Of a stretch of DNA of 64,000 nt, positions 1 through 64,000 are shown piece by piece. The first letter of the stretch is position 1. The number at the start of each line of letters is the position of its first letter. This stretch comes from Gemmatimonadota bacterium (GTDB lineage: Bacteria; Gemmatimonadota; Gemmatimonadetes; Longimicrobiales; Gaopeijiaceae). The notes below the pieces were generated by a model. The model was not told where the DNA came from and did not search any database. It was given only the letters and a program-made list of their open reading frames with translations. Location: assembly GCA_013002885.1 (NCBI GenBank), contig JABDLS010000051.1, positions 1 through 64,000 of the forward strand. Direction: 5' to 3'. Position numbers and translations under genes: made by a program.

Positions 1-1145
1 GCCGCGCTGACGAAGACGAAGACCGCCGCTAGAGCGTCGGCGGAGTTGAAGTCCTCGTCCATAGCACTGCGGAAGTCGGACACCATCGTCTCTGCCAACG
101 CGGGGAGCCGTGAAGCGGTCGCCGCGTCGTCCGTCGTCAACCCTTCCAACCGGGCTTCGAAGTTCAGCAGACGCTGCACGGCCGCCTGAGACGCCTCGAG
201 GCCCGACCGGGTGAAGTTCAGATCGCCCCGGTAGTGGGAGGAGATGAGGAGGTGGCGGATGGCGGCGGGATCGTGGCCTTCCTCGAGGAGCTCCCGGACA
301 CGAATGAAGTTGCCCAGGGACTTGGACATCTTCTTGCCTTCCACGAAGAGGTGCTTCACGTGGAGCCAGTTTCGGACGAACGGCTTCCCCGTGGCGCCCT
401 CCGACTGGGCGATTTCGTTCTCGTGATGCGGGAAGACCAGGTCCTCGCCACCGAGGTGCATGTCGAGGGTCTCCCCGAGTTCGACGGTGCTCATGACAGA
501 GCACTCGAGGTGCCACCCAGGCCTCCCCCTCCCCCACGGCGAATCCCACGCGGCGCCGACCTCCTCGTCTTTCTCCGTCGCAGCCTTCCAGAGCGCGAAG
601 TCCCGAACGTCGTCCTTCTGGTACTCGTCCTGAGACACGCGTGCGCCCGACTTCAAAGTGGACGGATCGATGCCCTTGAGCTTGCCGTATTCCGGGAAGC
701 TCGAGATGGAGTAGTAGACGGCGCCGTCGGCGGCGGCGTAGGCATGGCCGCGCTCGACGAGTCGGCCGATGAAGGCGACCATCTGGTCGATGTAGTCCGT
801 CGCTCGGGGATAGATGTCCGCCGGCCGGATCCCCAGGGTGGCGCAGTCTGCGAGGAAAACCTCGCCGAAGGGCGCGGTGTGTTCACCGATGGAACTCCCG
901 GCTTCGTAGGCCGCATCAATGACCTTGTCGTCGACGTCGGTGAGGTTCATGACGAAGTCGACGTCGTAGCCGCTCCACTCGAGATGACGGTGGACGAGGT
1001 CGAAGAAGACGAAGGCCCTGAAGTTCCCGATGTGGGCGTGGCTGTAGATCGTCGGACCGCAGGCGTAGACCTTCGCTTTTCCGTCTTCGAGCGGAACGAA
1101 CGGCTCGACGGCTCGCGTGGCGGTGTTTCGGACCTTCAATGACAT
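1..1145 (-). CDS. cysS: Cysteinyl-tRNA synthetase (C-terminal end runs off the window)
   Basis: Hand translation of the minus strand from ATG at 1145: MSLKVRNTATRAVEPFVPLEDGKAKVYACGPTIYSHAHIGNFRAFVFFDLV..., with HHENEIAQSEGATGKPFVRNWLHV and KMSKSLGN. Missing from the ORF track because it has no stop inside the window. Confidence 0.95.
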   Translation of the reverse strand, partial: MSLKVRNTATRAVEPFVPLEDGKAKVYACGPTIYSHAHIGNFRAFVFFDLVHRHLEWSGYDVDFVMNLTDVDDKVIDAAYEAGSSIGEHTAPFGEVFLADCATLGIRPADIYPRATDYIDQMVAFIGRLVERGHAYAAADGAVYYSISSFPEYGKLKGIDPSTLKSGARVSQDEYQKDDVRDFALWKAATEKDEEVGAAWDSPWGRGRPGWHLECSVMSTVELGETLDMHLGGEDLVFPHHENEIAQSEGATGKPFVRNWLHVKHLFVEGKKMSKSLGNFIRVRELLEEGHDPAAIRHLLISSHYRGDLNFTRSGLEASQAAVQRLLNFEARLEGLTTDDAATASRLPALAETMVSDFRSAMDEDFNSADALAAVFVFVSA

Positions 1146-1164
1146 GGACTCGCGGTGTGCAGGT

Positions 1165-1878
1165 TCACGTGCGGGCGGCATCTGCCGACCGGATCTCTTC
1201 CATGACCGACGCCAGGGCGGCTGCTGGATCGGGGGCCTGGGTGATGGGCCGTCCGATGACCAGGTAGTCCGAGCCGGCCCGCACGGCGTCGGCCGGTGTG
1301 CTGACACGGTCCTGGTCGTCTGCGCTCGAGCCCGCAGGCCGGATCCCCGGCGTGACGATGAGGAAGTCGTCTCCGAAGTGGCTGCGGAGCCAGGAAGCCT
1401 CCAGAGCCGACGCGACGACTCCGTTCACGCCGGCACCGTGCGCGATGCGAGCCAGGCGGCCCACCTCCTCTCGAACGGAGCGGATCTCCCGATCCCAGAC
1501 CGTTCCCATTTCGTCGGGACTCAGCGACGTGAGCACGGTGACGGCGAGGAGGGCCAAGTCGCCTGAGCGTGCCCTTGCCGCGGCCTCCAGCATGGTGGGG
1601 CCTCCGGCTGCGTGGACTGTGAGGAGCTCCACCCCGAGGTCCGAAGCCACCGACACCGCTCGCGCCACCGTGGTGGGGATGTCGTGGAGCTTGAGATCGA
1701 GAAAGACGCGCTTGTCGCGTCGGACGAGCTCCTCCACGACGGCCGGACCGGACCGGGTGTAGAGCTCGAGGCCCACCTTGTAGAAGGTCGCCTGTGTGCC
1801 GAGGCGATCCACCAGCGTGAGGGCCTCCGTCGTCGTAGGCACGTCCAGAGGAATGATGACGCGGCTGACTCGGCTCAT
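1165..1878 (-). CDS. pyrF: Orotidine-5'-phosphate decarboxylase
   Basis: MSRVSRVIIPLDVPTTTEALTLVDRL...KVGLELYTRSGP..FLDLKLHDIPTTVARA...TPGIRP. Start trimmed from ORF 1165..2562 to ATG at 1878, overlapping the pyrD stop as ATGA. Confidence 0.95.
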   Translation of the reverse strand: MSRVSRVIIPLDVPTTTEALTLVDRLGTQATFYKVGLELYTRSGPAVVEELVRRDKRVFLDLKLHDIPTTVARAVSVASDLGVELLTVHAAGGPTMLEAAARARSGDLALLAVTVLTSLSPDEMGTVWDREIRSVREEVGRLARIAHGAGVNGVVASALEASWLRSHFGDDFLIVTPGIRPAGSSADDQDRVSTPADAVRAGSDYLVIGRPITQAPDPAAALASVMEEIRSADAART

Positions 1879-2819
1879 GCGTGAACGCCCGAGCTCGGGT
1901 TCGCCGTCTCGTTCGCGCCGACGAGCCCCTCCCAACTCGGCACTCCGTGGCGCCGACCCCAACGTTGAAGACCGCGTACCAGATCCGTGGCCGCACGAGG
2001 CGCCGCGAAGGTGGCGGTACCGAGTTGCACCAACTGGGCCCCGGCCCGCGCGTACGCCACCGCGTCCGCCGGCCCGAACACACCTCCGACGCCCAGAATG
2101 GGCACGTCTGTCACCGCCCGGGCCTGCCCCACGGCCCGGAGGCCAGACGGCCTGAGCGAAGGCCCACTCATGCCGCCGGCACCCGCGCCGAGTTCGGCTT
2201 CTCCGGAAGCGGCATCGAGCAACACTCCAGGAAGCGTGTTCGTGAGCGTGAGCGCGTCTGCACCGGCGTCGACCGCCCGACGGACGGTCCCCGGGAGATC
2301 GGGGTCGTTGGGAGCCAGCTTCGCGGCGAGCAGTCGAGACGTTCGCCGCCGGCACCCGTCGACGATCTCTGCCACCGCGTCCGGGTCCAGCGCGAAGGGT
2401 GCCCCGTCCCGGCGCGCATCGTTGGGACACGAGAGGTTGAGCTCGAACCCGATGAAGCCGTCGCAGTCGTCGAGCCGTTCGATGAGCGCGTGGAACTCGG
2501 CGACGGTGTGCCCCGCGACGCTGACCAGAACCTTGGCCCGCCTGATATTTCGGGCGATCCACGGGAGCTTGTCACGGATGGCGCCTTCGACGCCGGGGTT
2601 GGCGAGGCCGATGGAGTTGAGCATTCCTCCCGAGAATTCGGTGACTCTGGGAGCCGGATTGCCCAGGCGCTCTTCGAGGGTGATCGACTTGGTCACGAAG
2701 CCGCCCAAAGCGTCGAGATCGAGAACGTCCTCCAGCTCCTTACCGAAGCCGCACGTGCCGGCGGCGAGGAGAACTGGATTCTGGAAGTCCTCCCCGAGAA
2801 GTCGCATGGAGAGCTTCAC
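1875..2819 (-). CDS. pyrD: Dihydroorotate dehydrogenase, class 1B-like
   Basis: FQNPVLLAAGTCGFGKELE, GFELNLSCPN, LTLTNTLPG, GVGGVFGPADAVAYARAGAQLVQLGTA; Cys in NLSCPN is typical of class 1B. GTG start at 2819. Confidence 0.92.
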   Translation of the reverse strand: MKLSMRLLGEDFQNPVLLAAGTCGFGKELEDVLDLDALGGFVTKSITLEERLGNPAPRVTEFSGGMLNSIGLANPGVEGAIRDKLPWIARNIRRAKVLVSVAGHTVAEFHALIERLDDCDGFIGFELNLSCPNDARRDGAPFALDPDAVAEIVDGCRRRTSRLLAAKLAPNDPDLPGTVRRAVDAGADALTLTNTLPGVLLDAASGEAELGAGAGGMSGPSLRPSGLRAVGQARAVTDVPILGVGGVFGPADAVAYARAGAQLVQLGTATFAAPRAATDLVRGLQRWGRRHGVPSWEGLVGANETANPSSGVHA

Positions 2820-4147
2820 TCTCGAGCCAACTCGTCCAACCGCACCTCCAACTCCTCTTCCAGGGCCTCGAACCCCGCGGCCGCGTCACCGAGGGCGGCC
2901 AGAACGTAAGGGTTGTCGCGGAAGGCCTCCAGTCGCCCGAGAAGCCATGCCCGATCCCCGGCCAATTCGGTCAGCTCCAACGCGGCGAGCAGGGCCTTCG
3001 CCTTCCAGGGCTCGTCGTGGGGTCCGTCGGCGTATGCCAGCATGAGCCCTCGCGCCACGTGATTCGCACCGAGGCGGTCGCGGGCTACCTCCCCTGCAGC
3101 GAAGAGACCTATGGGGTCGTCGAGACCGGCGTTGGCGTAGTCATCGACCTGGGCGAGGTCGGCGAGGAGAGCGGCGACCCGGTCGTCTGCGCCCGCGGGC
3201 AGGAGGACGGCCCGGACCTGAGCCAGCTGCTGGAGGTCGAAGGCCCGTGCGAAGCGCCAACTCGCCAGCAGGATTCGGGCGTCGGCCGCCGTGAGGCCAA
3301 GCCCCGACGCCACCCTCTCGGCCTGCTGCCGCGCCGACGCCGTGTCACCTGCCTCGTGGAGGAGCGCTGCGCGGCGGAGGGACACCCGTCCACGCGCGGC
3401 ACGGTCCCAGGCAGCGTCTTCGACGTCATCGAGCAGCTCGGCGGCTTCGGCCGCGCTCCACGCGTGACGAGCCTCGGCCGTGAGGGCGACGATCGAATCA
3501 GTCCGAGTACCCGCCTCCCGATGGGAAAAGAGCCGTTGCATGGCTCGCCGGCCGCCTTCCCTGTCGCCTTGGACGACACTCCACCGCAGGGCCGTCAGGC
3601 CCGCGACCGTGCGAAGCCCGGGCGCGATATCGGCGGCACGGTCCAGGTCCCACCACCCGTGCTCGACCAAGGACCGCTCCAGGAAGATCCCCCCTCTCAG
3701 GAGATGAGCCTCCGCGGCCGCTCGATCCGACAGGTCACCGTCGAGCGCGGCGTTGAGGCGTTCCAGGGCCCGACCCCTATCGCCCATCTCCAGGGCGACT
3801 GCGGCGAAGTACACCTCCAGATCGCGCCTTGCCTCGCAGGATCCCTCGGTACGACCGGCACGTTCGAACGCCGCTCGGGCAGCCCGGAGATCGCCGAGGC
3901 GAAGCTGGGACCGACCGAGGAGAACGAGCGCATCGCACGCCCACTCGCTCTCCGGTCGGGCGCGGTAGGCTTCACCGGTCTTCCGAACCACCTCCGTGAA
4001 CTGGGCACGGGAAAGTGAGTCGCGCCCGCCTTGCCGGTACTCCTCGCCCACATCGAACAGGCGCTGGGCGTTGTGAATGACGTTGTGGTAGGCGCACGCA
4101 GTGACCAGGGGCAGGCACACCAGCGCCACCAGTCGGGTTCGCCTCAA
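2816..4147 (-). CDS. TPR-like putative lipoprotein of unknown function
   Basis: Probable TTG start at 4147 gives LRRTRLVALVCLPLVTACAYHNVIHNAQRLFDVGEEYRQGG (lipobox-like LVTAC), followed by alpha-helical repeat-like sequence. The ORF track start at 4426 is too long. Confidence 0.7.
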   Translation of the reverse strand: MRRTRLVALVCLPLVTACAYHNVIHNAQRLFDVGEEYRQGGRDSLSRAQFTEVVRKTGEAYRARPESEWACDALVLLGRSQLRLGDLRAARAAFERAGRTEGSCEARRDLEVYFAAVALEMGDRGRALERLNAALDGDLSDRAAAEAHLLRGGIFLERSLVEHGWWDLDRAADIAPGLRTVAGLTALRWSVVQGDREGGRRAMQRLFSHREAGTRTDSIVALTAEARHAWSAAEAAELLDDVEDAAWDRAARGRVSLRRAALLHEAGDTASARQQAERVASGLGLTAADARILLASWRFARAFDLQQLAQVRAVLLPAGADDRVAALLADLAQVDDYANAGLDDPIGLFAAGEVARDRLGANHVARGLMLAYADGPHDEPWKAKALLAALELTELAGDRAWLLGRLEAFRDNPYVLAALGDAAAGFEALEEELEVRLDELARE

Positions 4148-5481
4148 CGCTCCTCCCGGTCGCTCCCGAGACCATTCCCCGGGGGATACCGCTCGAAAAA
4201 GCGTTCCACCGCGTCGGCGATGGCAGCGGCGGCATCTCGGTGAAAACCCCCCGTCCCCATCAGTCGGCCTTCGGTGGAGTTGGAGAGATACCCGAGCTCG
4301 ACGAGGACGGAGGGCATGAGAGCATTGGTAAGCACGGCCAGCACGCCTTGCTTCACGCCTCGGTTCGGGCCTGGGTGGACGTCGTCCAACTCGTCCTGAA
4401 CCAACGACGCCAGATCCTCGGACCAATGAGCGTGTTCGTAGTTCTTGAGGTCCCGCAGAATGAAATCGATGTCTGCCACCGACTCCTCGTCGACGTTCTG
4501 CGGATTCATGGTTATGGACGCGTTCTCGATGGCCGAGACCCTTCGCTCATGCTCCGTGCGCGCATCGGAGAGGAAGTAGGTCTCGAAGCCGCGAGCCTCC
4601 CGACGAGCCGGGAAGGAGTTGGCGTGAATCGAGACGAAGATGCCGGGGCGCTCCCCCTTGATGTCCGTCGCGATGAGCCCCCGCTCCCAGACATCCACGA
4701 ACGTGTCGTCGTCACGGATGAGGTGGACCTCCAGGTCCGGGTTCCTCCGCAGCACCTCGGCGACGCGCAGTCCGACCTCGAGGGCGACATTCTTCTCACG
4801 AATGCCGTCAGGTCCGAGGGCACCCGGGTCCACACCGCCGTGCCCGGGGTCGATGACGACGACCCGAACTCCATCATAAGGCGACGGTCCCGCCTCTCGG
4901 ACCTCGTCGGCCGACATCGGTCCGTCCTCCATACCCCCTCCGGAGGATACCGGTGAGAGAGGCTCTGATCCGCCGGCCGTTGGCCTCAGTTCGTCGAGGC
5001 GGTCCAGTTCCTCGCCGATGAGGCTGATGTCCCCCGCCCGGAGGAGAGAACGATCGCCCGAGTAGTCGTAGAGCCCGGGAAGCCGTCGAGGAAGGAAGTC
5101 GGTGAGGAGTTGGAGGGGGACGAAGAGGTTCGAGCCCGCCCTGTATGGGGCGTCCGTAAACTGGAGAACGAGACCGTCCCATCGGAAGAAGGGCGAGCCG
5201 ACCTGTAGGCTCACCGCCATCTCACCCGCGGCGGAAATCGTCACCCCCGAGCCCTCGGCAATCACGGTCCATCCGAGATCGGACAGGACCGAGATGGGGA
5301 CGGCCGCGTATCCGCGATCAATGAGAACGGAGACCCGGGACGTCGAACCGTCCTCCCGCTGGATGTCCAGGCGAGGCTGAGACTGGGCGGCTCCGACGCG
5401 AGGGGTCGCGGCGGTGAGCACCACGGCGACCAGGGCGAGCCTCGAGAGGTGGCGCCCAGGCCGGGGGCTCGGTTCGGTCAC
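4144..5481 (-). CDS. N-acetylmuramoyl-L-alanine amidase (Amidase_3/AmiC-like)
   Basis: VVIDPGHGGVDPGALGPDGIREKNVALEVGLRVAEVL..LIRDDDTFVDVWERGLIATDIKGERPGIFVSIHANSF...VLVELGYLSNSTEGRLM; N-terminal copper-amine-oxidase-like/AMIN-type region. Confidence 0.9.
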   Translation of the reverse strand: MTEPSPRPGRHLSRLALVAVVLTAATPRVGAAQSQPRLDIQREDGSTSRVSVLIDRGYAAVPISVLSDLGWTVIAEGSGVTISAAGEMAVSLQVGSPFFRWDGLVLQFTDAPYRAGSNLFVPLQLLTDFLPRRLPGLYDYSGDRSLLRAGDISLIGEELDRLDELRPTAGGSEPLSPVSSGGGMEDGPMSADEVREAGPSPYDGVRVVVIDPGHGGVDPGALGPDGIREKNVALEVGLRVAEVLRRNPDLEVHLIRDDDTFVDVWERGLIATDIKGERPGIFVSIHANSFPARREARGFETYFLSDARTEHERRVSAIENASITMNPQNVDEESVADIDFILRDLKNYEHAHWSEDLASLVQDELDDVHPGPNRGVKQGVLAVLTNALMPSVLVELGYLSNSTEGRLMGTGGFHRDAAAAIADAVERFFERYPPGNGLGSDREER

Positions 5482-5939
5482 GAGTACTCCCCCATAGCCC
5501 GCTCGGCCTCCCGTTCCTGCTGTTTCCGCTTCAGGGACTCCCTCTTGTCATGGAGCTTCTTGCCGCGCCCGACGGCGAGGAGGACCTTGGCGTACCCACC
5601 TCGGAAGTAGATCTCGAGAGGAACGAGGGTCAGCCCCTTCTCCTCTGTCTGGACGGCGAGCTCGCGGATCTGGTTGCGATGAAGAAGAAGGCGTCGCGGC
5701 CGCACCGGATCTTCGTTGAACCGGTTGGCCTGCTCGTAGGGACTGATGTGGAGGCTGTGGAGCCACACCTCCCGTCCGTCTACCCTCGCGAAGGAATCCT
5801 GGAAAGCCATGGCGCCATCCCGGAGCGATTTGACCTCCGGACCCCTGAGCTCCATCCCGGCCTCGACCGTCTCGAGGATCTCGTACTCGTGGCGCGCTTT
5901 CCGATTCCGGGCAACGACTTTCCGCGCATCCTCGCTCAC
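5478..5939 (-). CDS. smpB: SsrA-binding protein SmpB
   Basis: VVARNRKARHEYEILETVEAGMELRGPEVKSLRDGAMAFQDSFARVDGREVWLHSLHISPYEQANRFNEDPVRPRRLLLHRNQI. GTG start at 5939 overlaps the upstream stop. Confidence 0.96.
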   Translation of the reverse strand: MSEDARKVVARNRKARHEYEILETVEAGMELRGPEVKSLRDGAMAFQDSFARVDGREVWLHSLHISPYEQANRFNEDPVRPRRLLLHRNQIRELAVQTEEKGLTLVPLEIYFRGGYAKVLLAVGRGKKLHDKRESLKRKQQEREAERAMGEYS

Positions 5940-6772
5940 CCTTCGAATGTCTCCACGCCGACCCGACTCGCCTTTCTCATGTTCGCCACCTGAGCGACTT
6001 CTCCGCCCAGGATAAACACTAGCGATTCGTAATAGATCCAGAAGAAGAAGACGCCCACAGTGGCCAGATTCCCCAGCGTGGTGCGGAAATTCGCGATGTC
6101 GGTCACGTACCACGAGAAGGCGAATTTCAGCGACTCGTGCGCCACCGCCGCGAAGGTCGCCGCGACGACTGCCGTGCGGAACGGAATGGGTCGGTAGGGC
6201 ACGTACCGATAAAGGAGGAAGAGGAGCGTCCAGATCGACAGGAACGAGATGCTGTAGCCCAGGAAGCGGTCCATGATGGAGAGGGCCGAGCCCTGAATGC
6301 CGAGGAAGGAAACCCCGTAATCGACCGTCGAGGTGATGAGGACCGTGGCCGTGAGGTTCAGGGTCAGGAGAACGATCCCGATCATCACCGCCGCGACATC
6401 GAAGAGCTTGCCGTGCAGCGGGTTTCGCTTGGCCCCGATGTCGAAGGTCTCCCGGAGTCCGACCCGTAGAGAGGCAGCCAGACGCGTAGCGATCCAGAGG
6501 AGGAAGATCGAGCCGGCGATGGTGAAGCCGGTACGCCCGTCCAGTAGTGACTGGACGAGGGACTCCACCAGCAACGTGATCTCGCCCTCTGCTCCCTGGG
6601 GAAGGTTGTCCGTCAGGAGGCCGACCACGAAACGGGTAGGATCTCCGAAGCTGGGTAGCACGAAGCCGGCGATCCCGATCCCCAGGAGCACCAGGGGGAA
6701 GATGGCCAGGATGAGGTTGAAGGCGACGGCGCCGGCGAGGAAGAAGACCTCGTCGTCATCGCACTTCTCCAC
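5936..6772 (-). CDS. YihY/BrkB family inner-membrane protein
   Basis: FFLAGAVAFNLILAIFPLVLLGIGIAGF, multiple TM segments, RYVPYRPIPFRTAVVAATFAAVAHESLKFAFSWYV, FFFWIYYESLVFILGGEVAQV. Confidence 0.9.
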   Translation of the reverse strand: MEKCDDDEVFFLAGAVAFNLILAIFPLVLLGIGIAGFVLPSFGDPTRFVVGLLTDNLPQGAEGEITLLVESLVQSLLDGRTGFTIAGSIFLLWIATRLAASLRVGLRETFDIGAKRNPLHGKLFDVAAVMIGIVLLTLNLTATVLITSTVDYGVSFLGIQGSALSIMDRFLGYSISFLSIWTLLFLLYRYVPYRPIPFRTAVVAATFAAVAHESLKFAFSWYVTDIANFRTTLGNLATVGVFFFWIYYESLVFILGGEVAQVANMRKASRVGVETFEG

Positions 6773-6831
6773 CAGTCGCCGGCCGAACTCCCGCAGTCGG
6801 TGCCCGAGCCGATGGTGCCTGGGCTTCGAGG

Positions 6832-7248
6832 TCAGTCTTCGGGCTCTTCGGCTCCCGCGGCGACCGTCTCACGCGCGGCGGAGACACCCGCGCGGTACGC
6901 CGCCTTGGACCGCTCCAGCTTCTGCTCCAGATCGGTGCGAGCTTCCGTCGCCGCCTCACGACCAGCGGTCACGGCGTCGCGCACCTCGTCGTAACGACTC
7001 TGTACACCCTCGCGGGCCTCATCGAGCCGCTCTTCGAGCTGCTTTTGAGCCTCCCTGACTCGCTCCTCGGCCGCGATCCGCAGCTTACGAGCCTGTTCCT
7101 TCAACTCTTCCTGCGTCTCTTCCCCGCTCTTCGGGGCAAGGAGCAGCGCTACTCCGGCGCCCACCAGGGCACCGAGGACGAACGATCCGACGCCGCCCGA
7201 ACGGTCTCGTTCGATGACGATGTATGGCACTTCGTCGTGGTCTCTCAT
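6832..7248 (-). CDS. YtxH domain-containing protein
   Basis: MRDHDEVPYIVIERDRSGGVGSFVLGALVGAGVALLLAPKSGEETQEELKEQARKLRIAAEERV: glycine-rich TM followed by LLLAPKSG and a long charged helix. Confidence 0.85.
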   Translation of the reverse strand: MRDHDEVPYIVIERDRSGGVGSFVLGALVGAGVALLLAPKSGEETQEELKEQARKLRIAAEERVREAQKQLEERLDEAREGVQSRYDEVRDAVTAGREAATEARTDLEQKLERSKAAYRAGVSAARETVAAGAEEPED

Positions 7249-7372
7249 CTGTCTCTCCCGTGAAGAAGGTTCGAAGCACGGGTCCGCCCACAAAGATAAC
7301 CAGTCGCCTGAACTCCAGCACGGCCGGTCTGCGGGCGACCCGACATGGCGCTCGAAACCCTGGTCGCGGCGC

Positions 7373-8761
7373 CTAGAGCACCCACCGCGGGTCGACCTCC
7401 GCCAGTTCCGGCCGCTCGAAGCCTTCGCGCCCCATGAGGCCGTACGTCAGGCGCTTGCCCAACTCCACTCCAGGCTGGTCGAGAGGATTCACGTCGTACA
7501 ACGCCCCCGCGTACACCGTGGCGATCTGAAATAGCATGAAGAGCTGGCCGAGGGCTTCTTCGTCCACCCGCGGTAGGTGGAGGGTGGCGTTGGGCCGCCC
7601 CCGCAGCCGCAGCGCTTCGGCGCTGGCTGCCCGCTCGGCGTCGAGAAGCTCCTCCAGTGTGTGACCTCCCAGGTAGGCGATAGAGACGATGCCGGGATGG
7701 CGATCGGGAATCTCCATGCTGGTCCCTACGTCGTCGACGCCGACGAAGACCACCACCTTGTCCCTCGGACCTTCCATGAAGAGCTGCATGAGGGAGTGCT
7801 GGTCCGTGGCGCCGATGGAGGCCAGCGGAGTGGGACCGGTTTCTGCCTTCTCGCCGGAGCGCGTCGCGGCCTTCCCGAGGCTCTCCGCCCAGAGTTGTTG
7901 GAACCACAGGGCTACGGGCCGCAGACGGTCCGAGTAGGGCATGAGGACGTGGATGCCCTGCCCCATCGCCGTGTCGGCATGGTGGAGTAGGGTCCCGAGC
8001 ATGCCTGCCGGATTGTCGGTGAGCTCGTCGGTAGCGCAGCGCTCGACCATGTCGGCAGCTCCGGCAAGGAGCGCGCGTGGATCAACACCACAGACCGCTG
8101 CAGGCAGGAGACCCACCGGAGACAGGACGGAAAAGCGCCCGCCGACATTCTCCGGAACGGGGAGCATCGGGATGTCCTCGGCGTCGCCGATCTGGCGAAG
8201 GGCACCTGCGGCCGGATCCGTCGTGAACAGAAAATGCCCACGGGCTTTGTCCGCTCCCACCGCCGCTTCGATCCAACCACGGGCCACCAGATACTGGGCC
8301 ATGGTCTCCGCAGTCGCCCCCGACTTGGAGACGACGTTGAACATGGTCTGCCTCGGCTCGAGGCGATCCAGAAGAGCGGCCAACGTCACCGGATCGGGAT
8401 TGTCGACGACGTGGAGCCGTGGAAAGTGGTCCCGGCTCTCTTCGGAGCGATCGTTCCATCCAGGGCCCAGGAGTGCCTCCTTCAAGGAGACGGCCCCGAG
8501 GCCGGACCCCCCGATGCCAAGCACCACGACGTCCTGGAACCACTGACCAAACCCGTCGGCGAGTTCGACGACACGGTCCACGTTCTCCGCGGAGAACGGC
8601 AGGTCGTAGAAGCCGAGGACACCCGTCCCTCGCAACTCCTCGACCTCGGCATGAGCCGTCCGGAATCGGTCGGCAAGAACACCTTCGAGGAGGGCCTCAT
8701 CGACGCCCCCTTCCAGTCGGGACGCCAGGAGGTTTCCAAAGTCGAATCGAATGCGTTTCAT
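7373..8761 (-). CDS. pgi: Glucose-6-phosphate isomerase
   Basis: VVLGIGGSGLGAVSLKEALLGPGW, NVVSKSGATAETMAQYLVARGWI, GGRFSVLSPVGLLPAAV, TDQHSLMQLFMEGPRDKVVVF, NPLDQPGVELGKRL. Confidence 0.95.
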   Translation of the reverse strand: MKRIRFDFGNLLASRLEGGVDEALLEGVLADRFRTAHAEVEELRGTGVLGFYDLPFSAENVDRVVELADGFGQWFQDVVVLGIGGSGLGAVSLKEALLGPGWNDRSEESRDHFPRLHVVDNPDPVTLAALLDRLEPRQTMFNVVSKSGATAETMAQYLVARGWIEAAVGADKARGHFLFTTDPAAGALRQIGDAEDIPMLPVPENVGGRFSVLSPVGLLPAAVCGVDPRALLAGAADMVERCATDELTDNPAGMLGTLLHHADTAMGQGIHVLMPYSDRLRPVALWFQQLWAESLGKAATRSGEKAETGPTPLASIGATDQHSLMQLFMEGPRDKVVVFVGVDDVGTSMEIPDRHPGIVSIAYLGGHTLEELLDAERAASAEALRLRGRPNATLHLPRVDEEALGQLFMLFQIATVYAGALYDVNPLDQPGVELGKRLTYGLMGREGFERPELAEVDPRWVL

Positions 8762-9540
8762 GAAGCTACCTCGACAACGAGTCCGTCGTACGCTGGGAAT
8801 ACGCCTTCAGGGAGGCGCTGAATCAGTTCACGGTGCGTCACGCGGTGGGTTAGGTGAGTGAGATATGTCGCCCTGGCGCCCACGTCCCGGGCCGCCGCCA
8901 CCGCTTCTTCGATGTTGAAGTGGGACCCATGGGGCTTTTCGAACCAAAGGGCGTTGAGGACCAACACGTCCACCCCGCGGAGTCGTTCCACCGCCTCGGG
9001 GGGGAGTGACTTGGCGTCGGTGACGTAGCCGAGCCCCCCCACGCGGAAACCGTACGCGTTGACGCGGCCGTGAGGAACCTGGACGGGTCGAAAGGAGCGC
9101 CCCACGATGGGCACTTCGTCGTCGGCACCGAACCCCTGGAGCCGAACCTTCGGCTTCGAGCTACCGGCTGGCGGCTCGATGGCATCGTCGAAGATGTATT
9201 CGAAGTGCCGCTGCATGACGGGTCGGTACTCGTGGGCAACGTAGGCGGGCATGCTGCCTCGCCCTCGGACATTGAAGACGCGCACGTCGTCGATACCGTG
9301 AATATGGTCGGCATGGACGTGGGTGAACCACACCGCGTCGACCGACCCGATGCCGGCCCGCAGAAGCTGGAGTCGAAGCTCGGGCGGAGTATCCACGAGA
9401 AGGCGCCCGTCGGCCGTCTCCACGACGGCCCCGTGGCGGGTCCGATGGTCCCGGGGATCGTCCGAGGTGCACGTCCGGCAGTCGCATCCCACGACGGGGA
9501 CACCGAAGGAGGTTCCGGTTCCGAGAAAAGTGAGCCTCAC
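8758..9540 (-). CDS. MBL-fold metallohydrolase (PhnP-like)
   Basis: GTG start at 9540: MRLTFLGTGTSFGVPVVGCDCRTCTSDDPRDHRTRHGAVVE...WFTHVHADHIHGIDDVRVFN...THLTHRVTHRE. Confidence 0.88.
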   Translation of the reverse strand: MRLTFLGTGTSFGVPVVGCDCRTCTSDDPRDHRTRHGAVVETADGRLLVDTPPELRLQLLRAGIGSVDAVWFTHVHADHIHGIDDVRVFNVRGRGSMPAYVAHEYRPVMQRHFEYIFDDAIEPPAGSSKPKVRLQGFGADDEVPIVGRSFRPVQVPHGRVNAYGFRVGGLGYVTDAKSLPPEAVERLRGVDVLVLNALWFEKPHGSHFNIEEAVAAARDVGARATYLTHLTHRVTHRELIQRLPEGVFPAYDGLVVEVAS

Positions 9541-9560
9541 GGTCGTCCCCTCCTCACCGC

Positions 9561-10979
9561 TTAGAGTCGGTCGAGACGCATGTTGTTCGTCGACCCCGAC
9601 TCGTGGAAGGGGAAGCCCGCGGTGATGGCCACCGCGGCTCCAGATTCGCCCATGCCCGAATCGATGACGGCCTGCTTTCCGCATTCGGAGAGGCTCTCAT
9701 AGTTCACGTCTTCGACCTGCGCGAGCACCGGACAGACACCCCACACGGCGGCGAGCTGTCGGTAGGTCTCCGGCTCGGTGGTCACGGCGAACACGGGCAC
9801 CGGCGGCCGGTACGACGACACGAGGCGGGCCGAGAATCCGGACCGGGTGATGACGACGATGGCAGGGGCCCCGACCTGCCGGCCCGAGTCGACCGTGGCC
9901 GCGGCGATGGCATGCTCCCGGGGGGATGCGCCACCACGGGTCCTGAGGCCCGGACGCGTGAGGTACCGCGGGCCCCGCTCCAGAAAGCCGCTCCGCTCGA
10001 TCTCAGTCGCGATGCGCGTGATCGCCTCGAGCGCCCTGAGAGGGTACTTCCCCACGGCCGTCTCTCCCGAGAGCATGACGGCGTCGGACCCGTCGAGGAT
10101 CGCGTTGGCAACGTCCGACGCCTCGGCACGAGTGGGGCGTGCGTTGTCGATCATCGACTCCAGCATCTGCGTCGCGGTGATGACGGGTCGTCCATAGTAG
10201 TTGGCCAACTGGATGATCCGTTTCTGAGCGAGAGGGACGCGCTCGAAGGGGAGTTCGACCCCGAGGTCGCCACGCGCCACCATCACGGCATCGGTTTCGG
10301 TGAGGATCTCCTCGATGGCCCTGAGAGCCTGGACCTTCTCGATCTTGGCCACCACCAATGCTCGTTTTCCGACACGACGCTGGAGATCCACGACGTCGCT
10401 GGCGCGCCGGACGAACGACAAGCCGACGTACTCCACACCCTCCTCGAGGGCGAACTCCAGATCGTCCAGATCCTTTTCGGTGAGGGAGGGGGCCTTGACG
10501 TCCACGGTTGGAAGGTTGATGCCCTTACGGCTCTTCAATGTGCCCCCGCGCACGACCTCCAAGTGGGTCCTGACATCTTCCGTACCCAAGCACCGGAGCT
10601 CGAGTAGTCCATCGTCGAGGAGAACGGCGTCGTTCGTGCGGATCTCCTCGGCCAGGGCAGCATACGTCGTCGGGATCTCTCCCTCGCTGGCCTCTCCCTC
10701 CGGCGCCATGACGACGGTGCTTCCGGCCTCCAACTCCACGGGCTCCTTCAGATCGCCGACCCGGATCTTGGGACCGGCGAGGTCCACCAGCACAGCCACA
10801 GGGTGATTTACCGCCTCGGCTGCGGCGCGAACCGCCCCGATGGCACTTCGATGATCCTCCCGGGATCCGTGCGACATGTTCACCCGGGCCAGATTCATCC
10901 CTCCACGGACCATGGTGGCCACCGTCTCCGGGTCGGAGCTGGCAGGGCCCAGCGTGCAGACGACCTTGGTTCGAAGCAT
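9561..10979 (-). CDS. pyk: Pyruvate kinase
   Basis: MLRTKVVCTLGPASSDPETVATMVRGGMNLARVNMSHGSREDH..., VMVARGDLGVELPFERVPLAQKRII, ITATQMLESMIDNARPTRAEASDVANAILDGSDAVMLSGETAVGKYPL. Start trimmed from 11168 to 10979. Confidence 0.95.
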   Translation of the reverse strand: MLRTKVVCTLGPASSDPETVATMVRGGMNLARVNMSHGSREDHRSAIGAVRAAAEAVNHPVAVLVDLAGPKIRVGDLKEPVELEAGSTVVMAPEGEASEGEIPTTYAALAEEIRTNDAVLLDDGLLELRCLGTEDVRTHLEVVRGGTLKSRKGINLPTVDVKAPSLTEKDLDDLEFALEEGVEYVGLSFVRRASDVVDLQRRVGKRALVVAKIEKVQALRAIEEILTETDAVMVARGDLGVELPFERVPLAQKRIIQLANYYGRPVITATQMLESMIDNARPTRAEASDVANAILDGSDAVMLSGETAVGKYPLRALEAITRIATEIERSGFLERGPRYLTRPGLRTRGGASPREHAIAAATVDSGRQVGAPAIVVITRSGFSARLVSSYRPPVPVFAVTTEPETYRQLAAVWGVCPVLAQVEDVNYESLSECGKQAVIDSGMGESGAAVAITAGFPFHESGSTNNMRLDRL

Positions 10980-11178
10980 GCGAGACCGGGCGGTAAGAGG
11001 TGGGAGTCCGAGTCGGAATTGTCGCGGCGTGCGCGGGGGTGGGCAACTCCCGACCGCAGCCGCGTTGGAGCACTCCACCCCGGCCCCGGTGGAGTCCTGC
11101 GGGGTGGCGGTGACGGCGGCTTGTAGATTGATTTGCGCGGCCACTCCGTGCCCACGACGCCCCAGCACCGCACACCGA

Positions 11179-12321
11179 ATGAGTCACATCTACATCGAAT
11201 CCCGCGACTTCGCCGACGCCCTCTTCGACGACCTGGACGGCGCGAAGCGTATCGCCCTGGATTGCGAGGCGGCGGGCTTCCACCGCTACAGTGACCGGCT
11301 CTGTCTCATTCAACTCACCGTGGCGGACCAGACCTACATCCTGGACCCCCTCAGCTTCGATCCCAGCGAGATTCTTCGCCGGCCCCTGGAAGATCCCGCC
11401 GTCGAGGTCCTCATGCATGGGGCCGACTTCGATCTTCGTCTGTTGAGCCGTGACCTGGGCATCAAGCTCAGAGGGCTTTCCGACACCCAGATCTACGCGG
11501 CCCTCATCGGCGAAGAGGGGCTGGGGTTGCAGTCACTCCTCGAATCACGACTGGGCGTCAAGCTCTCGAAGAAATACCAACGTGCCGACTGGGCTCAGCG
11601 CCCTCTCACCGAATCGATGCTCGAATACGCCGCAGAAGACACCCGACACCTGGGGCGACTTGCGGGCCTTCTGCTGGACGACCTGGAGCGGCTCGGCCGC
11701 ATGGAGTGGGCGGCCGAGGAATGTCGGGCTCTGGAATCGGTTGCCGAGGACTCGGGGGAAGAAGACGAAGGCGATCCGGTCACGCGGGTAAAGGGAGCGC
11801 GCGACCTTTCTCCCCGGCAGGTGACGGCCCTCCGCGAGGCACTGGCTTGGCGCGACGAAATCGCACGACAAAAGGACCGCGCGCCCTTCAGAGTGATCGG
11901 CGAACCCCCGCTTGTGGAAGCAGTTGCTCGGAAACCGCGACGTGCAGAGGAGCTGCTCGACATCCGCGGCTTTCCCAAGCGCCTGGCGCACAGCGACGGA
12001 AAGGAGCTCATTCGCCGACTCCACGCCGTCACGGAGCTACCGGACGAGGCCCTTGTGCCCTATCCGAAGCACGACAATCGCGGACCGGCACGACCGCCGC
12101 CGGAAGTGGAAGCTCGCTTCCGCCGGCTAAAGGACATCCGCAACCGCGTCGCAGACGAACTCGAGCTTCCCAGAGGTACGCTCCTGGCCAATGCGGTGTT
12201 GACCGAGATCGCCCGTGAAGAGCCCCGGACCCGCGACGAACTCCTCGCCGTGGACGGGATGCGGCAGTGGAAAGCCGACGCGCTCGGTGACCGTCTCCTC
12301 GAAGAGGTCGCTCGAGGCTGA
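11179..12321 (+). CDS. rnd: Ribonuclease D (3'-5' exonuclease plus HRDC)
   Basis: MSHIYIESRDFADALFDDLDGAKRIALDCEAAGFHRYSDRLCLIQLTV...LMHGADFDLRLLSRDLG...YAAEDTRHL; HRDC-like LREALAWRDEIARQKDRAPFRVI. Start trimmed to 11179. Confidence 0.92.
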   Translation: MSHIYIESRDFADALFDDLDGAKRIALDCEAAGFHRYSDRLCLIQLTVADQTYILDPLSFDPSEILRRPLEDPAVEVLMHGADFDLRLLSRDLGIKLRGLSDTQIYAALIGEEGLGLQSLLESRLGVKLSKKYQRADWAQRPLTESMLEYAAEDTRHLGRLAGLLLDDLERLGRMEWAAEECRALESVAEDSGEEDEGDPVTRVKGARDLSPRQVTALREALAWRDEIARQKDRAPFRVIGEPPLVEAVARKPRRAEELLDIRGFPKRLAHSDGKELIRRLHAVTELPDEALVPYPKHDNRGPARPPPEVEARFRRLKDIRNRVADELELPRGTLLANAVLTEIAREEPRTRDELLAVDGMRQWKADALGDRLLEEVARG

Positions 12322-12345
12322 AAAGCCGGAGGGCCCAGCGGCAGA

Positions 12346-12729
12346 TCAGGCCGCGGACTCCTCTTTCCGCTTGCAGTCGATGCAGTAGCGGGCGTGCGGC
12401 AGCGCGTCGAGGCGCTCAAAACCGACCTCGGCCCCGCACGTGTGGCACGTCCCGAAATTCTTGGGGTCGGCGTACATGCGTCGCAGCGCTTCCTCCAGGC
12501 GGTACAGATACCGCCCTTCCTTCGTCGCGAACGCGGCGGCCTTCTCACGCTCCTGCGCCTCCGTGCCCTGATCCGCCATATGGTCCGTGTACGCCGACAG
12601 GTCCGAGTCGCTCGAGTCCCGATCGGCTTGCGTCAGCTTGTCGAATAGACCCAACGCCTTCAGGGCTCGCGCCCGCTCATCGAGGAGCCGTTTCTCCAGG
12701 TGGGCCAGTTGCTTCTTGGTCAGCGCCAT
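12346..12729 (-). CDS. TraR/DksA family zinc-finger transcriptional regulator
   Basis: Coiled-coil N-terminus, YRLEEALRRMYADPKNFGTCHTCGAEVGFERLDALPHARYCIDCKRKEESAA (CxxC...CxxC zinc finger). Confidence 0.92.
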   Translation of the reverse strand: MALTKKQLAHLEKRLLDERARALKALGLFDKLTQADRDSSDSDLSAYTDHMADQGTEAQEREKAAAFATKEGRYLYRLEEALRRMYADPKNFGTCHTCGAEVGFERLDALPHARYCIDCKRKEESAA

Positions 12730-12903
12730 CGTTCCTGCCTTGGAAAGCCTGTTTGCCTACAGCCACGAAAATTAATCACAGCTCCCGAGTGGGACCAAAT
12801 ATGACGTGAAAGCAGGAGGCGTGCCCGTGCGCGCTCCCCGGGATCCCCCGGGTGTAATGTGGGTAGTGCGAGACCCCGATTCTGAGGATCAGACGAGAGC
12901 CAA

Positions 12904-13188
12904 ATGAGCAACGAGACCATCCAGTGCCGACGGTGCGGCGACGACGCCCCTCGTCTCACCAAGCCCCCGTTCCGATCGGAGTTGGGGGGCAGGATCGAGG
13001 CGGAGATCTGCGCTGACTGCTGGAAGGACTGGCTTCAGCACCAGACGCTGCTCATCAACCACTACGGCCTCGATCCTCGGGAGCCCAAGTCGCGGGAGTT
13101 CCTCTACGAGCAGATCGAGCAGGTTCTCCTCCAGGGCGGCGACGGCAAGGGCATCGATACGTCGAAGAAGGGGGAGATCGAGTGGTGA
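12904..13188 (+). CDS. YggX-like Fe(2+)-trafficking/oxidative damage protection protein with two CxxC pairs
   Basis: MSNETIQCRRCGDDAPRLTKPPFRSELGGRIEAEICADCWKDWLQHQTLLINHYGLDPREPKSREFLYEQIEQVLL: matches the YggX pattern (GELGxRI..IS..AW..W...QT.LINE) with added CxxC motifs. Confidence 0.82.
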   Translation: MSNETIQCRRCGDDAPRLTKPPFRSELGGRIEAEICADCWKDWLQHQTLLINHYGLDPREPKSREFLYEQIEQVLLQGGDGKGIDTSKKGEIEW

Positions 13189-13295
13189 CCGCGGTGGTCG
13201 CTGTGCAAGTGGGGTTGTTGTGTGATGGGCCTTCTGTGGGAGACCGCTCGCCAGTCTGCACGCCTAGGTAAGACGGCTTGGTAGCGGCTCGCTAC

Positions 13296-13323
13296 GACGG
13301 GGGGCCGACCGGGTCCCCCCGTC
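13296..13323. terminator. Putative bidirectional intrinsic-terminator-like hairpin between convergent genes
   Basis: Perfect 9-bp stem GACGGGGGG (13296-13304) / CCCCCCGTC (13315-13323), loop CCGACCGGGT, between yggX-like (+) and nitrilase-like (-) genes. No clear T-tract on either side. Confidence 0.5.
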
Positions 13324-13453
13324 GAGTCTCCCTCCAAAGGCCCCACGCACGACTCTTGAACCTGCACGCTTTCGCGGGGCGTTGGCTGATCGTAGAGGGC
13401 TGATCACACTGTCCAGCAAGACGGCTCGGGATCTCCTCGGCGGCTCGCCGGCG

Positions 13454-14410
13454 TCAGCCCACGCTCGGGTGCTCGGTCTCGTCGACGATGAGGCGGAAGA
13501 CGTCGGGTCGGGCATAGTGGCCGGTGACGTCGAAGTCGAATCGACTCCTGGGGATGGCGGTGAGGTCGATGTCGACCACGAGGGTTCCGGCCTCGCCTTC
13601 GAGGGGACCGGCCAGGAGTTCGCCGAGAGGGCCGTAAACGGCCGAGCCGCCGACGCAGAGGGTCTCGGGCCAGGCCTCGAGTTCGTCGCGGGTCTCGATC
13701 CCCTCGGGGACCATGTCCCGGTGCACGTACTGGTTGCACCCAAGCACGAAGCATCGACCCTCGAGAGCGATGTGTTGGAGGGTGGACTGCCATCGGCCCC
13801 GGGCGTCAGCGGTTGGAGCCAGGTAGAGATCCACCCCCTTCCCGTACATGGCCATGCGCGCCAGGGGCATGTAGTTCTCCCAGCAGATGAGGCCGCCAAC
13901 CGTGCCGAAGGGCGTCTCCACGGCGGTGAGCGTACTTCCGTCGCCTTCGCCCCAGATGAGACGCTCGGCCGCCGTCGGTTTGAGCTTCCGGTGCTTGCCG
14001 AGGAGCGTCCCGTCGGGTCCGATGTACAGGATGGTGCAGAACAGTGTACCACCACCGTACGTCGTGTCCCGCTCGACGATGCCGACACAGAGATACACGC
14101 CGGCTGCCTTCGCGGCCTCGGCCATGCGGTCGACCTCCGGTCCAGGCACCTCAACGGCCGAGGCCCAATACCGCTCCCATGTCCGGCGCCCGGCCTCGGA
14201 CCGGCCACCCACAGCCGTCCCGAACGCGAGACCCCACGGATACCCGCCAACGTACGCCTCGGGGAAGAGCACGAGCTTGGCCCCTTCGGCCGCTGCCGAC
14301 GCGGTCTCCTCGACCACGATGTCCACGGCGGCGTCTCGCTGAAAGGGCCGCCCCGGCGCCTGAACGACGGCAATACGGACGGAGGTGGGTGGAGTTCGCT
14401 GGTTCGTCAC
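13454..14410 (-). CDS. Carbon-nitrogen hydrolase, nitrilase-like
   Basis: VRIAVVQAPGRPFQRDAA..., LVLFPEAYVGGYPWG (Glu), GKHRKLKPTAAERLIWGEGDG (Lys), GGLICWENYMPLARMAMYGKG (Cys); nitrilase-type catalytic triad context. Confidence 0.92.
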   Translation of the reverse strand: MTNQRTPPTSVRIAVVQAPGRPFQRDAAVDIVVEETASAAAEGAKLVLFPEAYVGGYPWGLAFGTAVGGRSEAGRRTWERYWASAVEVPGPEVDRMAEAAKAAGVYLCVGIVERDTTYGGGTLFCTILYIGPDGTLLGKHRKLKPTAAERLIWGEGDGSTLTAVETPFGTVGGLICWENYMPLARMAMYGKGVDLYLAPTADARGRWQSTLQHIALEGRCFVLGCNQYVHRDMVPEGIETRDELEAWPETLCVGGSAVYGPLGELLAGPLEGEAGTLVVDIDLTAIPRSRFDFDVTGHYARPDVFRLIVDETEHPSVG

Positions 14411-14560
14411 GGCAACTCGCCTGATTGGAAGGGGGCGGTAACGGGCCGACGTTGACGCTCGTCGCGCCGGCGGTCAACCTCCGCCGCTTCCTCCGCGCAA
14501 GCGGAACAGCCTCCGTAATCGGGCAAGAGCCCTCGCCCGCCCACCTCTGCTCTCCCGACG

Positions 14561-15565
14561 TCAGCCACCGGAATACACGAGCTCGGTGACGACCTCACCC
14601 ACCATGCGAAGCGTCTCGGCGCTCACGTTCTCAGGCACGTCCCTCGGGGTGTGCCAGTACGCGTTGCCCGGACCATAGGTGAAGTCGATGACGTTGGCCG
14701 TGGGAAGCCCCGCTTCGATGAGGGGAACGTGGTCGTCCGTGAGGTTCTGGCCTACGCCGGTGGGAAAGGTGTCGTCGTATCCGAGACGCTCAGCGGCCCG
14801 CCACACCTTACGGACCACCGCATTGGCGAACTGTGCGGAGATGCCCTCGACCGGGAATCGGGGGTCCACGTCGCCGACCATGTCCAACAGGACCCCGTAG
14901 ACGGGGCGTGGACCGCCATACACATCCTCCGCGTCGGACTCGAAGATCTCGCCATATCGTCGGGCTCCGAGAAGCATGTCTTCGACGCCCGGGCCGTAGT
15001 CCTCACCATCGACGAAGAGGAGGTCGACGCCCACGGGAGGCGCATCCCGGGCCAACAGCTCGGCGAGGGCGAGCAACACTGCAGTGCCGGACGCACCGTC
15101 GTTGGCGCCAGGCACAGGAACGGCTCGCTCAGCCGAGTCGGCTGCCTGATCGGAGGTCGGACGGGTATCCCAGTGCGCCAACAGCAGGATGCGTCGTCCC
15201 TCGTCCGGTGCGAACCGCCCGAGGACGTTGGTGAGGGTCAACGAATCGCCGGACTGAGTCACATGGAAGAAGGTGTCGACGACAACCCTCGAGTCGAGGG
15301 AGTCCAGGCGAGACACCATCCATTCGAGTTGTCGCTGGTGACCGTCGGTGCCGGGGACCCGTGGCCCGAAGCCGACCTGCTTGCGAACCAGATCCATGGC
15401 GATCTCACCATCGAAGGCGGGGCGACCAGGGGTGGGCCCGGCAGGCGGCTCGTCACATCCCACGGCTCCCGTCGCCAGGAAGGCAAGGAGGACCGCCCTG
15501 CCTGAACGATTACGGATGTCGAGACAACGCCGTCTCGAAACCGCTACCGGCCTGAGGGCACCCAT
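14561..15565 (-). CDS. M28 family peptidase, putative lipoprotein (glutaminyl-cyclase-like fold)
   Basis: ATG at 15565: MGALRPVAVSRRRCLDIRNRSGRAVLLAFLATGAVGCDEPPAG (lipobox-like), ILLLAHWDTRPTSDQAAD, GANDGASGTAVLLALAELL, DLLFVDGEDYGP, DDHVPLIEAGLPTANVIDF. Confidence 0.85.
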   Translation of the reverse strand: MGALRPVAVSRRRCLDIRNRSGRAVLLAFLATGAVGCDEPPAGPTPGRPAFDGEIAMDLVRKQVGFGPRVPGTDGHQRQLEWMVSRLDSLDSRVVVDTFFHVTQSGDSLTLTNVLGRFAPDEGRRILLLAHWDTRPTSDQAADSAERAVPVPGANDGASGTAVLLALAELLARDAPPVGVDLLFVDGEDYGPGVEDMLLGARRYGEIFESDAEDVYGGPRPVYGVLLDMVGDVDPRFPVEGISAQFANAVVRKVWRAAERLGYDDTFPTGVGQNLTDDHVPLIEAGLPTANVIDFTYGPGNAYWHTPRDVPENVSAETLRMVGEVVTELVYSGG

Positions 15566-15659
15566 CGTGGCCAGTATGGTACCTTTGCTCATCTTCACCC
15601 TCACAATCGGCCGAGGCAGGACGCCCCGCGTAGGGCTTTGGCCCCGTAAACTTGTCGCC

Positions 15660-17057
15660 ATGACCATTTCTCGCCGTCGCTTTCTCGGCTCCGCCGCGGC
15701 CATCTCCTTCGGCTTCACGGGACTGGGCTGTGCACGCACCGGTATCAGCGCGCCCCAGGTAGCCGACCGCAGTTTCGGACCACTCGTCGACGATCCGGAA
15801 GGTATCATCGCTCTGCCGGAGGGATTCAGCTACCGGGTCATCTCCCGAAAGGGAGAAGAGATGTCGGACGGCTTCTTCGTGCCTCACCGCCACGATGGTA
15901 TGGCGACCTTCCCGGGGCCCGATGGCCTTACGATCCTGGTTCGCAACCACGAGGCAAATCCGGGGGACGACCCGACAGACGGCGCATTCGGCCCCGACCT
16001 GGCCCTGCTGGACCGCCTCGACCCCTCGCGGCTCTACGACTCCGGAGCCGGGGGAGCGCCGCCCCCTTTCGGTGGCACCACCACCCTCGTCTACGACACG
16101 GTGAACCAGCGGCTGGTCTCGCACCATCTGAGCCTCGCGGGGACGTTGGTCAACTGCGCAGGGGGGGCCACCCCCTGGGGATCATGGATCAGCTGTGAGG
16201 AGATCGTCGCTTCGGCAGGGGGACCGCTGGCCGAAGCTCACGGCTACAACTTCGAGGTACCGGCCCGGACGTCGGGCCCGCCAGTGAACCCGGTCCCCTT
16301 GAGAGCCATGGGTCGTTTCATGCACGAGGCGGTGGCGGTCCACCCCAGCACCGGCATCGTCTACCAGACCGAAGACCTGACCGATGGCCTCTTGTACCGG
16401 TTCCTCCCGGACGTGCCGGGCGAACTCCACCGCGGTGGACGCCTCCAGGCACTGGCGGTGCGCGGTGAGCCCGGCTTCGACACGCGGAACTTCGACGGCC
16501 GTGAGTTGGAACCAGGCGTTCAGGTTGAAGTCGAGTGGGTCGACATGGACGGAGTCGATTCCCCGGACGACGATCTACGGTATCGGGGTCGAGACACGGG
16601 CGCGGCAGTCTTCGCTCGCGGCGAGGGCATATTCTACGGCGAGCGGGACAGGGTCCCCGAGTTCTACATCGCATGCACGAACGGAGGTGAGGCGCGGAAG
16701 GGTCAGATCTGGCGTTACCGTCCGAGCCCCGACGAGGCCCAGCCCGAAGAGAGGGACCGGCCGGGCGAGCTCGAGCTCTTCATCGAGCCGAACGACGGCA
16801 CGATCATCGAGAATGCGGACAACCTGTGCGTCGCCCCGTGGGGCGACATCATCGTGTGCGAGGACGGTACCGGCGACGACTACCTCCTCGGCATCACGCC
16901 CGAAGGCGAGATCTACAAGCTCGCCCACAACCTCAACGGCAATGGAGAGTTCGCTGGGGCATGCTTCTCCCCGGACGGCTCCACGTTCTTCGTGAACATG
17001 CAGGCCGATGGTTGGACGTTGGCCATCACCGGTCCCTGGGGGCCGAGCGCCGGGTAG
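15660..17057 (+). CDS. PhoX/DUF839 family protein, Tat-exported
   Basis: ATG at 15660: MTISRRRFLGSAAAISFGFTGLGCARTG (twin-arginine), GIIALPEGFSYRVISRKGEEMSDGFFVPHRHDGMATFPGPDG, LVRNHEAN, NCAGGATPWGSWISCEE. Confidence 0.88.
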   Translation: MTISRRRFLGSAAAISFGFTGLGCARTGISAPQVADRSFGPLVDDPEGIIALPEGFSYRVISRKGEEMSDGFFVPHRHDGMATFPGPDGLTILVRNHEANPGDDPTDGAFGPDLALLDRLDPSRLYDSGAGGAPPPFGGTTTLVYDTVNQRLVSHHLSLAGTLVNCAGGATPWGSWISCEEIVASAGGPLAEAHGYNFEVPARTSGPPVNPVPLRAMGRFMHEAVAVHPSTGIVYQTEDLTDGLLYRFLPDVPGELHRGGRLQALAVRGEPGFDTRNFDGRELEPGVQVEVEWVDMDGVDSPDDDLRYRGRDTGAAVFARGEGIFYGERDRVPEFYIACTNGGEARKGQIWRYRPSPDEAQPEERDRPGELELFIEPNDGTIIENADNLCVAPWGDIIVCEDGTGDDYLLGITPEGEIYKLAHNLNGNGEFAGACFSPDGSTFFVNMQADGWTLAITGPWGPSAG

Positions 17058-17067
17058 CCGAGAAGGG

Positions 17068-17916
17068 TCACCCCTCCGGTGGCGGCGGTGCAGGGTCGTG
17101 GTCCGACAAATCGGTACCTGGGGTCGATGGTTCCACGTCCCAATCTCTCAGCAACTCCCGCGCCTGCTCCTGCAGTCCGACATCGGTCGGATGCACCGCC
17201 GGAAGAGACAGCGCGTGTAGCATCTCCCGGATCGCGAGTTCACGCCGATCCCGCTTCTCGTACAGCTGTCCCAGATCGAAATGGAAGAGCACGAAGTCGG
17301 GCCAGACCTCCGCGGCCCGATGCAGATAGTATTCGGCGTTCTCCCATGAGGTGTCGTTCAGCGCGTCGTTGCCCATGAACGTGCGCGCAAGGAGGCGCTT
17401 CACCCGGGACAAGCTCATGATCTCGTAGTTGAGCTTGCCGAGCATGTTGTGGGCGCCCCCATGAAGCGAGTCGACCGTGAGGATGGCGTGGGCGTCCTCG
17501 TACACGACCTCCGCTAGCTCGACGGCGTACCCTGGTCCTGCGTTCATCGCCCGCCTCCCTGCCGCCACGCCCCGCCAATAGGTGCCGTCGACGCCTCCCG
17601 GCCGAAGAGAGACCGCCCGTTCGGCATAGAGAATTGCGGGGTCGAGCCAAGCGTTCTGGTCGCGGTGGTCCTCCTCTTCGATCCCCAACACGACGGCCGA
17701 CCGGGCTGCCCTCCACAGCGCGCCGTAGTCCGCCGAATCTGTCGAGAGGTGAGTCTCGAGCCGCTCGAAAGCCAGCCTCGGCTCCCCAGCCGTGTACAGC
17801 ATGTCTGCCTCGGCCAGGGGGCCGCCAAAACCGGCGAACTGTCCCTCGACGGGAGCCCACCCGAGGGCGAGGGCCAAAAGAGCGGTGGACAGGACAGCGA
17901 GTGACAGTCGGGGCAT
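17068..17916 (-). CDS. Secreted TPR-like protein of unknown function
   Basis: Signal peptide MPRLSLAVLSTALLALALGWAPVEGQ followed by helical repeats (ILYAERAVSLRPGGVDGTYWRGVAAGRRA; AEYYLHRAAEVWPDFVLFHFDLGQLYEKRDRRELAI). Confidence 0.72.
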   Translation of the reverse strand: MPRLSLAVLSTALLALALGWAPVEGQFAGFGGPLAEADMLYTAGEPRLAFERLETHLSTDSADYGALWRAARSAVVLGIEEEDHRDQNAWLDPAILYAERAVSLRPGGVDGTYWRGVAAGRRAMNAGPGYAVELAEVVYEDAHAILTVDSLHGGAHNMLGKLNYEIMSLSRVKRLLARTFMGNDALNDTSWENAEYYLHRAAEVWPDFVLFHFDLGQLYEKRDRRELAIREMLHALSLPAVHPTDVGLQEQARELLRDWDVEPSTPGTDLSDHDPAPPPPEG

Positions 17917-18021
17917 GTAGGGTAAGATGGGTAGACGACAATGCGGGGCGGCTCGAAAGCCACCCCGCTAGTACCGTCGGCGAATCCAAAAGTTTGGCGT
18001 CAGACCTTCGCCGTCAGAGGA

Positions 18022-20556
18022 TCAGCCGCATTCAGAGTACCCGCATACGTGGCACTTCTTGCACCCTTCCTCGAAGGCCAGGTGCCCGGTACCGCAGTCC
18101 GGGCAGGTGCCCATGTCGAAGAGATCGGGCCCGGAGGGCGCAGCCGACATCTGCGTGCTGGTGCCGTCGTCCCCCGTACCCATGGTGAGCGGCAGGGCCT
18201 CCTGGACGCCCTCCTTTTCCTGGAGGTACCGCTCGATGGCCTGACCGATGGCGTCGGGCACGGAAAGGACCTTGTTGGGTCCGAGGCCCACGGCCCGGTC
18301 GCACGAGATACCCCGGAGCTGCTCTTTGACCTGGGTGATGGAGATCCCGGACCGTAAGGCCAGCGACATGAGGCGCCCGATGGCCTCGGCGTCGGCCATG
18401 GCAGCTCCACCCGCCTTGCCCAGCGTGCAGAAGACCTCGAAGGGGCGCCCGTTGATGTCTTCGTTGATGGTCACGTAGAGGTCGCCGAGGGGCGACATCA
18501 TCTTCATCGTGTAACCCCGAAGAGCATCCGGACGCTGGCGCTTGTGCCGGGCAGCTCCCGCCGTCTCGTCCCGATCCTCGAGTTCGGCCTTGATGGCGTC
18601 AACCTCGATCCGGAGGTTATGTGCCTCTTCCCGGGCGTCGGCGAGCTGATGATGCAACTCCGACACCTCGCTGGAGACGTCGGCTCCGACGTCTTTCTTC
18701 GCGGTGGCTCCGGTAGAGAGGACCTGGCCCTCCCTCGAGCCGTCGCGATACACGGTCACGCCCTTACACCCGAGCTGGAAGGCCAGCTCGTAGATCTCGC
18801 GCACATCTTCCTCGGACGCTTCACGAGGGAAGTTGGTCGTCTTGGATATGGCCGAATCGGTGTGCTCCTGGAAGGCCGCCTGCATGCGCACGTGCCACTC
18901 CGGCGTGATGTCGTGGGCCGTTCGGAAGATCCGTTGGACGTCTTCCGGCACCTCGTCGAAGTGGATGTGACCCTCCTGGGCGATGCGCTCCATGAGGTCG
19001 TCGGAATACCATCCACCCTCTTCCGCCATGCGCACGAAATCGGGGTTCACGTCGGGCATCATCACGCCCGCCTGGTTCCTCATGAACGCCACCGCGAAGA
19101 GGGGCTCGATGCCGCCGGAGCAGCCGGCGAAGATGGAGATGGTGCCGGTGGGAGCCACGGTGGTGAGATTGCAGTTGCGCAGCGTCCTTTCGGGGCGGAT
19201 CCGCGTTCCGTCTTCTCGCGCTGCCGCCATACCGTCGGGTCCCCAGATCGACTCTTCCCACGCCGGAAAGACCCCGCGGGTCTCGGCCAGGCGCTCGGAC
19301 GCGTTGCGCGATTCCTCGTTGACGAACTCCATGACTCGCTGGCCGAGCTTCACACCCTCGGGGGAGTCGTACGGAATGCCCAGGCGAACGAGCATGTCGG
19401 CCCACCCCATCACACCCAGCCCGATTCGGCGGATGTTCTGGGCCAGGTCGTGGATCTCCGGGAGCGGGTAGCGGTTGGCGTCGATGACGTTGTCGAGGAA
19501 GTGCGTCGCCAGGTGGACGACCGTGCGGAGTGCATCCCAGTCGACGCCTTCGTCGGGGTCGACCCCGGGGCGGGCGTCGTCCTTCACGAACTTGCCGAGG
19601 TTGATGCTGCCCAGGTTGCACACGTCGTAGGGGAGGAGGGGCTGCTCCCCGCACGGGTTCGTGGCCTCGTAGCTCCCGAGGGCCGGGACCGGGTTGTACT
19701 CGTTGGCCCGATCGACGAAGAAGGTACCGGGCTCTCCGGTCAGCCAGGCGCCGTGGATGATCATGTCGAAGATCTCCTGGGCACTCTCCTGCCCCACCAC
19801 CTCGCTGGTCTTGGGATCTACGAGGTCGTACGTATCGCCCTTCGACACGGCCTCCATGAAGGCGTCGGTGATGGCGACGGAGATGTTGAAGTTCGTCACC
19901 TGCGTCGTGTCGTTCTTGCACATGATGAAACGACGGATGTCCGGATGGTCCACCCGCAGGATGCCCATATTGGCACCCCGGCGCGTCCCACCCTGCTTCA
20001 CCACGTCCGTGCTGGCGTCGTAGAGCTTCATGAACGATACCGGTCCCGACGCCACACCCATGGTGGAGCGGACGGTGTAGCCCTCGGGGCGCAAACGCGA
20101 GAAAGAGAAGCCCGTCCCCCCACCCGACTGGTGGACCAACGCCATGGACTTGAGCGTGTCGTAGATACCGCTCTGTCCGTTGGACAAAGCGTCGTCTACG
20201 GGAAGGACGAAGCACGCCGAAAGCTGCCCCAGGGGACGGCCGGCGTTCATCAAGGTCGGCGAGTTGGGCTCGAACTTCCCGTTGATCATGAGATCGAAGA
20301 ACTGACGTGCGACCTCATCGACCGCCGAGTCCGACGCACCGTACTCCGAGTCCACGTCGGCGATGGTCCGAGCAACCCGCCAGAACATGACCTCCGGCTC
20401 CTCCGTCGGGTTCCCCTCTCCGTCCTTCTTCAGGTACCTGCGCCCGAGGACGATTCTGGCGTTCTCGGTGAGCTCCGCCTCCGGCAGGTCGTCGGGCAGG
20501 ACGTCGTCGAAGATCACGGATTCTCTCTGGGGACGGGGCTCATGAACGCGGATCAT
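18022..20556 (-). CDS. nrdJ: Adenosylcobalamin-dependent (class II) ribonucleotide reductase
   Basis: FEPNSPTLMNAGRPLGQLSACFVLPVDD, HQSGGGTGFSFSRLRPEG, EATNPCGEQPLLPYDVCNLGSINL, APTGTISIFAGCSGGIEPLFAVAF, C-terminal TSCPD-type domain and CPDCGTGHLAFEEGCKKCHVCGYSECG. Confidence 0.96.
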   Translation of the reverse strand: MIRVHEPRPQRESVIFDDVLPDDLPEAELTENARIVLGRRYLKKDGEGNPTEEPEVMFWRVARTIADVDSEYGASDSAVDEVARQFFDLMINGKFEPNSPTLMNAGRPLGQLSACFVLPVDDALSNGQSGIYDTLKSMALVHQSGGGTGFSFSRLRPEGYTVRSTMGVASGPVSFMKLYDASTDVVKQGGTRRGANMGILRVDHPDIRRFIMCKNDTTQVTNFNISVAITDAFMEAVSKGDTYDLVDPKTSEVVGQESAQEIFDMIIHGAWLTGEPGTFFVDRANEYNPVPALGSYEATNPCGEQPLLPYDVCNLGSINLGKFVKDDARPGVDPDEGVDWDALRTVVHLATHFLDNVIDANRYPLPEIHDLAQNIRRIGLGVMGWADMLVRLGIPYDSPEGVKLGQRVMEFVNEESRNASERLAETRGVFPAWEESIWGPDGMAAAREDGTRIRPERTLRNCNLTTVAPTGTISIFAGCSGGIEPLFAVAFMRNQAGVMMPDVNPDFVRMAEEGGWYSDDLMERIAQEGHIHFDEVPEDVQRIFRTAHDITPEWHVRMQAAFQEHTDSAISKTTNFPREASEEDVREIYELAFQLGCKGVTVYRDGSREGQVLSTGATAKKDVGADVSSEVSELHHQLADAREEAHNLRIEVDAIKAELEDRDETAGAARHKRQRPDALRGYTMKMMSPLGDLYVTINEDINGRPFEVFCTLGKAGGAAMADAEAIGRLMSLALRSGISITQVKEQLRGISCDRAVGLGPNKVLSVPDAIGQAIERYLQEKEGVQEALPLTMGTGDDGTSTQMSAAPSGPDLFDMGTCPDCGTGHLAFEEGCKKCHVCGYSECG

Positions 20557-20672
20557 CAGACGGCCAACTCCTGCGGTGTGGATAAGACGGTGGAAAACGG
20601 TGGAGTATGAAGTCGAAAAACGGCGGGAAGCCCTCCCCGCCGGTCATCTTGCTGTGGAAAACCCGTCGACCC

Positions 20673-20688
20673 CTACCAGATCTAGGGT
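20673..20688. promoter_or_regulatory. Candidate NrdR box (proximal)
   Basis: CTACCAGATCTAGGGT, imperfect match to the NrdR-box consensus acaCwAtATaTwGtgt; paired with a second box 32 bp away. Confidence 0.6.
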
Positions 20689-20695
20689 GAGGCCC

Positions 20696-20724
20696 AGTCT
20701 AGGCACCCCATATCTAGTGGTCAA
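20696..20724 (-). promoter_or_regulatory. Candidate sigma70-type promoter of nrdJ
   Basis: Minus strand: TTGACC (20724-20719), 17-bp spacer, TAGACT (20701-20696), upstream of nrdJ. Confidence 0.6.
20705..20720. promoter_or_regulatory. Candidate NrdR box (distal)
   Basis: ACCCCATATCTAGTGG (reverse complement CCACTAGATATGGGGT), NrdR-box-like, lying between the -35 and -10 elements. Confidence 0.6.
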
Positions 20725-20900
20725 GCCTGTTACACGACGCACCAGATGTTTGTCGTCACATCGTCACGGAGCATGGGGCATTTCGGTGTATATTCGGTAT
20801 TCGCGCCGTCGACGGCAAGGCCCGAGGGACATCTGCAGGTCGGGGGAAGAACGCTGTCCGGCCCTCGACTTCCACAGTCGCAGGAACCCGGTGACCGCGG

Positions 20901-23900
20901 TCAGAAGGGCAGCCCGACCCTCAGGTAGAACCGCGGCTCGCCGGCGGGCACCGTGGCGGTCACCAGGGGAAACGCCACCCCGCCGCGCACCCTCAGTTGG
21001 ATGTCGTAGAACGTCAGCATCTCCGCGGTCACTTCGGCGCCGCTCGATGCGATGGCAGTCCTGAGCGGATTCTGGAAGCCGGTGACCCATACATCGGGGC
21101 CCCACGCGTTACCGACGTCGAAGAACACGGACGCCATCATCCGGTCCAGGTGGATGGGCCATGCCCGGAATCCGGCGTGGATCATCCAAAGGGGAAGTCG
21201 GTACTCGGCGGAGGCGCTCCAGGCGTACCGCCCGAATCGGCTGGAGGGCTCGTAGCCACGCACGGGAAAGAAGAAGGACGTTCCCCCAAAGAGTTCGAGC
21301 CCGGTCACTGGCTCGGGCCGGCCGGTCGCTCCACCCACCCTGAAGTTCCCCGGGTCTGCGCCGGGCCCACCGGACACACCTCCGGATGCTCGGAAGGCGA
21401 GGACCTGGCGTGCGTGGCCAGCTCGCCAGAGGGGAACCGCGCCGCGCACGGAGCCCAACGCCTGGACGGTGGAGCGATCCGATCCCGCCACCGATCGCAG
21501 CGAGTCGGGGATTGTGACCTCCTGACGGACTCTACCCTGCACGAAGAGCCCCAGTCCCCGCGACGTCCCCATCTGGAAGGAATGGCTGCGTGTCGAGTTG
21601 AGCCTGAGAGAGATGGTCCCGTCCAGGAGCCGCGCCGAGGGCCGGAGCAGCTGGAACTCGTTGGTGGGCTCGAGGTTTCCCCCGAGAAGCCCGCGGTCCT
21701 CCCACACCATACCTCCTGAGAACGTCACCGAGCGATCCCACCTCCACGTCGGCGCCCGGAGGGTCACACCACCCTGCAGGAAGCGCTCCTGTCGGAGCAC
21801 GTAGAGCGTGTCGAGAGTAGCATCGCTCTGGCGGGTCGCGACCAGCTGCCCACCATCCTCGAACCTCTGTGTGGCGGAGAGGGTGAGAATCGGATTCCCA
21901 AGTCCGGCGTACGCATAGGACAACCCGCCGCTCAACTTGGTGGGTCCCTGTGTGGCGACCCGGGCGAAGAGCGTGTAGGCGTGGCGGCCCACGAGGTCGC
22001 GCCCCTCTGTCTGTATCCCTACGGACGGACCCAGGAGCTGTCGACCGGGAAGAGCCACGTCGGTGCCTCCGACGTTGACGACCGCCGCCGGGGTCCGGAT
22101 CTCGTCGTCGTACGAAATCTCCCAATACCAAGGGCGAAGCGTCGAGCCCGCCGAGTAGTCTCGCACCTCCCCCTCTTCGGGCGCCCGGACCGTCCCCGGT
22201 CCATCCGCGAGGAAGCGAGACGCCAACGGCGGTCGGACAGCTCCCTCCTCCGGCCGGAAGGGCACCCTTTCGATCTCCCAACCGTCGACGTGGTAGCCGC
22301 TCAGGTAGAGCCACTCGCCGGCGGGGTCCACCACAGGGTAAGCGACACCCGTTCGGACGTTGGTCACCAGCACCGCGTCCCCGACGGCTCCGTCCGAATC
22401 CACCGGAGCCGCGTAGGCGTTGAACACGCCTGTCCGGTCCGAGGCCCACACCAGCCACTGCCCATCTGCACTCCATCGGGGGCCGAGGTCCAGCGCTCGA
22501 TCGTCGGTTACACGTTGGACGATGGCTCCGGTGGACGCGTCCAGGACGACGACGTCGTGGCGGGCATCCGGCTCGAACCGGGAGGCGGAGATCCACCTTC
22601 CATCGGGCGAAATGCGCGGAAACGCCCAATGAACGTCCGGCCGGGCCCCGACCAGGACCCGGGTTTCTCCTGTGGCGAGACCATAGGTGACGAGCTCATT
22701 GGTCCCGTTCCCCTCTCGGACAGCCACCGCGAATGAGCCATCGGCGGATACCGCCGGCTGGTTCAGGCGAGCGCCCTCGGTAAGTCTTCGCTGTTCTCCG
22801 GAGAGGTCGAAGACGTACAGGTCTTTGTACAGGCGGTAGGGGTCGTCGAGCTCCAGTTGGCTCACCAGGAGCGACTCGGAGTCGATCCACGCCAGGGTCG
22901 CGAGCTGATTGGTCCTGCCGAGTGACCTCGCCTCTCCCGACTCCAGGTCGATGACCTGGACCTCCACGTCGGATATGCCGTCGGCCCGTGCATAGGCGAG
23001 CCATCGGCCGTCTGGAGAAACCTCTGGATAGAGTGCCCAGCGGGCGCCTTCGGTGAGAGCCTCGGGCTCGGTGATGGGCCCCAGGCGGCGGAGGGCCCGT
23101 TCGAAATCGGCGAGGCCCGCTTCAACCTCGGCTTCCCACACCTTCCACTCCTCCGTGAGCGAGGCGCCGAAGGCGCTGCGGCCGGCGGCGTCCAGGCGAT
23201 AGGGAATCCACTGACCACCGACGGCATCGACGAAAGCGCTCATCCTGTCCTCCCCGTGCTTGTCGAGGAGGTAGTCGAAGAACATGGTCCCGTAGAGGTA
23301 GGGACGGTTGCCGCTAGGCCATACCGGGGACTCGCCGGCCGCCTGCCCGATGCTTTCGAACCGTCCTTCCAGCGCCGCCGTCCGCAGCTGCATCTCGAGG
23401 AAGCTGCCCCGCGCACGCCCCGCCTGGGTGAGGCGTGACTCGTACCAGGTGGCGATTCCCTCGATGACCCACCGCGGGGTCCCGAGTTCGGGGAAGAATG
23501 GCCACTCGGCGGGAACTCGCCCGAAGAAGGCGCGCCCCAATCGGCCGATGGGATTGACCACATGATCCAGGTGGATGATGTGGGCCAACTCGTGGGTGAT
23601 GACCAGCTCCAACCACTCGTCCGCGAAGCCCAGGGAGAGGGCTTCGGTGGGAGGTCGGGCGAAGATGGTGATGCGGTTGGAGGGCGTGACGGCGGCGAAG
23701 CCGTTGGAGACGTCGGCGTGGTCGGTCAGCAGCAGGTCGATTCGGTCGTCTGGTGGCTCGATGAAGTGCTGTTCCAACTCGTCGTACGCGCGCTCTGCGC
23801 GGTCCGCGGCCTCCCGACCGAGGGCCTCGAGCTCCGCCGGGAAGGTGACCCGGAAATGCGCCGTTTCCAGGGTGCGCCAATCCTCGTCCGGCGCCTGGGC

Positions 23901-24026
23901 AACGGCCGAGCCCGGATGCACCCCTACCAGCGCGGCGACGGCGACGGCCAGTCCGGACAGGCGCAGTCCCTTCTTGATCCACGTCGGGCCGACTCCCCAT
24001 CTTCTGCGTCCGCTTCTCGAACTCAT
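20901..24026 (-). CDS. Exported gluzincin-like metallopeptidase + WD40-like/TolB propeller + outer-membrane beta-barrel protein
   Basis: Signal-like N-terminus; LELVITHELAHIIHLDHV (HExxH) and WVIEGIATWYESR; repeated PD40-like segments (YPEVSPDGRWLAYARADG, FPRISPDGRWISASRFEP, GPRWSADGQWLVWASDRTG); C-terminal barrel-like ending GGVAFPLVTATVPAGEPRFYLRVGLPF. Confidence 0.82.
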   Translation of the reverse strand: MSSRSGRRRWGVGPTWIKKGLRLSGLAVAVAALVGVHPGSAVAQAPDEDWRTLETAHFRVTFPAELEALGREAADRAERAYDELEQHFIEPPDDRIDLLLTDHADVSNGFAAVTPSNRITIFARPPTEALSLGFADEWLELVITHELAHIIHLDHVVNPIGRLGRAFFGRVPAEWPFFPELGTPRWVIEGIATWYESRLTQAGRARGSFLEMQLRTAALEGRFESIGQAAGESPVWPSGNRPYLYGTMFFDYLLDKHGEDRMSAFVDAVGGQWIPYRLDAAGRSAFGASLTEEWKVWEAEVEAGLADFERALRRLGPITEPEALTEGARWALYPEVSPDGRWLAYARADGISDVEVQVIDLESGEARSLGRTNQLATLAWIDSESLLVSQLELDDPYRLYKDLYVFDLSGEQRRLTEGARLNQPAVSADGSFAVAVREGNGTNELVTYGLATGETRVLVGARPDVHWAFPRISPDGRWISASRFEPDARHDVVVLDASTGAIVQRVTDDRALDLGPRWSADGQWLVWASDRTGVFNAYAAPVDSDGAVGDAVLVTNVRTGVAYPVVDPAGEWLYLSGYHVDGWEIERVPFRPEEGAVRPPLASRFLADGPGTVRAPEEGEVRDYSAGSTLRPWYWEISYDDEIRTPAAVVNVGGTDVALPGRQLLGPSVGIQTEGRDLVGRHAYTLFARVATQGPTKLSGGLSYAYAGLGNPILTLSATQRFEDGGQLVATRQSDATLDTLYVLRQERFLQGGVTLRAPTWRWDRSVTFSGGMVWEDRGLLGGNLEPTNEFQLLRPSARLLDGTISLRLNSTRSHSFQMGTSRGLGLFVQGRVRQEVTIPDSLRSVAGSDRSTVQALGSVRGAVPLWRAGHARQVLAFRASGGVSGGPGADPGNFRVGGATGRPEPVTGLELFGGTSFFFPVRGYEPSSRFGRYAWSASAEYRLPLWMIHAGFRAWPIHLDRMMASVFFDVGNAWGPDVWVTGFQNPLRTAIASSGAEVTAEMLTFYDIQLRVRGGVAFPLVTATVPAGEPRFYLRVGLPF

Positions 24027-24031
24027 CGGCC

Positions 24032-24697
24032 ATGGCCTCCGACACGAGCATCTGGTACCAACTGGGTCACGCCCTCGAGCGTGCCCGCCACACGGCTCCC
24101 ACTCCCCGAGCTGTCGTCACCGGCGACGACGAAGACAATGGCGAGGGCTCGGACAGCTTGACGATCCCGAGGCCCGAGATCCCGTCCAGCGATGAACTGA
24201 TGACCGCGGGCATCGCCCTCGTGGTGGACAAAGCACTCGAGGGGTGGACTGGCCGGCGCCAGCCGGGACTGATGCTCCTCCTGCGAGCCGCGGCGGCCGG
24301 GGCCGCGGCAGCGCTTCTCACGGACCTCATCCGACCTCTCCTCCGGGGCGATGCCGAGCTGCCCACGATGGACCCGGACACCGCGGGACGGATACTGGCC
24401 GGTCTGGGACAAGGCCTCGTCTACGGTGGCGTCGTCGAGCCGCGCCTGCCCGGGCCCGCCCTTCTCAAGGGGGCCGTATTCGGCTCCCTCGAGTACGCGG
24501 TGCGCCCCATGGGCGGTCTCACCGGCATCCTCGGATCGCACACGCCACAGCGGAAGATCCCCTTCGTCGGCGACGTCCTCGACGGTCTCGATGGGGACGA
24601 CCGGGCTTATCTGGAGCATCTGGTCTTCGGCATCGCGCTGGCCTTGATCTACGAGTCGGGTCCTTCGAGTAACGGGATGAGCCCCGACGAAGAGTAG
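24032..24697 (+). CDS. Hypothetical membrane-associated protein
   Basis: 221 aa ORF with alanine/glycine-rich hydrophobic segments (LMLLLRAAAAGAAAALLTDLIRPLL; LVFGIALALIYESG). No family confidently recognised. Confidence 0.55.
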   Translation: MASDTSIWYQLGHALERARHTAPTPRAVVTGDDEDNGEGSDSLTIPRPEIPSSDELMTAGIALVVDKALEGWTGRRQPGLMLLLRAAAAGAAAALLTDLIRPLLRGDAELPTMDPDTAGRILAGLGQGLVYGGVVEPRLPGPALLKGAVFGSLEYAVRPMGGLTGILGSHTPQRKIPFVGDVLDGLDGDDRAYLEHLVFGIALALIYESGPSSNGMSPDEE

Positions 24698-26379
24698 TCA
24701 TCCGCCGGTGCCATCGGTTCCGCCATGTACTCGCCGGGACAACTCTCCAGTCGGACGTCGCCCCCGACGGCATCTGTGGTCTCCCTCACAGTCGGAGGCA
24801 ACACACCCAGGAGTTGGCTGCCCCCGTTGGCGGCACTTCCGAATCCCCGGACGAAGCAGAAGGCACCGGGCCGTCGGGTCACTGCCGAGGCGACGTACCG
24901 TCGAGCGAAGCCATCCCATTGATCCAGGAGGATGTACCGGGCTGCCAGGGCATCCGCCAACTCCAGATGGGCGGCGGGCTCCTCGAAGAACGCGAACGCT
25001 CGGCTGGGGACACCGCTCTGGAGGTAGTAGTGGCGTGGCTTCCGGCTGAGGACCCGCTCGCCGTCGGGCAGGCCGTCGCCACTCCATGCGGCTGCGGCCA
25101 TGAAGCTCTGGACCCCGGGCCCGTAGCAACCCCACACGTCCCGAGCGCGGACGTCTGCGGGGCAAGCCGAAGACGTCTCCGTCGCTCTCCGCCAGGCGTC
25201 GGCTGCCGGCAGGAGCAAAGCGAGCACGAGTACCGTTCCGACCACGGGTACCGCCGCCTCTGGCACCCGCCGGGTTGCAGTGCGAAAGGCCACGGCGCCG
25301 TAGGCGAAGGCCAGGGGCAGAAGCGGAAGGGCGAACCGGTCTCCGCTCCAGACCGTGGGCCATAGGAGGACGACGCCCCAGTACAGTGGGAAGAAGAGCT
25401 CAGCTGGGCCCAACTCTTCTCGTACACGGATGAACCATCCGGCGCAGGCCGCGCCTACGAGCGCCACCCCCACTGCCGTGGCAGCGGGAGCATCGCCGCC
25501 CACGACGCCCACCGGCAGATGAGCGGTCGTATAGCCGACGGCATTCTCGGCGACCCGCCCCACCAGACCTCCGATTCCTACCGTGCCCAGGGACGGATCG
25601 TACGGGTTCACCATCCAGAACTCGGAAGCGTATTGGGCGACGCCCTGAACTGATCGAGCCCGGACCCACCACGCCGCCAGGGGGAGTCCGAGGGCGATCG
25701 ACGCTGCACCCAGCGGCCGCCAGGCTCGTCGGACGGCGAGCCAAGCAAAGAGCGCAAGGACCAGCGGCAACCCGGCCGATCGGGTGAAGTAGGCCAACCC
25801 CGTCGCAACGATCCCGAAAGCGAGCCATCGGGGGTCGAGGACGCGACCCTCGGCACCCACCCCGACCTTCGACCCCTCGTCCACCCCGCCCTCGGTCCGC
25901 CCGGAGCGGTCCGCCCGCGCCAGGGCGTAGAGCGCCATCATGGTGAAGGCCAGGAACACGGGGTCGGAAAGAACCCATTGGCTGTAATAGACGACACCCG
26001 CCGATACAGCCACGAGCAGGGCGACGGCAAAGGCTCCGAGAGGCTTCAGTACGCTCTCCGCCCACAGGTACGCGAAGGCCACCGAGACCACCGTGGCGAC
26101 GGCGGCTACGCTCTTGAGTGCGACCCACGTCCGGGCTCCGAGCGCGATGAGAAGCGCCAGAAGGGCCGGAAAGACCGGCGGGTATTTGGTGTGGGGCAGC
26201 GCTTCCGGATCGAAGATGTCGGTGTACGTCCCGTTGGTCAGCAGGCCGTGGGCCAATGCGATGTAGCCGGCGTTGTCCCCTCCAGGGTGCGGAAGGGGGT
26301 TCGCAGCGGTCCACACCACGGTTGTGGAGACGAGGGAGACGCCTCCCAGTAGGAGCAAGCGAAGGTGGCCCCGCTTCAA
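24649..26379 (-). CDS. GT-C fold integral-membrane glycosyltransferase-like protein (GT39/ArnT-like)
   Basis: MKRGHLRLLLLGGVSLVSTTVVWTAANPLPHPGGDNAGYIALAHGLLTNGTYTDIFDPEALPHTKYPPVFPALLALLI: acidic motif after TM1 and many TM helices. TTG start at 26379. Confidence 0.75.
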   Translation of the reverse strand: MKRGHLRLLLLGGVSLVSTTVVWTAANPLPHPGGDNAGYIALAHGLLTNGTYTDIFDPEALPHTKYPPVFPALLALLIALGARTWVALKSVAAVATVVSVAFAYLWAESVLKPLGAFAVALLVAVSAGVVYYSQWVLSDPVFLAFTMMALYALARADRSGRTEGGVDEGSKVGVGAEGRVLDPRWLAFGIVATGLAYFTRSAGLPLVLALFAWLAVRRAWRPLGAASIALGLPLAAWWVRARSVQGVAQYASEFWMVNPYDPSLGTVGIGGLVGRVAENAVGYTTAHLPVGVVGGDAPAATAVGVALVGAACAGWFIRVREELGPAELFFPLYWGVVLLWPTVWSGDRFALPLLPLAFAYGAVAFRTATRRVPEAAVPVVGTVLVLALLLPAADAWRRATETSSACPADVRARDVWGCYGPGVQSFMAAAAWSGDGLPDGERVLSRKPRHYYLQSGVPSRAFAFFEEPAAHLELADALAARYILLDQWDGFARRYVASAVTRRPGAFCFVRGFGSAANGGSQLLGVLPPTVRETTDAVGGDVRLESCPGEYMAEPMAPADDYSSSGLIPLLEGPDS

Positions 26380-27278
26380 GGCCCGAAGCCCCCGACCACA
26401 CGGGAAATTACGCCGTCCGCATTCCCGAGCCGACGGCGGGCCTCGGCGGCATCCACACCCAGCCGTCCCATGACCAGCGCCGTCTTCACGTGCCCACCCG
26501 CCCGCTCGAGGAGGTCGGCGGCCTCCTCTCGCTCGATATCCAGCATTCCTTCAAGGATCCGCTCCCCCCGGTCCTTCAGCTTCGCACACGTGACCTGGAG
26601 GTCCACCATGAGGTTCCCGTAGACCTTCCCCAGCCTGACCATCGCGCCGGTGGTGATTGTGTTGAGCACGAGCTTGGTCGCCGTACCGGCTTTCATCCGG
26701 GTGGATCCCGTGATGACCTCGGGCCCCACCAACGGCGCGATGACCACGTCGAGGCGCTCCACCAACTCCCGAGGCGGCTCGGTGCACATGAGGAAGCCGG
26801 TCCGAGCACCCAACTCGGAGGCTCGATCCACCGCCCCGTGTACGTAGGGTGTCGTGCCCGAGGTGGCGATGCCGAGGACGAAGTCCTGCGGGCCCACAGC
26901 CAAGCGGTCCATCTCCACCGCCCCGTCTGCCGGGTGGTCTTCAGCACCCTCCTGGGCCCGGACCAGTGCATCGTATCCACCGGCGATCACGCCGCGGACC
27001 ATCATGGGGTCGGTCCCGTACGTGGGGGGCATCTCGGCAGCGTCGAGGACACCGAGCCTTCCCGACGTACCCGCGCCGACATAGATGAGACGGCCACCGG
27101 TACGAAACGCCTCCTCGGCCAGCTCCACGGCCCGGGCGATGGCCACGCGCTCTTCCCCCACGGCCTCGGCTACCCGCCGATCCTCGGCGTTGATGAGGTC
27201 GACGATCCCCTGGGCGTCGAGTTCGTCGATGCCTTGGGAAGCAGGATTTCGCTGTTCGGTGAGGCGAGGATCGCGCAT
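26376..27278 (-). CDS. murQ: N-acetylmuramic acid 6-phosphate etherase
   Basis: MRDPRLTEQRNPASQGIDELDAQGIVDLINAEDRRVAEAVGEE, GGRLIYVGAGTSGRLGVLDAAEMPPTYGTDP, GIATSGTTPYVHGAV, GSTRMKAGTATKLVLNTITTGAMVRLGKVYGNLMVDLQVTCAKL. Start trimmed to 27278. Confidence 0.96.
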   Translation of the reverse strand: MRDPRLTEQRNPASQGIDELDAQGIVDLINAEDRRVAEAVGEERVAIARAVELAEEAFRTGGRLIYVGAGTSGRLGVLDAAEMPPTYGTDPMMVRGVIAGGYDALVRAQEGAEDHPADGAVEMDRLAVGPQDFVLGIATSGTTPYVHGAVDRASELGARTGFLMCTEPPRELVERLDVVIAPLVGPEVITGSTRMKAGTATKLVLNTITTGAMVRLGKVYGNLMVDLQVTCAKLKDRGERILEGMLDIEREEAADLLERAGGHVKTALVMGRLGVDAAEARRRLGNADGVISRVVGGFGP

Positions 27279-27383
27279 GGGCGGTTGTGAGCGGGAGCGG
27301 CGCGTCAGATCTTCAGCGGCGCCCGAAGCTATGAGAAGCGACGCGGCACCGGCAACGAACCCTACCCCCGAACCCGACCCTCG

Positions 27384-29135
27384 ATGCGATCCGATGGCTC
27401 TCTGGCCCTCACGGGCCTCGCTCTGTCCGTGCTCCTGGCGGCCTGCACCCCGTCTGACGGCGGTCCCGCCGAGCTGACCTTCCCCGAAACGTGGCGTTAC
27501 TCCGTCGACGCGGCCCCGGTGGTCGCCGACAGCGGGATGGTCGTGACCACCGACGAGTACGCGAGCCAGGTGGGAACCGACATCCTCAGGGAAGGCGGCA
27601 ATGCCGTCGACGCCGCCATCGCCGTTCAGTTCGCCCTCGCGGTGGTGAATCCGGAAGCCGGCAACATCGGGGGCGGTGGCTTCATGGTGCTCCGGACGCC
27701 CGACGACGAAACGGCCGCCCTGGACTACCGTGAAAAGGCGCCGCTGGCCGCGACTCGGGACATGTTCCTGGACGAAGAAGGCAACCTCACCGACAAGTCG
27801 GTGGTAGGGCACCTGGCTGTTGGGGTGCCGGGCACCGTCGCGGGCATGTGGCAAGCGTGGGAGCGATACGGTTCCCTCGACTGGGAGGCGCTGGTGGCGC
27901 CCGCTGTCGAGCTCGCCGAGGGCTTCGAGGTGAAGGAGCGCTTCCTGGGTTCTCTGGGCTCGACCATGGTGGCGTCGCTGACGGCTTTCGAAGCCTCCGC
28001 GGTCCAGTTCCTCCCTCGGGAGGGCCAGCCACCCCTGGTGGGTGACACCCTGCGCCAGCCCGACCTGGCGGCGACGCTGAGGCGGATTATCGAGGATGGG
28101 CCCGACGGCTTCTACGCCGGGGAGACCGCCGACCTCATCGTCGCCGAGATGGAACGGGGCGGTGGCATCATCACCCACGAGGACCTGGCCACATACCAGG
28201 CGGCATGGCGGGCGCCGGTGTCATTCGAGTATCGGGGTCATCGGGTCATCTCCATGCCGCCCTCTTCGTCGGGTGGCCCCACCATGGCGGAGATGGGCAA
28301 CATCCTGGAGCTGTACGATCTGACGGCGATGGACTGGCACGGGCCCGAGATGATCCATCTCTACGCCGAGGCGTGGAAGCGCTCCTTCGCCGACCGCAAC
28401 TACTACCTGGCGGATCCCGACTTCGTCGAGATGCCCCTGGAGCGGATGACCTCCGACGCGTACGCCGCCGAACGAGCATCGACCATCGGGATGGACCGGG
28501 CCACGCCCTCCACGGAGATCGAACCTGGCCTGGGCCCGGCCTTCTCCGAAGGCGAGAACACGACCCACTACTCCATCGTCGATGCCCAAGGGATGGCGGT
28601 GTCGGTGACGACGACCATCAACTCATGGTACGGCAGCAAGGTCACGGTCACCGGCGCAGGCTTCGTGCTCAACAACGAGATGGATGACTTCGCGGCCAAG
28701 CCAGGCACACCCAACCAGTTCGGCCTCGTCCAGGGCGAGAACAACGCCGTAGCACCGGGCAAGCGTATGCTGTCGGCCATGACTCCCTCCATCGTGTTGG
28801 ATCCGTCGGGCGAACTCCTCATGGTCACGGGCACGCCCGGCGGCTCCACGATTATCACGACCGTCTTCCAGACCATCTCCAACGTCATCGATTACGGGAT
28901 GAACGTCGTACAGGCGGTCAACGCTCCGCGGGTCCACCACCAGCACCTCCCGGACCAGATCTTCTACGAAGCCGGAGGGCTGCCAGCCGAGACCGTGGCC
29001 GCCCTGGAGGCCCTGGGGCACACCATGGTCGAGAGGAACGACGTCTCGGGGGACGTGCAGGCCATCCTCGTGGTCGACGGACAGCTGACGGCGTGGTCGG
29101 ATCCTCGTCGTGGCGGGCGGGCGGTGGGATACTGA
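27384..29135 (+). CDS. ggt: Gamma-glutamyltransferase, putative lipoprotein
   Basis: MRSDGSLALTGLALSVLLAACTPSDGG (lipobox), GNAVDAAIAVQFALAVVNPEAGNIGGGGFMVLR, ENTTHYSIVDAQGMAVSVTTTINSWYGSKV (catalytic Thr region), KRMLSAMTPSIVLDPSGELLMVTGTPGGSTIITTV. Confidence 0.95.
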   Translation: MRSDGSLALTGLALSVLLAACTPSDGGPAELTFPETWRYSVDAAPVVADSGMVVTTDEYASQVGTDILREGGNAVDAAIAVQFALAVVNPEAGNIGGGGFMVLRTPDDETAALDYREKAPLAATRDMFLDEEGNLTDKSVVGHLAVGVPGTVAGMWQAWERYGSLDWEALVAPAVELAEGFEVKERFLGSLGSTMVASLTAFEASAVQFLPREGQPPLVGDTLRQPDLAATLRRIIEDGPDGFYAGETADLIVAEMERGGGIITHEDLATYQAAWRAPVSFEYRGHRVISMPPSSSGGPTMAEMGNILELYDLTAMDWHGPEMIHLYAEAWKRSFADRNYYLADPDFVEMPLERMTSDAYAAERASTIGMDRATPSTEIEPGLGPAFSEGENTTHYSIVDAQGMAVSVTTTINSWYGSKVTVTGAGFVLNNEMDDFAAKPGTPNQFGLVQGENNAVAPGKRMLSAMTPSIVLDPSGELLMVTGTPGGSTIITTVFQTISNVIDYGMNVVQAVNAPRVHHQHLPDQIFYEAGGLPAETVAALEALGHTMVERNDVSGDVQAILVVDGQLTAWSDPRRGGRAVGY

Positions 29136-29210
29136 GGTAGAGCGAAGCCCGCGATGAGGCTCAGGCGACCGGCGAGGACCACGTCCCGCCCAGGCGGGTA
29201 AGTCGGGGCC

Positions 29211-31022
29211 ATGCACGAACTCCGCGCGATCCTCCCCTATTTCCGCCCCTACACGGAAGCGCTCATCGGGGGCCTCGTGTGCGTGGTCTTCGCGAATGTG
29301 TTCCAGATCCTCGGCCCCTGGTTCATGAAGCTCGCCATCGACGGGATGGGCGACCCCGACGTGACCATGGGCCCGATCACGCTCTATGCCGCAATGATCG
29401 TCGTGGTGGCCTTCGTCGGTGGCGTGTTCCGTTTCGGCATGCGCCAGCTCCTCAACGGCGTCAGTCGGCGCATCGAGACCGACCTGAGGGACGACTTCTT
29501 TCGTCACCTCCTCCGACTCGACGCTCGCTTCTACGGCTCGACCCGTACCGGCGACCTCATGAGCCGCGCCACCAACGACACCCTCGCCGTCCGCATGGCC
29601 GCGGGACCGGCCATCATGTACACCGTCAACACGGTAGCCAGCTTCGTCTTCGCTCTCGGCTTCATGCTCTGGATCAGTCCGCGACTGACCCTTTTCGCCC
29701 TGGTTCCCCTCGTGGTGCTGCCCCCCATCGTACTGGGCTTCGGCCGCATCATCCACCAGCGATTCGAAGAGATCCAGGAGCAGTTCTCGTCACTTTCGAC
29801 CTTCGTACAGGAGAGCCTCACCGGCGTGCGCCTCGTCCGCGCGTACACTCAGGAGTCCGAGCAGGCGCGTCAGTTCGACGGCTATAATGCCGACTACCGG
29901 AGCCGGAACATGGGCCTCGTGCTCCGGGCCGGCGCATTCCATCCGGTCCTTTCCATCGTGTCGGGTACTGCGATGGTCCTCGTGACCTGGTTGGGCGCGG
30001 TGGAGGTGATGGAGAACCGGATGTCTCTAGGGGACTTCGTCGCGTTCGGCTTCTACCTGACCCTCCTCATCTGGCCCATGATCGCCCTGGGCTGGGTGGT
30101 GAATTTGTATCAACGCGGCGCCGCCTCCATGGGGCGCCTCAACCGCATCTTCGAGACGGAACCGGACATCGATCTTCCCGACGAGCCGGCGCCTATCGCA
30201 GGTGCCCGCGGTGCCATCACCTTCGAGAACGTCTCTTTCCGCTATCCAGACACCGAGCGGCTGGTCCTCGAATCCATCGATTTCACCGTAGAGGCCGGTC
30301 AGACCGTCGCCATCGTGGGTCCCACGGGAGCCGGGAAGAGCACGCTTCTGGCGCTCCTCACGCGGCTGTACGATCCCTCGGAGGGTCGAATCCTCCTCGA
30401 CGGCACCTCCCTGGACCTCTTCGATCCTGCGGAGCTGCGTCGTCGGATCGGTATGGTCCCTCAGGACTCGTTCCTCTTCTCGAACACCATCGCCGGCAAC
30501 ATCGGTCTCGGGTTGGATGAAGAGGACCTGGATGCCGGTGCGGGACTCAACCCCGAGGGTGGCCGCGACATCGCCACCGCCGTTCGTCGGTCCGCAGAGA
30601 TCGCCCAGCTCCACGAGCAGATCGAGGACTTCCCCAAGGGCTACGACACCATCCTCGGAGAGCGGGGAATCAACCTCTCCGGTGGCCAGAAGCAGCGGGC
30701 CACTCTCGCCCGCGCGCTGGCCCGGAACCCTCTCATCCTCATCCTCGACGACGCCCTCAGCGCCGTGGATACCCACACCGAGTCGGCCATTCTCGAAGAC
30801 CTTCGCGAAGTCGCCGTCAGGCGGACGGTCTTCATCGTGAGCCACCGGGTCAGCGCCGTGATGAACGCCGACAAGGTTCTGGTTCTGGAGAACGGACGAA
30901 TCGTCCAGGAAGGAGCCCACGACGAGCTCATTGCCCAGGAGGGCACGTACGAGCGGCTGCTCCGCCGGCAGCTTCTGGAGGAAGATCTCGAAGCCACGCC
31001 CGCCGGGGCGGTGGGCGACTGA
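29211..31022 (+). CDS. ABC transporter, fused permease/ATP-binding protein (MsbA/MdlB-like)
   Basis: N-terminal TM domain; VAIVGPTGAGKSTLLALLTRLYDPSEGRILLDG (Walker A), LSGGQKQRATLARALARNPLILILDDALSAVDTHTE (signature/Walker B), VSHRVSAV. Confidence 0.95.
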   Translation: MHELRAILPYFRPYTEALIGGLVCVVFANVFQILGPWFMKLAIDGMGDPDVTMGPITLYAAMIVVVAFVGGVFRFGMRQLLNGVSRRIETDLRDDFFRHLLRLDARFYGSTRTGDLMSRATNDTLAVRMAAGPAIMYTVNTVASFVFALGFMLWISPRLTLFALVPLVVLPPIVLGFGRIIHQRFEEIQEQFSSLSTFVQESLTGVRLVRAYTQESEQARQFDGYNADYRSRNMGLVLRAGAFHPVLSIVSGTAMVLVTWLGAVEVMENRMSLGDFVAFGFYLTLLIWPMIALGWVVNLYQRGAASMGRLNRIFETEPDIDLPDEPAPIAGARGAITFENVSFRYPDTERLVLESIDFTVEAGQTVAIVGPTGAGKSTLLALLTRLYDPSEGRILLDGTSLDLFDPAELRRRIGMVPQDSFLFSNTIAGNIGLGLDEEDLDAGAGLNPEGGRDIATAVRRSAEIAQLHEQIEDFPKGYDTILGERGINLSGGQKQRATLARALARNPLILILDDALSAVDTHTESAILEDLREVAVRRTVFIVSHRVSAVMNADKVLVLENGRIVQEGAHDELIAQEGTYERLLRRQLLEEDLEATPAGAVGD

Positions 31023-31029
31023 CCCCCCT

Positions 31030-31761
31030 CTAGATTCGCTCGAGGATGAACGCCGGGGTGAAGCGCGTCAGGTAGGAGGCCAGCACCGTGAACTGGCCGG
31101 TGAGGAGCAAGACCCCGAGAAGGATCAGGAGCACTCCCGACGCCTTTTCGACCACCGGGATCCACCGACGGAACCGCTTGAAGGTTTGCAGGAACCAGTC
31201 CAGGGCCAGGGACGCGATGAGGAACGGGACGGCCAGGCCGAGAGAGTAGACGCTGAGGAGACCCACCCCCGCCCACATCGTCTCCTGGGTCATCCCGTAG
31301 GTAAGGATCGCCCCGAGAATGGGACCGATGCACGGCGTCCAACCGGCGCCGAACGCCATGCCCACGCCCAAGGTCCCCAGGTACCCAGCGGGCTTGTCCG
31401 CCAGGTGTATGCGCTTCTCGCGCATGAGCGGTGTCAGTCTGAAGACACCGGAGAGGTGGAGCCCGAGGATGATGATGATGACCCCGCCGATCCGCGCGAT
31501 GAGGAGTTCGTATTGGCGGAGGAACTGGCCGAGGAAAGACGCCGACGCACCGAGGAGGATGAAGATGGTGGAGAAGCCCACCACGAAGAGCATGGAGTGC
31601 ATGAACGTGGCTTTCCTGTTCACGCCCTCCTGGAGGTCCTCCAGGCTCATCCCCGTGACGAACGCCAGATAGCTGGGCACGAGGGGCAGGACACACGGCG
31701 AGAGGAATGAGAAGACTCCCGCCGTGAAGGCGATGAAGATCCCCACTTCGGCTTCGTTCAC
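31030..31761 (-). CDS. Cytochrome c biogenesis protein CcdA/DsbD-type transmembrane protein
   Basis: GTG at 31761: MNEAEVGIFIAFTAGVFSFLSPCVLPLVPSYLAFVTGMS..., GMAFGAGWTPCIGPILGAIL; paired PC motifs and TM helices. Confidence 0.92.
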   Translation of the reverse strand: MNEAEVGIFIAFTAGVFSFLSPCVLPLVPSYLAFVTGMSLEDLQEGVNRKATFMHSMLFVVGFSTIFILLGASASFLGQFLRQYELLIARIGGVIIIILGLHLSGVFRLTPLMREKRIHLADKPAGYLGTLGVGMAFGAGWTPCIGPILGAILTYGMTQETMWAGVGLLSVYSLGLAVPFLIASLALDWFLQTFKRFRRWIPVVEKASGVLLILLGVLLLTGQFTVLASYLTRFTPAFILERI

Positions 31762-33371
31762 GGTTCCTCTTTCCCGGATTCGATTGTATTGCGCAGCGCG
31801 GCACGCTCCTGAGTCCTCGCCCGGTGCGACTGAACATACGCCCGGACGCCCGTCGTCACACCGATCCATCCCGCCAAGGCGGCCAGAACGTATCCCACAG
31901 CCGTGGGTGCCAGAGCCGCCAAGAGCGCCAATACGAGGACGGCGATGGACAGCGTGCCCAGTACCGTCCGGTCTTCGCGGCCCAACATGCGATCCCCTGC
32001 CAGGGCATCCCCGAGAATCTCGCTGGCTCGCACGACGGATGCCATCGTCAGTCGCCCGGGAGACGAACCGATGCGCCGGATGTTTCGTTCCAGGCGGACC
32101 GGCAGCGGGTCTTCAGGGTCCAGGGGCTCGGTGGACATGCCGAGGGCCGTCGAGACGGTTCGACCACCGATGACCGGCCCCCCCGGAAGTACGATCTCCA
32201 CCGAACTCGCCAGGTCGGCGAGGAACAAGCCCTCCAACTGGCGCCCCATTCCCTCGTCGAGCACGCCCACGTCGAGCTCCCAGTTCCCGAGGAGGCTCGC
32301 GGAGTTGAGGTTGCTCGACCCGATCCGGGACCATACGCCGTCCACTACCGAAGTTTTGGCGTGCATCATGGGGCCCTGCCACTCGAAGATCCTCACACCC
32401 GACTCGAGGAGGTACCGGTACCCGCCGCGTGACATCGATCCGACGATGGGCCAGTTGTTGTGCGCAGGCACCAGAATCCGGACGTCGACGCCATGCTGGG
32501 CTGCCGAGGCCAGAGCCTCGGAAATGGACTTCGGAGCCACGAAGTAGGCGTCGGTTATCCAGATGGACCGCCGTGCCTTCGATGCTACGAGGTGGAGGGT
32601 CCGGTAGACGCGTGTCCGTCCGGGCTCGCCTTCGATGAGCCACACAGGCGTGCCGTCCGCTTCCACGGGGGGCTCGAGGTGCGCGGCGAGAGAGACGGGT
32701 TCCGACACGTGGGCCCACACCGCTTCGAACGCCACCGCCGCCGCGTGGGCCGCCGGGCCCCGGATCTCGACGCCCGTGTCGCGCCAGGGCGCCTCCGACT
32801 CGGTTCCCGCCCACTCATGGCCGACGCAAAGTCCACCGAGATGAGCCACCTTCCCATCGACGACCACGAGCTTGCGGTGATCCCTCTGCAGGGCTCCGAA
32901 GGGGTTGCCGAGGGCGACCCGGGGTGGGTTGAACGCCGTCACCTGGACGCCGGCTTCCCGGAGAGGCTTCCAGAAGTTCCTGGGCGTGGCCCAGCACCCC
33001 ATCCAGTCGTACAGAACGTAGACGGGCACGCCTTCCCGAGCCTTCTCGATGAGAGCCGACCGGAACTCCCGCCCGACGGGATCGTCGCGGACGAGGTAAT
33101 TCTCGAAATAGACGAAGCGTTCTGCAGACCGAATCGAGTCCAGCCAGGCGGAGAAGGTGACAGGCCCCTCGAACTGGAGCCGGATCTCGTTGCCGCAGAT
33201 GGTCTCACTTCCGGTGGCTCGCGCCAATTCCATCCACGGGAATCGATGCTTGGCTTCGTCCCCTTCCGGGTGACGGAACTGCATGGGATGGACGGCGGGG
33301 TCGCGTGACCCGCTCACGGGAGATGGCATGGCCTGAACTTCGAGGTGCGGCGGGGCGCGATCAAGCGCCAC
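31758..33371 (-). CDS. Phospholipase D/cardiolipin synthase-like protein
   Basis: Two HKD motifs: LQRDHRKLVVVDGKVAHLGGLCVGHEW and MMHAKTSVVDGVWSRIGSSNLNSASL; C-terminal hydrophobic hairpin. True start may be internal. Confidence 0.9.
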   Translation of the reverse strand: MALDRAPPHLEVQAMPSPVSGSRDPAVHPMQFRHPEGDEAKHRFPWMELARATGSETICGNEIRLQFEGPVTFSAWLDSIRSAERFVYFENYLVRDDPVGREFRSALIEKAREGVPVYVLYDWMGCWATPRNFWKPLREAGVQVTAFNPPRVALGNPFGALQRDHRKLVVVDGKVAHLGGLCVGHEWAGTESEAPWRDTGVEIRGPAAHAAAVAFEAVWAHVSEPVSLAAHLEPPVEADGTPVWLIEGEPGRTRVYRTLHLVASKARRSIWITDAYFVAPKSISEALASAAQHGVDVRILVPAHNNWPIVGSMSRGGYRYLLESGVRIFEWQGPMMHAKTSVVDGVWSRIGSSNLNSASLLGNWELDVGVLDEGMGRQLEGLFLADLASSVEIVLPGGPVIGGRTVSTALGMSTEPLDPEDPLPVRLERNIRRIGSSPGRLTMASVVRASEILGDALAGDRMLGREDRTVLGTLSIAVLVLALLAALAPTAVGYVLAALAGWIGVTTGVRAYVQSHRARTQERAALRNTIESGKEEP

Positions 33372-33395
33372 GCCGCGCCCGAGTCCCGGCCTCTC

Positions 33396-35837
33396 CTATT
33401 CCGAACGGAGCGCCTGCATCGGGTCCACCCGTGTGGCGCGACGGGCCGGGACGTACGACGCCGCCAACGCCACCAACGCCAGAACCGCCCCGACCGCCGC
33501 ATACGTGGTCGGATCCGTGGCGCTGACCTCGAAAAGGAGCTCCACCAGGAAGCGAGACAGCCCGATAGCGGCAAGTACGCCCACCACCAGAGCCCCGACG
33601 GCCAGGAGAGCTCCCTCGCGCAGGACCATCCCCAGGACCTGACGCTCTTCGGCGCCGAGGGCCATGCGAACGCCGAACTCCCGAGTCCGCTGACTCACGG
33701 CGAAGGCCAGCACGCCCAGGACACCGATGGCGGCAATGAAGAGGGCGAGGATCGCGAAAGCGGTGAAGAGAGCCGCGTTGAGGCGGTCTGCAGCGATATC
33801 CTCACGTCGCAGTTCGTTTAGGGTCGTGACGTTGTCCAGCGGTCGATCGGCCTGCATGCCGCGAACGATCTCCGTCACCCTCCGGGCGATGGGGCCCGCC
33901 TCTCCCGTCGTAGCGACGATGATGGCCGGCCCGGCACCCTGTTGGGCCGCCGGCAGGTAGAGGGTGTGAGCTCCGGAGAGCGAAAGGCCGTACTCCCGGG
34001 TGTTCGCGGCGACGCCGACGATGCGCGACCACGGGCCCCAATCGCCATTGAATTGCTGCTGGGCTATGCGCCCCCCGATGGGGTTCTCGTTGCCGAAGAT
34101 GTCCTGGGCCATTCGCTCGTTGATGATGACGACGCGCTCGCTGTCGGCGTCGTCGGTAGCTCGGAACGACCGGCCCTGGACCATGGGCACGCCCACCGTC
34201 TCGAAGTAGCTCTCGGACACCAGATTCACCTGCCCCATGGGCGATGCGACGCCGTCCTCGGCAACGCCCTCCACCCGGAAGGTCCTCTGGGTGAGGATCA
34301 CCGGCTGGAAGGGCGCCCTGCTGGCGTGGGCCACCGAACGGACCTCGGGGAAGCTCTCGATCTCCTCGATGACGCGGTCCATCAGCCTGAGGTTCTCGTC
34401 GCCCGGCATCCCCGTGGTGTTGGGAGACTGCATGGCGACGACGCTCTCGTACGCGATCCCCGTGTCCACCTCGGTGAGGTTGATGAGGCTACGGACCATG
34501 AGGCCGGCGCCGATGAGGAGGGTGAAGGACAGTGCGAGCTGGCTCACGACCAGCCCATGCTGCACGTGCTTTCTCGACAGCCCCACGGCGCCCCGGGCAC
34601 CCGCCGCCGCTCCTGCAGCGTTGCCCAGCCCCTGGAGCCCCGGGAGGGTCGGCGTCCACGCGAGCAGAACGGCAACGCCCACGGCGACCCCGATGGTGAA
34701 CAGCAGGACCGGGACATCGATGCCGATCTCGCCGGTGCGGACCGTGAAGCGATCGGCATACTGGACGAGGAGTTCGAGGCCGAAGACCGCGAGGCCAAGA
34801 CCCAGCGCCGCGCCCCCCAGCGAAAGGAGAAGGTTTTCGGTGAGGAGGTCCTGGCGTAGCCGGCGCTTCCCGGCACCGAGGGCGGCGCGAACGGTGAGCT
34901 CACGCTCCCTCCTCACGATTCGTGTGAGCGTCAGGTTGGCGACGTTGGCACACGCCAGGAGCAGAACGAGCCCCACGGTACCCATGAGTACAAGCAAGGT
35001 CGGTCGCGCCTCCCGGGTGAGTTCCTCCTGCCAGGGTGTCGCCCGGACGGTCATCTGGAGGTGGTCGGGATAGGCGGCCGGATACGATTCGTGCAGTGCT
35101 CGATTGAGCGACTCGAGCTCGGACTGGGCCGCTTGCACCGTCTGCCCCGGCCCGAGACGCGCGAAGACGTCCGTCATCCGGTGCGTCCGGTCGTCTTCCA
35201 TCGTGGCGCTCTGGTAGTGGGCGTTCGTCGCATAGTTGACGAAGAAGTCCTGCGTCCTGGTGCCGGTGTAATGCGTACCCGGCTCCAGGACCCCGATGAT
35301 GCGGGTCACCGTCGGCGACGAGAAAGCGTAGAGTCGGACGGTCGTTCCGATGACGTCCGGATCTGCGCCGAAGACCCGAGTCCAGTAGTTGTGGGTCAGG
35401 ACCATGACGGGCTCGGCCCCACGTCCGTCGTCGGCGGCGTTCATTGTCCGGCCGTATTGGGGCGTGAGGTCGAGGACGTCGAAGTAGTTCGCCGTGACCA
35501 AGCCACCGATGGCCCGGTGAGGCTCGTCGTCTCCCACGACGGTGAAGGTCCAGTCGCCGTACTCGACGAATTCGTCCATGGTCCTGGACTGCTCGCGATA
35601 GTCCTGGACCTCCTCGAACGAGAAGGAGACGTTGTCGAGGCCCGCCGCCAACGCCGGCTGCTGCACGTAGAGAATCCGATCTGCGTCCGGGTACGGCAGC
35701 GGTGCCAGCAGCACCCCGTGTATGACGCTGAAGATCGCGGTGTTGAGGCCGATACCGAGCCCCAGAGTGAGCACGAACGCGGCGGTGTAGCCCGGTGTGC
35801 GCAGAAGGCTGCGCAGCGTGATACGAAGGTTCTTCAT
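33396..35837 (-). CDS. MacB-like/ADOP-type ABC transporter permease (FtsX domains)
   Basis: [58 protein letters not shown]; two FtsX-like TM regions; C-terminal [31 protein letters not shown]...[19 protein letters not shown]. Confidence 0.92.
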
Positions 35838-35902
35838 CGTCGTCCCCTCCCTCAGAGTTCAGGCCGGAGCCCCTGCCCCGAGCCGCCGGCCGTGCCGGCC
35901 CC

Positions 35903-36883
35903 TCAACCTGCCTTGGTGAGGTACCGGTAGGATATCAGCTTGTACGCCAACTTCGCCACCACGAAGTCCGGCGCGGGCAACCCCGGCGTCGGAGCCAGCT
36001 CCACGATGTCGGCGGCGACCACGTCGCGTTCCTCGAAGACCCTTCGAAGGAAGCGCAGGGTCCTGTACCAGTCTCCGCCCCCCGGCTCCGGCGTCCCGGT
36101 GGACGGCACGATGGACGGGTCGAAGTAGTCGACGTCGAAGGTGAGGTAGACCTTGGGGCCCAGGGCCTCGAGGGCCTCCTCCATCCAACGGTCGTCTTCC
36201 CACATGTCGTCGGCCCAGATGAGCGTCGACGCCTTCGACGCCCGGGAAAGGTCGATCTCTTCCCGACTCACGCCACGGAGGCCCACACCGACGACGTCGG
36301 CCCGGTCGAGGACGCGGGCCATGGCCGAAGCGTGCGAGGCGGGCGTGCCCTCGTATTGGAGGCGAAGGTCGGCGTGAGCATCCATCTGAAGGACGCTCAA
36401 GCGCTCCCTTCCAAAGCGTTGGGCCTGGGCGAGGATGGCAGGGGACGAAACCGAGTGCTCTCCTCCGAGCATGAGGAGGAAGCCGTCTCCCAGAGCCTCC
36501 GCCACCCTGCCATAGGCCGCCTGGAGTTCGTCCATGGCCGGCGCCGCCCCCGCCCTCGTGAGTTCGAGGGCCGGAAGAGTGCGGATGTCGAGGGTGGCGC
36601 CCGGCTCGCAGTCGAGCTCCTGGTCGTAGAGTTCCACATACCGTGACGCCTGGATGATGGCGTCGGGACCCAGGCGAGTGCCTGCCCCCCATGAAGTGGT
36701 CGACTCATAGGGTACGGGCAGGACCGCGACGTCGGCCTCGTTCAGGGGGCCGTCGGTGCGATCGAGGCCAAGGAAGGCTCGGGGTAACTCCCAGGGCAGA
36801 TCCGCCAGGTCGTTGGGAACGCCTACCGGTGGCGCCGAGTCCCGGCCACGGCCAGGCGCGTCCGGATCCGGTCGGTTGGGCAT
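35903..36883 (-). CDS. Agmatinase/arginase family (ureohydrolase)
   Basis: LLMLGGEHSVSSPAI, VLQMDAHADLRLQYEGTPASHASAMARV, VYLTFDVDYFDPSIVPSTGTPEPGG. Confidence 0.93.
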   Translation of the reverse strand: MPNRPDPDAPGRGRDSAPPVGVPNDLADLPWELPRAFLGLDRTDGPLNEADVAVLPVPYESTTSWGAGTRLGPDAIIQASRYVELYDQELDCEPGATLDIRTLPALELTRAGAAPAMDELQAAYGRVAEALGDGFLLMLGGEHSVSSPAILAQAQRFGRERLSVLQMDAHADLRLQYEGTPASHASAMARVLDRADVVGVGLRGVSREEIDLSRASKASTLIWADDMWEDDRWMEEALEALGPKVYLTFDVDYFDPSIVPSTGTPEPGGGDWYRTLRFLRRVFEERDVVAADIVELAPTPGLPAPDFVVAKLAYKLISYRYLTKAG

Positions 36884-36884
36884 G

Positions 36885-37406
36885 TCAGCGGACCGTCTCG
36901 ATAGGACAGATCAGCCCCTCGGTCGTGAGCTCCACCCCGGCCTCCTGACACGCCTTGCACAGGCCGTAGATCTCCAGGTTTCGTCTCACGGGCAGGAAGC
37001 CGTGTTCGTTCTTCACGCGGTTCTCGATCCGGTAGAGCTCGTTGCTCTCGAATTCGGTGACGGTCCCGCACTCCACGCAGATCATGTGCTCGTGGACAGG
37101 CCGCGCCGACAGGCGATGCTCGTAGCGTTTGAAGCCCTCACCGAAGTCGTGCTCGGCCACCAAGCGGCTCCGGACCAGGAGATCGAGAGTCCGGTAGATC
37201 GTCGCCTTCCCAATGCGCTCGCCACGGCCACGAAGGGCCCGCTCGATGTCGTCGACGGAGAGGTGTTCGTCCGAGGCGAAGAGGACCTCGGCAACCGCCT
37301 CGCGCTGCTGCGTAACCGGCAGACCCTGGTCGCGAAGGTAGCGGGCAAAGAGCCGCAGAAAGGGCGGTGTGCCCTGGTCCGCCGTCACATCTCGTGTCTG
37401 GCTCAC
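36885..37406 (-). CDS. Fur family transcriptional regulator
   Basis: GLPVTQQREAVAEVLFASDEHLSVDDIERALRGRGERIGKATIYRTLDLLVRSRLV, HEHMICVECGTVTEFESNEL..., GLCKACQEAG. Confidence 0.93.
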   Translation of the reverse strand: MSQTRDVTADQGTPPFLRLFARYLRDQGLPVTQQREAVAEVLFASDEHLSVDDIERALRGRGERIGKATIYRTLDLLVRSRLVAEHDFGEGFKRYEHRLSARPVHEHMICVECGTVTEFESNELYRIENRVKNEHGFLPVRRNLEIYGLCKACQEAGVELTTEGLICPIETVR

Positions 37407-37840
37407 GATTCGGGCGCTTCGATGAACACGTCGTCGAATTCCTCCATCAACTCCTCGAACTTCTGCGCCGAGGCCGAAATGTCCACCTCCCGCGCCTCCC
37501 CACCCTCTTCCGCCGCGCGCTGAACCACCCCCCGCATCACGGGTGGGAAACGATCCGGTGGCGCCTCGCCCTGGTCGGTCAGCGTCGGTTCGACGGTGAC
37601 ACCCTTCCCGGTATGCTCGGCCCGGTACGACACCGTGAGCATTCCGCGTCGATCTTCGTCGCCTTGAAACGTGCTCACGGCGACGAGGCCCTGCTCACGC
37701 CGACCGCGGCGAAAGGGCGGAAAGACCCATAGGCGGTCGATGTACTCCACGCCCACCTCTTCTCGGAGTCGGATGAGGATTCGAGGCAGCGCCTCCGGCA
37801 CGCCCGGATCCGAGTCCTTCCTCGTCGTCTGTCTCGTCAT
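37403..37840 (-). CDS. Hypothetical protein
   Basis: 145 aa ORF overlapping both neighbours by 4 nt (GTGA, ATGA): MTRQTTRKDSDPGVPEALPRILIRLREEVGVEYIDRLWVFPPFRRGRREQGLVAVS. Confidence 0.7.
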   Translation of the reverse strand: MTRQTTRKDSDPGVPEALPRILIRLREEVGVEYIDRLWVFPPFRRGRREQGLVAVSTFQGDEDRRGMLTVSYRAEHTGKGVTVEPTLTDQGEAPPDRFPPVMRGVVQRAAEEGGEAREVDISASAQKFEELMEEFDDVFIEAPES

Positions 37841-38865
37841 GCCCCCTCCTCACGCGCCTTCGCAACCGCCGCACGTGCCTTCCCCAGCACAGTCTCCACC
37901 GCGCGGTCCATGGGGCCCGCGAGAACAGCGCCCGAGGCCTTCATGTGGCCACCGCCCTCGAAGTTGCGGGCCAGCTGGTTGACGTCCACCGGCCCGTTGG
38001 AACGGAAAGACACCTTGACGTCACCCGTGCTGGTGTCGCGGAAGAGCAGTCCCACCTCCGTCCCTTCGATGGAGCGGGGGATGTCCACGATGCCTTCCAG
38101 GTCCTCGGCGATAATGCCCAGCGCCTCGTACGGCTCCTTCGGAATGACCATCCAGGAGATCCCCGATTTCGGGTCGTGCTCGAGGGTCTCGAGAGCATGC
38201 TTGAGCAGCTCGTACTTTCGCAGTGGTGCACGGCCATAGATCCGGTCGTGCATCTCTTCCGGGTTGACCCCCAGGGTGATGACCTCCGAAGCCACCTGGT
38301 GACACTCCGCTGTCGAGTTGTCGAAACGAAAGCTCCCGGTATCGGTCATGATGGCCACGTAGATCCCATTGGCGATCCACTGTGACCAGGGGCCCTTCGC
38401 CGTGTGGACGACGTCGTATACCAACTCCCCCGTGGCGCAGGCGTCCGGATCGCGGAGCGAGATCCCACCGATGGCTTGGTCCCCCGGCTGGTGGTGGTCG
38501 ATGATCACCGTGGTCAGGTCACGGATCATGTCCTGGACTCGACCGATCCTGGGTACCTCGCCGGTATCGAGGACGATGGCCAGGTCGGCGCTGTCGCAGA
38601 GGTCTCGAGCCTTCCGCGACCCGGCATTGACGATCCAGTCCTCGTTCTCGACGAGGAAGCGCAGGTTCTTCGGGAAGGTGGTCGGGTTGACGATCCACGC
38701 TTCGGCGCCGTTGGACCGCATCCACGAGGCGATGGCCGCCTGGGAGCCGGCGCCGTCGCCGTCAGCATTGAGGTGCGTGGTGAGAACCGCCCGGCGGGAG
38801 GCGAGGAGGGCGTTCTTCACTTCGTTGACCGCCGCCGCACGGTGAGCAGGCGTCCGGTAGCTCAA
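37837..38865 (-). CDS. nrnA: DHH/DHHA1 phosphoesterase, NrnA-like oligoribonuclease/PAP phosphatase
   Basis: RRAVLTTHLNADGDGAGSQAAIASWM, SADLAIVLDTGEVPRIG, TVIIDHHQPGDQAIGGISLRDPDACATGELVYDVV, AIMTDTGSFRFDNST, C-terminal NFEGGGHMKASGA. Confidence 0.93.
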   Translation of the reverse strand: MSYRTPAHRAAAVNEVKNALLASRRAVLTTHLNADGDGAGSQAAIASWMRSNGAEAWIVNPTTFPKNLRFLVENEDWIVNAGSRKARDLCDSADLAIVLDTGEVPRIGRVQDMIRDLTTVIIDHHQPGDQAIGGISLRDPDACATGELVYDVVHTAKGPWSQWIANGIYVAIMTDTGSFRFDNSTAECHQVASEVITLGVNPEEMHDRIYGRAPLRKYELLKHALETLEHDPKSGISWMVIPKEPYEALGIIAEDLEGIVDIPRSIEGTEVGLLFRDTSTGDVKVSFRSNGPVDVNQLARNFEGGGHMKASGAVLAGPMDRAVETVLGKARAAVAKAREEGA

Positions 38866-38959
38866 AGAGGATCCTGACCCTGGAGATGGTGGAAGGGGGT
38901 CGCGCAGCGGCGACCTCGGCCAAAGCTACCAAAGGCCATGGGGGGGACGCCACCGCCCC

Positions 38960-40213
38960 TCACGGGAGCTTCTTTCGAACCTTCGCCCACGTGGAAGCGA
39001 GGTGCACGAGCCGGGACGATTCCCGACCGCCGGTACGTCCCTGGGCCAGCGCCGCCCGAAGGGCGTCGGGCCGATTGGGGTGAGCCGGCAGCGTGACGAA
39101 GGCGTTGCCGATCTCCCCCACGGTGTGGGCATCGGATCCAGCGCCCCGGAGTTTGTCGTGGCGCAGAGCCAGGTCCAGGGCGTCATCGTTCATCCTTCTT
39201 GCGTGAAGCCGGGCGTTGAAGACCTCGACCACGTCACAAAGGGGTGCGAGACGGTCTGCGTAGGCACCGCCCCCGCCTTTGCCGGCGGCATACGGATGCG
39301 GCAGGTACGGGATTCCACCCTGCTCGCGGATCCTCTCGATGGTCTCCTCGGCCGGCGTTCCCCTGGGAATCTCCTCGGACAGGTACAGGCCGATGACGTC
39401 GATGCCCTCGGCCGTCTTCACCTCCTCACCCGGGATGATGTGCTCCGGGTGCGCTTCGGCCATGCGCAGGGCCACATGCACCCGATCATGATCCGTGATG
39501 GCGATGCGGCCGTAGCCCAGTTCCAGTGCCCGCGCCAAGACGGCCTCCGGGTCCGAGAGGCAGTCCCTCGACCCTTCGGTGTGGAGGTGCATGTCGAGGG
39601 TGAGGCTCGACTCCCCCGCCTTCGCCCTGAGCTCGGCGAGTACCCGGTCGGCAAGCAGCTCGAGATCGGGGAGGGTCGTCACATTGTCGATGACGTGGTC
39701 GCTCCGCCCTCGCTTCTCTGAAGGGTCCATTTGGGCGTCGGCGATCCGCCGAGCCTCGTCCGGAGCCAATCCCCTGTCACGCACCATTCGCCCGACACGG
39801 ACCTCCGTGGGGGCGTCGACGAGGACCACGACGTCGAAGTCGCCTTCGCGGCCGGTCTCGAAGAGGAGTGGAATCTCGGAAACCGCCAGCGAGGCACCAG
39901 CCGCCCGTTGCTCATGGAGCCAGGCCTCCCGGAGCCGCCAGACGGCAGGATGGACGATCTCCTCCAGGCGCCGGCGGGCCTCGGGGTCGTCGAAGACCCG
40001 CTCGCGCATCCGAGCCCGGTCCAGCGATCCGTCCGACGCGAGAACGTCCGGCCCGAAGACCTCCACGACCCGCTCCAGACCGGGTGAGCCCGGGGCCACC
40101 GCGTCCCGAGCCAGCTGGTCGGCAGAGACCACCGGCACGCCCAGCGTGCGCCAACGGTCCGCGACGGCGGATTTGCCCGATGCGACGTTCCCCGTGAGGG
40201 CCACATTGAGCAT
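38960..40213 (-). CDS. coaE: Dephospho-CoA kinase fused to a C-terminal PHP-domain phosphoesterase
   Basis: ATG at 40213: MLNVALTGNVASGKSAVADRWRTLGVPVVSADQLARDAVAPGSPGL...LLFETGREGDFDVVVLVDA...MDPSEKRGRSDHVIDN, then in the same frame LDMHLHTEGSRDCLSDPEAVLARALELGYGRIAITDHDRVHVAL...GGIPYLPHPYA...GAGSDAHTVGEIG. Confidence 0.9.
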   Translation of the reverse strand: MLNVALTGNVASGKSAVADRWRTLGVPVVSADQLARDAVAPGSPGLERVVEVFGPDVLASDGSLDRARMRERVFDDPEARRRLEEIVHPAVWRLREAWLHEQRAAGASLAVSEIPLLFETGREGDFDVVVLVDAPTEVRVGRMVRDRGLAPDEARRIADAQMDPSEKRGRSDHVIDNVTTLPDLELLADRVLAELRAKAGESSLTLDMHLHTEGSRDCLSDPEAVLARALELGYGRIAITDHDRVHVALRMAEAHPEHIIPGEEVKTAEGIDVIGLYLSEEIPRGTPAEETIERIREQGGIPYLPHPYAAGKGGGGAYADRLAPLCDVVEVFNARLHARRMNDDALDLALRHDKLRGAGSDAHTVGEIGNAFVTLPAHPNRPDALRAALAQGRTGGRESSRLVHLASTWAKVRKKLP

Positions 40214-40830
40214 CAGCTCGTCTCCTCGACCGCTTGGCGACTCCGTCGTCGTACCACCCATAGGGCAACGGCCGCTACCGCGACGAAGGCGACGGCTCCA
40301 CCCACGCCGAAGATCTGGGACGCCACCTCCCACCCCTCCCGACCGGCGAATCCGATGGACACGTAGATGGCCGTCCAGCCGAGGACTCCGATGATCTCGT
40401 AGGTGAGGTAGCGGTGGTAGCTGATGCCGCTCATTCCTGCGGCCATGGGCATCACCGTCCTCACGAACGAAATGAGTCGGGCCACGGTCACCGAGTAGAA
40501 CGGATGGCGACCGAAGAGGTCCTGCACCGCGTACCCGCGATCCCCGAGTAGGCGGCGCCACCGCCCACCGTCCCTCAGCACGTGCTCGCCCGAGCGACGC
40601 CCGATCCAGTAGCCGACGCTGTCCCCAACGAATCCACCGCAGGCGGCGGCAACGATGAACGGTGCGAGCGGCGTTCCGGCCTCGAGAGCCAGGATCGTCG
40701 ATACCGAGGTGGCCACGCCGGACGGCACCACCAGCCCGGTGACGAAGCACGTCTCGAGGACCGCCATGGCGAAGAGGAGCCAGGGGCCGTGGACCGCGAG
40801 CTGGTCGAAGAGGAGGGAGACCATGTCCAC
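40213..40830 (-). CDS. DedA/VTT family membrane protein
   Basis: ALEAGTPLAPFIVAAACGGFVGDSVGYWIGRRSGEHVL..., FYSVTVARLISFVRTVMPMAAGMSGISYHRYLTYEIIGVLGWTAIYVSIGFAGREGW. Confidence 0.92.
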   Translation of the reverse strand: MDMVSLLFDQLAVHGPWLLFAMAVLETCFVTGLVVPSGVATSVSTILALEAGTPLAPFIVAAACGGFVGDSVGYWIGRRSGEHVLRDGGRWRRLLGDRGYAVQDLFGRHPFYSVTVARLISFVRTVMPMAAGMSGISYHRYLTYEIIGVLGWTAIYVSIGFAGREGWEVASQIFGVGGAVAFVAVAAVALWVVRRRSRQAVEETS

Positions 40831-40833
40831 GAC

Positions 40834-41205
40834 TCAGCCCCGGGGTGCCGCAATACGGAAGTCGTCCGGCGTCGCCCTGATCTTGTCCTGGCCCAACGAG
40901 ACCACCCAGACCGAATCCCTGGATGTCTCCAGTTGATACACACTGCCCCAGGGGTCTCGCTTGATCTCATCACCGGAGTACCGGTAGTCCAGCCAGTCCA
41001 GCCACCGGGCCCCCGACGGCATCTCTCCGGTCAGCCGTTCGTGCTCCACGACGTTTCGGGCCACCTGCCGCATCTCTTCTTCGGTACTCCACCTCTTCAC
41101 CGGAACTACCACGGGTTCGGCAAGATCGAGGAGTATGGCCCGCGTCTCCGGGAAGTAGTACCAGACCGCGACGCAGAGAACGAAGAGCAGGAATAGCCTA
41201 CGCAT
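40834..41205 (-). CDS. Small membrane-anchored protein with GspG/pseudopilin-like C-terminus
   Basis: [26 protein letters not shown]... and DEIKRDPWGSVYQLETSRDSVWVVSLGQDKIRATPDDFRI, resembling the DPWG...SLGxDG region of major pseudopilins. Confidence 0.6.
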   Translation of the reverse strand: MRRLFLLFVLCVAVWYYFPETRAILLDLAEPVVVPVKRWSTEEEMRQVARNVVEHERLTGEMPSGARWLDWLDYRYSGDEIKRDPWGSVYQLETSRDSVWVVSLGQDKIRATPDDFRIAAPRG

Positions 41206-41485
41206 GTCGGCGGTCGGTCATCTCGCGCCGCATCCTGGCGGACCAGACGATGTACCGTTCGAACTCGTCGATGGAGGGCTGCCCATCAGGGTCTCCGTAC
41301 GCCGTCTCCAGCCGCCAACGGAGGTACGAACGGGGAGGCAGGGGGAGGAAGGGCGCTCGCCGGTACCAGTGCCGAGCCCGGAATGCCCAGGCGGCACGTA
41401 AGAGGTAAGGAATCATCCGCGGTCGGCGGACAGCCATTCCGGCGATCTTCGCGTACAGCTTTACCCACTCCTTCGGACCGAACAA
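41198..41485 (-). CDS. Hypothetical protein
   Basis: 95 aa, [89 protein letters not shown]; 8-nt overlap with the downstream gene. Confidence 0.65.
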
Positions 41486-41587
41486 CCCCGCGGGGAGTAC
41501 CTCCTTCCCCTATCGCTTAACCCGCGGAAACATAACGATTCCAAGGGTTTCCGACGCGTTTTTCCACGGCCCCCTCCTCGCGAAAGC

Positions 41588-43717
41588 ATGCCGAACCGAC
41601 TGGCACGGGAAACGAGTCCCTACCTCCGACAACACGCGGACAACCCCGTGGAATGGTATCCGTGGGGCGACGAGGCCCTCCACCGAGCCAGTGAAGAGGA
41701 CCGCCCGATCCTCCTTTCCGTGGGGTACTCGTCTTGTCACTGGTGCCACGTCATGGAGCACGAGTCCTTCGAGGACGACGAGACCGCGGCGCTCATGAAT
41801 CGCCACTTCGTCAACATCAAGGTCGACCGCGAGGAGCGCCCCGACATCGACCAGATCTACATGAAGGCCGTGCAGGCCATGACCGGGCGCGGCGGCTGGC
41901 CGATGACCGTGTTCCTCCGGCCCGACGGTGCCCCGTTCTTCGGCGGCACCTACTATCCCCCGGAGCCCCGCCCGGGAATGCCGTCATTCCGCCAGATACT
42001 GACGGCCGTAGCGGAGGCCTGGCGGGAGCGACGGGAGCAGGTGGACGAGGGGACGGCGCGTCTCGTAGAGGCACTTGTAAGGTCGGCGACTGCGGGCAGC
42101 CCGAGAAGGGTGGGGCACGCCCTGGTGGAGCGGGCCTGCCGCGTCCTCGCCGACCAGTACGACCCGGTTTACGGCGGCTTCGGCGCTGCGCCCAAGTTCC
42201 CTCAGCCGGTGACCCTCGAGCTCCTCCTGCGCCAGCACCTCCGCACGGGTGAGCCAGCGCCCCTGGAGATGGCCGTCCACACCCTTCGGCAGATGGCGGC
42301 CGGCGGGTTGAGGGATCACCTGGGTGGCGGCTTTCATCGCTACTCCGTCGACCGCCGATGGCTGGTACCCCACTTCGAGAAGATGCTCTACGACAACGCC
42401 CTTCTCGCGACCGCTTACCTCGATGCTCATCGGGTCACAGGAGACGACGACCTCCGGGACGTGGCGGTGGAAACGCTGGAATACCTCGCGGCGGACATGC
42501 TCGACGAGGCCGGTGGCTTCTACTCTGCGCGAGACGCGGACTCGGAAGGCGAAGAAGGCATCTTCTACGTGTGGACGCCCGACGAGGTGAGGAGGATCCT
42601 CGGAGCCGCGGACGCAGATCTGTTCATGCAGGCTTACGGTGTCTCCGAAGACGGCAACTTCGAAGGGAGGAACATACTCTACCTTCCGAGACCGCTGGAG
42701 ACGGTGGCTGTCGCCGCAGGAGTCGAGCCCGCTGAGCTGGCCCGGCGTATGACCGCTGCCCGAAGGCTGATGCTGGATGAGCGTTCCAATCGGGAAGAGC
42801 CTTTTCGAGACGAGAAGATCCTCGTCTCGTGGAACGGGCTGGCCCTGCGGGCTTTCGCCGAGGCTGGAGCCACCCTCGGTCGCGACGACTTCGTGGCCCT
42901 GGCGGTGCGGGGGGGTGACTTCCTCTGGGATGAGCTCCGCGACGGCGACCGACTCCTCCATGTGTGGACTGCAGGCGAAGCGAAGATCCCTGCATTCCTC
43001 GACGATCATGGAGCTCTGGGCAACGCCTTCCTCGGCATCCATGCCGCGACGCTGGATGGCCGTTGGCTCGATCGCGCCCGCCGGCTCGCCGACGAAATCC
43101 TCAACCGCTTCTACGACCCCGAGACAGGTCTCCTGTACGACACCCCCGAGGACGGGGAGCGACTGATCGTCCGGCCGCGGGACCCCACCGACTCCGCCAC
43201 GCCTTCAGGCGTGTCATTGGCTGCGGAGCTCTTCGCACGCCTGGGCCGCCTCCTGGACGTCGACCGCTACTCGGAGGCAGCACGCGCGGCCGTCGACGCC
43301 GAAGCCGACCTTCTCGAACGAGCGGGCCCAGCCTTCGGGCGCCTCCTCTCCGTAGCCGACCGTCTCGATGCCCAGCCCTTCGAGGTCGCCATCGTAGGGC
43401 GTGTGGCCGAACCGGCCGAATCCGCTGACCCGGCCCTGGTCCACGGCCCGGCATCACCATTCCGAGGTCCCGGGCTGGACGAAAAGACCAGGCAGCTGGT
43501 ACGGACTGCACATGCGGAGCCCCTGCGAAATGTCGTCATTGCCGGCGCGGTGGCATCGCAGGCGTCCCCGTCGACCCCTCTCCTCGAAGGGCGGAGCCTC
43601 GTCGACGGGGCACCGGCCGCCTACGTCTGCAGGGATTACAGTTGCAGTCTTCCCGCGACCACTCCCCAGGGCTTGGCGGAGCAGCTCTCGTCGCTGCGCG
43701 ACGAGCCCCGGGAGTAG
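41588..43717 (+). CDS. DUF255/thioredoxin-like YyaL family protein
   Basis: [92 protein letters not shown]...[24 protein letters not shown]. Confidence 0.95.
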
Positions 43718-43810
43718 ACACGACTCTTCGTCCTGATGGGGAGTTGGGTATCTTTAAGGGCTGTCCCACAGCCCCGGTAGGCTGTGCGAACCACCCCCGA
43801 ACGCGAACCC

Positions 43811-45949
43811 ATGGCGACAAGCGAACAGGACGTAATACAGGTCTCGGATCTGGCCGGTCTCACCCACGATCAGCTCCTCCGTTTCTATCGGACGATGGTC
43901 GCATCCCGTCGGGTCGACGACCGGGAACAGAGCTTGAAGCGCCAGAACAAGGCCTATTTCCAGATCTCCGGAGCAGGACACGAGGCAGTGGGTGTCGCCC
44001 TCGCCGCCCACTGCGACCCGGATCGCGACTGGTTCTTCCCGTATTACCGGGACCGCGCCCTCATGCTGGCCCTCGGGCAGAGCCCGCTCGACCACCTCCT
44101 GCAGGCAGTGGGTGCCGAAGAAGACCCGGCTTCAGGTGGACGCCAGATGCCTGGCCACTTCGGGGACGTCCGGTTCAACACACCGACGTCCTCGTCCCCC
44201 ACTGGAACGCAGTTCCTGCAAGCGGTGGGTGCCGCCGAGGCCGGAACGAAGATCGCGGCGGTGGATGGGCTGCTGGAGCGTATCGAGTCGTCGTTCGCCG
44301 AGGACGAAGTCGTCATCGTATGTACGGGTGACGGCGCAACGTCCGAGGGCGAGTTCTGGGAGTCGCTGAACACCGCGTGCAATCTCAGTCTTCCCGTGGT
44401 GTACGTGGTCCAGGACAATGGCTATGCCATCAGCGTGCCCGTTGAAGTTCAGACAGCGGGCGGCAGCATCTCGCGGCTGGCATCCGGCTTCCCCGGCCTC
44501 CACGTCGTCGAATGTGACGGAACAGATGTCATCGACAGTTATCGGGCGGCAGGCGAGGCTATCGCATACGCCCGTGAGCGAAGGGGGCCCTCCATGCTCC
44601 ACGCCCACACGACCCGGCCCTACTCCCATTCCATGTCCGACGACGAGCGGGCGTACCGGACTCCGGAAGAGCGTGAGGAGCAGGACATAAAGGACCCCCT
44701 GCGCCGCCTCAGGGAGCTCCTCATCGACTCCGGCGCCACGACAGCCGACGAGCTCGATGTCCTCGAGAAGGACATCCACGACGCGGTGGCCGAGGCCGCC
44801 GATGTGGCCCTCGACAAGCCTCAGCCGGACCCGTCGACGGCGATGAAGCACCTGTTCTCGGAGGATGTCGATCCTACGTCCGCCGACTTCGACACCGAGG
44901 ACCACCCCCGATACGAGAGCGACAAGCTCTTGACCATGGTCGACCTCCTCAACGCGTGCATGCGCTCGGAGATGGAGCGGGACCCACGTATGGTCATCTT
45001 CGGCGAGGACGTAGCTGACGTCTCCCGGGCCGAGATCATCGACGAGGTGAAGGGCAAGGGCGGAGTGTTCAAGGTGACGCACGGCCTGCAGAAGCGGTTC
45101 GGGTCCGAGCGGGTCTACAACTCCCCACTCGCCGAAGCCAACATCGTCGGGCGCGCCATCGGCATGGCGCTACGAGGCTTGAAGCCCGTGGTCGAGATCC
45201 AGTTCTTCGACTACATCTGGCCCGCGATGATGCAGATCCGGAACGAGTTGGCCACCATGCGTTACCGCTCCAACGGGGAGTTCTCCGCTCCGGTGGTGAT
45301 CAGAACCACCTATGGCGGTTATCTGAAGGGTGGTGCGATCTATCACTCCCAGACGGGTGAGACGCTGTTCACCCACTGCCCGGGGCTCCACGTGTGCATG
45401 CCGGCCACCGCCGAGGACGCTGCGGGCCTCCTACGCACGGCGATCCGGTGCGACGACCCCGTTCTGTTCCTGGAGCACAAACACCTCTATCGACAGGTCT
45501 ACAACAAGGGGCGGAATCCGGGCCCCGAGTACATGATCCCCTTCGGGAAGGCCAAGGTGGTGCGAGAGGGCACCGACATTACGCTCGTCACCTGTGGCGC
45601 TTTGGTTAAGCGGAGCATGGATGCGGCGAAGATCGCCGCGGACCAGCACGGCATCGACACCGAGATCATCGACCTGAGAACGGTTCAGCCTTTCGACATG
45701 GAGCGGATCGCCGACTCCGTGAAGAAGACGAACAAGGTCGTGGTCGTCCACGAAGACAGCCTGTCGTGGGGCATCGGTTCCGAGATCGCCGCCCGCATCG
45801 CAGACGAACTCTTCGAGTACCTCGACGGTCCCGTGAGGCGTGTGGCCTCGTTGGACACCTGGGTAGCATATGCGCCGCCGGTGGAGAACGAGATCCTGCC
45901 TCAGGCCGCGGACGTGGCGGAGGCCATCAGGGAGTTGGCGGCGTACTAG
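43811..45949 (+). CDS. Thiamine-dependent 2-oxoacid dehydrogenase E1, fused alpha and beta subunits
   Basis: Alpha: [83 protein letters not shown]. Beta: [75 protein letters not shown]. Confidence 0.95.
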
Positions 45950-46001
45950 AACCTCCGGAGCCGCCGACAAGTCCTCTAAGCGAGGGCCACCGCGGGCGGT
46001 G

Positions 46002-46520
46002 CTAGAGCCGCAGTCCGAACGTCAGAGGTATGAGCGTCGAGTCGGAATCGCCGCCGATCTTGATGTACCGGATCTCCGCGAAGGCACCGACCCCGGTGCC
46101 AGCCCCTCCGATGTTGACGCCGAACCCGCCGTGGTACCCATTGTCGTTGGCCTTCACGGTCGCACCCACGGGGCCCGCCTCGATCTGATAGGCCCCCAGC
46201 CCGGCAAGGAAATAGGGGACGAGTCCGATGCCCGGGAGATTGTACACCACGCTCAAGGTGCCGCCGAGCACCTGGGTGTCCTCCAGGCCCGTCTGCGAAG
46301 ATCCGAGGCGATGGAAGAACCCGTCGCCTCGAAGTCCCAGAGGGATCGTGGGGATGGAGACGAACAGCCCCACCTGCCCGTGGTAGCCGGCATCCGCCGC
46401 GTCGGACAGCGTACCCGTCGGCGCCGTAAAGCCACCGGCCACCATGAAGCGCGGCTGAGCCTCCGCCGCCGCGGGGACCAGCGCAGCGAGAAGGAAGACG
46501 ATGGCGATGGTTCGGCGCAT
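46002..46520 (-). CDS. Putative outer-membrane beta-barrel protein
   Basis: Start trimmed to 46520: MRRTIAIVFLLAALVPAAAEAQPRFMVAGGFTAPTGTLSDAADAGYHGQVGLFVSIPT..., alternating beta-like segments and terminal LIPLTFGLRL. Confidence 0.7.
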   Translation of the reverse strand: MRRTIAIVFLLAALVPAAAEAQPRFMVAGGFTAPTGTLSDAADAGYHGQVGLFVSIPTIPLGLRGDGFFHRLGSSQTGLEDTQVLGGTLSVVYNLPGIGLVPYFLAGLGAYQIEAGPVGATVKANDNGYHGGFGVNIGGAGTGVGAFAEIRYIKIGGDSDSTLIPLTFGLRL

Positions 46521-46779
46521 TTTTCGAGGTTCCCCGGATGTGGCACGAATCTTGGACTCTGAAGCTCGCGCAACACCTCGACGCGAGGCAAGGATGAACC
46601 GCGACAGCCGTATCACGGCCTTTCTGGCGGGGGTTTACGCCCCGGACGGGCCGTGGTGGCCGTCACTTCTTTCCATCGCGGGGGAAAAAGGTTCCGTCCG
46701 TCGAGGGCGGCCGACTACATTTGTTTCCATCTGCTGGGGGGTGGGTGGGCTGAGGAATATTCAAGTGGACACATTGACC

Positions 46780-48045
46780 ATGATTCACAAGCTCGCACTC
46801 TCCAGTCTCGCAATCGTCGCGCTCACCGGCTGCTATGAGCAGGTGCTCGTGCCCGACGACGAGTCCGACGGACGGATCGAGATCACCAACGACGAGTTCG
46901 AACTCGATCAGAGGGTGAGCTACCCCGAATCCGACGTGCCCATCAACGCACCACCTGCTGCGGAAGCGAATGGACCGGCCGCGGCGGGTCCAGCCCGTGC
47001 ACCGGCCTCGATCTCCTTGACCCTTCTGGCCGAGGCCGTCCCGCCCATCGTGGCCGGTCAGCCCGTTCAGGCGACCTCGGTCTGGCTGAACTCGGAATCC
47101 AAAGCGGTCGTCAGCTACAATCTTCGAGGGTCGGCGGCCCTGGGCGCCCTGGACTACTTCATCCAATTGACGAAGAAGACGCCCAAGCTGCTATCCACGG
47201 CCGTCTTCCTGGACACGGACATCAACGCGGTGTCCATGGACGGCACCTTCGCCTATGCCGCCCAGGCTTCGTCCGACGTGGCGCTCGCCTCCCCGGCCGT
47301 ACTGGAGCGCCTTCGCTTCCTCGGCAACAAGTTCACCCTGGACGGCAACCTCCAGGCGCAGCTACCGAGCTTCGCGGCGACGAGCACCGTGAGCACCGGC
47401 TCCATCATCTACGCCACGTCCGGCAACGCGGGTAGTGTCGTCGCCCTCGACGCCAACGACCTCAGCGTGCTCGGGGAGTACGCCCTCGAAGACGCCCGTT
47501 GGGTGGCCTGGGACCAAGCCGGTGGAAGGATCGTCGTTGCTCAGGGCACGCCGGGTAGGCTCTCCGTCTTTGAAGAAGGGGTATTTCCCGGTGGTTCCAT
47601 GAATCTCATCGCCACGCACTCCTTTCCTGGCGCCGATGTCGCCGAGTCCAAGTCCACGGTGGAGATCCATGGAGGCAAAGCCTTCGTCGCGGCTGGACCC
47701 GAAGGCGTTCAGATCGTCTGCCTCGACAACGGGCAGATCGTAGGATCGGTCCCACGGCCCGATCCGGCTTCGGTGGGGCTCGACCCGTCCGTAGTCGTGA
47801 CCAACTCCGTGACGGTTCAGGACGACCTGATGTTCATATCCAATGGTGAGGCGGGGGTCTACGCAGCCGCGGCCGAGGACTCGTTCGAGACGAGCGCCTG
47901 CGACGATCCCCAGGACGTCACCGTTCTGGGCAGCCTCCAGTTCGGCCTCCTCCAGTCGGTGAACCATGTGGTGTACCGGAACGAGTACCTCTACGTGGCC
48001 GCCGGACTCGGCGGCATCAAGATCGTCGAGGTGGAGCTGAACTGA
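46780..48045 (+). CDS. Putative lipoprotein with LVIVD-like/beta-propeller repeats
   Basis: ATG at 46780: MIHKLALSSLAIVALTGCYEQVLVPDDESDGRIEITND (lipobox LTGC); repeats such as TAVFLDTDINAVSMDGTFAYAAQ, VEIHGGKAFVAAGPEGVQIVCL, NHVVYRNEYLYVAAGLGGIKIVEVE. Confidence 0.75.
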   Translation: MIHKLALSSLAIVALTGCYEQVLVPDDESDGRIEITNDEFELDQRVSYPESDVPINAPPAAEANGPAAAGPARAPASISLTLLAEAVPPIVAGQPVQATSVWLNSESKAVVSYNLRGSAALGALDYFIQLTKKTPKLLSTAVFLDTDINAVSMDGTFAYAAQASSDVALASPAVLERLRFLGNKFTLDGNLQAQLPSFAATSTVSTGSIIYATSGNAGSVVALDANDLSVLGEYALEDARWVAWDQAGGRIVVAQGTPGRLSVFEEGVFPGGSMNLIATHSFPGADVAESKSTVEIHGGKAFVAAGPEGVQIVCLDNGQIVGSVPRPDPASVGLDPSVVVTNSVTVQDDLMFISNGEAGVYAAAAEDSFETSACDDPQDVTVLGSLQFGLLQSVNHVVYRNEYLYVAAGLGGIKIVEVELN

Positions 48046-48049
48046 GGGC

Positions 48050-50281
48050 TCAGAACATCCAGCTGACGCCGAATACCACAGCCAGGTAGTCGTACCCGTC
48101 GCCGCCGGCTGAGAACGAGGTCAAACTGGCCGTCGAATACGACACTGCCAACGAGACCTCGCTGACGGCAGCCAGGCGGCGCCCCACCCTCCCATTGCCT
48201 CTCATGGCAAAGGTAGGATCACCATCGGTGGTGACCTGCTCGACTCCCGGGGCCAGCTCCACCAGGAACGTCCAAGGCGCCGGTTGGTGCAGCCAGGTCC
48301 CGGCCACCTCGGCAATGCCATAGAAGTCCGGGTCGAAGTAGCCGTCGAAGAGGTTCTTCTCGAAGGAGAACCCCCTGAAGCTGGCCCCGAGGGAGAAGGC
48401 CTGGCCCACGCCCCGGGTAGCGCTGACGAGAAAACTCCTCCGCCCGTTGGACTCGGTGCCCGAGTAGGACCCGATTCCCACCTGGCCGTCCACCCGCCAG
48501 TCCAGGTTCGGCCTCCATCGCCCGGTGACGAGGAACTGCGTGGCGCGGACTCCTCGGTCGGTGAGGGCGGCGGTGTCGTCCAACCCCCTGGATGACAGCT
48601 CGGCCGTGACGTCCAGCCGGTGCCGTTGAGGCGAGCGCGCCGAGGCCCGGTAGGCCAGGAACGCGGGATCACCGAATCCGTCTGACACGCTGCCCCCGAC
48701 GCCGGCGGTGAGCATCCAACCCGGGTCCAGCTCGTACGTACCGGTGGCCAGGACTCCGCGAGCTGTGCGGTCCAGCGTTCCCAGGGTCAGGTCCTGGCGG
48801 AGATCCCGTTGGTACGCTTCGGCGTGGACCTCCAGCCGCGGCATGGGATGGAAGCGGCCCACCAACGAGGTCGTCACCATACGGTTTCCGTCGGAGTCGT
48901 CCTCACCTCGGACCGAGGGCCTCACCCGGGGCGCCGCGGCGAGCTCCGCCGTCCGGAGCTGATCGCGTATGGACGCGTCGTTCGGTGCGAGCGACGAGGC
49001 GCGCCGGAACGCCTCGATGGCTGCCCCACCCCTACCCTGCCATCGGTAGACCTCTCCCAGGACGCCCCAGGCCACGCCACTGTCGGCATTCGCCTCCACC
49101 GCTCGGCGCGCCGATCTCTCGGCTTCGACGAACCGTCCGGCCCATCCTAGGGTCCGGGCCCGACCGCTAAGGGCCCGCACGTCGCCCGGGCCCAGCTCGA
49201 GGGCTCGCGCGTACTCCTCCACGGCACCATCGAAGTCGCCTGAAAAGCCCCGTGCCCGGGCAAGGCCGAGGCGAGCCTCGACATCGTCGGGGCTTTGACG
49301 TACGAGTTCGAGGTAGACGTCGATGGACTGCTCGTAGCGCTGCGCCCAGGCCAGCGCCCGCGCCCGATCCCGCCTCGCCGTCGAGTGCTCCGGCGCGATC
49401 GCCAGCAGCTCGTCGTAGCTGGCGAGAGCCTCATCCGACCGACCGGCCCAGGAGTAGAATACGGCCAAGGTCGCGAGGGCGTCGGCGTGTCCGGGTTCGA
49501 TGCTGAGCACCCCCTCGACGGCCGTGGTCGCCTCTCGCAGCCGACCGGACCACGCCAATACCCGAGCGCGTGCCAGGCGGGCCTCCAGGTTTCCCGCGTC
49601 CAGGGCGACGAGCCGATCGAGAAGCTCGAGCGCACGCCCGTATTCCGCGTCCCATCCGTGCATCAGCCCGCGGCGAAGAAGAGCCATACGGTCGTCAGGG
49701 TCGTTGCCCAACCGTTCGTCGTAGAGGCTGCGGGCCTCATCGGTGTCTCCCGCGAGCCACGCCTGCTCGGCCTCGTCCTGGTCGCCGACCTCGGCCCCGG
49801 GTAGACGACCAAGGTACTCCAGTGCCGTGGGATGGTCGGGTGCGTACTGTAGCACCTCGTTGAACCGACTGCGCACCGCAGCCAGATCCCCGTTCCGCCA
49901 GGAGACGAGCCCGAGGCCCACGAGGGCGTCGACATTGTTCGGCTCGGCTCGCACCACCACGTCGAAAAGGCGCATGCCCCCTGGTGTGTCGCCCTGCCGA
50001 AGGGCCACATACCCCAACCCGGTCCTCGCGTACTGGTCGTTTTCGCAGCGATCGAGGGCAGCCTCGAAACGTGTGCGAGCCTCTGTCAGGTCGCCCTGGG
50101 AGTAGGCGACCCACCCGGCTTCCGCATCGGCGGACGACGCGCTCGGACAAGGGTCCTGAGCCAGGAGCGTGACCGGATGGCCGGTACCGGCGACGACCAT
50201 CCCGATGAACGCGACCGCGCCCACGCGAGACAGGAGGCGGATGAGGACACCGAGACGGGGGTCGAGCTTCATGACGGGCAA
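48050..50281 (-). CDS. TPR-repeat protein with C-terminal YaiO-like outer-membrane beta-barrel
   Basis: Multiple TPR units (ARTGLGYVALRQGDTPGGMRLFDVVVRAEPNNVDALVGLGLVSWRNGDLAAVRSRFNEVLQYAPDHPTAL...) then barrel-like GRFHPMPRLEVHAEAYQRDLRQDLTLGTLDRTARGVLATGTYELDPGWMLTAGVGGS... ending YLAVVFGVSWMF. Confidence 0.8.
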   Translation of the reverse strand: MPVMKLDPRLGVLIRLLSRVGAVAFIGMVVAGTGHPVTLLAQDPCPSASSADAEAGWVAYSQGDLTEARTRFEAALDRCENDQYARTGLGYVALRQGDTPGGMRLFDVVVRAEPNNVDALVGLGLVSWRNGDLAAVRSRFNEVLQYAPDHPTALEYLGRLPGAEVGDQDEAEQAWLAGDTDEARSLYDERLGNDPDDRMALLRRGLMHGWDAEYGRALELLDRLVALDAGNLEARLARARVLAWSGRLREATTAVEGVLSIEPGHADALATLAVFYSWAGRSDEALASYDELLAIAPEHSTARRDRARALAWAQRYEQSIDVYLELVRQSPDDVEARLGLARARGFSGDFDGAVEEYARALELGPGDVRALSGRARTLGWAGRFVEAERSARRAVEANADSGVAWGVLGEVYRWQGRGGAAIEAFRRASSLAPNDASIRDQLRTAELAAAPRVRPSVRGEDDSDGNRMVTTSLVGRFHPMPRLEVHAEAYQRDLRQDLTLGTLDRTARGVLATGTYELDPGWMLTAGVGGSVSDGFGDPAFLAYRASARSPQRHRLDVTAELSSRGLDDTAALTDRGVRATQFLVTGRWRPNLDWRVDGQVGIGSYSGTESNGRRSFLVSATRGVGQAFSLGASFRGFSFEKNLFDGYFDPDFYGIAEVAGTWLHQPAPWTFLVELAPGVEQVTTDGDPTFAMRGNGRVGRRLAAVSEVSLAVSYSTASLTSFSAGGDGYDYLAVVFGVSWMF

Positions 50282-50322
50282 TTCAGCCCTTTCGACCGCC
50301 AGGGGTCAAGGGTCATGCCGCG

Positions 50323-51495
50323 TCACACCACGCGCACGTCTTCTCCGGTCTCGTCCACCCATGCCCTGAGTCCGCCGCTGAGGTTGCTCACCCCCTCGCG
50401 CCCCGCATCCAGAAGTCGTCGGGCAGCCGTCAGACTTCGCTGGCCGGTCCTGCAGTACGCTACGACGGGTCGGTCCGTCGGGATCTCCTCGAGCCGCTTG
50501 CCGAGCTCGCTCAATGGAACCAGGCGTGCGCCGTACTCCGACAGATTCCCGACGGCCCACTCCCATGGCTCACGGACGTCCACGAGATAGGGTGGCGCGT
50601 CGGATTCGAGCTGATCCCGAAGCTGAGCCGGCTGGATCTCGAGTACATCGGCTACGGCGCCGGACCCGGTAGGCTCCTCGGCATCCGACTTCACCCCGCA
50701 GAAGACTTCGTAGTCTATGAGCTCCGTCACGGTGGGCTCGTCTCCACACGCCGGGCAGGCTGGATTTCGGCGCAGAGCCACCTCCCGCCAGGTCATTTCG
50801 AGGGCGTCGAAGATCTGGAGTCTCCCCGCCAGCGTCCGGCCGACGCCGAGGAGGAGCTTGATCGTCTCCATGGCCTGGGCCGCTCCGATGATGCCCGGCA
50901 ACGCGCCCAGGACGCCCCCTTCGGCGCAGTTGGGGACCAGCCCTGGGGGTGGCGGCTCGCGGAATAGGCATCGATAGCACGGGCCGTCTTCCGTGGAGAA
51001 GACGGAAACCTGCCCCTCCCACCGGAAGACCGATCCGTAGACGTTGGGCTTGCCCAGTATCACACAGGCATCGTTGACCAGATAGCGGGTCGGGAAGTTG
51101 TCCGTGCCATCCACGACGACGTCGTAGTCCGCGAGGATCTCCAGCGCGTTCTCGGACGAGAGACGTGCCGAGTGGAGGACGAGTTTGACGTGGGGGTTCA
51201 CGTCCCGAAGTCGATCCGCGGCCGAATCCAACTTGCTTCGTCCGACGTCGGAGGTACCGTGAAGCAGCTGACGCTGGAGGTTGCTCTCGTCGACGGTGTC
51301 GAAGTCGACGATCCCGAGGGTGCCCACTCCGGCAGCTGCGAGGTAGAGCGTCAGCGGTGACCCCAACCCTCCCGCCCCTACACACAACACGCGGCCAGCC
51401 TTCAGACGTCGCTGGCCGTCGACGCCCACGTTGGGCAGCGCCAGGTGGCGGGCGTAGCGGTAGAGTTCGTCGCGTTCGAGTTCGGGAAGGGTCAT
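50323..51495 (-). CDS. moeB: Molybdopterin-synthase adenylyltransferase MoeB/ThiF-like with C-terminal rhodanese domain
   Basis: MTLPELERDELYRYARHLALPNVGVDGQRRLKAGRVLCVGAGGLGSPLTLYLAAAGVGTLGIVDFDTVDESNLQRQLLHGTSDVG...; rhodanese YLVDVREPWEWAVGN...RPVVAYCRTGQRSLTAARRLLDAG. Start trimmed to 51495. Confidence 0.92.
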   Translation of the reverse strand: MTLPELERDELYRYARHLALPNVGVDGQRRLKAGRVLCVGAGGLGSPLTLYLAAAGVGTLGIVDFDTVDESNLQRQLLHGTSDVGRSKLDSAADRLRDVNPHVKLVLHSARLSSENALEILADYDVVVDGTDNFPTRYLVNDACVILGKPNVYGSVFRWEGQVSVFSTEDGPCYRCLFREPPPPGLVPNCAEGGVLGALPGIIGAAQAMETIKLLLGVGRTLAGRLQIFDALEMTWREVALRRNPACPACGDEPTVTELIDYEVFCGVKSDAEEPTGSGAVADVLEIQPAQLRDQLESDAPPYLVDVREPWEWAVGNLSEYGARLVPLSELGKRLEEIPTDRPVVAYCRTGQRSLTAARRLLDAGREGVSNLSGGLRAWVDETGEDVRVV

Positions 51496-51512
51496 GAGGA
51501 GGTCATACCCCC

Positions 51513-53747
51513 CTACGGCGCCATCCGGTGGGGCGAGCCGCGAAGCCCGCCCTCGGAAACGATCTGGAACGCCAGAGCATCCTCCTCGAGAGCTCGCACC
51601 ACTTCGGGGTCCCCGCCGGAGAGCTCGACGACGTTCGACAGCTGAAGAGCCAGCACGTAGTACTGGAAGGGGATCATGAGGGTCGACCGGTCCGCCCATA
51701 TGTCACGGTCACGAAGACCTCGGAAGAGGTAGACCTCGTCGTACAGCCTTAGGCTCTGCTCCAGGTCGTACCAGTCGGCGCCGTACTCAGGCGCCCCCTG
51801 CACCAGCCCCAGATGCTCGTCGGTCTCGAGGTTTCTGAGATCCAGCTTGGTCGTGAGGCCGTGGCGGACACCCCATCGCTCCAACCCGAGCTGGGTCATG
51901 AGGCCGGCCGACGACGAGAAGAAGATGGGACGCTCTCCGACGGAATCGTTGATGATCCGGAGCGCCAGTTGCTGGGCCCGGTCCAGGACCATTCCCTGGG
52001 GATAGGTGACCGCCAGCTTCGGAAAGGGGATGGTCATGTCTTCCGGCAATCGCATGGCCGAGACCGAATCCATCACATCCTGGCTCAGCACCGTGACGGA
52101 TTGGCTCGGCACGGGGCGCTCGTCGTGGAGGTCCGGAAACGTCCCAGGGTCGTAGGTGCGCTGCCTGGCCGGAGACGTCAGATCCTGGAGCTGCTTCGGA
52201 TACCAGTCGGTGTAGAGGTACTGGCCGACGACGACGGTCACGTCTTTCCGGATGCCCTCGACCTCCTGGAGATACCAGAGGGGAAAGGTGTCATTGTCGC
52301 CATTGGTGAAGAGCACGCCGTAAGGTTCGACACTCATGAGGAGGTCGAACGCCCAATCCCTGGCTGCGTAGTCAGCGCTCCGGGTGGCCCAGCTCCAGTT
52401 GAGCATGAGAGGGATGAACGCGATGACCAGGACAGGCGATGCGGCGCCGAAGTTCCTTCGTGTGCCGCCCATGGCCGAGGCCAAGGTGTGCCAGGTCCAC
52501 GCGACACCCATTCCCGCCAGTGTCCCCCAGAAGAGGAAGCCGGCGACGAAGAAGTAGTCGCGCTCGCGAACCTCCCGCAGAGACTGGTCCAGACCGGCGT
52601 GGAGGGAGTACCCATGCCGGAAGTTGAGGTAGACGACCAAGCCGACCGTGAGGGTGCCCGCGAGTACGGCGAGGTAGGCGAAAAGGGGTCGGTCCACCCT
52701 CCACACCGACGCCAGCCCCACCGCACCGAGGACCAGGAAGAGAAGGGTGAACGGGAGACGCGCCGTCTGAGGAAGCTCGGATGGGTGCAGGCCGCGGGCC
52801 CATTGCCACTCGAAGTACTGCAGGTACGTGGCCATCTGGGCGCCGAACGTCGCCTTCCGCTGGGTGACAGGCGGCGTCTGGTACTGCTCTCGCGTCAGGT
52901 TCGCAGACAGGCCAGGACATCCCGCCCTACCCATGGTGAACACAGACACCGCCGCGCCGGTGGCCGACTCGCAGGTCGGGTCCCCTTCGTTGATGACCGG
53001 GTCGAGTGAGGCACGGATGGGGAGGACGAAGTTGAATGAAATTCCAACCGCCACCAGGATGGCGGCACGCACCACGAAGTCCGCCCGAAGGAGTCGAGGA
53101 GCCCCCGCCATGAGCACCAGAACCCCGAGGGCCGGCGCGGGAAGCACCGACATGAGATGGCTGGTCGAACCGATGGCCATGAGGAAGACCGCCGTGAGGA
53201 GCAAGCGCTCACTCCCCGCTTCGCCCCGTCGATCATACCAACGAACCGCGAGCCACGAGACCGCGGCGATGATCATCACCGAGAGCGTGTACACCTTCTC
53301 GTTTACGTTCGACTGATTCCAGACCGTGAACGCGGTGGCGCCGATGATCGCCGATGCGCCCGCCCCATACCTGGCGAGGGTGGGTTGGGCGAAATACCCC
53401 ACGAGTACACGGTGGGCGACCAGGAAGAAGAACCCCGTCGCTACGGCGCTGGTCGCCGCCGCGAAGAGGTTGATCCGAACGGCCACCGAGAGGCCTGTGG
53501 GCGCCAGGAGGAGGCTCCACACCTTGGCCACGACGACGAAGAACGGATTTCCCGGCGGATGGGGAATCCCGAGGATGTGCGCTGTGGCGATGTACTCGCT
53601 GGTGTCCCAAAACGCCGTCGTCGGCGCCAGCGTCGCCACGTACAGAAGGAAAGCCCCCAACCCCGCCACGACCGCACCCAGCCAAGGCGTTCCGTCCGCC
53701 CGTTCCCCGGCCCCGATGGACGGGTTCTTCGAATCGTCGTCAGCCAT
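51513..53747 (-). CDS. DUF2723/GT117-type membrane protein
   Basis: LGAFLLYVATLAPTTAFWDTSEYIATAHILGIPHPPGNPFFVVVAKVWSLLL, LDPVINEGDPTCESATGAAVSVF, LFTNGDNDTFPLWYLQEVEGIRKDVTVV. Confidence 0.92.
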   Translation of the reverse strand: MADDDSKNPSIGAGERADGTPWLGAVVAGLGAFLLYVATLAPTTAFWDTSEYIATAHILGIPHPPGNPFFVVVAKVWSLLLAPTGLSVAVRINLFAAATSAVATGFFFLVAHRVLVGYFAQPTLARYGAGASAIIGATAFTVWNQSNVNEKVYTLSVMIIAAVSWLAVRWYDRRGEAGSERLLLTAVFLMAIGSTSHLMSVLPAPALGVLVLMAGAPRLLRADFVVRAAILVAVGISFNFVLPIRASLDPVINEGDPTCESATGAAVSVFTMGRAGCPGLSANLTREQYQTPPVTQRKATFGAQMATYLQYFEWQWARGLHPSELPQTARLPFTLLFLVLGAVGLASVWRVDRPLFAYLAVLAGTLTVGLVVYLNFRHGYSLHAGLDQSLREVRERDYFFVAGFLFWGTLAGMGVAWTWHTLASAMGGTRRNFGAASPVLVIAFIPLMLNWSWATRSADYAARDWAFDLLMSVEPYGVLFTNGDNDTFPLWYLQEVEGIRKDVTVVVGQYLYTDWYPKQLQDLTSPARQRTYDPGTFPDLHDERPVPSQSVTVLSQDVMDSVSAMRLPEDMTIPFPKLAVTYPQGMVLDRAQQLALRIINDSVGERPIFFSSSAGLMTQLGLERWGVRHGLTTKLDLRNLETDEHLGLVQGAPEYGADWYDLEQSLRLYDEVYLFRGLRDRDIWADRSTLMIPFQYYVLALQLSNVVELSGGDPEVVRALEEDALAFQIVSEGGLRGSPHRMAP

Positions 53748-53756
53748 GGTTCTCCC

Positions 53757-55010
53757 CTACCCCGCGATCCCCGTTCGGGCGACTTCGTCGACGAGCTCCA
53801 GCACACGGTCGATCTCGTCCGGTCGATTGTAGACGTGGGTCGAAAGTCGCATCCAGCCGTAATCGTACTCGCCGATCACACGTGTCCGGACCGACGCTGC
53901 ACGGGAAAGGTGGCGCTGCAGATCGGGGGACTCCACCCCGTCGACGGAAAAAGACACCATGCCTCCCTTGAGGGCTTCTGCAGCCGGCGTCACCACATGA
54001 ACGCCTTCGATCGCCGCCAGGCCGTCCTCCAGTCGGCCGCGGAGGTACCGCACCCGCGCCTCCACCCGATCCGGGCCGAGTGCCAAGAGGTACTCGGACG
54101 CGGCAAAGAGCCCCGCCATTCTGGACTCGTCGATGGTGCCCATGTGGTTGAAGCGATGTGCGCTCAAAGCGTGATCGTCCCAACCCCCCGACGCGAGTGT
54201 AGGCCAGAGCTTCGACCGCCACTCGGGAGCGAGGTAGAGGAGGCCACACCCTTGGGGCGCCATCACCCACTTGTGGGGCGAGCTGGCATAGAAGTCTCCG
54301 CCGAGGCCTCCGACATCGACGGAGAGCATGCCCGGGGGGTGGGCCCCGTCGACGCAGAACACGATCCCTTGATCGCGGCAGCGCCGAGCGAGTTCGACGA
54401 CGGGCATCAGGGTTCCGGTGGTGAAGGTCATATGGGACACGCTCACCACCCGAGTGTCTGGCGACACGGCATCCCAGACCGCGTCGGCGAGTTCCTCTTC
54501 ACTTGCGGCAGGCACGGGGAGCGCCGCCACCGATAGGCGGACGCCCCGCCGGGCCTCGAGAACTCTCCATGGCTCGAGCCCGCCGATGTGCTCGTGGTCG
54601 GTGGTTACGACCTCCTCGCCCTCGAACAGCTCCAGGCCGTTGGCGACGAAGCTCATGGCTTCCGTGGTGTTCCTGGGAAAGACGAAGCCCTCAGCGTCGC
54701 CTCCCACGAGTCTGGCGACGGACGCCTTGAGGTCATCCCAGGCGATTCCAGGCGGGAACGTGGCCGCCACACGCCGGACATGCTCCGTAACCGCATCGAC
54801 GACGACCCGAGGAGACGGACCGAGTGTGCCGTTGTTCAGGTAGATCCGATCGTCGGGAATGAGGAACGTAGATCGGACCTGGTACCAGAACGCCTCGTCG
54901 TCAGGCGCCCCACCCGACGCGAGCTGGGTGCCGAAGGCCTCGACGGCCCTGGGCCACGCCAGCGTGGCACCGCCCAGGACCGAGAGGAAGTGCCGGCGGT
55001 CGAGATTCAC
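53757..55010 (-). CDS. Class V aminotransferase-fold PLP enzyme (isopenicillin-N-epimerase-like) with Tat-type signal
   Basis: GTG at 55010: MNLDRRHFLSVLGGATLAWPRAVEAFG (RRxFL), IYLNNGTLGPSPRVVVDAV, TTDHEHIGGLEPWRVLEARRGV, FCVDGAHPPGMLSVDVGGLGGDFYASSPHKWVMAPQGCGLLYL (Schiff-base Lys context). Confidence 0.9.
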   Translation of the reverse strand: MNLDRRHFLSVLGGATLAWPRAVEAFGTQLASGGAPDDEAFWYQVRSTFLIPDDRIYLNNGTLGPSPRVVVDAVTEHVRRVAATFPPGIAWDDLKASVARLVGGDAEGFVFPRNTTEAMSFVANGLELFEGEEVVTTDHEHIGGLEPWRVLEARRGVRLSVAALPVPAASEEELADAVWDAVSPDTRVVSVSHMTFTTGTLMPVVELARRCRDQGIVFCVDGAHPPGMLSVDVGGLGGDFYASSPHKWVMAPQGCGLLYLAPEWRSKLWPTLASGGWDDHALSAHRFNHMGTIDESRMAGLFAASEYLLALGPDRVEARVRYLRGRLEDGLAAIEGVHVVTPAAEALKGGMVSFSVDGVESPDLQRHLSRAASVRTRVIGEYDYGWMRLSTHVYNRPDEIDRVLELVDEVARTGIAG

Positions 55011-55020
55011 TCGACCCTCG

Positions 55021-55467
55021 TCAGTCGTCGGTCTTCACCGCGATGAAGGAGATCTCGATGGACGCCCCTGCCACCAGGCCGGCTACGGCCACCGTCACCC
55101 TGGACGGTGCATCGCCCCCCTCGAAGTACTGAGCGTAGGCCTCGTTCATCTCGGAATAGCCGGCGACGTCGGTGAGGTAGACCGTGGCGCGAACGATGTC
55201 ATGGTAGTCCATGCCCAACTCGGTCAGCAGTTCCCCGAAGGCCCGCATGATGTTGTGGGTCTCGGCAGCAACTCGGCCCTCCGTCATGGCGCGGGTCTCT
55301 GCGGTGGCGCCGAGCTTGCCTGACAACCAGTAGGTGTTGTCGACCTGAATGGCCGCGCTGAATGGCGTCCGCGAGGATGGCTGGTGCGCGATGCGAGGCC
55401 CGTCCTGGGCCGCGACAGGCTGGACGATGAACGCGGCGGCGGCGAGCGCGAGGACGATACGCTTCAC
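55021..55467 (-). CDS. RidA family protein with N-terminal signal peptide
   Basis: MKRIVLALAAAAFIVQPVAAQDGPRIAH (signal), PFSAAIQVDNTYWLSGKLGAT...AAETHNIMRAFGELLTELGMDYHDIVRATVYLTDVAGYSEMNEAYAQYFEGGDAPSRVTVAVAGLVAGASIEISFIAVK. Confidence 0.92.
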   Translation of the reverse strand: MKRIVLALAAAAFIVQPVAAQDGPRIAHQPSSRTPFSAAIQVDNTYWLSGKLGATAETRAMTEGRVAAETHNIMRAFGELLTELGMDYHDIVRATVYLTDVAGYSEMNEAYAQYFEGGDAPSRVTVAVAGLVAGASIEISFIAVKTDD

Positions 55468-55561
55468 GATGTCTCTCCTGATGATCCGTTGAAGTCAGTG
55501 TGCCGGATCATGTCCGCCCTCCGTGCCTCGGGCAAGGACGGAAAAGAGGTAGCTTCCTCAC

Positions 55562-56659
55562 ATGTCCGCAATCAGCAGCCGAGTCGTCCGATACGCACGG
55601 GCCTGGGCCATGGGGCCTGACGACGTGGTAGAGGACGAGATCATCATCGATCGTGATGGAACGTCCATCCCGGCGACGATCGCGCGCCCCCGAGGTATGT
55701 CGGGCCCTCTGCCGGCGTGGGTGGTGCTTCACGGCATCACGCGCCCGGGGCGTGCCCACGCTCAACTGGTTCGTTTTACCCGGTCGGTGGCGTCGGCGGG
55801 ACTGGTCACCATCGTACCGGAGGTGCCTGAGTGGCGGGAGCTTTCGCTGGCGCCCTCGCTGACCGTTCCTACGGTGGCCGCTGCCATCGAGGGTATTCGG
55901 GACGCGGGATTCGTTCGAGGCGAGCAGCTCGGCCTCGTCGGGTTCTCTTTCGGAGCGCCTCACGCCATCGCCGCCTCCTCGGACCGCCGGATCCGAAACG
56001 AGATTGCCGGAGTGTGTGGCTTCGGAGGGTACTGCGACATCGGTGAGACCATCCGATTCATGATGACCGGCCACCACGAGTGGGAGGGCCACCATCACCA
56101 CCTGCGACCGGACCCCTACGGCCGGTGGATCGTCGCAGCCAACTACCTGACCGCGGTACCCGAGTATGCCGAGGCCACCGACGTCGCGGACGCGCTGCGG
56201 ACGCTGGCGAAACACGCCGGGGACGTAGGGGCGCCGTCCTGGGATTCCGTGTACCACCCGAAGATCCGAACCCTACGGGCGTCGGTGGCTGACGAGCGCC
56301 AATGGCTCTTCGACGCCTTCGCCGTCGCGCCGGAGGGGTCGAGCTCCAAGCACTCGACACCCGAGGGGTTGGCCGAAGGGCTCGTGGCCGGCGCACTGCT
56401 CAGGGACCCGTCCATCGATCCCATGACAGCCTTCGCCGAGGTGAGAGGAGAAGTCCACCTCATCCACGGTAGGCGAGATCACCTGATCCCCTTCACCGAG
56501 GCCCACCGACTCGAGGCGGCCCTTTCCCGTGCCCGCCGACGTCTCACCGTCACCCGGCTGTTCGGGCATTCGGCCCAGGAGGGCTTGCCACTCTGGTCTT
56601 CGCTTGCCGAGGTCCCGCGTTTCGCTCGTGCCCTCAGCGAAGTCCTGACGACAGTGTGA
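55562..56659 (+). CDS. Alpha/beta hydrolase
   Basis: PAWVVLHGITRPGRAHAQLVRFTRSVASAGLVTIVPEVPEW, EQLGLVGFSFGAPHAIAA (GxSxG), EVHLIHGRRDHLIPFTEA. Confidence 0.85.
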   Translation: MSAISSRVVRYARAWAMGPDDVVEDEIIIDRDGTSIPATIARPRGMSGPLPAWVVLHGITRPGRAHAQLVRFTRSVASAGLVTIVPEVPEWRELSLAPSLTVPTVAAAIEGIRDAGFVRGEQLGLVGFSFGAPHAIAASSDRRIRNEIAGVCGFGGYCDIGETIRFMMTGHHEWEGHHHHLRPDPYGRWIVAANYLTAVPEYAEATDVADALRTLAKHAGDVGAPSWDSVYHPKIRTLRASVADERQWLFDAFAVAPEGSSSKHSTPEGLAEGLVAGALLRDPSIDPMTAFAEVRGEVHLIHGRRDHLIPFTEAHRLEAALSRARRRLTVTRLFGHSAQEGLPLWSSLAEVPRFARALSEVLTTV

Positions 56660-56701
56660 CCGTCGAGCCATTGTGAGCCCTGCCGACGCGCGGTGGAATC
56701 C

Positions 56702-57940
56702 TCACCGCAAACCCAGCAGGTCCTTCACAGACGCCTTCACGTCGGCATCCTTGTCGTCCATCGCCTGGTTGAGAAGCCGTCGTGCGTGGGGTGTGCCGAT
56801 CTCGTTCAGGGCCCGGTAGGCAGCGATCCGTACATCGACTCGTGGCTTGTAAAAGAGCTTCGGCACGGCGTGCTTCTCGATGGACGTCACCGCGCCTGGA
56901 TCCCCCAGCTGCCCGAGAGCCCGGATGAGGGAAATGGCTTCGTCGGGATCGTTCGTCTCGTCCAGGAGCTTGATCAGCGATCGCAGGGAGCGTTCCACGT
57001 GCAGTTCCCCGGCCGCCACGGCCGCAGCGATCCTCACCTCCGGGTCGGGATCCTCGAGGAGTCGAAGGCTGACGATCAACTCGCCCGACTCCTCATCGCC
57101 CAGCTTGACCAGCGAGCGAAGCGCCTCACGTCGGACCTTGGCGTCAGGATTCGCAAGCGCGCCGGCGACGAGTTCGACCGCGTTGTCACCGCCCGTCTCC
57201 CCGAGAATCGCTACGGCGTTGCGGACGAGGAAGCGATTGTCGTCCACGACCATCTCTTCGATGATCTTCCGACCCGGCCTGCCCATGGCGACGAGGGCGT
57301 CACAGTGGACCCGCCTCGCCGACCGGTCTGTCGACTCGGCCAGGTCATCCCGGATCGCCATCGCCATGGGGTCACCGAGATTCCTGCAAGCGAGAAAATT
57401 GTCCTGTCGGCGCACCTCGTCTCGCTCGGCGGCCATCTGTCTTGCCAGACGACCGTAGACCACTGGCGTCGCGACGCCCCGTGCCACCTCCACCACCATG
57501 GGGTCCGGTGGATCTCCCGCACCCGCGGCGACACGTGCTACAGCCCGAGCCACACCGTCCAGCTCCCGCTTCTCGAGCATCTCGTTGGCGAGCCGCTCGA
57601 TCTCGGCGGCCTGGTCTGAGTCACCGGCGAGGTAGGCCTCGACGGCTTCGTCCAGGGTTTGGACAGGGGAGAGGTCATCGAAGGAGTAGAGTTCTTCGTA
57701 CGAAGCGTCGCCGGACTCAGAGGCTTCGAGCGGCGGCTCTCCCGCCGCCGCGTCCACCTCTCCCCCGAGGGCTACTTCACCGTGGGGGGGATCCTCGGTC
57801 GCGGCCGCGACCGGCTCGGCGTCTGCAGCCGGGGCCGTCCCGCGCGAAACCGGGACCGTCCCGGCCGAAGGGGAGGAGAAGAGCGCGTCGACGGAGCGCG
57901 CGATTCCGGAAAGCTCCTTCGTACCCTCGGAGTCGGACAT
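56702..57940 (-). CDS. HEAT-repeat domain-containing protein
   Basis: Repeated units: GRKIIEEMVVDDNRFLVRNAVAILGETGGDNAVELVAGALANPDAKVRREALRSLVKLGDEESGELIVSLRLLEDPDPEVRIAAAVAAGEL; acidic low-complexity N-terminus. Confidence 0.8.
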   Translation of the reverse strand: MSDSEGTKELSGIARSVDALFSSPSAGTVPVSRGTAPAADAEPVAAATEDPPHGEVALGGEVDAAAGEPPLEASESGDASYEELYSFDDLSPVQTLDEAVEAYLAGDSDQAAEIERLANEMLEKRELDGVARAVARVAAGAGDPPDPMVVEVARGVATPVVYGRLARQMAAERDEVRRQDNFLACRNLGDPMAMAIRDDLAESTDRSARRVHCDALVAMGRPGRKIIEEMVVDDNRFLVRNAVAILGETGGDNAVELVAGALANPDAKVRREALRSLVKLGDEESGELIVSLRLLEDPDPEVRIAAAVAAGELHVERSLRSLIKLLDETNDPDEAISLIRALGQLGDPGAVTSIEKHAVPKLFYKPRVDVRIAAYRALNEIGTPHARRLLNQAMDDKDADVKASVKDLLGLR

Positions 57941-58150
57941 GGGCCTGCCGGGGAGGTGGAGGAAGAACCGTTCAGTCTCGCCCCAATGTAGGAACTGCGG
58001 GCCTTCGCCGGGAGGCGCGAGTATTCTTGCTTGGCCCCGAGCGCTCCGACATCTTCACCCTCGTCCCCCAGGGAGCCCCGAGCCATCGGAAATGTTCGGG
58101 CGGCGAGCGACGAAGTCGCGCCGCCTTGCACGAAACTGAGGAGAAACGAG

Positions 58151-58519
58151 ATGCCGGTCTTCACCCGTTATCGCGACGGCGTGCTGGTCCTCACGGTTGA
58201 TGGTGACTTCACCGCAAACGAGCTGCACCGCGTGGCCCATGGGGCGTTCCAGGATGACGCGACGCCACAGGTCGTGCCCGTTCTCCTCGATATGAGCGGG
58301 GCAGCCGGGCTCTCGGCCAAGTCATCAGAGGAGTTGAAGGCGATGGGGTCGACCTTCGGGGCCCACCGTGAACGAATCGCCGGGCTGGCGGTGGTCGCGT
58401 CGAGCGCGGTCCACGACCTCTTCGCCGAGGAAGGCCACTTTGGCGGTGAGGCCGGCATGGACCTTATGGCCTGCACCGCCCACGCCGACGCTCGAGAATG
58501 GCTGTCGACCCAAGCGTAA
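58151..58519 (+). CDS. STAS/SpoIIAA-like domain protein
   Basis: MPVFTRYRDGVLVLTVDGDFTANELHRVAHGAFQDDATPQVVPVLLDMSGAAGLSAKSSEELKAMGSTFGAHRERIAGLAVVASSAVHDL; start trimmed to ATG at 58151. Confidence 0.7.
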   Translation: MPVFTRYRDGVLVLTVDGDFTANELHRVAHGAFQDDATPQVVPVLLDMSGAAGLSAKSSEELKAMGSTFGAHRERIAGLAVVASSAVHDLFAEEGHFGGEAGMDLMACTAHADAREWLSTQA

Positions 58520-58545
58520 CTGACGACGAGGAAGGGAGGAGAGTG

Positions 58546-59988
58546 ATGACGAGTAGCGGAGGATCCTTCAGCGGCCAGACGGGCCGACGGCATGCCCGGC
58601 CCTCGGCAAGAGCGGCAATCGCGATGGTGGCTCTCACCTCGACGGTGGCATGCGAGGCGCCACCTCAGGCGGCGCCGGGCACCATCGCGTTCGTGGGTGT
58701 CCACGTCCTGCCCATGAGCACCCCGGGCGTTCAGCCCGGTCAGACCGTCGTCACCGTCGACGGCGTCATCACCGAGGTCGGTCCGGTCGATGAGGTCGTC
58801 GTCGGTGACGGTGCGACGATCATCGACGGTGAGGGACGCTATCTCATGCCGGGGCTGGCCGAGATGCACGCCCACGTTCCTCCGGGAGATGATCCGCCAC
58901 GTGAGGCGGTCGAGGACATCTTGTTCCTCTACATCGCCAACGGCGTCACGTCGATCAGGGGCATGCTCGGCTCGGCCTATCAGATTCCCCTGGCAGACGA
59001 GATCGAGCGCGGTGAAGTCCTCGGCCCGAACTTCTACGTGGGCGCACCCTCGATCAACGGGACTTCTGCCCCGACTCCCGAGGACGCCGAGCGACTCATC
59101 CGGGAACACGCCGCCGCGGGGTACGACCTCCAGAAGATCCACCCCGGCGTCTCACGGGAGTCGTGGGATCGGATGGTCGCCACGGCCGAAGAGGTCGGGC
59201 TGACATTCGGTGGGCACGTCCCCACGGACGTGGGGCTCCTACACGCCATCGAGACCGGGATGTCGACCGTCGATCACCTCGACGGATACGTTCAGGCGGT
59301 GGCTTCGGACGATGTGGTCGCCCAGGTCAACACGGGCCAGCCGATCAGTCTCGAGCGGCTGGTCGAAGGCGTGGACGAGGAGAGGATCGCAGAGATCGTG
59401 AACCTCACCATCGAGCACGACGTCTACGTGGTGCCGACAATGTACCTCTGGGAGAACCTGTACGGAGCCGAGGACCCCGAACCGTTCCTAAGCCAGCCGG
59501 AGATGGTCTACGTCTCGGCACAGCAAAGAGAAGCGTGGAGAAGACAGGCGGCCGGCAGCCCCCGGGGTTCGGCCGCTGGGGTCGCAGCCTTCCTCGAGGT
59601 GCGGGACCGCATTCTCGAGGCCCTCTCGGACGCCGGTGCCCCGATCATGATGGGCACCGACTCACCCCAGATGTTCAATGTCCCGGGCTTCGCCCTCCAT
59701 CGGGAGATCGACGAGATGGCCGACGCCGGCATGTCCAACCAGCAGATCCTGGAGAGCGGTACCGTCGCCGTTGGCCGCTACGTCCGCGAACACCTCCGCC
59801 TGGACGAAGACTTCGGGACCGTGGAGCCGGGCCAGCGAGCGGACCTCGTCCTTCTTGGATCGAATCCCCTCGATGACCTGGACAACCTCACCGATCGGGC
59901 GGGCGTCATGGTGCGCGGCCGGTGGGTGCCGGGGGAGGAGATCGATGCAGGGCTGGAGGCGTTGGCGGCGAAGCACGCCGGAGGTTAG
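58546..59988 (+). CDS. Amidohydrolase family protein, putative lipoprotein
   Basis: ATG at 58546; AAIAMVALTSTVACEAPPQ (lipobox-like), GEGRYLMPGLAEMHAHVPPGDDPP, GLTFGGHVPTDVGLLHAIETGMSTVDHLDGY, PIMMGTDSPQMFNVPGFALHREIDEMADAG, VEPGQRADLVLLGSNPLDDL. Confidence 0.92.
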   Translation: MTSSGGSFSGQTGRRHARPSARAAIAMVALTSTVACEAPPQAAPGTIAFVGVHVLPMSTPGVQPGQTVVTVDGVITEVGPVDEVVVGDGATIIDGEGRYLMPGLAEMHAHVPPGDDPPREAVEDILFLYIANGVTSIRGMLGSAYQIPLADEIERGEVLGPNFYVGAPSINGTSAPTPEDAERLIREHAAAGYDLQKIHPGVSRESWDRMVATAEEVGLTFGGHVPTDVGLLHAIETGMSTVDHLDGYVQAVASDDVVAQVNTGQPISLERLVEGVDEERIAEIVNLTIEHDVYVVPTMYLWENLYGAEDPEPFLSQPEMVYVSAQQREAWRRQAAGSPRGSAAGVAAFLEVRDRILEALSDAGAPIMMGTDSPQMFNVPGFALHREIDEMADAGMSNQQILESGTVAVGRYVREHLRLDEDFGTVEPGQRADLVLLGSNPLDDLDNLTDRAGVMVRGRWVPGEEIDAGLEALAAKHAGG

Positions 59989-59992
59989 AAGG

Positions 59993-61306
59993 CTAGTCGG
60001 CGGATCGCGCCGCTTCGTCGAGGTCTACGGGGTCGGCCACCCGAGGTGCGAACCCGCCGGTGATCAGCCGGGCTCCTCTCGACTGGACCAGCCACTGCCA
60101 GGCCCAGTGGACCATGACCAGGAGCTTGTTGCGGAACCCTACGAGGAACGCCACGTGGACGACGCTCCAGAGGAGCCAGGCGAGGACGCCGCCGAAGGTC
60201 CGGCCACCTACGTCCGCGACCGCCCTCGCCCGACCGATGGTGGCCATCTCGCCCTTGTTGCGGTAGCGGAACGCGGGACGCCGCGGCGGGGGCGATGCGT
60301 TCGACAGCTCCCGGGCAATGATCTCGCCGACGAACGCACCCATCTGAATGGCTCCCTGGGCCACACCAGGCACGGGCTCACCCGTGGCCGCGTCGACCTG
60401 GGCTGCGATATCGCCGACGGCGAAGGCACGAGAGTAGCCGGGAAGAGAGCAGTCCCCCTCCACCTCGATCCGCCCCTGCTTGTCGATGTCCACCCCGAGC
60501 GTACGGGTGAGATCAGAAGCCTCCACGCCGGCGGCCCAGATGATATTGGCTGCGGCGACGCTATCGTCGCCCACCCAGACGCATCCGTCGTCGACTTCGG
60601 TGACCATGGTGTCCAGGCGAACCTGGACGCCGAGGCCCTCCAGCTGTTCCAAGGCTCGTCTGGAGGCCTCTTCAGACATCGTCGGCAGGAGGCGGGGCCC
60701 ACCCTCGAGCAGATACACACGGGCGGTCTTCGTATCGACCCGGCGGAAATCCTCGGGTATGGACATGGCGGCGATCTCACGAAGCGCCCCTGCCATCTCC
60801 ACGCCCGTCGGTCCGCCTCCGATGACGACGAAGGTGAGCTTTGCCCGCCGCGCCTCCTCATCCTCCTCTAGTTCGGCCTCCTCGAAAGCCATGAGCACCC
60901 GGCGGCGGATCTCGATAGCGTCATCGATCGTCTTGAGGCCCGGCGCCAACCGGGCCCATTCGTCGTTGCCGAAGTAGGCGGTGCGGGCTCCGGCAGCGAG
61001 GACGAGCCAGTCGTAGGCGACTTCCTCGGCGCCGACGTGGATGGCCTGGCCGGCGAGGTCGACCGATGTCACCTCCCGGAGGAGCACCTGGACGTTCTTC
61101 TGCTTTCGGACGATGGCGCGGACGGGCTCGGCGATGTCGGCCGGCGACAGCGCGGCGGTGGCGACCTGGTAGAGAAGGGGCTGGAAGAGGTGGTGGTTGC
61201 GCGCGTCCAGAAGGAGGACCTCGCAATCGGTCTGTGCCAGCTTCCGGACGGCCTCGAGACCACCGAATCCCGCGCCCACGACCACCACTCGTGGGCGACG
61301 ACTCAT
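59993..61306 (-). CDS. Type II NADH dehydrogenase (NDH-2)-like FAD-dependent oxidoreductase
   Basis: PRVVVVGAGFGGLEAVRKLAQTDCEVLLLDARNHHLFQPLLYQVATAALSPADIAEPVRAIVRKQKNVQVLLREV, FVVIGGGPTGVEMAGALREIA, GYSRAFAVGDIAA; C-terminal hydrophobic anchor. Confidence 0.94.
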   Translation of the reverse strand: MSRRPRVVVVGAGFGGLEAVRKLAQTDCEVLLLDARNHHLFQPLLYQVATAALSPADIAEPVRAIVRKQKNVQVLLREVTSVDLAGQAIHVGAEEVAYDWLVLAAGARTAYFGNDEWARLAPGLKTIDDAIEIRRRVLMAFEEAELEEDEEARRAKLTFVVIGGGPTGVEMAGALREIAAMSIPEDFRRVDTKTARVYLLEGGPRLLPTMSEEASRRALEQLEGLGVQVRLDTMVTEVDDGCVWVGDDSVAAANIIWAAGVEASDLTRTLGVDIDKQGRIEVEGDCSLPGYSRAFAVGDIAAQVDAATGEPVPGVAQGAIQMGAFVGEIIARELSNASPPPRRPAFRYRNKGEMATIGRARAVADVGGRTFGGVLAWLLWSVVHVAFLVGFRNKLLVMVHWAWQWLVQSRGARLITGGFAPRVADPVDLDEAARSAD

Positions 61307-61914
61307 GCGCCGGGGCCCGGGAAGGGGATGGGGAGTGGAGGGAGGTCGAAGGCTCCCGGAAAGTCCGCCTCGACTTCCTTCTGTTTGCCGCTCCAGGCCT
61401 CTATGTCCACCCGGTACACCGTGGTTCGGGCGAGTTCGTCGTCTGTCGAGGGGCGGTAGTCCCGCCCCGGCTCGAGATGAGGTGCATACTTGTCGAGAAG
61501 CATCTGGAGGGCGTCTTTGGCTTCGGCCTCATCTCCTACGATGCGCCCGGTACCGAAGGCCGTCACGCCGGCATACTCCACGCTGAACTCGAGGGCCTCC
61601 GGAGCGGGCAGCAGGCGCCCCATGCCGGCGACGCTGAAGGCCACTTTCTCGGGTGCGACGAGGTTGTCGCGAGTCCTGCCGGTACGGTGTGTGTGGAGGT
61701 AGATGCAGTGCCGGTCCCGATCGTACACGTAGAGGTTCGAGTTCAGGAAGGGCTGACCCTCGTCGTTCACCGTGGCCAGAAAGCCGTAGGGAGCCACCTC
61801 GAAGAATTCCCTGACCCACGCCTCGTCCTTCCCGCGATCACGTCGGCGAAGCTGGCTTCGTGGGTCGTCGATGCCCGCATTGTCAGCTCCGACCTTGGGG
61901 CCGTTCTCCGTCAT
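61303..61914 (-). CDS. Pyridoxamine 5'-phosphate oxidase/FMN-binding split-barrel family protein
   Basis: FFEVAPYGFLATVNDEGQPFLNSNLYVYDRDRHCIYLHTHRTGRTRDNLVAPEKVAFSVAGMGRLLPAPEALEFSVEYAGVTAFGTGRIV. Confidence 0.88.
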   Translation of the reverse strand: MTENGPKVGADNAGIDDPRSQLRRRDRGKDEAWVREFFEVAPYGFLATVNDEGQPFLNSNLYVYDRDRHCIYLHTHRTGRTRDNLVAPEKVAFSVAGMGRLLPAPEALEFSVEYAGVTAFGTGRIVGDEAEAKDALQMLLDKYAPHLEPGRDYRPSTDDELARTTVYRVDIEAWSGKQKEVEADFPGAFDLPPLPIPFPGPGA

Positions 61915-61988
61915 CTTGGCTCCTCGGTCATGCCGCCACCTCTCCGTCGACTCCCCTCACCCTCGTCATCTTCCCTCCTCGAAAAAGC

Positions 61989-62504
61989 CTACAGGTACAA
62001 CCGCTCGATGAGCTGACGGTGCCAGAGCTCATGGCCGGCGATGATCCACGGAAAGCTGCGCACCGTGAAGTCGTATCCGCTCGCCCGTCCCCGGCGGGTC
62101 GCTGCCCTGTCCTCCATCGAGGCGAAAAGGTGGACAACGGATCGGCGAACCGCGATCCACTCCTTGGTCAGATCGGACATCGGACGGTCGTGGGCGTTGG
62201 AACGAGCGGCCCATTCGTCTTGATCCATCGACGGCAGATCGGCCCCATCGGACCGCGCCATGACCAGCCCCCGAAATGCGAACATCCGTTCGGTGTCGAT
62301 GAGGTGACCGACCACCTCTCGCAGGCTCCACTTCCCCTCTTCATACCTGTACACCTCCCGGTCGGCAGGGACCTCGAGCAGATCGAGTGTCCCCGGGAGC
62401 TGATCACGGAGGGTCTCGAGAATCGAGCCTTCGGGTACCTGAGCGATGTAGCGTGCATAGTACTCCGCATGCTCCTTCGGATCTGGCCTGTTCCAGGCGC
62501 TCAT
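61989..62504 (-). CDS. DinB family protein
   Basis: ATG at 62504: MSAWNRPDPKEHAEYYARYIAQVPEGSILETLRDQLPGTLDLLEVPADREVYRYEEGKWSLREVVGHLIDTERMFAFRGLVMARSD...WIIAGHELWHRQLIERLYL. Confidence 0.9.
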   Translation of the reverse strand: MSAWNRPDPKEHAEYYARYIAQVPEGSILETLRDQLPGTLDLLEVPADREVYRYEEGKWSLREVVGHLIDTERMFAFRGLVMARSDGADLPSMDQDEWAARSNAHDRPMSDLTKEWIAVRRSVVHLFASMEDRAATRRGRASGYDFTVRSFPWIIAGHELWHRQLIERLYL

Positions 62505-63718
62505 CGAGCGGCGCCGGCCGTGCCGAGCTCCCCGGTCCCCCGGTCCTCCGGGCCGATGAGTCCATCCATGTCTTCGATGGTCCGTGTCGATGGAGGCCGC
62601 TGACGCTGGAGAATGCGAGCCACCTCTTCGGCCTCTCTCCACGCCCGAAGGACGTTCTCGCCTGCGAGCTTCGCGAGCTCATCTTCCGACCAACCGCGTC
62701 GAACGAGCTCCTCGAACAGGGCCGGGAACTTCGACACGTCTTCCAGCCCCACGGGTGTCGACTCGATCCCGTCGTAGTCGGAACCGATGCCGACATGGTC
62801 GATGCCCGCCAGGGCAGCGATGTGCTCGATATGATCGGCGACGTCGGCGATGGTGGCTTGGTCGTTGGACGTCAGGAAGCTCGGGACGAATGTCACCATG
62901 ACGACACCACCGTTCTCAGGGAGCCGCCGCAACACCTGATCTGGCACATTCCTCGGGTGGTCGTGGACACCACGGGCAGAAGCATGGGACCAGATCACCG
63001 GCGCCTCGGCCACATCGAGGACGTCATTCATGGTAGCGGGTGACGTGTGGGAGATGTCGACGAGCATCCCCATGCGGTTCATTTCCCGGACCACCTCTCG
63101 GCCGAAATCGGTGAGACCGCCGTGGCGCTCCTCGTCGCAGCACGCGTCGGCCCAGTCGAGCGTGCCGTTGTGAGTGAGCGTCATGTAGCGTACACCGAGG
63201 TCGTAAAAGGCGCGCAACGATCCCAGCGAGTTCTCTATGGCGTGCCCACCCTCCATCCCCAGCATGGAGGCGATCCGGCCCTCACCGTACACGGCTTCCA
63301 GATCCGAGGCGGTCAGCGCAAGACCGAAGGCCTCAGGGTACTTGTCGATGATCTGGCGACCGATGTCGATCTGTTCGAGCTGGACCTTCGCCGCTCCCTC
63401 CTCCACCGCGTCGTACGGGATATAGACCGACCAGAACTGGGCCCCCACGCTGCCGGCGTGTAGTCGTGCGATGTCGGTATGGAACGGGGTCGAACCCCGG
63501 AGATCATGGGCCGGCGCCTCGACGTCGTGGGGCCCCTCCACGCTGTTGCGGATGGCCCACGGAAGATCGTTGTGCCCGTCGATGAGGGGCGTTCGATCGA
63601 GAACGCGCCGGACGATGTCGGCTGGCGTCTCCTGGGCCTCGGTCGGAGCGGGAACGAGGGGCGCGACGACGAAGGCGAGCGTCGCGGCCGTGAGAAGCGG
63701 TCGGGTGATTCGAAGCAT
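62501..63718 (-). CDS. M19 family membrane dipeptidase with signal peptide
   Basis: MLRITRPLLTAATLAFVVAPLVPAPTEAQ, RTPLIDGHNDLPWAIRN, MEGGHAIENSLGSLRAFYDLGVRYMTLTHNGTLDWADACCDE, VDISHTSPATMNDVLDVAEAPVIWSHASARGVHDHPRNVPDQVL, HVGIGSDYDGIESTP. Confidence 0.94.
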   Translation of the reverse strand: MLRITRPLLTAATLAFVVAPLVPAPTEAQETPADIVRRVLDRTPLIDGHNDLPWAIRNSVEGPHDVEAPAHDLRGSTPFHTDIARLHAGSVGAQFWSVYIPYDAVEEGAAKVQLEQIDIGRQIIDKYPEAFGLALTASDLEAVYGEGRIASMLGMEGGHAIENSLGSLRAFYDLGVRYMTLTHNGTLDWADACCDEERHGGLTDFGREVVREMNRMGMLVDISHTSPATMNDVLDVAEAPVIWSHASARGVHDHPRNVPDQVLRRLPENGGVVMVTFVPSFLTSNDQATIADVADHIEHIAALAGIDHVGIGSDYDGIESTPVGLEDVSKFPALFEELVRRGWSEDELAKLAGENVLRAWREAEEVARILQRQRPPSTRTIEDMDGLIGPEDRGTGELGTAGAAR

Positions 63719-63797
63719 GAGCCGATGGGGTTGGAGCCGACGAGGTTCGACGGACCCCTACGATCGCCAGGAGGCGGTGTGGCGGGCAAGGTGAGTG

Positions 63798-64000
63798 TCA
63801 GGCGCCCCGTGGCCACTCGTCAGCGGTGAGGGCGAACATGACGTGGTCCTCCCACCTGCCGGCGATGCGCAAATAGCGAAGCGCCTCACCCTCTCGCCTG
63901 AAGCCTACCTTCCGGGCTACGCCGAGAGACGCGGCATTGCTCGGCATGATGTTGGCTTGGACGCGATGAAGTCCGAGGCCGCGGGGAGGGGCAGCAAAGG
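63798..64000 (-). CDS. GNAT family N-acetyltransferase, RimJ-like (5' end runs off the window)
   Basis: Hand translation of the minus strand: ...LGLHRVQANIMPSNAASLGVARKVGFRREGEALRYLRIAGRWEDHVMFALTADEWPRGA*. Absent from the ORF track because it has no start inside the window. Confidence 0.85.
   Translation of the reverse strand, partial: FAAPPRGLGLHRVQANIMPSNAASLGVARKVGFRREGEALRYLRIAGRWEDHVMFALTADEWPRGA

Follow-up and report, generated by a model that had tools for sequence, protein, structure and literature searches.

Gene organization of the locus

The DNA analyzed here (the window, 64,000 nucleotides in full) lies on contig C95. The draft genome to which it belongs (G000) measures 4.0 Mb, and its relatives among public contigs are Gemmatimonadota MAGs. 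Read along the minus strand, a RidA-type gene (55467-55021; 148 aa) is followed by a class V PLP-dependent enzyme gene (55010-53757; 417 aa), which is separated by 9 nt from a TMEM260-like gene (51513-53747, minus strand; PF11028, 131 bits), a syntenic neighbor with no evident functional link. Also syntenic is a divergent dienelactone-hydrolase-like (DLH) gene on the plus strand (55562-56659), for which the PF01738 score is just under the cut-off. Both ORFs of the central pair were present as a first-pass annotation of this DNA had described them, on the same strand and with a gap of 10 nt (55011-55020) between the RidA stop and the PLP enzyme start; each begins with GTG. The RidA start is preceded by a good Shine-Dalgarno sequence (CAGGAGAGACATC-GTG), and a GGAG-type site occupies the same position before RidA in most orthologs. 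Elsewhere on the minus strand, the window also encodes a pyridoxamine-5'-phosphate-oxidase-like protein (61303-61914), a homolog of which is nearer the RidA block at locus L010, and an M19 dipeptidase with a signal peptide (62501-63718), ~7 kb upstream of RidA.

Predicted export and active site of the RidA protein

The protein encoded at 55021-55467 belongs to the Ribonuc_L-PSP domain family (PF01042, 93.4 bits versus a cut-off of 27.3), and its score with the RidA subfamily model NCBIfam TIGR00004 (93.9) is below the curated cut-off of 106.25. By its sequence features, the N-terminus MKRIVLALAAAAFIVQPVAAQ is a Sec-type signal, with the predicted signal peptide (MKRIVLALAAAAFIVQPVAA) covering residues 1-20 (55408-55467, minus strand). 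The signal peptide read in the first pass thus held up, and the orthologs that we inspected carry a similar Sec signal, except for a few (genomes G051 and G052 and some others) that have a lipobox instead. In contrast to the window proteins, a paralog encoded at locus L001 of the same genome starts MPRKALSSPTASAIGPYS, without a signal. Another Rid-family protein of this genome (L007; G000:C42:27492-27890) has a Tat-like N-terminus, MNDNTTRRDFFGGAARVAVGG.

Residues Arg123 (55099-55101, minus strand) and Glu138 (55054-55056, minus strand) line up with the Arg and Glu of solved RidA structures and are invariant in 16/16 orthologs, consistent with the catalytic pair originally proposed by alignment. 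They are the equivalents of Arg105 (E. coli TdcF numbering) and Glu120, which mark the RidA-Rid3 group able to hydrolyze imines, the Arg being the feature that separates Rid groups predicted to hydrolyze imines from the other groups (PMC4433059). At the position of Tyr17 the protein has Phe, a conservative change according to the same study (PMC4433059). The structure model (pLDDT 73) is disordered in the signal region. On the best reading of these features, the RidA protein is a candidate periplasmic enamine/imine hydrolase.

Predicted Tat export and active site of the PLP enzyme

The N-terminus of the PLP enzyme, MNLDRRHFLSVLGGATLAWP, carries the RRxFL motif noted in the first pass, within a twin-arginine-type region of residues 1-27 (DRRHFLSVLGGATLAWP; 54930-55010, minus strand). 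Residues R5, R6, F8, L9, W19, and P20 do not vary among 8 orthologs, and diverged paralogs with different hydrophobic stretches still keep the RRxF pattern. We called the export signals of both proteins from features of the sequences, from their conservation, and from TatC being encoded in the genome; with an S/T-RRxFLK-like motif and a hydrophobic stretch as well, the PLP enzyme is predicted to be a Tat substrate. The invariant Trp-Pro (W19-P20) lies just past the Tat hydrophobic stretch, which is odd for a cleaved signal. Three more class V enzymes of this genome (loci L052, L055, and L056) have Tat-like N-termini.

As the export calls rest on such features and a cleaved signal would not usually conserve W19-P20 so strictly, the signals could be non-functional and the pair cytoplasmic, or the PLP enzyme could be anchored on the inner side of the membrane. 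We consider this very improbable, because orthologs and paralogs keep RRxF[LFV] while varying in their hydrophobic regions, the RidA orthologs show AQ-type cleavage sites or lipoboxes, and the genome encodes TatC.

Assignment of the enzyme to class V (Aminotran_5) is supported by PF00266 (158 bits versus 21.5) and by Lys247 (54270-54272, minus strand), the predicted Schiff-base lysine, which is invariant, stands in the intact SSPHKW context reported earlier, and in alignments falls on the HK motif that PvdN shares with cysteine desulfurases. The enzyme also retains H246, D221, H139/H141, and Arg388 (53847-53849, minus strand); the latter is invariant, aligns with an Arg that is likewise conserved in PvdN and the cysteine desulfurases, and is presumably, judging from the family, the residue that binds the substrate alpha-carboxylate. 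Enzymes of class V in which an Arg binds the carboxylate are known to use amino acids as substrates.

The best PDB profile match was PvdN (5i90, E=7e-43), aligned from the RR motif onward; because PvdN is Tat-exported and periplasmic, an exported PLP enzyme of this sort is a known kind. A Foldseek search with the enzyme model, which is of moderate confidence (pLDDT 74), matched both SufS and PvdN, and this PDB fold search fails to separate the two. Membership in either group was rejected: the NCBIfam PvdN equivalog model scored 118.9 against a cut-off of 650, and there is no Cys at the aligned catalytic-loop position (RTRVIGEYDYGWMRLS), so that by this loop criterion the enzyme is not a cysteine desulfurase of the SufS/IscS type.

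The RidA-PLP pair recurs in related genomes but is not obligate

We surveyed 121 genomes of the family and detected a PLP enzyme ortholog in 24, of which 20, spread over 7 genera, have RidA directly upstream. Two genomes from a different family (L141 and L142) show this order as well, with no match to a DLH or TMEM260 neighbor. PLP ortholog genomes usually also carry the exported RidA ortholog: when both genes were scored by genome (both, 16; PLP only, 3; RidA only, 11; neither, 64), the Fisher test gave p 2e-8, and when scored by genus (7/2/5/26 in the same order), p 0.001, both values ignoring relatedness. Pairing is nevertheless not obligate, as 12 family genomes have a RidA ortholog without a PLP ortholog (~11 of them with RidA right beside TMEM260) and 4 have the reverse. 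In the tree, RidA-only loci occupy several separate positions among paired loci, and repeated loss of the PLP gene, with RidA being retained, is therefore probable.

A second Tat class V clade, found in four genomes (G067, G068, G075, and G076), has RidA just downstream, that is, in the opposite order, and a lipobox or lipoprotein signal is visible in 3/4 of these RidAs. In trees, both its RidA and its PLP enzyme stand apart from the window proteins. This second, separate pairing is the best evidence for a functional association. A third arrangement, with convergent genes, is present in genomes G033 and G034. An apparent RidA-aminotransferase fusion in genome G038 (L196) was rejected, as the two domains lie in different frames of neighboring genes.

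That genomes may lose one of the two genes and keep the other would fit RidA and PLP genes that are functionally unrelated neighbors, or an exported Rid with a role other than deamination. Both versions are unlikely in our assessment, given the invariance of Arg and Glu in RidA, the recurrence of the pairing, and the co-occurrence of the two genes.

Rid proteins with predicted export signals in Gemmatimonadota

As a background sample we used 12 near-complete Gemmatimonadota genomes, where we counted 60 places with a Rid gene and 92 matches to class V. With only three Rid-class V pairs within 1.5 kb (0.5 expected), two of them convergent and hence not operonic, a general rule that Rid genes adjoin class V genes was rejected. 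Reading N-termini by eye, which makes the count approximate, we judged ~21 of ~58 Rid proteins to be exported; all three close pairs involve such Rids (Fisher p 0.04), and most exported Rids are not beside class V PLP genes. These counts indicate that predicted export is a common trait of Rids in this phylum, with no fixed link to class V enzymes.

Other exported Rids showed different architectures and neighbors. Triple-domain (3x) Rid proteins with signal peptides were found at L190, L192, and L208 (genomes G034, G033, and G089), and the G089 gene sits between two PQQ-dehydrogenase ORFs. The 3x-RidA form is already known (PMC4433059); we found no description of an exported version. In genomes of family f4, an exported Rid gene lies near an M19 membrane-dipeptidase gene (L132, L133, L137, L140, and L144), and Rid signals were present in both N-termini read at these loci.

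These observations bear on a broader alternative, in which RidA protects the space outside the cytoplasm in general from enamines and imines of many origins, be it peptidases that process dehydro-peptides, oxidases, or several Tat PLP enzymes, and its adjacency to the PLP gene reflects a lineage-specific arrangement within a syntenic block and no specific partnership. It is compatible with the 12 genomes that keep RidA without a PLP ortholog, with export signals on about a third of the Rids in the 12 background genomes, most of them away from class V genes, with the M19 dipeptidase and PQQ dehydrogenase neighbors, and with DLH and TMEM260 genes that are as syntenic as the pair itself. Against this alternative we counted the separate Tat class V pairings in the second clade and, with other flanks, in another family, and a RidA-PLP spacing that stays within tens of bases where the gap between PLP and TMEM260 genes is ~1 kb (L022, L026, and L034). 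We regard it as a serious possibility, if a rather doubtful one.

Discussion

We propose, as a reading about evenly balanced between being right and wrong, that a periplasmic RidA imine hydrolase works with a Tat-exported, PvdN-like PLP enzyme, RidA being a favored, non-exclusive partner. From the gene order, the signal-like N-termini, the active-site residues, conservation, the recurrent pairing, and TatC, we infer localization, chemistry, substrate, and the coupling of RidA to the PLP enzyme. The PLP enzyme would fold and bind its cofactor while still inside the cytoplasm and then leave by Tat, and RidA would be exported via Sec. Acting on an amino acid or an amino-acid-like compound, the PLP enzyme would release an enamine or imine outside the cytoplasm, as its product or by a side reaction, most likely through beta-elimination to 2-aminoacrylate. 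RidA would then hydrolyze the released compound to a 2-oxoacid and ammonia (pyruvate and ammonia from 2-aminoacrylate), thereby sparing PLP enzymes whose cofactor is presumably irreplaceable outside the cytoplasm. As PvdN has to take up PLP in the cytoplasm before Tat export (PMC6206403), harm done to a cofactor after export would carry a high cost. RidA may favor Tat PLP enzymes as partners and yet also serve other imine sources.

In weighing this proposal we counted for it the tight pair, the second clade, the co-occurrence, the intact Arg and Glu, and the PvdN precedent, and against it the RidA-only and PLP-only genomes, the small number of close pairs, and the retention of the amino group by PvdN. 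The first-pass annotation had envisaged a periplasmic PLP reaction with a dedicated deaminase; the signals, active sites, and pairing favor such a reaction, but "dedicated" is too strong, because 12 genomes are RidA-only, 4 are PLP-only, and exported Rids are mostly not beside class V genes. Mammalian M19 dipeptidase acts on dehydro-dipeptides; if the M19 enzymes encoded near exported Rids in family f4 do likewise, they would yield enamines and therefore fit a general periplasmic Rid role.

More broadly, and tentatively, since we rate it at slightly below even, part of the PLP chemistry of Gemmatimonadota may be extracytoplasmic, with Rids (Sec-secreted, lipoprotein, and triple-domain) exported to hydrolyze enamines and imines there and the RidA-PLP pair being one recurrent module. 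The Rid paradigm has so far been cytoplasmic: in the Rid-family papers PMC4433059 and PMC5619798, periplasm, secretion, and signal peptides go unmentioned, and an incomplete set of open-access literature yielded no description of a RidA that is exported or periplasmic. It is the exported RidA that is unusual here; it and the recurrent pairing look new. Given that related genomes share the pairing, reactive by-products of vitamin-B6 chemistry may also be neutralized beyond the cytoplasm. Should these proteins act at the sites that their signals indicate, the control of metabolite damage would extend to the periplasm, and a RidA neighbor would be a clue to the function of many uncharacterized Tat-exported class V PLP enzymes.

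Among known systems, PvdN, a periplasmic enzyme of pyoverdine maturation in Pseudomonas, most resembles the PLP enzyme: both are class V enzymes of fold type I with an N-terminal Tat motif and similar HEH, DGxH, and HKW motifs, and PvdN demonstrates that class V enzymes can pass through Tat with PLP already bound (PMC6206403). The two differ in sequence (24% identity in the Foldseek alignment; NCBIfam PvdN score 119 versus 650) and in context, as the PLP enzyme adjoins RidA and no pyoverdine gene was recognized nearby; PvdN itself retains the amino group. Periplasmic transaminase A (PtaA) is another Tat-exported, PLP-loaded periplasmic enzyme (PMC6206403), which differs by its description as a normal transaminase. 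The cysteine desulfurases SufS and CsdA and the cystine lyase C-DES share the fold and PLP site, but the PLP enzyme lacks the catalytic-loop cysteine of the desulfurases. Finally, cytoplasmic RidA, an enamine/imine deaminase whose genes have been found clustered with those of PLP enzymes (PMC4433059), shares its fold family and the Arg and Glu with the window RidA, whereas the latter differs in its Sec signal, its TIGR00004 score (93.9 < 106.25), and its Phe in place of Tyr17.
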